Below are positions 1 through 20,062 of a stretch of DNA of 20,062 nt, piece by piece. Position 1 is the first letter of the stretch. Each line of letters begins with the position of its first letter. Where the stretch lies: the IMG/VR virus record IMGVR_UViG_3300032311_000838, positions 1-20,062 of that record. One strand, 5' to 3'. Source of the DNA: a virus. The notes beneath the pieces are model-generated. The model did not search any database, was not told the DNA's origin, and was given only the letters and a program-made list of their open reading frames with translations. Both the position numbers and the translations under genes were made by a program.

Positions 1-124
1 CACATATTACGATATTTTCTTTAATTAAACCACCCGGATTCCAAGACATTTTAATTAATTACGTAATTAATTAAAATGTCTTGGAATCCGGGTGGTTTAA
101 TTAAAGAAAATATCGTAATATGTG
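1..124. repeat. Perfect 124-bp palindrome at the window edge
   Basis: Bases 1-62 are the exact reverse complement of bases 63-124, with no loop; the centre is the ACGT at 61-64. The left arm starts on the first base of the window, so the structure may be cut by the edge. The right arm includes the apparent ATG of the first gene. A fold-back chimera from amplification or assembly is the simplest explanation. A hairpin genome end is possible but unlikely, because the palindrome runs directly into a tape-measure reading frame. Confidence 0.95.
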
Positions 125-927
125 CTCTAGCTAAAAATGTCGAAAAGTATTTAGAAAAATCTTTTAATAATAGCATGAAAGATTTTGAGAGGCAGAAAAA
201 AGCTAATGAGTTTAATTTTTCAGCTAAAAAGAGCCTATTAGATTTAGAGCAGAAAGCCCTAGAGGATGCTAGAGATAAGCAGGTAATTACTGATGAGAAA
301 TTTAATGAGGAGCTAACTAGATTATCAGAGGAGAGAAAAAAATTATCTGATGATGAGAAAGCTAGCAGAGCTGCATTAAATACATTTATTACGGATCAGC
401 TAACTCAGAATATAGCTACTGCTAGCAAGCTGATAGAAACCTACTATAAAAATCAGATAGATGCTGCAGAGGGTAATGAGGCTAAGCAGGAAGAGCTAAG
501 GAAAAAATCCTTTGAGAGAAAAAAGCAGTTAGATATAGCTAATGCTTTAGTAGCTACTTATAGCTCCTCTATCAATGCCTTTAATGCTACTGCAGCTAAT
601 ACTGCATTAACTGCCCTTTTTCCTGCAGCTCCATTTATTGCAGCAGGTGCTGCTCTAGCAGCAGGGCTAGCTAACGTAGCGCAAATTAGAGCTCAAAAAT
701 ATACTCCATCAGGAGGATCAGGAGGATCAGGAGGTAAAGGATCAGGAGGATCTACAGGAGCTCCTAATTTAACTGCATCCTCAGCAGCTATTACTCCTGC
801 TATCCCTGCAGGTACTAATCTATCAGGAGGTGGAAAAGATACAGCAGTAAGAGCCTATGTAGTAGAGAGCGATATTAGTTCTAAACAAAAGAGAATGAAT
901 AAATTAAAAACAACAAGTAAGTTATGA
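76..927 (+). CDS. Tail tape-measure protein, C-terminal part (5' end truncated or chimeric)
   Basis: From about residue 34 the protein has the features of a tape-measure C-terminus, the protein that sets tail length and threads the tail lumen. There is a long charged helical region (about 34-155), an Ala-rich hydrophobic segment (about 180-208), a Gly/Ser linker with GGSGGSGGKG (about 215-230), and a tail reading VRAYVVESDISS. That ending is typical of Bacteroidota phage tape measures. At 283 residues it is far shorter than a full tape measure, which is usually many hundreds of residues. The ATG at 76 lies inside the palindrome with an in-frame TAA just upstream (64-66), so it is probably not the native start. 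Residues 1-30 use codons unlike the rest and read NIVICALAKNVEKYLEKS, which resembles a family 2 glycosyltransferase N-terminus. The stop overlaps the next gene as ATGA. Confidence 0.72.
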   Translation: MSWNPGGLIKENIVICALAKNVEKYLEKSFNNSMKDFERQKKANEFNFSAKKSLLDLEQKALEDARDKQVITDEKFNEELTRLSEERKKLSDDEKASRAALNTFITDQLTQNIATASKLIETYYKNQIDAAEGNEAKQEELRKKSFERKKQLDIANALVATYSSSINAFNATAANTALTALFPAAPFIAAGAALAAGLANVAQIRAQKYTPSGGSGGSGGKGSGGSTGAPNLTASSAAITPAIPAGTNLSGGGKDTAVRAYVVESDISSKQKRMNKLKTTSKL

Positions 928-1547
928 TAAGAGAAAATTTAGATATTTATCTGCTAGATATTAATCTAGAGGATGAGGATAGCGGAGTGTTTGCAGTATC
1001 ATTAGTTAAAAATCCTGCTATTAAAAAAAGTTTTCAGGCATTTAGCGAAAATAAGCAGCAGAGATTTACTGCAGATGCTACTAGGAGAATTATCTCAGGA
1101 GCTATTATGATACCTGATGAGCTGATTTTAAGAGGAGAGAAAGATGATCAGGGTAAAATGCATGAGTATTATGTAACATTTACAGCAGATAGCATTAGCA
1201 AAATAGCTCAGAAATTTTTTAAAAATCAGTTTGTTACTGAGGTTACTCTAGAGCATAAAGCTAAAGTAGATGGGGTGTATATGTTTGAGAGTTTATTAAT
1301 AGATGCATCTAGAGGGATTACTGCTCCTACAGGCTATGGGCTAAAGGATGGGGCATGGTGGGGCTCATGGAAAGTAGATAATGATAAAGTATGGGATGAG
1401 TATATTAATGAGGGTATTTTTACAGGTTTCTCAGTTGAGGGATTATTTAAGCATATCCCATTAGATAAAAAAAGCTCCTACAAAAATCAGCTATATTCAG
1501 AGATCATTGATTTGATAGATCAGGCTATAGCAAATGGCACAAAGTAA
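924..1547 (+). CDS. XkdF-like prohead serine protease
   Basis: A 207-residue protein resembling the XkdF / Peptidase_S78_2 family, the maturation proteases that cleave scaffold and capsid proteins inside the prohead. Supporting sequence: an N-terminal segment with VSLVKNPAIKKSFQAF (about 26-40), typical of these proteins; a likely catalytic histidine in LEHKAK (His111); and a likely catalytic serine in GFSVEG (Ser170). The spacing and the G-x-S-x-E-G context fit the family. It overlaps the tape-measure stop by 4 bases (ATGA) and lies directly upstream of the scaffold-like and major capsid genes, the usual place for a prohead protease. No Shine-Dalgarno sequence is present. The family call is from recognition of motifs, not a search. 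Confidence 0.78.
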   Translation: MIRENLDIYLLDINLEDEDSGVFAVSLVKNPAIKKSFQAFSENKQQRFTADATRRIISGAIMIPDELILRGEKDDQGKMHEYYVTFTADSISKIAQKFFKNQFVTEVTLEHKAKVDGVYMFESLLIDASRGITAPTGYGLKDGAWWGSWKVDNDKVWDEYINEGIFTGFSVEGLFKHIPLDKKSSYKNQLYSEIIDLIDQAIANGTK

Positions 1548-1580
1548 ATAAAGTTATATTTAAAAGTAAATAGCTCAAAG

Positions 1581-2201
1581 ATGGATATTACCGCATTAAA
1601 AAGCCTAAAGAATATTTTAAAGTTTTCTATGGCTCAAAAATTTGCAGATTATACTCTAGATAGCGGAGCTGTAATTAGAGTAGAGGGAGATTTAGTAGTA
1701 GGTACTGCTGTATCAGTAGTAAATGCTGATGGATCTACTAGCCCTGCTCCTGATGCAGTTCACGTTATTGAAGGAGTAGCAAAAGTAAAAACTGAGGGAG
1801 GCATTATTACAGAGATTCTACCTATTGAAGAGGAGATGAGCTCTAATGATCCTGCAGAGGTAGTAGAACAGGAGCAAGAGATGAGCTCTGATAATCCTGC
1901 AGAAAATGCTCAGGAGGCTGTATCCTTATCAGCTGAGGAGGTATTAGCTATGATGGAAACTAAAATGGCTGAGGTTGAGGCTAAGCTATCAGATATGGAA
2001 GCTAAGCTAATGGAGATGGAAGCTAAAATGAGCTCTCTATTTTCTGCTAACTTTAGCTTAATTGAGGTAGTAGATGAGCTCTCTAAAAAGCCTACAGCTG
2101 AGCCATCTAAGCCTAATTACTTTAATGCATTCAAGCCTGTAAGAACGGCAGAAGAAAAATTAAATCGTTTATTAGAAATTTCAAAAGGTTTTAACAATTA
2201 A
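1581..2201 (+). CDS. Scaffold-like capsid assembly protein with coiled coil
   Basis: A 206-residue acidic protein between protease and major capsid protein, the position of a scaffold. Residues about 20-85 form a beta-rich segment (LDSGAVIRVEGDLVVGTAV) that I associate with Bacteroidota phage proteins next to XkdF-like proteases. Residues 86-115 are low-complexity and contain two similar copies of EMSS-N/D-PAE. Residues about 118-165 form a Met/Glu/Lys coiled coil with repeats of the MEAKL type. The C-terminus ends in a basic segment (about 180-206), as in scaffolds that bind capsid through a C-terminal helix. The last 80 or so bases switch to CGT, CAA and GAA-type codons like the following capsid gene. 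The scaffold role is inferred from position and architecture. Confidence 0.6.
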   Translation: MDITALKSLKNILKFSMAQKFADYTLDSGAVIRVEGDLVVGTAVSVVNADGSTSPAPDAVHVIEGVAKVKTEGGIITEILPIEEEMSSNDPAEVVEQEQEMSSDNPAENAQEAVSLSAEEVLAMMETKMAEVEAKLSDMEAKLMEMEAKMSSLFSANFSLIEVVDELSKKPTAEPSKPNYFNAFKPVRTAEEKLNRLLEISKGFNN

Positions 2202-2213
2202 ATAAATAAAAAA

Positions 2214-3125
2214 ATGGCATTTTCATTAGGAACATTAACAGCCTATGTAGAGCAAAATCGTTTGCCTCTATTGGCTAAAGCAGTTGCATCTCCTAAAACT
2301 GTTCAAAACATGACAATTCAAACAGGCTGTAAAGGAGATACAGCTATTAACCGCATTGAAAGTGCAGCAGGTTTGCAATATGGCAAAGGCTGTACATTTT
2401 CTGCATCAGGAGATACTACATTAACTCAGCGCATTATCGGAGCTAAGCACGTATTTTCTCATGAGAGCCTTTGCGTAGCAGATCTAGAGAGCTATTGGAC
2501 AAGAACTCTAATGACTGCAGGAGCTATGGCAGGAGCTAAAGATATGCCTATTGAGGAGAGCTATATTGCTACTAAAATTGAGGCAATCGGTTCTGCTTTG
2601 GAAAATGCAATTTGGCAGAATGCAGGCTCTGCTACTCAGTTTACAGGCTTGATTGCTACTATTGGAACAGGTGGAGTAGATGGTAATACATCAGATACAG
2701 CTACTTTTACTACTGCTAATGCTTTGGCTAGCGTGGATGAGCTTTATCGTAATACTCCTGCTGCTTTGTTGGATAAAGATGATTTGCAGTTATTTATGGG
2801 TTATGATTGGTATCGTATCTATACTCAGGCTTTGCGTACTGCTAACCTTTATAGCTTTGCTCCTACAGGATCTATGTCTGGAGATTTCTATCATCCTGCT
2901 ACTAATATGAAGATTGTACCTGTTGCAGGTTTGACAGGACAAAATAAAATGTATGCAGGTCTTAAATCTAACTTTATCTATGGAGTAGATTTGGAGTCAG
3001 ATACTGAAACTTTTGAGCTATATTTTGATCCATCAACACGTAACTATAAATTTGTATGGGAGGCTAATATTGGTGCTCAGGTTGCATTCTTAGATCAGGT
3101 AGTTTACTACAATTTAGGAGCATAA
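2214..3125 (+). CDS. Major capsid protein
   Basis: A 303-residue protein without signal peptide or membrane segment, in the position expected after protease and scaffold. It begins MAFSLGTLTAYVEQNRLPLL and has the moderate length and mixed alpha/beta character of HK97-fold capsid proteins. Residues about 255-303 (Tyr/Phe-rich, ending DQVVYYNLGA) read like a capsid C-terminal strand region. Its codon choice differs sharply from the rest of the window: TTG for Leu, CAA for Gln, and CGT/CGC for Arg are all frequent. This is what translational selection on the most abundant virion protein would produce. There is no Shine-Dalgarno sequence, only an A-rich leader, and a hairpin terminator follows the gene. 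I recognise no diagnostic catalytic motif, so the call rests on context, size and expression signature. Confidence 0.72.
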   Translation: MAFSLGTLTAYVEQNRLPLLAKAVASPKTVQNMTIQTGCKGDTAINRIESAAGLQYGKGCTFSASGDTTLTQRIIGAKHVFSHESLCVADLESYWTRTLMTAGAMAGAKDMPIEESYIATKIEAIGSALENAIWQNAGSATQFTGLIATIGTGGVDGNTSDTATFTTANALASVDELYRNTPAALLDKDDLQLFMGYDWYRIYTQALRTANLYSFAPTGSMSGDFYHPATNMKIVPVAGLTGQNKMYAGLKSNFIYGVDLESDTETFELYFDPSTRNYKFVWEANIGAQVAFLDQVVYYNLGA

Positions 3126-3141
3126 TAATTATTTAAATAAT

Positions 3142-3169
3142 GGCAGGGGCTTAATTGCCTCTGCCTTTT
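3142..3169 (+). terminator. Rho-independent terminator after the major capsid gene
   Basis: GGCAGGGGC (3142-3150), a 6-base loop, GCCTCTGCC (3157-3165) and TTTT. The nine-base-pair stem contains one G-T pair. It would end or attenuate the capsid transcript before the putative tail-tube gene. Confidence 0.75.
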
Positions 3170-3176
3170 AAAATAT

Positions 3177-3182
3177 AAGGAG
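3177..3182 (+). promoter_or_regulatory. Shine-Dalgarno-like AAGGAG before the tail-tube gene
   Basis: AAGGAG ends 8 bases before the ATG at 3191. It stands out because nearly every other gene in the window lacks such a site. It may support high expression of this abundant virion protein. Confidence 0.5.
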
Positions 3183-3190
3183 AAAATAAT

Positions 3191-3703
3191 ATGAGTTGCG
3201 CATTAACAACAGGCAGAGCTCTCTCAGTTTGTAGAGATAACGTAGGAGGTATTAAAGCTATTTATGTAGCAGATGGAGATGGCATTGATACTATTACTGC
3301 ATCAGCAGGAGCTATTACTGCAGTAACTATGGAGGTAGGCAAAACCTTTTTTAAATATGATCTCCCTAAAGGCTTATCTCAGGTAACTGAAACTACTACA
3401 GGCTCTAGAGCTAATGGTACTAGATTTGTAACTACTGAGGCTACTATCGTACTGCATAAACAAGATACAGCTACTAGAAATGAGTTAAAGCTATTAGCAG
3501 GATCTAGATTTTATCTTATCATCCAAACTCAAAATAATGATTTTTGGTTTATTGGTAAAGAAAATCTTTGCGAGATCTCTACTAAAACTGCAGTAACAGG
3601 TACAGCTATGGGAGATATGAACGGCTATAATTTAACTATCTCAGCTGAAGAGCCTGAGGAGATGTATAGCATCAGCTCTGCAGTAGTAAACGGCATTATT
3701 TAA
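3191..3703 (+). CDS. Putative major tail (tube) protein
   Basis: A 170-residue, Thr/Ala/Gly-rich, beta-strand-dominated protein with no signal peptide or membrane segment. The size and composition fit a siphovirus tail-tube subunit, which polymerises into hexameric rings around the tape measure. It lies after the major capsid gene, between two hairpin terminators, so it is probably transcribed as its own short unit. The AAGGAG site at 3177-3182 suggests strong translation. Residues 100-150 contain LLAGSRFYLIIQT followed by FWFIGKENLCEIST, a pattern of paired strands as in tube proteins. A head-decoration or other head protein remains possible. The call is from context and fold character rather than a recognised motif. 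Confidence 0.5.
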   Translation: MSCALTTGRALSVCRDNVGGIKAIYVADGDGIDTITASAGAITAVTMEVGKTFFKYDLPKGLSQVTETTTGSRANGTRFVTTEATIVLHKQDTATRNELKLLAGSRFYLIIQTQNNDFWFIGKENLCEISTKTAVTGTAMGDMNGYNLTISAEEPEEMYSISSAVVNGII

Positions 3704-3735
3704 TAATAAATACCTTTTCCATTTTCATAGTTTTA

Positions 3736-3762
3736 GCCTCTGCTTTATGCAGGGGCTTTTTT
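3736..3762 (+). terminator. Rho-independent terminator after the tail-tube gene
   Basis: GCCTCTGC (3736-3743), loop TTTAT, GCAGGGGC (3749-3756), then six T. Its arms are nearly the same as those of the terminators at 3142-3169 and 9839-9864. Confidence 0.8.
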
Positions 3763-3798
3763 ATGTTCATTTTTTTGCTCTATTCTATTTATAGATAG

Positions 3799-4167
3799 AT
3801 GATTTATTTAACAAAGGATATAGATAATACTATTTTAGTAACTATAGGAGATCAATCTCTAGGGATTAATAATCCCTATTACTATTTATCCCTTTATCAT
3901 ATTGCTACTAATACTAATTATTTCGTAGATTTAGGGCAGGATATGAGCCCTAATCCTGAGAGGTTTAATAGATTTACGTTTTCAGCTCCTACCTTTAAGG
4001 ATGGGCAGTATAGATATACTATTTATCTCTCTGATGGAGTAGCAGTAAATGAGGATGATAACAATATAGCAAAAGTTTTAGAGGCAGGTTTAGCTCAGCA
4101 TTTATATACTGATACTAATTTTTCTGCTTATTCTGATAATGTAACATATTATGAGCCAAATATTTAA
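3799..4167 (+). CDS. Small virion-module protein of unknown function
   Basis: A 122-residue protein, beta-rich and aromatic (YYYLSLYHI, YRYTIYLSDG), with no signal peptide or membrane segment. It resembles short proteins I associate with Bacteroidota phage structural modules that end in a Tyr-rich tail (here VTYYEPNI), but I cannot name a family. It sits directly upstream of the portal gene and overlaps it by 17 bases, so the two are probably translated together. It could be a head, neck or tail accessory protein. The leader between the upstream terminator and the ATG is AT-rich with no clear -7 box. Confidence 0.6.
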   Translation: MIYLTKDIDNTILVTIGDQSLGINNPYYYLSLYHIATNTNYFVDLGQDMSPNPERFNRFTFSAPTFKDGQYRYTIYLSDGVAVNEDDNNIAKVLEAGLAQHLYTDTNFSAYSDNVTYYEPNI

Positions 4168-6085
4168 GAGAGTAGATTTATCTGCAGTAGCTCCTGAGGA
4201 GTATAAAGAAAAGCCTGTTAAAGGTATTGTAACTGCAGGAGAGAGAAATGATTACCCTGATAAACTCCTAGAGCTTTATTATAAATCTGCTAAGCATAAC
4301 GCCCTAGTAAATGGTAAGGTTAATTTCGTTGTAGGCGGAGGTTTACAAATAGAGAATAATAATCTAAATCCTGAGCAGCTAAATATCGTTAATCAGTTTA
4401 TCTCATCTCCTAATCCCTATGAGGATGGAAATGATCTACTAAATAAAGTAGCAGCAGATTTTGAGCTATTTAATGGCTTTTATCTAGAGGTTATATGGGG
4501 CTATAATCAAAAGCCTGTATCAGTAGCTCATGTACCTTATCAGGAAATTAGAACTAATGAGGATAAGGATAAATTTTACAGGTTAGAAAATTGGGGCTCT
4601 AGCTTTAAACTAGATAAGGCTGAGGTAATACCTACCTTTGATCCTGAGAATAAAAACGGAAAGCAGATTATTTTCTATAAAAAATATACAGCAGGAGGCA
4701 AAGTTTATGCTATCCCTGATTATATCGGGGCTCTAAAGTATATCGAAATAGATAAAGAAATTAGTAATTTCCATCTTCAAAATTTAAATAATAATTTTTG
4801 GGGAGGATTTATGATCTCCTTTAATGATGGAAAGCCCTCAGAGGATGCAGCTAGATCTATAGAGAGAAAGATTAATGATAAATGGGGAGGTACTAATAAT
4901 GCAGGGAGGATGTTTATTACCTTCCATGATAGTAAAGAAAATGCTCCTACTATAGATGCTATCCCTACATCTGATCTACCTGAGCAGTTTAATATGCTAA
5001 ATGAGCAGGTTAGTACTGAGTTATTTGTAGCTCATAGGATTACTAGCCCTTTAATATTTGGTATCAGAGAGTCAGGATCTCTAGGTAATAGAAACGAATT
5101 AATAGAGGCTTATGAGCTCTATAAAAATATCTATGTAGCAGATAGGCAGGCTAGTATCTGCTCAGTATTTAATTATATCCTATCTTTTCATGGGGTAGAT
5201 AATGCAGTATCTATTAGACCATTAGATCCTATTAAGGCTCAGCTATCTGAAACAGCTCTGCTACAGGTATCTACTAAGGATGAGATGAGAGCTATAGCAG
5301 GGCTAGATCCTTTGCCTGATACTACTCAGGGCTCTCAGCAGCAGTTAATTAATGCTATTAATCAGCTCTCTCCATTGGTAGCTAATAAGGTATTAGAGAG
5401 CATGAGTGCAAATGAGATCAGGGCTATAGTAGGATTAATGCCTGTTACTGAGCCTGCTCCTGCTACTCCATCAGCTTTTAGCTCTGAGGATTTTGATTAT
5501 ACTATTTTTGGGCAATATGGAGAGGCAGCAGATGATTATGAGGTAATTAGCTCTGAGGTATTTAAATATCAGAGCCTATCAGATACTATCATGGCTGAGG
5601 CTGAGTTATTTGCTTCTCAGTATGATGATCTAGATAAGGCTATTTTAAAGTTATTGAAAGATGATCCTAATTTACCTGCTGCAGATATTGCATCTAATGT
5701 AGATGCAGCTGAGGATCTAGTATCAGAGAGGCTAAATTATCTAACTGAAAAGGGATTAATTAAAGTAGATAGAGGATTACGAAAATTAGGAGATAAAGTA
5801 GAGGATTATATTAAATCTACTGATGGATTTCTAGAGGTTAAATATCAGTATGAGAAAAATCCTAAATTCTCAGGAGCTGCAAAATTGCCTACTACTAGAG
5901 ATTTTTGCGCCTATATGCTAGATAATCCTAGATTATTTAGCAGAGATGAGATAGATACTATATCTAATATTACAGGCAGAAACGTATGGGAGCTAAGAGG
6001 AGGATTTTATACTGATAAAAAAACTAATATAACCTATCCATTTTGCAGGCATATTTGGATGCAAAAATTAGTAAAGAGAAAATAA
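4151..6085 (+). CDS. Portal protein with extended C-terminus
   Basis: A 644-residue protein resembling phage portal proteins, the dodecameric ring at the capsid vertex through which DNA is packaged. Portal-like features are GERNDYPDKLLELYYKSAKH near residues 30-50, the VNGKVNFVVGGGL segment (about 53-66), and the region around residues 285-335 (FVAHRITSPLIFGIRESG) that resembles portal stem/crown sequence. Typical portals are about 400-500 residues. The extra C-terminal part contains a winged-helix-like stretch (about 495-550, ending LTEKGLIKVDRG). It also has a terminal domain with TTRDFC, LFSRDEIDTIS, RNVWELRGGFYT and PFCRHIW (about 580-640). I know similar C-terminal domains from Bacteroidota portal proteins. 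It starts inside the upstream gene and is followed after one base by the connector gene. Confidence 0.82.
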   Translation: MSQIFKRVDLSAVAPEEYKEKPVKGIVTAGERNDYPDKLLELYYKSAKHNALVNGKVNFVVGGGLQIENNNLNPEQLNIVNQFISSPNPYEDGNDLLNKVAADFELFNGFYLEVIWGYNQKPVSVAHVPYQEIRTNEDKDKFYRLENWGSSFKLDKAEVIPTFDPENKNGKQIIFYKKYTAGGKVYAIPDYIGALKYIEIDKEISNFHLQNLNNNFWGGFMISFNDGKPSEDAARSIERKINDKWGGTNNAGRMFITFHDSKENAPTIDAIPTSDLPEQFNMLNEQVSTELFVAHRITSPLIFGIRESGSLGNRNELIEAYELYKNIYVADRQASICSVFNYILSFHGVDNAVSIRPLDPIKAQLSETALLQVSTKDEMRAIAGLDPLPDTTQGSQQQLINAINQLSPLVANKVLESMSANEIRAIVGLMPVTEPAPATPSAFSSEDFDYTIFGQYGEAADDYEVISSEVFKYQSLSDTIMAEAELFASQYDDLDKAILKLLKDDPNLPAADIASNVDAAEDLVSERLNYLTEKGLIKVDRGLRKLGDKVEDYIKSTDGFLEVKYQYEKNPKFSGAAKLPTTRDFCAYMLDNPRLFSRDEIDTISNITGRNVWELRGGFYTDKKTNITYPFCRHIWMQKLVKRK

Positions 6086-6086
6086 C

Positions 6087-6650
6087 ATGAGCGAAAGAGC
6101 ATTATTTATTACTGAGCAGGGGCTAAAAGAATATAGCCTAATAGATGAAAATCTATCTATGGATAAAATACGACCTACTATTTTAGTAGCTCAGGATATG
6201 TACCTGCAGCCTATTTTAGGTACGGATTTGTATAATCAGATTAATGATGAGATTATAGATGATGATTTATCAGCTAATAATATTAGCCTGCTAAGAAATT
6301 ATATTAAGCCCTGCCTAGTTTATTATATCATGATGGAGCTACCTGTAGCCATTTCTTATAAGTATGTAAATAGGGATCTAACTAGAAATAATGGAGAGGG
6401 CAGTAATTATGCATCTCTAGCAGAGATCAGAGAGGTAACTGAGAAAAATAGGATTAAGGCAGAATTTTACGGAGAGAGATTAGTAAAGTATCTAATAGCT
6501 AATGAGGGTAATTATCCTCTCTATTCTGCTAATTCTACTATAGATAAGATGCTACCTATCAGATCAGCATATACATTAGGATTAATTTTAGATGATTGCC
6601 ATGACTGCTCAGGAAAATTTATTGGTAACAGGAGAGAGAGCGACCTCTAA
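6087..6650 (+). CDS. Head-tail connector, DUF6712-like
   Basis: A 187-residue, mostly helical protein resembling the DUF6712 family of Bacteroidota phages, found just after the portal and thought to be a head-completion/connector protein. Key segments are ALFITEQGLKEYSLIDENL (5-23) and VAQDMYLQPILGTDLYNQI (34-52). The second is the family's most recognisable stretch. A central helical segment (YIKPCLVYYIMMELPVAISY, about 72-91) follows. It starts one base after the portal stop, so it is probably translationally coupled. By analogy with HK97 gp6-type connectors it would bind under the portal ring; that is inference. Confidence 0.7.
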   Translation: MSERALFITEQGLKEYSLIDENLSMDKIRPTILVAQDMYLQPILGTDLYNQINDEIIDDDLSANNISLLRNYIKPCLVYYIMMELPVAISYKYVNRDLTRNNGEGSNYASLAEIREVTEKNRIKAEFYGERLVKYLIANEGNYPLYSANSTIDKMLPIRSAYTLGLILDDCHDCSGKFIGNRRESDL

Positions 6651-6768
6651 AAAGAGAGGAGCTAATAACTCAAATATAAAGAAATTAAATAAAGTATATG
6701 CAGAGCAGTTACAACAGGATAAAAAAGAGTATTTTAGCCTTTTCTCAGGCTCATCCTTTAATAAATAG
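6601..6768 (+). CDS. Possible small overlapping gene (weak)
   Basis: An ATG at 6601 opens a 55-residue Lys/Gln-rich frame (MTAQENLLVTGERATSKKRG at its start). It overlaps the end of the connector gene and the first 70 bases of the neck-protein gene. It would fill the only gap (6651-6697) in this cluster, and in that gap its codons look like the phage's own (GTA TAT GCA GAG CAG). Against it: two overlaps, no start signal, and a TAG stop that no accepted gene in the window uses. It could be chance. Confidence 0.25.
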   Translation: MTAQENLLVTGERATSKKRGANNSNIKKLNKVYAEQLQQDKKEYFSLFSGSSFNK

Positions 6769-7513
6769 CTTTGGCACAGGTAATCCTTTAGAGCTGCATA
6801 GTGCTAATATTTTGAGCTTTAAAAAAGAGGGTAAAGAGCATATTAATTATCCTTTGGTATTTATCAATATTGATAGATGTAGATCAGAGGGTAGCTCCCT
6901 GATTTATACTATCTCTCTAAATATCATGGATAGAGTAGAGAATGCTGCTAAATATGCAGGAGGTAGAGAGCTAAATGATTTTAATCAGGATATTATAGAT
7001 GAGGTAGTATCAGATTGCATCCTGATAGCAGGAGATTTTATTAATCATTATTTTAATGATGGAGATGAGGGATTAATTATTACTGAAAATAATAATATTC
7101 AGCCTTTTTTCGATATTCAAAATGATGTATTAGCAGGCTGTAATTTATCTCTAGATTTTACGTTAGGCTTTGGCAGATCCATCTGCAGCCTACCTACATT
7201 TATTCTACCTTTTGCTGTTTATTTTGGAGTATCAGAGAGCTCATCAGTAGATCTATCAGAGGCTAGCCCATCTGCATACGTTAGAGATCTATCTAGCTAT
7301 GGAGTAGATTATAACTCTAATGGCTATTTATACCTAGCTATCCCTGATGCTGCAGGAGTAACTTATTTAAATTGGTATAATAGCAATATCAATAGAGGAG
7401 AGATCGGAGCAGGAGAGCTATTTACTACTGAGGCTATAGAGATCAATGGAGATCCATATACTCTCTATATCACTAATTACGAAACTACAGGCAGATTTAT
7501 AAATTTTAGCTAA
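6698..7513 (+). CDS. Neck / tail-completion protein (putative)
   Basis: A 271-residue protein whose N-terminus (YNRIKKSILAFSQAHPLINS, about 5-24) resembles Bacteroidota phage proteins placed after the connector. These are usually considered neck, head-closure or tail-terminator proteins. The first 160 or so residues (YPLVFINIDRC, LIYTISLNIMDRVE) have the alternating strand pattern of tail-terminator folds. The last 95 or so residues, after a hydrophobic stretch (FILPFAVYFGVSESSSV), look like a separate Tyr/Asn-rich domain with DPYTLYITNYETTG, perhaps a bolt-on immunoglobulin- or fibre-like module. The stop and the next ATG share a base (TAATG), so it is coupled to the tail-fibre gene. Function is inferred from position and similarity by eye. 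Confidence 0.55.
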   Translation: MQSSYNRIKKSILAFSQAHPLINSFGTGNPLELHSANILSFKKEGKEHINYPLVFINIDRCRSEGSSLIYTISLNIMDRVENAAKYAGGRELNDFNQDIIDEVVSDCILIAGDFINHYFNDGDEGLIITENNNIQPFFDIQNDVLAGCNLSLDFTLGFGRSICSLPTFILPFAVYFGVSESSSVDLSEASPSAYVRDLSSYGVDYNSNGYLYLAIPDAAGVTYLNWYNSNINRGEIGAGELFTTEAIEINGDPYTLYITNYETTGRFINFS

Positions 7514-9198
7514 TGGCATTAACCAATATAAATGATAATTTTCAGCTAGATGCTCCTAAGCATTTGGATAATAGAACAGGTAACTATGCCTCAGTAGCAG
7601 AGGCTAATGCATCCATCCCTCAGCAGTTCAGAATACAGGGATTAGAGGTAGTAGTAATTACTGCAGGAGAGGCTGTAAAATATTACTATAGAGATGGAGT
7701 ATTAGATGAGGATCTAATTATTATGCCTACAGGCGGAGGCGGAGGATCTACTCCTACTTTAGCAGAGGTATTAGATGAGGGTAATACAGCTGATGAGGAT
7801 ATAGTTTTATTAAATGACTCTAAGCTGCAGTTAGGATCTGGTGGGCAGGTATTATTAGATAATGGATCTCGATTAAAAGAGGGCACTATAGATCAGGGAT
7901 TAGGAGGATCAAAGGGTATTTCTCAGATTTGCGCTGTAGGCTATGAGAAGAAATGGGAGGCAGGCAGAGAGTATATAATGAATGATGGAGGTACTACTAT
8001 CAGAGAGGCTAGATATAACTTTGCACAGGCTCCTACTATCAATGATGATATTACTACAGGATTTATAGTAGGCTCTAGATGGGTATTAGATAATGGAACT
8101 CTATATATTTGTACGGATAATACTGATGGAGCTGCAGCTTGGGATCTACAGCCTAATTACGTTCCATATACAGGAGCTGATGAGGATTTAGATTTAGGAG
8201 ATAAAAATATATATACTAATAAGGTTTATTTATTAGATGAGGCTAATAATAATCATGCTAGTATCCATTATACTGATGCTGATTTTCATATAGAGGATGC
8301 AGATGGGCATAAACTTTTGGTAATTGAAGATGGTTTTATACAATTACATAAAACTGATACAATTCAATCTAATCTATTTACAGCAGATTTAACAGAAACT
8401 AGAGATCATAGATTACCTAATGATAGCGGCATAATTGCATTAACTAAAAATATTACTAAAACAGCTGTAGGATTAAGTAATGTACCTAATACTGATGCTA
8501 CTAACCCTGCAAATATTACTCAAACATCAAGCTATAGATTTGTTACTGATACTGAAAAATCTACATGGAATGGAAAGCAAGATAATATTACTGCAGGAAC
8601 TACCTCCCAATATTATAGAGGAGATAAAACATTTCAGGCTTTAAATGCAGCTGCAGTAGGTTTAGGATCAGTAAATAATACTGCTGATTTAGATAAGCCT
8701 ATATCTACAGCAACTCAGACAGCTCTAGATAATAGATCAGTATCTATAGCTACAGCAGGATCAGTATCTATTACTATTACAGCTACAGGAGCAGCTAACC
8801 TACAAACATTAACAGGGCACTCATTTACTATTAATGAGGCTTTAATGCCTGTAGGTGCTACTATTACTATTAATGGATTATGTGAAAGAATAGCAACAGG
8901 TACAGGTTTAGGTGGAATTAGTTACGATATTAATGGAGTAAAGAGATATTATACTAGCCCTTCAGGGCATCAGTATCAGTATCAGATTACTATCTATAGA
9001 GAAAGTTCTACAACAATCAGAATGATGGGAGGTAGCGTAAGCGTTATACCTCAGGGAGCATTTGGATCAGCTAATATTGCTACTACTACAGCCGCAGTAA
9101 CAGCAGGAGGTAATATAGTATTTCAGCTTTTCGGATTTGGATCAGTAGTTAGCGATCAGATAGCATATAGATTTTTCAAGGCAGTTTTAACTCGTTAA
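7513..9198 (+). CDS. Tail fibre / receptor-binding protein (putative)
   Basis: A 561-residue Thr/Asn/Gly-rich protein with the modular look of tail fibres. The N-terminal attachment-like domain (1-72) ends in a Gly run (MPTGGGGG, about 72-80). Middle modules include YVPYTGADEDLDLGDKNIYT (about 217-236) and two short motifs typical of fibre repeats, VGLSNVPNTDATNPANI (about 317-333) and QYYRGDKTFQ (about 364-374). The C-terminal 130 residues, rich in Gly, Thr and Ser, are a candidate receptor-binding domain. Fibres of this kind contact the host surface as trimers. Bases 8300-8900 use more CAA and TTG codons than the surrounding sequence, a sign of mosaic origin. It is translationally coupled to the upstream gene and ends shortly before a small gene at 9203. 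Confidence 0.75.
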   Translation: MALTNINDNFQLDAPKHLDNRTGNYASVAEANASIPQQFRIQGLEVVVITAGEAVKYYYRDGVLDEDLIIMPTGGGGGSTPTLAEVLDEGNTADEDIVLLNDSKLQLGSGGQVLLDNGSRLKEGTIDQGLGGSKGISQICAVGYEKKWEAGREYIMNDGGTTIREARYNFAQAPTINDDITTGFIVGSRWVLDNGTLYICTDNTDGAAAWDLQPNYVPYTGADEDLDLGDKNIYTNKVYLLDEANNNHASIHYTDADFHIEDADGHKLLVIEDGFIQLHKTDTIQSNLFTADLTETRDHRLPNDSGIIALTKNITKTAVGLSNVPNTDATNPANITQTSSYRFVTDTEKSTWNGKQDNITAGTTSQYYRGDKTFQALNAAAVGLGSVNNTADLDKPISTATQTALDNRSVSIATAGSVSITITATGAANLQTLTGHSFTINEALMPVGATITINGLCERIATGTGLGGISYDINGVKRYYTSPSGHQYQYQITIYRESSTTIRMMGGSVSVIPQGAFGSANIATTTAAVTAGGNIVFQLFGFGSVVSDQIAYRFFKAVLTR

Positions 9199-9202
9199 AA
9201 AA

Positions 9203-9346
9203 ATGGATAAAAAATATCTAGTTACTCAAAATGATGAGGCATTATTTTTTGAGAATTTACAGGATGCTAAAGCTGCTATGATCTCAGAGGATTCTGAGCT
9301 ATGGGAGAGAGATAGTACAGGATGCTACATTAAGATTTATTTATGA
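9203..9346 (+). CDS. Small protein of unknown function (47 aa)
   Basis: An ATG 4 bases after the fibre stop opens a 47-residue frame beginning MDKKYLVTQNDEALFFENL and ending TGCYIKIYL, with a TGA that overlaps the spanin start as ATGA. Its codons match the phage's style (GAG, CTA, GCT). There is no signal peptide or membrane segment. The tight fit between two real genes supports it being translated. I do not recognise it. Confidence 0.65.
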   Translation: MDKKYLVTQNDEALFFENLQDAKAAMISEDSELWERDSTGCYIKIYL

Positions 9347-9798
9347 GAGTATTAATTATGGCAGTATTTCTATCATCCTGCAGCCTATTAAAGCCTCATT
9401 TAGAGATTAAAGAGGTGCATAGTAGAGATAGCATCTATACTAAGGAGATTGTAATTAAAGATACTATTTTGCCTAAGGTAGTAGTAACTGATACTATTAA
9501 GATCTCAGAGGTAAAATATTATCCTCAGTACAAATATATCAGTAGGCAGGATGGAGATCTAGTAAAAATGAGATATATGCTAGATAGTTTAGGTAATTTG
9601 ATTATTGACTGCAGCAGAGAAAATCAGGCATTAACTAAATACGTTACTAATACTACTGCTACCTCAGTTAATAAAAAGGATCAGCAGCCTGTAAAAGTAG
9701 TTAGGGAGCTATGGCTATGGCAGAAAATTATGCTATGGGTAGCTTTTCTGATTTTGTTAATATATCTAGCTAGGCTATTTATCCTCCCTAGATTGTGA
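9343..9798 (+). CDS. Unimolecular spanin (predicted)
   Basis: A 151-residue protein with an N-terminal lipoprotein signal (MRVLIMAVF followed by the lipobox LSSC, lipidated Cys13) and a C-terminal membrane segment (about 129-147, WVAFLILLIYLARLFIL) with basic residues around it. Between them lies a periplasmic stretch of short DS/DT-rich beta-like repeats (KDTILPKVVVTDTIKISEV). Outer-membrane lipid anchor at one end and inner-membrane anchor at the other is the architecture of one-gene spanins such as T1 gp11, which fuse inner and outer membranes in the last step of lysis. The lipobox signal is short but acceptable. It shares ATGA with the upstream gene. In this linear view it lies about 9 kb from the endolysin and holin. 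Confidence 0.68.
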   Translation: MRVLIMAVFLSSCSLLKPHLEIKEVHSRDSIYTKEIVIKDTILPKVVVTDTIKISEVKYYPQYKYISRQDGDLVKMRYMLDSLGNLIIDCSRENQALTKYVTNTTATSVNKKDQQPVKVVRELWLWQKIMLWVAFLILLIYLARLFILPRL

Positions 9799-9838
9799 TA
9801 TTTTTGTTTTGTCTTCTCATAGGCATTAGGTTTTAGGA

Positions 9839-9864
9839 GCTCCTGCATAATTGCAGGGGCTTTT
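9839..9864 (+). terminator. Rho-independent terminator after the spanin
   Basis: GCTCCTGC (9839-9846), loop ATAATT, GCAGGGGC (9853-9860), TTTT. The T-tract runs directly into a TATATTTG box at 9864-9871. Confidence 0.75.
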
Positions 9865-9871
9865 ATATTTG
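9864..9871 (+). promoter_or_regulatory. Candidate Bacteroidota -7 box (TATATTTG) before the HAD gene
   Basis: TATATTTG matches TAnnTTTG and ends 5 bases before the ATG at 9877, so a transcript starting there would have almost no leader. A second match, TATTTTTG, lies at 9799-9806. No clear upstream TTG element was found for either. Confidence 0.4.
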
Positions 9872-9876
9872 TATGT

Positions 9877-10179
9877 ATGAGGATTAGTTTTGATTATGAT
9901 GGTACATTAAGCAAAAAAGCCTATAGGGATATAGCAGCTATAGCTTTAAAAGATGGGCATGATGTTTATGTAGTTACTGCTAGGCATGATGATAATCTAG
10001 ATGATGTTAAAAAGGTAGCAGATCTATTAGGCATTAAAAGGAGTAATATCTATGCTACTAATGGCAGGGATAAAGTAGATACTCTGCTAAAGCTAAAGAT
10101 AAAACTGCATTATGATAATAATCAGGAGCAGGTAGATAAGATTAGAGCAGCAAAAATCAAGGCTATCCTAGCAAAATAA
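9877..10179 (+). CDS. HAD-family phosphatase, small
   Basis: A 100-residue protein with the four HAD hydrolase motifs in order: FDYDGT (Asp6 nucleophile, Asp8), VVTARHDD (Thr34), a lysine in GRDKVD (Lys66) and HYDNN (Asp80/Asn81, a Mg2+-binding motif IV position). It lacks a cap domain, as expected for a C0-type minimal HAD. Small phage HAD proteins of this kind are likely soluble phosphatases acting on a nucleotide or a nucleic-acid 5'/3' phosphate; the substrate cannot be told from sequence. It is flanked by terminators on both sides (9839-9864 and 10204-10232), so it is probably a single-gene transcription unit. Confidence 0.8.
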   Translation: MRISFDYDGTLSKKAYRDIAAIALKDGHDVYVVTARHDDNLDDVKKVADLLGIKRSNIYATNGRDKVDTLLKLKIKLHYDNNQEQVDKIRAAKIKAILAK

Positions 10180-10203
10180 AACATTAAAGAAAAAAATGTT
10201 TAT

Positions 10204-10232
10204 GCCCTCAGAATATCTGCAGGGCTTTTTTT
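10204..10232 (+). terminator. Rho-independent terminator after the HAD gene
   Basis: GCCCTCAG (10204-10211), loop AATAT, CTGCAGGGC (10217-10225) with one bulged C, then seven T. It separates the preceding genes from the early promoter. The whole gap 10180-10351 holds only this terminator and the promoter/leader described next. Confidence 0.75.
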
Positions 10233-10264
10233 ATGCAAAAAAGAATTTTTTTTTAATTAGAGTA

Positions 10265-10294
10265 TTGACAATAACAAAAAAGGTGGTATTTTTG
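10265..10294 (+). promoter_or_regulatory. Strong early promoter, Bacteroidota type
   Basis: TTGACA (10265-10270), a 16-base spacer and TATTTTTG (10287-10294), matching the Bacteroidota primary-sigma pattern of an upstream TTG element and a TAnnTTTG box. This is the only place in the window where both elements are present. It follows a terminator and precedes the run of small genes starting at 10352, with a leader of about 50 bases ending in AAACCTAAAACAA. Confidence 0.7.
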
Positions 10295-10351
10295 TCATGT
10301 AGTAATCAATAACTGATAAAAAAAATAAATCAAAAATAAAACCTAAAACAA

Positions 10352-10564
10352 ATGAGCACATTGTACAAAGTAGTAGTAGAGCCTATGCAGGAGCATATCT
10401 CTGAAAAGCCTAATTTTTGCAGAGATTTTGCAAATAAGGATAAAGCAATTAGATACATGGAAGAGGTAGCAGATGTATTAGATCTATCTCTATCCTCTGA
10501 TTATCATCATGCAGGAGGGATAGGATTTGATTATAGAGCCTATATCCTAGATGTTGAAGCATAA
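10352..10564 (+). CDS. Small early protein of unknown function (70 aa)
   Basis: First gene after the early promoter. The 70-residue protein is acidic, without signal peptide or membrane segment; readable parts include FANKDKAIRYMEEVADVLDL (about 26-45) and HHAGGIGFDYRAYILDVEA at the C-terminus. I do not recognise the family. First genes behind strong early promoters often encode host-takeover or anti-defence proteins, but nothing in this sequence proves that. The start is supported by the leader AAACCTAAAACAA directly before the ATG, a variant of the leader at 12231-12243 and 17140-17152. Confidence 0.6.
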   Translation: MSTLYKVVVEPMQEHISEKPNFCRDFANKDKAIRYMEEVADVLDLSLSSDYHHAGGIGFDYRAYILDVEA

Positions 10565-10591
10565 TTAACTGAAACTTTTAAACCTAATTAT

Positions 10592-10801
10592 ATGAAAGTA
10601 CTTTTTAAATGGTTAGTAATTTTATTTGCTATCCCTGTAGCTATCTATCTATTGGTAGGCTATGTAGTTAATGAGTTTAATCTCTCGAATTGGAGCAGCA
10701 GCGGCATACTAGGGCTAGCTTTTCTCTCCTTTGCATGGATTGTATTTGCTTTTCTAGCTTTGGCTATGGAAGAGCTACAAAAGATGGAGGATGAGAAATG
10801 A
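10592..10801 (+). CDS. Small protein with two membrane segments (69 aa)
   Basis: A 69-residue protein with two hydrophobic segments: residues about 4-27 (LFKWLVILFAIPVAIYLLVG) and about 38-60 (GILGLAFLSFAWIVFAFLAL), followed by a charged tail MEELQKMEDEK. A hairpin in the inner membrane is likely. The gene has its own leader AAACCTAATTAT before the ATG and overlaps the next gene as ATGA. Holin-like size and topology are possible, but its place in the early region away from the endolysin argues for another role, such as an early inner-membrane protein. Family unknown. Confidence 0.6.
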   Translation: MKVLFKWLVILFAIPVAIYLLVGYVVNEFNLSNWSSSGILGLAFLSFAWIVFAFLALAMEELQKMEDEK

Positions 10802-11103
10802 ATGAGCTCAGATTTTGCAAGCCTAAAGCAGTATATTTTGAAGAGGTAAAATTTACTATAGGCATCCTAGAGGTAGAGGTATTTAATGCTATTAGAAACC
10901 TAGATAATTTTACCCATCAGGATCTATCTAATTTATTCTCTAATAGCTTTTCTGCTCAGTTAAATCAAGGATTAAAAGATATTACCTATAATCTGCCATT
11001 TACTAGCATTAATGCAGCTAGAGAGATTAATAAACTGCATACTATTACTATCTCAGTAAATAATGATAATTATCAATTAGTTATTTTAACTGAGCAAAAA
11101 TGA
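10798..11103 (+). CDS. Early protein of unknown function (101 aa)
   Basis: A 101-residue soluble protein with short beta-prone segments at both ends (KFTIGILEVEVF and HTITISVNNDNYQLVIL) and a helical middle (FTHQDLSNLFSNSFSAQLNQ). It overlaps the gene before it and the HNH gene after it as ATGA, so it sits inside one operon. I do not recognise a family; candidates would be a small regulator or an inhibitor of a host enzyme, neither shown by sequence. Confidence 0.55.
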   Translation: MNELRFCKPKAVYFEEVKFTIGILEVEVFNAIRNLDNFTHQDLSNLFSNSFSAQLNQGLKDITYNLPFTSINAAREINKLHTITISVNNDNYQLVILTEQK

Positions 11104-11726
11104 AAAGGAGGTTATTAACTGCTGCAGAGATGGAGTATATTAATAAAAATTACCCGATCTCATCCTGTAAAGATGTAGCCATGCATTTAAATATGCCTCA
11201 GTTCAAAGTTTATAACTATGTATGGAGGATAGGATTAAAAAAAGATCCTGAATTTAGAGCTAATCAGCTAAAGGTAGAGGCTAAAAAACTCAGTAAGCTA
11301 GGCAGGTACAATAGATTTAAAAAAGGTCATGAGCCATTTAACAAAGGCTTAAAAATGAATGCAGAGCTCTATGAAAAATGCAAGCCTACAATGTTTAAAA
11401 AAGGTAGCAAGCCTCATAATTTTAAACCTGATGGATCAGAGAGGATAGATAAAGATGGATATACTATGATTAAACATAATGGTAAATATCATCATAAGCA
11501 GAGATTTATCTATGAGCAGCATCATGGGATTGATCTACCTAAAAATTATGCAGTAGTTTTCAAAGATGGAAACAGGCAAAATTTTATGATAGATAATCTA
11601 TTAGCTGTAAGCAGAGGAAAGCTGATGCTACATAATACTATCCATAACTACCCTGCAGAAATTAAATCTACTATCAAAATTTTATCAAAACTTAAAAAAG
11701 AAATCAATGCCAAAAAACAAAATTGA
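11100..11726 (+). CDS. HNH endonuclease with N-terminal helix-turn-helix
   Basis: A 208-residue protein. Residues 7-45 form a helix-turn-helix-like segment (SCKDVAMHLNMPQFKVYNYV). Two copies of an F-K-K-G-x-x-P-x-N type motif follow (FKKGHEPFNKGLK about 73-85; FKKGSKPHNFKPDG about 99-112), typical of NUMOD-type DNA-binding elements in phage HNH enzymes. The nuclease core is YHHKQRFIYE (His131/His132), then FKDGNRQNFMIDNL (Asn161, Asn166), matching the H-N pattern of the HNH fold. It would cut double-stranded DNA. As a free-standing phage enzyme it may be a homing endonuclease or take part in DNA processing. No intron or interrupted neighbour was seen. Confidence 0.82.
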   Translation: MKRRLLTAAEMEYINKNYPISSCKDVAMHLNMPQFKVYNYVWRIGLKKDPEFRANQLKVEAKKLSKLGRYNRFKKGHEPFNKGLKMNAELYEKCKPTMFKKGSKPHNFKPDGSERIDKDGYTMIKHNGKYHHKQRFIYEQHHGIDLPKNYAVVFKDGNRQNFMIDNLLAVSRGKLMLHNTIHNYPAEIKSTIKILSKLKKEINAKKQN

Positions 11727-11943
11727 GGATCTTAGAAATCATTTATTTTCTACCCTCGAGGCTTTACTAGATGAGGAAAAGCCATTAGAACTAGATAGAG
11801 CTAAAGCTATAGCAGATGTAGCTCAGGTAATTGTAAACTCTGCTAAGGTAGAGGTAGATTATGTGAAAGCTACTGAAAGGAGTAGAGGTACATCAGGATT
11901 TTTCCCTGATAGCCCTAATGGAAGTTTATACATTAACGAATAA
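11707..11943 (+). CDS. Conserved phage protein next to HNH endonuclease (78 aa)
   Basis: A 78-residue protein with KIEDLRNHLFSTLEALLDEE at residues 5-24 and ELDRAKAIADVAQVIVNSAK at about 28-47. I recognise this layout from small helical proteins in many Bacteroidota and other phages, near endonuclease and replication genes. I know no function. It overlaps the HNH gene by 20 bases, so the ATG at 11707 is either coupled or the gene uses a rare start further in. The C-terminal 25 residues (SRGTSGFFPDSPNGSLYINE) are probably disordered. Confidence 0.6.
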   Translation: MPKNKIEDLRNHLFSTLEALLDEEKPLELDRAKAIADVAQVIVNSAKVEVDYVKATERSRGTSGFFPDSPNGSLYINE

Positions 11944-11945
11944 CT

Positions 11946-12194
11946 ATGAGCAGATTAATCTCCATGCCTACTGATATACTAGAGGCGTTTACTAATCAGA
12001 TGGAACTTTATCAGATAACTAAAGAGGATATACACAGGCATAGCAAAGTAAATAGAACTACTATCAGGAAAGCCCTAAAGGGAGGATCTATCAGGAAAGA
12101 TCTACAGCTGAACATGGTAAATAGCCTAGTTTATTTGTTAAGAAACAGGCAGCTAAATGGAATCCCTAAAAAATGTAAAAAAGAAATAGCATAA
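11946..12194 (+). CDS. Small helix-turn-helix protein, possible regulator
   Basis: An 82-residue basic protein with a plausible helix-turn-helix at about residues 22-55: ITKEDIHRHSKVNRTTIRKA, with a GG turn and further helices. It resembles Cro/XRE-type or plasmid-type DNA-binding folds by pattern only. Its position just before a promoter and the ERF operon makes it a candidate regulator of early or middle genes, possibly binding the repeated leader or the -7 boxes; that is inference. The C-terminus is Lys/Cys-rich (IPKKCKKEIA). Confidence 0.6.
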   Translation: MSRLISMPTDILEAFTNQMELYQITKEDIHRHSKVNRTTIRKALKGGSIRKDLQLNMVNSLVYLLRNRQLNGIPKKCKKEIA

Positions 12195-12217
12195 AAACCA
12201 ACAAACAAAAAAAGCAG

Positions 12218-12243
12218 TATTTTTGAGCATAAACCTAAAACCT
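12218..12243 (+). promoter_or_regulatory. -7 box plus conserved leader of the ERF operon
   Basis: TATTTTTG (12218-12225) is followed by the leader AAACCTAAAACCT (12231-12243) directly before the ATG at 12244. The same 13-base leader, letter for letter, lies at 17140-17152. No upstream TTG element is visible, only an A/C-rich stretch. Confidence 0.55.
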
Positions 12244-12879
12244 ATGAGTAACATTATTAAAAACCTGAGAGAGCTGCAGGTAAAATTAAAAGCTCCCAAA
12301 AATCAGCGCAATAATTTTGGAGGTTATAACTACCGATCATGCGAGGATATTCTAGAGGCAGTTAAGACTCTGCTGCCTGATGGATTTATTATCTATCTAG
12401 ATGATGAGATACAGATGATAGGCAGTAGATTTTATGTAAAAGCTGAGGCTGTTTTTACGGATGGAAAGGAAAGAGTAACAGCTAAAGGATATGCTAGGGA
12501 GGAGGAGATAAAAAAAGGCATGGATGGATCTCAGATTACAGGAGCAGCCTCTAGCTATGCTAGAAAATATGCCCTAAATGCTCTGCTTTTAATTGATGAT
12601 AATAAGGATGCAGATGCTACTAATCAGCATGAGAAAGATAAGCCTGTATATCAGCCTAAAACTAAGGTAGAAAAGAAAGCTACTGAGCCTAAGGATGAGC
12701 CTAAAGTAGAGATTAATTTTACTAATCTATCAGATGAGCTACTAATGAGAGCCATTACTAAGTATCAGGAGGCAGTATCAGATGAGGAGAGAGAAAAGAT
12801 AGAGAGCTATTTAATGAGTAATTACTACCTATCAGATGAGCAGGTTAGTAAATGGGCAGCAGTTAAATCTAAAAAGTAA
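12244..12879 (+). CDS. ERF-family single-strand DNA annealing protein
   Basis: A 211-residue protein of the ERF superfamily, recombinases that anneal complementary single strands during phage recombination and replication. Core motifs are NNFGGYNYRSCEDILEAVK (about 22-40) and, in the strongest family signature, KGMDGSQITGAASSYARKYA (about 92-111) followed by LIDDNKDADA. After residue 125 comes a Lys/Glu/Pro-rich linker and a C-terminal helical region (about 155-211) that probably binds partners such as single-strand binding protein. A start at TTG 12223 is possible but would sit inside the -7 box; the ATG at 12244, preceded by the conserved leader, is far more likely. The stop overlaps the next start (TAATG). 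Confidence 0.86.
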   Translation: MSNIIKNLRELQVKLKAPKNQRNNFGGYNYRSCEDILEAVKTLLPDGFIIYLDDEIQMIGSRFYVKAEAVFTDGKERVTAKGYAREEEIKKGMDGSQITGAASSYARKYALNALLLIDDNKDADATNQHEKDKPVYQPKTKVEKKATEPKDEPKVEINFTNLSDELLMRAITKYQEAVSDEEREKIESYLMSNYYLSDEQVSKWAAVKSKK

Positions 12880-13349
12880 TGAGCAGTAATTTAATTAATA
12901 TCCTGCAGGGGCTAAATGGTAAAGCCTCTGCAGATGCTATCAGCTCTGCTATTATCCAATCAGTAGAGGATGGAGCAGCAAACCCATTAGAGGTAAAGAT
13001 TAAGGCTAAAATTATGCAGGAGGCTCTAGCATCAGCAGTAAGAGAGATAGATTTTTATGCTCAGGCTGAGGCAGAGAAATACGGCAGAGCAGGAGATACT
13101 TTACATGGGGCTAAATTTTCAATAGCAGAGGTAGGCTCTAGGTATGATTATCAGAGCTGCAAAGATCTCTATTATCAGGAGCTCCTAGAAAAGCAGGCAG
13201 AGCTAGATGAGCTATTTAAGGAAAGGGAAAAATTTTTAAAAGCCATTACTAAGCCTACAGCAGTTATCCATCCTGATACAGGAGAGAGCTATGAGATTAA
13301 TCCTCCTGTAAAATATTCTACTACTCAGGTTAAAATTAAATTACTATGA
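12879..13349 (+). CDS. Recombination-operon protein of unknown function (156 aa)
   Basis: A 156-residue, mostly helical, acidic protein. It contains ISSAIIQSVEDGAANPLEVK (about 22-41), an AEKYGRAGDTLHGAKFSIAE segment (about 65-84) and EVGSRYDYQSCKD just after it. The C-terminal part has an acidic coiled-coil-like stretch (LLEKQAELDELFKEREKFL). I have an impression of similar proteins next to annealing proteins in Bacteroidota phages, but cannot name a family. It is coupled to the ERF gene by TAATG, so a partner in recombination (nuclease cofactor, loader or single-strand binding function) is the natural guess, not shown by motif. Confidence 0.55.
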   Translation: MSSNLINILQGLNGKASADAISSAIIQSVEDGAANPLEVKIKAKIMQEALASAVREIDFYAQAEAEKYGRAGDTLHGAKFSIAEVGSRYDYQSCKDLYYQELLEKQAELDELFKEREKFLKAITKPTAVIHPDTGESYEINPPVKYSTTQVKIKLL

Positions 13350-13564
13350 GCCCTATATTTAAAGATTTTCAGAAAATAGATAGCATCATATCTAATCCCT
13401 TTAATCAGGATAAGCATTTAGCTCAGATAGAAAAGATGATAGCCCTATTTTTAGCTAAGCATGGCAGGGCTATTAATTTTAATCATAGCCATCATGAGCA
13501 TTATGAGCTGAATATACAGCTAACTATGATCCTAAAGGAAAAGCTAAATACGTTAATGAAGTAA
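13346..13564 (+). CDS. Small helical protein of unknown function (72 aa)
   Basis: The last gene of the ERF operon. A 72-residue protein with His-rich centre (FNHSHHEHYELNI, about 45-57) flanked by helices. The histidine cluster could bind a metal, but no cysteine ligands accompany it. It overlaps the upstream gene by 4 bases (ATGA), and a terminator follows directly. No family recognised. Confidence 0.55.
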   Translation: MSPIFKDFQKIDSIISNPFNQDKHLAQIEKMIALFLAKHGRAINFNHSHHEHYELNIQLTMILKEKLNTLMK

Positions 13565-13570
13565 AAAAAG

Positions 13571-13594
13571 GCTCTCCTGATGGGGAGCTTTTTT
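13571..13594 (+). terminator. Rho-independent terminator after the ERF operon
   Basis: GCTCTCC (13571-13577), loop TGAT, GGGGAGC (13582-13588), six T. Its T-tract overlaps by one base the TATCTTTG box of the next promoter, so termination and restart are fused here. Confidence 0.75.
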
Positions 13595-13616
13595 ATCTTT
13601 GCCTAAATCCTAAGCC
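13594..13616 (+). promoter_or_regulatory. -7 box plus leader of the initiator gene
   Basis: TATCTTTG (13594-13601) followed by CCTAAATCCTAAGCC directly before the ATG at 13617, a variant of the AAACCTAAAACCT leader. Confidence 0.5.
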
Positions 13617-14366
13617 ATGAGTAAAAAATTAGATGGATATAGTATCAGCAGATGGGTATGGGATTACCTACCTGCTACAGGTGCAAAGCCTGTAGATTAT
13701 GCTCTAGCATTTTATATCTCCCATCTCCATAACTTAAATAAGAATGGAGGCTATTTATCTCTATTCTCTGAGGATATTTCAGTAAATCTAGGTATAGATA
13801 CCCGAACGATTTATAAAGCCCTTAAAAGGCTTGAAAATGCCTCATTTATTTCTATCATCTCTGAGGCTAAAAATCAGTACAAAACTTTAAAGATTAAAAT
13901 TACTCTAGGCATCCCATCTATGCAGGAGCATTTGCCTAAGCATTTGCCTATACAAAAAATGCAGGAGCAAAATGATATGCCTAAGCATTTGCCTAAGCAT
14001 TTGCCTCAGCAAAAAATGCAGGGGCACTCCTTATATATAGGTAAAGAACTAAATACTAAATATCATTATGATGATTATAGGGAGAAAAATGATGAGCTTT
14101 TAAATCAGTTTTTAGCAGATGAGAGCTACCTAGAAAGCTACTGCATGAATACAGGAATTAAGATAGAGGATTATGAAAAGCTAAGGACAGATTTTGTCCA
14201 AAATGCTAAGCTGAAAGCTGATGCATATCCTAGATATTCAGAGCTCATTAGGCATTTTGCAAACTTTAGCAGGAAGAGGCAGCAGATGGGAGATCCTACA
14301 AACTCTAAAAAATCGTTAAAAAGCAAACAGGAGAGAGCCCTAGAGCTGATCTCTCAGAAAAAATAA
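13617..14366 (+). CDS. Winged-helix replication-initiator-like protein
   Basis: A 249-residue protein. Residues 1-40 (YSISRWVWDYLPATGAKPVD) and a winged-helix segment at about 44-95 (LSLFSEDISVNLGIDTRTIY, KALKRLENASFISII) resemble the N-terminal domains of phage replication initiators such as lambda O or DnaD-like proteins. Residues about 101-136 are a repetitive basic linker with two MPKHLP/HLPKHLP blocks and MQE/KMQ; the DNA encoding them carries iteron-like repeats. The C-terminal part (about 145-230) is helical, with a RYSELIRHFANFSRKRQQMG stretch that may bind a helicase or its loader, as in DnaD/DnaT-type C-terminal domains. The gene has its own promoter and leader. Origin recognition and replisome loading are inferred from architecture. 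Confidence 0.62.
   Translation: MSKKLDGYSISRWVWDYLPATGAKPVDYALAFYISHLHNLNKNGGYLSLFSEDISVNLGIDTRTIYKALKRLENASFISIISEAKNQYKTLKIKITLGIPSMQEHLPKHLPIQKMQEQNDMPKHLPKHLPQQKMQGHSLYIGKELNTKYHYDDYREKNDELLNQFLADESYLESYCMNTGIKIEDYEKLRTDFVQNAKLKADAYPRYSELIRHFANFSRKRQQMGDPTNSKKSLKSKQERALELISQKK
13928..14023 (+). repeat. Iteron-like direct repeats, candidate replication origin
   Basis: GCATTTGCCT occurs four times, at 13928, 13940, 13985 and 13997, as two pairs each with a 12-base step. The whole block, including a downstream CAAAAAATGCAGG (13953 and 14010), is repeated with a 57-base offset. The repeats are inside the initiator-like gene, as the lambda origin lies inside gene O. They encode the basic linker, so protein repeat expansion is the alternative explanation. 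Confidence 0.6.
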
Positions 14367-14367
14367 A

Positions 14368-14396
14368 TACTTTTGTTTAAACCTAATACCTAAAGC
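14368..14396 (+). promoter_or_regulatory. -7 box plus leader before the 14397 gene
   Basis: TACTTTTG (14368-14375) starts two bases after the upstream stop; TTTAAACCTAATACCTAAAGC follows as leader up to the ATG. Only the -7 element is visible. Confidence 0.45.
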
Positions 14397-15104
14397 ATGA
14401 ACTACAAAGATTTACCTAAAAGAGAGCAGCAGGCAGCAGCCCTAGAGCTGATCTCTATAGCCTATGCCTACTATGGCACTAATGCAGAGGCAGAGGATCT
14501 AGCAATATCTGCAGGCATCCTAGCAGAGGATCTATCCTGCATCCCTGATCTGCAAGTAGAGGAGCTAAATAACCTATTTATCAGCTCACGAAAAAAGCAG
14601 GGAGATATTTATAAATGCTATCCTGCCCTCATTTACAAAATGATTAAAGCAGAAAAGAGCTCCATTAATCAGGTAAAACAATATTCTCAGATCCTACAGC
14701 CTGCAGAGGTTAATGAGAAACTAGAAAGAGAGAGAGCTGTAGATTTTGCTGATAGTGTAGCTATCCCATTTCTAACCCTACTCTCTGAATGCAGAGAAAA
14801 AGAGGCAGCTAAAAAATATCCCTTTATCCCTGCATCAGTAATCTATGATTTTCTCCTGAAACATAATGCAGCTGATCTATCCCTAGAGGATCAGGATTAT
14901 AATGAGGCTATCCATGAGCTAGAGAAAGCAGCAGAGCAGGCAGGATATTTTGAAGCTAAAGAGCTAAAGGATCTAATTACTCAGATAGCTATCCCTAAAG
15001 GATCTACAGAGCTATCATTTAGAGCTAAAGCCTATGCAGTTAAAAGGTTAGCCGTAGATGAGCAAAGATTTAAAACAACTATTTACAATTTAAAAACTTT
15101 ATAA
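14397..15104 (+). CDS. Unknown protein after the initiator (235 aa)
   Basis: A 235-residue, acidic, almost entirely helical protein with Ala-rich segments (REQQAAALELISIAYAYYG at about 9-27; AAKKYPFIPASVIYDFLLKH at about 137-156). There is no Walker A motif, so it is not a typical DnaC-like loader ATPase, and no cysteine cluster. The place right after a lambda-O-like gene, with its own -7 box and leader, suggests a partner in replication, but I recognise no family. It also could be a scaffold or regulator of the early region. It ends one base before the next gene. Confidence 0.6.
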   Translation: MNYKDLPKREQQAAALELISIAYAYYGTNAEAEDLAISAGILAEDLSCIPDLQVEELNNLFISSRKKQGDIYKCYPALIYKMIKAEKSSINQVKQYSQILQPAEVNEKLERERAVDFADSVAIPFLTLLSECREKEAAKKYPFIPASVIYDFLLKHNAADLSLEDQDYNEAIHELEKAAEQAGYFEAKELKDLITQIAIPKGSTELSFRAKAYAVKRLAVDEQRFKTTIYNLKTL

Positions 15105-15105
15105 T

Positions 15106-15360
15106 ATGGATTTTGGAGGATCAGAGGTTAGAGCTATGTTAATGTATTGGAAAATCAGAAAAGGGCTATTTAATCTGCATACTAGCCTAAGTAATAAGCT
15201 AGATATATATCAGCTAGAAAAAGATACTAATGAGGCTTTTTATAAAAACCTAGAGGAGATCAGGAAAAGAGCAAGCGATAACGAATTAAAAAATTTAGAG
15301 AATGTTGAAAAAAGCTATCAGCTCAGATACGAAGAGCAAAACCGATTTTATAAAGCCTAA
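15106..15360 (+). CDS. Small helical protein of unknown function (84 aa)
   Basis: An 84-residue protein; after a short N-terminus (MDFGGSEVRAML) it is a charged helix, with coiled-coil potential in the second half (YKNLEEIRKRASDNELKNLE, about 45-64). It begins one base after the upstream stop and overlaps the following gene by 59 bases. No family recognised. Confidence 0.5.
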   Translation: MDFGGSEVRAMLMYWKIRKGLFNLHTSLSNKLDIYQLEKDTNEAFYKNLEEIRKRASDNELKNLENVEKSYQLRYEEQNRFYKA

Positions 15361-15523
15361 GTATCTCAGGCAGATCTCTAGAACATCAGAGATTTACCTA
15401 GATGATAAGCCTATTAAATTTGAGGATTTTTACATAGCTCTAGGGCTAGATAGTTTATCTAGATTGAAAGCCTTTTATTACCTATCAGATCATAACAGGA
15501 TAAAGCTAAAGGTAAAAAAATGA
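15302..15523 (+). CDS. Small basic protein of unknown function (73 aa)
   Basis: A 73-residue basic protein with a C-terminal half reading KFEDFYIALGLDSLSRLKAF and ending in lysines (IKLKVKK). The second half may be a small helical DNA-binding fold, but no clear helix-turn-helix can be argued. The only ATG gives a 59-base overlap with the upstream gene. That is long for this genome, so a non-ATG start near 15360 is possible and the first 20 residues are uncertain. It overlaps the next gene as ATGA. Confidence 0.5.
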   Translation: MLKKAISSDTKSKTDFIKPKYLRQISRTSEIYLDDKPIKFEDFYIALGLDSLSRLKAFYYLSDHNRIKLKVKK

Positions 15524-15732
15524 GCATACTAAAATACTCCCATCTGCAGCTGATAGATCATTTTAAGAGGCTGCAATTTGATAAGGAGGTAGAGATACTA
15601 TCAGATAAGCAGGCAGCAGAATTAGCTTTTAAATATATCTGCAGCAGGCTAAAAAATGCAGATCATACTGCAGGAGAAATACAGGATCTAAATACTCAGT
15701 ACTATGCCCTAAAAACCTACCTAAATGAATAA
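15520..15732 (+). CDS. Small protein sharing a repeat with the DUF1064 gene (70 aa)
   Basis: A 70-residue helical protein (SHLQLIDHFKRLQFDKEVEI near the N-terminus). Residues about 51-60 (AGEIQDLNTQ) are identical to a stretch in the DUF1064 gene just downstream, with 29 of 30 underlying bases the same. In DUF1064 this peptide belongs to the family motif. Here it appears as an isolated piece, pointing to local duplication. It overlaps the next gene by 8 bases. Confidence 0.5.
   Translation: MSILKYSHLQLIDHFKRLQFDKEVEILSDKQAAELAFKYICSRLKNADHTAGEIQDLNTQYYALKTYLNE
15670..15699 (+). repeat. Copy 1 of a 30-base direct repeat
   Basis: Starts GCAGGAGAAATACAGGATCT and matches 15824-15853 except for one base, in the same coding frame. 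The copies lie 154 bases apart in adjacent genes. Confidence 0.85.
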
Positions 15733-16045
15733 GTATAGAAATAAGATAGTAGAACTAGATGGGCTTAAATTTGATAGCGCAAAAGAGGCTGCTAGGTATC
15801 AGATGCTAAAGCTGAGGGCTAGAGCAGGAGAGATACAGGATCTAAATACTCAGGTTAAAATGCCCTTTATCTATGAGGGTAAAGAGCTATTTAAGTACAT
15901 AGCTGATTTTACCTACTTTGATGTTATTAAAAAAAAGCTAATAATTGAGGACGTTAAATCAGAGTTTACTAAGAAATTACCTGTTTATAGATTAAAAAAA
16001 AAGCTGATAGAGGCTCAGTATAAAATCAAAATAGAGGAGATATGA
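15725..16045 (+). CDS. DUF1064-family nuclease-like protein
   Basis: A 106-residue protein resembling DUF1064, small phage proteins with a PD-(D/E)XK-like core. Seen motifs are LDGLKFDSAKEAARYQML (11-28, with Glu21 in the usual place), RAGEIQDLNTQV (33-44), YIADFTYFD (Asp61) and IIEDVKSEFTKKLPVYRLKK (73-92, D76-x-K78). The Asp61 and Asp76-x-Lys78 pattern fits a metal-dependent nuclease active site. Family members are often placed near replication and recombination genes and may resolve or trim DNA. It overlaps the previous gene by 8 bases and the next as ATGA. Length is normal for the family. Confidence 0.76.
   Translation: MNKYRNKIVELDGLKFDSAKEAARYQMLKLRARAGEIQDLNTQVKMPFIYEGKELFKYIADFTYFDVIKKKLIIEDVKSEFTKKLPVYRLKKKLIEAQYKIKIEEI
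15824..15853 (+). repeat. Copy 2 of a 30-base direct repeat
   Basis: Starts GCAGGAGAGATACAGGATCT; this copy belongs to the conserved AGEIQDLNTQ motif of the DUF1064 gene and is probably the source. Confidence 0.85.
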
Positions 16046-16260
16046 TAGAGATAACACCAAAAGAAATGGCAAAGGGATTATTTACACCTGAAAATTTAAG
16101 GAAAGGTTTAATGAAATCAATTCATGATAAAATTGAAATGGGATCAAAAACAAAAATTGTTTTTTCTGAACATATTGAAAAAAACGGAATAATTAATTTT
16201 ATTGAATATACTGAAAGTTTTTATTGGTTGGAGGTACAAAAAGAAATAGAAAAATTATGA
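16042..16260 (+). CDS. Small unknown protein with atypical codons (72 aa)
   Basis: A 72-residue protein beginning MIEITPKEMAKGLFTPENL. It uses GAA, CAA, TTG and AAT where its neighbours use GAG, CAG and CTA, suggesting recent arrival from another genome. Its C-terminus (YWLEVQKEIEKL) parallels that of the next gene (YWEEVKKYIEKL), and both end in an ATGA overlap. No catalytic motif or membrane segment. Function unknown. Confidence 0.6.
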   Translation: MIEITPKEMAKGLFTPENLRKGLMKSIHDKIEMGSKTKIVFSEHIEKNGIINFIEYTESFYWLEVQKEIEKL

Positions 16261-16481
16261 AACCTAAAGAAACTGCAGAAAAGCTAGTGGATGAGTATTA
16301 TAGCATCTTTGCTAAAAGGCTACATTTATCTGAAAGCTTTGATAGTCAGTATAGATATAATTTCTGCAAGCCTCTAGCTAAAGAATGCGCTCTAAAAGCA
16401 GTAGATCTATTACAGGAGCAGCTATTTTTAACCAATGGCAAATATTGGGAAGAGGTAAAAAAATACATTGAAAAGCTATGA
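16257..16481 (+). CDS. Small Bacteroidota-phage conserved protein (74 aa)
   Basis: The start is taken at ATG 16257 (MKPKETAEKLVDEYYSIFAK) rather than 33 bases upstream, because it gives the ATGA overlap usual in this operon. The segment AKECALKAVDLLQEQ (about 40-54) followed by YWEEVKKYIEKL at the end is a layout I know from many small Bacteroidota phage proteins of unknown function. Helical, no signal peptide. Confidence 0.62.
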   Translation: MKPKETAEKLVDEYYSIFAKRLHLSESFDSQYRYNFCKPLAKECALKAVDLLQEQLFLTNGKYWEEVKKYIEKL

Positions 16482-16720
16482 ACACACCGACCAAAATATA
16501 TAAGGATATGCTGATTAAGGCTCTGCAGGATCTCCTAGATTATCCTGAGGAGCAGTATCAGGGAGCTAAGAATATGCTAGATAATTTCATACATAACATA
16601 GAGCAGATGCAGCTAGCAGAGGATGAGCTATTTTTTAATTTTAATCAGGCTCTAATGGATATGGCAAAAAAAGTTAAAACTGAAAAGCTAATGGTAATCC
16701 CGATCAAGTACAAAAATTAA
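16478..16720 (+). CDS. Small helical protein of unknown function (80 aa)
   Basis: An 80-residue acidic helical protein (YKDMLIKALQDLLDYPEEQY, about 9-28; IEQMQLAEDELFFNFNQAL, about 41-59) with a short basic strand-like end (LMVIPIKYKN). It overlaps the upstream gene as ATGA; an 18-base gap follows. No family recognised. Confidence 0.55.
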   Translation: MNTPTKIYKDMLIKALQDLLDYPEEQYQGAKNMLDNFIHNIEQMQLAEDELFFNFNQALMDMAKKVKTEKLMVIPIKYKN

Positions 16721-16738
16721 CTGCCTATATTTACAAAT

Positions 16739-16906
16739 ATGAATGCAGAAAAATATCAGATCATAGAGGCTCTAAAGGAGCAGATTAAAGGAGATTTTAG
16801 CGAGAGAGATGCTGAGCTGTATAAACGGATCAGAGAGCTACAGCAGGAGGATCAGGTAGCTAAGCCTCAGGGCTCAGCCTTTGAATGCTTTGGATGCGGA
16901 TCGTAA
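16739..16906 (+). CDS. Small protein with terminal CxxCG motif (55 aa)
   Basis: ATG 16739 opens a 55-residue charged helix (YQIIEALKEQIKGDFSERDA, about 6-25) ending in ECFGCGS. The phage's codon style (GAG, CAG, CTA, GCT) runs through the whole frame, which is good evidence for translation. CFGCG is a half zinc-ribbon knuckle; a dimer could bind one metal. The stop (TAA) lies 4 bases before the next start. Confidence 0.65.
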   Translation: MNAEKYQIIEALKEQIKGDFSERDAELYKRIRELQQEDQVAKPQGSAFECFGCGS

Positions 16907-16910
16907 AATT

Positions 16911-17117
16911 ATGTGGGAATATAAAACAGAACAATTCAAAGTAGAACGAAATAGTGATAAAAACTGTGATGATATTTTGAATGAATTTGGTAGAGAGGGA
17001 TGGGAAGCCTTTTCAATTAAAAAAGAACCTTACTTTGATAGCAGATTGCGAATAGGTAAATATAAATTGCATACCGCTAATATATACGAAGTTAAATTAA
17101 AAAGGCGTGTAGGATAA
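16911..17117 (+). CDS. DUF4177-like small protein, atypical codons
   Basis: A 68-residue protein beginning MWEYKTEQFKVE, with LNEFGREGWEAFSI (about 23-36) and a closing strand (ANIYEVKLKRR). The W-E-Y-K start and the L-N-x-x-G-x-x-G-W-E centre are the signature of DUF4177, small beta-rich proteins of unknown function. I start it at ATG 16911. An ATG at 16881 in the same frame would add 10 residues read out of frame through the preceding gene. Codons (CGA, CGT, CAA, GAA, TTG) differ from the phage norm, so it is probably a recent acquisition. Confidence 0.7.
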   Translation: MWEYKTEQFKVERNSDKNCDDILNEFGREGWEAFSIKKEPYFDSRLRIGKYKLHTANIYEVKLKRRVG

Positions 17118-17120
17118 TTT

Positions 17121-17152
17121 TATATTTGCTAACTCATTAAAACCTAAAACCT
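17121..17152 (+). promoter_or_regulatory. -7 box plus conserved leader before 17153
   Basis: TATATTTG (17121-17128) and the 13-base leader AAACCTAAAACCT (17140-17152) directly before the ATG. The leader is identical to the one before the ERF gene. Confidence 0.55.
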
Positions 17153-17473
17153 ATGAGCAGATTAAATTACAAACTAATAGATAAATCCATAAATGCTAAT
17201 AAAAGATATGGGCAGGCTGATAAAATAGATTTCGTTACTTTTGTATTTAAATACTATAAAGCCCTTAATTTATTAGTAGAAATGCCTGAGCTGATAGATA
17301 AAACTCATGCAGATAAATTAGCTATCATGGATGAGCGGCAGTATTTCTATGGGCTAGTTAGGAATATACTAAATGAGGGCAGTAGTTATAAAAATGCTCT
17401 GAGGTATATTTATGAGAGAGAGCCTGAGGTTATTGCAGATTTTAGGCATGAACTTTATCTAAGATATAGATGA
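17153..17473 (+). CDS. Unknown protein upstream of the phosphoesterase (106 aa)
   Basis: A 106-residue helical basic protein (KIDFVTFVFKYYKALNLLVE, about 24-43; YKNALRYIYEREPEVIADF at about 78-96). It is the first gene of a unit opened by the 17121 box and leader and overlaps the phosphoesterase start as ATGA, so a linked function is likely. No motif or family recognised. Confidence 0.58.
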   Translation: MSRLNYKLIDKSINANKRYGQADKIDFVTFVFKYYKALNLLVEMPELIDKTHADKLAIMDERQYFYGLVRNILNEGSSYKNALRYIYEREPEVIADFRHELYLRYR

Positions 17474-18342
17474 TAGAAAAAATCAATAAAAACGTAATTA
17501 AGCATCAGCCTAAATTACTCTACAGCAATAACTTTAAACTAAAGTATATGCTGCTCTCGGATCTCCATTGGGATAACCCTAAATGCAACAGGGAGCTACT
17601 TAAATCTCATTTAGATCTAGCAGTAAAAGAGGGAGCATATATCCTACTAAATGGAGATACTTTCTGCCTCATGCAGGGAAAATATGATAAGAGAGGTAAT
17701 AAATCAGATATTAGAGCTGAGCATAACGGAGCTAATTATTTTGATCTGATAGTAGATGATGCATTAGAGTTTTTTGCTCCCTATGCTCAAAATATCCTGA
17801 TGGTAGGCTATGGTAATCACGAAACCTCTATAATGAAAATCCATGAATTTGATATTTTAAATCGGTTTGTTACTCTGCTAAATTATAAAGCAGGGAGTAA
17901 TATACAGATAGGAGGCTATGGAGGATATTTTATCATAGCTCCTGAGGTTAGTAATCATAAATTACCTATTACTAATTTACGTTATCATCATGGGCATGGA
18001 GGAGGAGGAGTAATTACAAAGGGAGTAATACAGGATAGCAGGCTGCAGATGTTTATAGATGCTGAGGTTATTTGGCAAGGGCACGTTCACGAATTATACC
18101 ACCACGTAAATAAGAGAGAAGTAATTAACCACCAATATAACGTATCTTTACAAAATCAGCATATCATTAGAACATCTACCTATAAAGAGGAGCATAATGC
18201 AGGCTACATGGGATACCACGTAGAAAAAGGTAGATTACCTAAGCCTCTAGGATGCTATATGATGGAGGTAGATCTATATAGAGAAAAAGGTGAAAATAGA
18301 AATTGGAAAAAAGAAATTAAATTTACAGCTTATGCAGGATGA
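17470..18342 (+). CDS. Calcineurin-like metallophosphoesterase
   Basis: A 290-residue protein with the full set of metallophosphoesterase motifs in order: SDLHWD (Asp31, His33), NGDTF (Asp63), GYGNHE (Asn116, His117), HHGHGGG (His174/His176) and GHVHEL (His205, His207). These residues bind two metal ions and cleave phosphodiester or phosphomonoester bonds. In phages such proteins may act on DNA ends, RNA or nucleotide signals; the substrate cannot be read from sequence. Length fits single-domain members. Bases about 18075-18160 use CAC, CAA and AAC more than elsewhere, a local mosaic patch. It overlaps the genes on both sides. Confidence 0.84.
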   Translation: MIEKINKNVIKHQPKLLYSNNFKLKYMLLSDLHWDNPKCNRELLKSHLDLAVKEGAYILLNGDTFCLMQGKYDKRGNKSDIRAEHNGANYFDLIVDDALEFFAPYAQNILMVGYGNHETSIMKIHEFDILNRFVTLLNYKAGSNIQIGGYGGYFIIAPEVSNHKLPITNLRYHHGHGGGGVITKGVIQDSRLQMFIDAEVIWQGHVHELYHHVNKREVINHQYNVSLQNQHIIRTSTYKEEHNAGYMGYHVEKGRLPKPLGCYMMEVDLYREKGENRNWKKEIKFTAYAG

Positions 18343-18541
18343 GGTATTATATGTAGGTAAAGGATGGGAAAATACCTATGGGATTAATGTAGAGATTAAT
18401 GTAGAGAAATTACTACAGCTCCCTAAAGATCAGTACGGGAATGTAAAATTATATGTAGGCAAAAGAAAGCAGCAGGATGAGAAGAGTAAAGCTACTCATT
18501 TTGTAAAAGAGAGAAAGCCATTAGAAAAAACTCCCTTTTAA
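18332..18541 (+). CDS. Small unknown protein after the phosphoesterase (69 aa)
   Basis: I take the ATG at 18332 (11-base overlap with the phosphoesterase stop) over a GTG at 18290. The 69-residue product begins MQDEVLYVGKGWENTYGINV, has a strand-rich first half (NVKLYVGKRKQ at about 41-51) and a Lys-rich tail (HFVKERKPLEKTPF). It reads like short Bacteroidota phage proteins of unknown function. Positive charge in the tail may allow nucleic-acid contact. Confidence 0.55.
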   Translation: MQDEVLYVGKGWENTYGINVEINVEKLLQLPKDQYGNVKLYVGKRKQQDEKSKATHFVKERKPLEKTPF

Positions 18542-18543
18542 TC

Positions 18544-18996
18544 ATGGATAAGAGATCAGCAGATAATATAGCTAAATTGCATCCTAAGCTGAGAGCTAAA
18601 GCCTCTGAGCTCTGGCAGGCATGGAATGATACAGGAGAGGAGCTAACTATAGTTACCTCTCTCAGAACTCCATTAGAGCAGAATGATCTTTATGCACAGG
18701 GTAGAACTAAGGCAGGCAAAATAGTTACTCAGGCTAAGGCATGGGATAGTATGCATAATTACGGATTAGCTATAGATTGCTATAATGCTGCAGATCTCAG
18801 AAAAGGAAAATTAACAGCTCCATCTACTAAGGCAGGAGCAGTAGCAGAAAAATTAGGTTGGGTATGGGGTGGAAGGTGGAAAAATCCCTATGATCCTCCT
18901 CATTTTCAATTTACAGGAAAGTACAAACTGATAGATCTAAAGGTAATGAGAAAGGATCTAGATGCTAAGGGATATTTAGAAAATCTAGATCTATGA
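18544..18996 (+). CDS. Endolysin, M15 peptidase type
   Basis: A 150-residue protein with the zinc-peptidase motifs of family M15 (VanY / L-alanyl-D-glutamate endopeptidases such as phage T5 endolysin). LRTPLEQNDLYAQGRT holds Arg41; SMHNYGLAIDCY supplies His71 and Asp78; and WKNPYDPPHFQF supplies His120. It would cut peptide cross-links of peptidoglycan. It has no signal peptide or separate cell-wall-binding domain, so it would need a holin to reach the wall. The length is typical of T5-type enzymes. It starts 2 bases after the previous stop and overlaps the next small membrane peptide as ATGA. Confidence 0.86.
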   Translation: MDKRSADNIAKLHPKLRAKASELWQAWNDTGEELTIVTSLRTPLEQNDLYAQGRTKAGKIVTQAKAWDSMHNYGLAIDCYNAADLRKGKLTAPSTKAGAVAEKLGWVWGGRWKNPYDPPHFQFTGKYKLIDLKVMRKDLDAKGYLENLDL

Positions 18997-19073
18997 TTAC
19001 TGCTATCTTTATTATTATCGGAGCTATTAACGTATATTTTTATATACTTAAATTACTGAAAAAGGATGCATAA
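18993..19073 (+). CDS. 26-residue single-span membrane peptide
   Basis: ATG 18993 overlaps the endolysin stop (ATGA), and the TAA overlaps the DUF3310 start (ATGCATAA). The product is one hydrophobic helix, MITAIFIIIGAINVYFYILK, followed by a basic tail (LLKKDA). Codon style and both overlaps fit a real gene. A single-span peptide next to the endolysin could be an antiholin, pinholin or regulator of lysis; it is also small enough for chance to be considered. Confidence 0.5.
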   Translation: MITAIFIIIGAINVYFYILKLLKKDA

Positions 19074-19284
19074 CAGCCATTATAAAACTGATAAAGGAGT
19101 ACAGGCTATAGATATTATAGATGCCTATGAATTAAATTTTAATCTAGGTAACGTAATTAAATACTGCTGCAGGGCAGGTAGAAAAGCTGAGGGCTCTGAT
19201 GCTAAAGAGGCTGCTCTAATGGATCTGCAGAAAGCTAAATACTATCTGCAGAAAGAGCTAGAAAAGTATCAGGATAAAGCCTGA
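19066..19284 (+). CDS. DUF3310-family protein (SaV-like)
   Basis: A 72-residue protein with HYKTDKGVQAIDIIDAYELN (about 5-24), LGNVIKYCCRAGRKA (about 27-41) and a C-terminal helix KEAALMDLQKAKYYLQKEL. This order is the DUF3310 pattern (SaV-like nucleotide kinase relatives), found widely in phages, function unproven and probably linked to nucleotide metabolism. The Cys pair follows a Lys-Tyr pair as in many members. It overlaps the peptide gene by 8 bases. Confidence 0.82.
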   Translation: MHNSHYKTDKGVQAIDIIDAYELNFNLGNVIKYCCRAGRKAEGSDAKEAALMDLQKAKYYLQKELEKYQDKA

Positions 19285-19299
19285 TTTATATTTATAGGT

Positions 19300-19590
19300 A
19301 TGAAAGATATTTTACATAGCTTAGGCATAGATATTACATTTTCTGCAGCAGGATTTTTAGGCTCTGCTCTGATGTTTTATAATAAGAAAAAGAAAACATG
19401 GGGAGGGGCTTTTATAGCTTTTACCTCAGGGATTTTATGTGCTAATTATGTTACTCCTGTTATTACTCATTCTCTAGGATTGGATGGGGAAAAAATGGAA
19501 AGAGGCATGGCATTTATTCTAGGCTTTATCGGATTGCAGGGAGTAGAGTATATGATAAATAAGTATTTCCCTAAAAAATCTGATGCATAA
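19300..19590 (+). CDS. Holin-like membrane protein
   Basis: A 96-residue protein with hydrophobic segments at about 10-27 (IDITFSAAGFLGSALMFY), 35-58 (GGAFIAFTSGILCANYVTPV) and 71-88 (AFILGFIGLQGVEYMI), and a basic end (NKYFPKKSDA). Three spans, a short charged loop (NKKKKTWG) and a position close to the endolysin fit a holin, the membrane pore that releases endolysin. I recognise the layout from putative holins of Bacteroidota phages. The start is 15 bases after the DUF3310 stop. The stop overlaps the next gene (ATGCATAA), the same junction as at 19066. Confidence 0.66.
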   Translation: MKDILHSLGIDITFSAAGFLGSALMFYNKKKKTWGGAFIAFTSGILCANYVTPVITHSLGLDGEKMERGMAFILGFIGLQGVEYMINKYFPKKSDA

Positions 19591-20062
19591 ATTAATCCAT
19601 GAGCTCATAACCAATAAGGAGTATAAATCTATAGCTCTCAAAATTGGGGGCTCTATGGGGGATGATCTTTGGCAGGAGTTTATGCTAATGATCTGCAGCA
19701 AGGATGAGGCATATCTAGATAATCTAGCAGAGGGTAAATACTTTAAATTTTGGGCTGTTAGATCTCTCAGTAACATGATGAGTAAAACAGGATCAGTAGG
19801 AAAAAAGTATAGGCTGTATGATATTTGCATAGAGATTAATGAGGCTCATTTAAAAGAGGATAATAGCTATAATCATGAGATAGATATACTCTATCCTCAG
19901 GTAATAGATGCATTGAATAGCGAGCTATTTAGTAACTATGAGAGAAAGCTACTGAATAAATACATTGAATTAAATCAGAATGTATCAGAGCTGCATAGAA
20001 TAACTAATATACCTCGCAGGAGTATATACAATAGCATCAAAGTAATTAAGATAAAACTAAAA
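19583..20062 (+). CDS. Sigma-70-like / HTH protein, open at window end
   Basis: A frame from ATG 19583 to the window end (160 codons, no stop). Residues 4-60 include LIHELITNKEYKSIALKIGG, DDLWQEFMLMI and KFWAVRSLSNMM, the layout of the region-2-like part of sigma-like proteins of Bacteroidota phages. Residues about 118-160 (YERKLLNKYIELNQNVSELH, then IPRRSIYNSIKVIKIKLK) form a region-4-like helix-turn-helix. Such proteins often lie just upstream of the terminase in this group and may act as a late-gene sigma factor or a small-terminase-like DNA-binding protein. The antisense frame over this area is a shadow. It overlaps the holin-like gene by 8 bases. Confidence 0.68.
   Translation, partial: MHKLIHELITNKEYKSIALKIGGSMGDDLWQEFMLMICSKDEAYLDNLAEGKYFKFWAVRSLSNMMSKTGSVGKKYRLYDICIEINEAHLKEDNSYNHEIDILYPQVIDALNSELFSNYERKLLNKYIELNQNVSELHRITNIPRRSIYNSIKVIKIKLK

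Follow-up and report, generated by a model that had tools for sequence, protein, structure and literature searches.

A short, A- and C-rich leader, whose core AAACCTAA lies about 12 bases upstream of start codons in the replication region, is reused before several genes of the phage DNA analyzed here and probably represents the form that the A-rich, Shine-Dalgarno-independent ribosome-landing (translation initiation) region of Bacteroidota takes in one phage group. While such a landing region is already known in Bacteroidota, the particular form AAACCTAA is most likely new. The DNA (hereafter the window) is an IMG/VR virus record of 20,062 nucleotides (20 kb) without assigned host. The portal protein shows weak similarity to the portal of Nonlabens phage P12024S and the lysin is nearest to those of Riemerella and Elizabethkingia phages, which loosely indicates flavobacterial hosts; a portal search for the host in 395 genomes of one order gave a single distant match only. 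In line with the original note, which took the genome to have no Shine-Dalgarno (SD) sites, it is poor in them, an SD-like tetramer being present at only ~10% of window starts versus 30-75% in many SD-using loci; this count, like the chance, chromosome, 7-mer and phage-core counts below, was made on mechanically called open reading frames, some starts of which are wrong. Because of the portal and lysin similarities and these few SD-like starts, we infer a Bacteroidota host, probably flavobacterial. A winged-helix segment (HTH_24, residues 492-538) in the C-terminal part of the portal protein (4151-6085) is unusual for a portal.

The exact 13-mer AAACCTAAAACCT was confirmed directly upstream of two ATGs, at 12244 and 17153; the window holds no third copy on either strand, and none is on the minus strand. 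The variants reported before 10352, 10592, 13617 and 14397 proved to be present as written. The copies, with their counterparts in the relatives, are the following:

10339-10351, plus strand: leader AAACCTAAAACAA, abutting ATG 10352; AAACCTAAAACT precedes the ortholog in L003 and AAACCTAAAACCTAAAGAA that in a 28 kb relative
10580-10591, plus strand: leader AAACCTAATTAT, abutting ATG 10592, without TAnnTTTG box; AAACCTAATATT in L003
12231-12243, plus strand: leader AAACCTAAAACCT, upstream of the gene for the Erf recombinase; the L003 copy is the same, that of the 28 kb relative is AAACCTAAACAAT
13602-13616, plus strand: leader variant CCTAAATCCTAAGCC, before ATG 13617 of a replication-initiation-like gene; CCTAAAACCTAAGCC in L003, CCTAAAACCTAAAACC in the 28 kb relative
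14379-14396, plus strand: leader variant AAACCTAATACCTAAAGC, before ATG 14397; same in L079, where one base differs immediately upstream
17140-17152, plus strand: leader AAACCTAAAACCT, before ATG 17153; L080 keeps the last 11 bases, with a changed spacer

About six of the 36 window genes carry the leader, all of them in the replication region, and neither the window nor the 28 kb relative has a leader copy outside the replication and recombination region. Five of the six plus-strand copies of AAACCTAA in the window are leaders; the sixth (16260) corresponds to codons 2-4 of gene 16257.

Conservation in relatives, which had been proposed as a check, was found down to ~60% protein identity, the leader being present on five contigs of one phage group. 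In the 28 kb relative (contig 3300033129_000617), whose portal is 82% identical and several of whose early proteins are ~60% identical, all five plus-strand copies of AAACCTAA abut an ATG or belong to a leader that does so. There, the counterpart of the 17153 leader consists of three tandem AAAACCT units and has no promoter box. The L003 ortholog of 10352 retains its leader with no box nearby any more, and L003 genes 3946 and 4283, both absent from the window, each have their own leader. Judged from this distribution, the leader would have been copied along with the replication- and recombination-region genes of the phage group, and common descent is the simplest reason for its confinement to that region.

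Most copies stand directly 3' of a Bacteroidota housekeeping promoter (TAnnTTTG). The four TAnnTTTG boxes originally described, at 12218, 13594, 14368 and 17121, were verified and end 18, 15, 21 and 24 bases upstream of the ATG, respectively; a fifth box, overlooked at that time, lies 57 bases upstream of 10352:

10287-10294, plus strand: -7 promoter box TATTTTTG of the Bacteroidota type, with TTGACA at 10265; TACTTTTG in L003, TAAATTTG in the 28 kb relative
12218-12225, plus strand: -7 promoter box TATTTTTG; degenerate TATTTTTA in L003 (last G lost), where the leader is unchanged
13594-13601, plus strand: -7 promoter box TATCTTTG, continuous with the T-run of a terminator-like hairpin
14368-14375, plus strand: -7 promoter box TACTTTTG
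17121-17128, plus strand: -7 promoter box TATATTTG

In Flavobacterium johnsoniae, transcription starts 4-5 nt past TAHHTTTG (PMC6847099). Assuming a start ~5 bases past the box, the predicted 5' UTRs at 12244, 13617, 14397 and 17153 are 11-20 nt long and the leader would make up most or all of them; at the Erf recombinase gene, AAACCTAAAACCT is almost the entire predicted 14-nt 5' UTR. At 10352, the leader forms only the end of a predicted 53-nt 5' UTR. The statement that genes inside operons lack the leader held for most genes and failed for 10592, which has no box, and for the box-less leader genes of the relatives (4283 and 4571 in L003; 19255 in 3300033129_000617). Regarding gene ends, two terminator-like hairpins (13574-13601 and 9834-9871) have a T-run merging into the TAnnTTTG box of the next gene (GGGGAGCTTTTTTATCTTTG and GCAGGGGCTTTTATATTTG), the former being conserved in the 28 kb relative. 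Promoter-like sequences TATATTTG/TATATTTA also end ~5 bases upstream of an ATG at 9864-9877, 16727-16739 and 19287-19300; these would yield nearly leaderless mRNAs, and the 28 kb relative has several genes with a similar arrangement.

The position of the leader relative to these two landmarks is informative. Across 19 sites on five contigs, the last core starts 13 to 11 bases upstream of the ATG in every case (sd 0.7), a spread that is somewhat flattering since the core pattern variants AATCCTAA, ATACCTAA and GACCTAA were picked after the sites were seen. In the same set, the distance from box to core varies from 4 to 44 bases (sd 11). The leader is thus tied to the start codon, without a fixed link to the promoter. 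This fixed ATG register versus loose box distance is the strongest single argument in favor of a translational role over a promoter-bound operator.

Bacteroidota ribosomes initiate without SD pairing, and in F. johnsoniae, A at -3, -6, -12 and -13 is correlated with initiation or promotes it (PMC6847099), while AT enrichment at -13 is a proposed S1 target (PMC3155529). In the phage, the G-poor, A-rich leader would occupy the place that the Shine-Dalgarno site has in other phages: the 30S subunit may bind this single-stranded stretch, probably via ribosomal protein bS1, and initiate at the ATG ~12 bases 3' of the core, with a presumed effect on translation yield. The exact leader has one A block (AAA) at -13 to -11 and a second (AAAA) at about -7 to -4. 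The core start at -13 to -11 in all 19 sites agrees with the A enrichment expected at -14 to -11 for such a region, and chromosomes and other phages have the same peak. The leader thereby resembles the Kozak-like A-rich region of Bacteroidota (PMC6847099, PMC3155529) in its A block at -13 to -11, its A at -6 and its being a short, G-poor leader after a TAnnTTTG promoter. It differs from this region in being a single fixed sequence of 8-13 bases reused at several genes, in its invariant CCT at about -10 to -8, which the Bacteroidota consensus does not predict, and in having C instead of the favored A at -3. This C would count against a Kozak-like A-rich reading; the AAACCTAAAACT and AAACCTAAAAAA forms carry A at -3. 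Similarly, a TAAAA ribosome-binding consensus was proposed for Flavobacterium hibernum and also seen in front of Flavobacterium phage FL-1 genes (PMC5465603). TAAAA is likewise a short A-rich stretch within 20 bases of phage starts that replaces a Shine-Dalgarno site, but it is shorter and less specific, whereas AAACCTAA is position-locked and particular to the present phage group. Predicted openness around the ATG did not differ significantly between leader genes and other genes (mean 0.68 vs 0.59, P=0.15), and structural openness was dropped as a distinguishing trait.

Related A-rich cores occupy the same position in other phages. In other SD-poor phage loci (1940 upstream regions), AAAC[ACT]1-2AA is found 115 times at -13 to -11 against 16.3 expected, a ~sevenfold over-representation, while in SD-rich phage loci it is not enriched there (1 vs 1.3 expected) and GGAG peaks instead. 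The upstream 7-mers that emerge as enriched from de novo counts are AAACTAA for Cellulophaga phage phi19:1, AAACCAA for Flavobacterium phage 11b and AAACCTA for the present phage group, as compared with the word GGAGG for SD users. At the chromosomal starts of Bacteroidota, A peaks at -13 to -11 and at -3, and AAACNNAA clusters at the former position. None of seven AAACCTAA occurrences in other phages is at that position, and near-matches to the leader in 395 Bacteroidota genomes number 82 versus ~126 for a reversed control. Owing to these two results, AAACCTAA appears to be the variant of one phage group and not a phylum-wide sequence; as a general Bacteroidota element the leader was rejected for lack of excess over the reversed pattern in those genomes. 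Exact matches to promoter plus leader are scattered: of 25 such stretches, 20 belong to named Bacteroidota and 13 precede open frames longer than 100 aa. The openly licensed papers searched report no phage-specific fixed leaders of this kind. As side observations, SD-poor phages (L228-L234, L003-L159) have group-specific 7-mers (AAACTAA, AAACCAA, AAACAAA) near the Shine-Dalgarno position, and Nonlabens phage P12024S has an enriched upstream 7-mer, CGTTAAT, near the same position.

Collectively, the repeat, its ATG anchoring, its conservation and the occurrence of a general A-core in SD-poor phages are direct observations. They bear out the translational location in the original proposal of a dedicated translation enhancer (core fixed to the ATG, related cores in SD-poor phages), while the wording "dedicated enhancer" goes beyond the data. 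The fixed leader and the variants AAACTAA, AAACCAA and AAACAAA constitute compact natural leaders for probing what Bacteroidota ribosomes read when they locate starts without Shine-Dalgarno pairing, and with such leaders both the prediction of start sites and the expression tools available for Bacteroidota could become better.

The invariant CCT exceeds what an A-rich initiation region needs, and the leader sits exactly on the ribosome landing site and, in the window as in the 28 kb relative, only at genes of the replication and recombination region. These properties would fit an RNA operator, in which a protein of phage or host, or else a small RNA, recognizes the common AAACCUAA leader and turns the replication-region mRNAs on or off in concert. 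T4 RegA acts in such a way, binding shared translational operators on T4 early mRNAs. The likeness lies in a common sequence at the initiation sites of early and replication genes; the sequence itself is different and no RegA-like protein was identified for the present phage. As no candidate RNA-binding repressor was identified, and as related A-cores at the same position in many unrelated SD-poor phages make a phage regulator unneeded, such control is unlikely. There is a similarly small chance that the CCT-containing leader is a phage-specific translational tag, AAACCUAA being selectively recognized by a phage factor or an infection-altered ribosome; if so, it would favor or time the translation of replication-region mRNAs over that of host mRNAs.

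A DNA operator bound by the helix-turn-helix protein encoded at 11946 had also been suggested:

11946-12194, plus strand: 82-aa protein with a predicted XRE/Cro-like helix-turn-helix fold (model pLDDT 87)

The best Foldseek matches of this model are HipB, C-proteins and Stl (prob 0.99, E 0.02-0.2), while a sequence-based family search gave no family match. The protein is conserved in the relatives, its probable recognition region included, and several leader copies lie directly 3' of promoters, as would be expected if it bound AAACCTAAAACCT to repress several transcription units. This suggestion nonetheless did not find support and is very improbable, since the box-leader spacing varies over 4-44 bases while the ATG spacing is fixed, the site is a direct repeat without palindrome and some copies have no nearby box. 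Moreover, the promoter at 10265-10296 has its own conserved inverted repeat, a more usual type of operator: TGACAA (10266-10271) and TTGTCA (10291-10296) form a dyad across both elements (-33 and -7) of the 10287 promoter, the first one in the replication region; the 28 kb relative retains this dyad, and L003 does so with a single mismatch. This dyad is plausibly a better operator candidate than the leader for the 11946 protein.

The product of gene 12244 is an Erf-type annealing protein, and each of the two extra L003 genes came with its own leader. The leader could accordingly be pictured as a boundary sequence, a short homology aiding cassette swaps by Erf-type annealing recombination and conserved through copying with inserted genes. 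This is equally hard to credit, 8-13 bases being short for recombination and the strict ATG register and similar cores in other phages favoring translation; a role in cassette swaps could be a secondary effect of a translational leader.

Least probable of all is that an A-rich genome produces such similar leaders without function: Bacteroidota upstream regions are indeed A-rich throughout, but a 13-base run common to two ATGs and directly upstream of them arose in 0/1000 column shuffles (letters permuted within each upstream column, keeping the A-rich positional composition) and 2/1000 Markov sets, AAACCTAA at 5/40 starts was above all 400 column shuffles, and relatives have kept the leader. 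For the 28 kb relative alone, column shuffling gave a weak result for 7-mers (P 0.35) and a moderate one for 8-mers (P 0.02), so that the conservation argument there stands on orthologous position. The enrichment before starts that had been put forward as a check was also evident, at least 11 of 13 leader positions being matched at 4/36 window starts versus 1/470 transcription-unit starts in Bacteroidota chromosomes. Finally, a perfect palindrome, GGATGCGCATCC, is located in L003 (4520-4535) between an inserted gene and the following leader.
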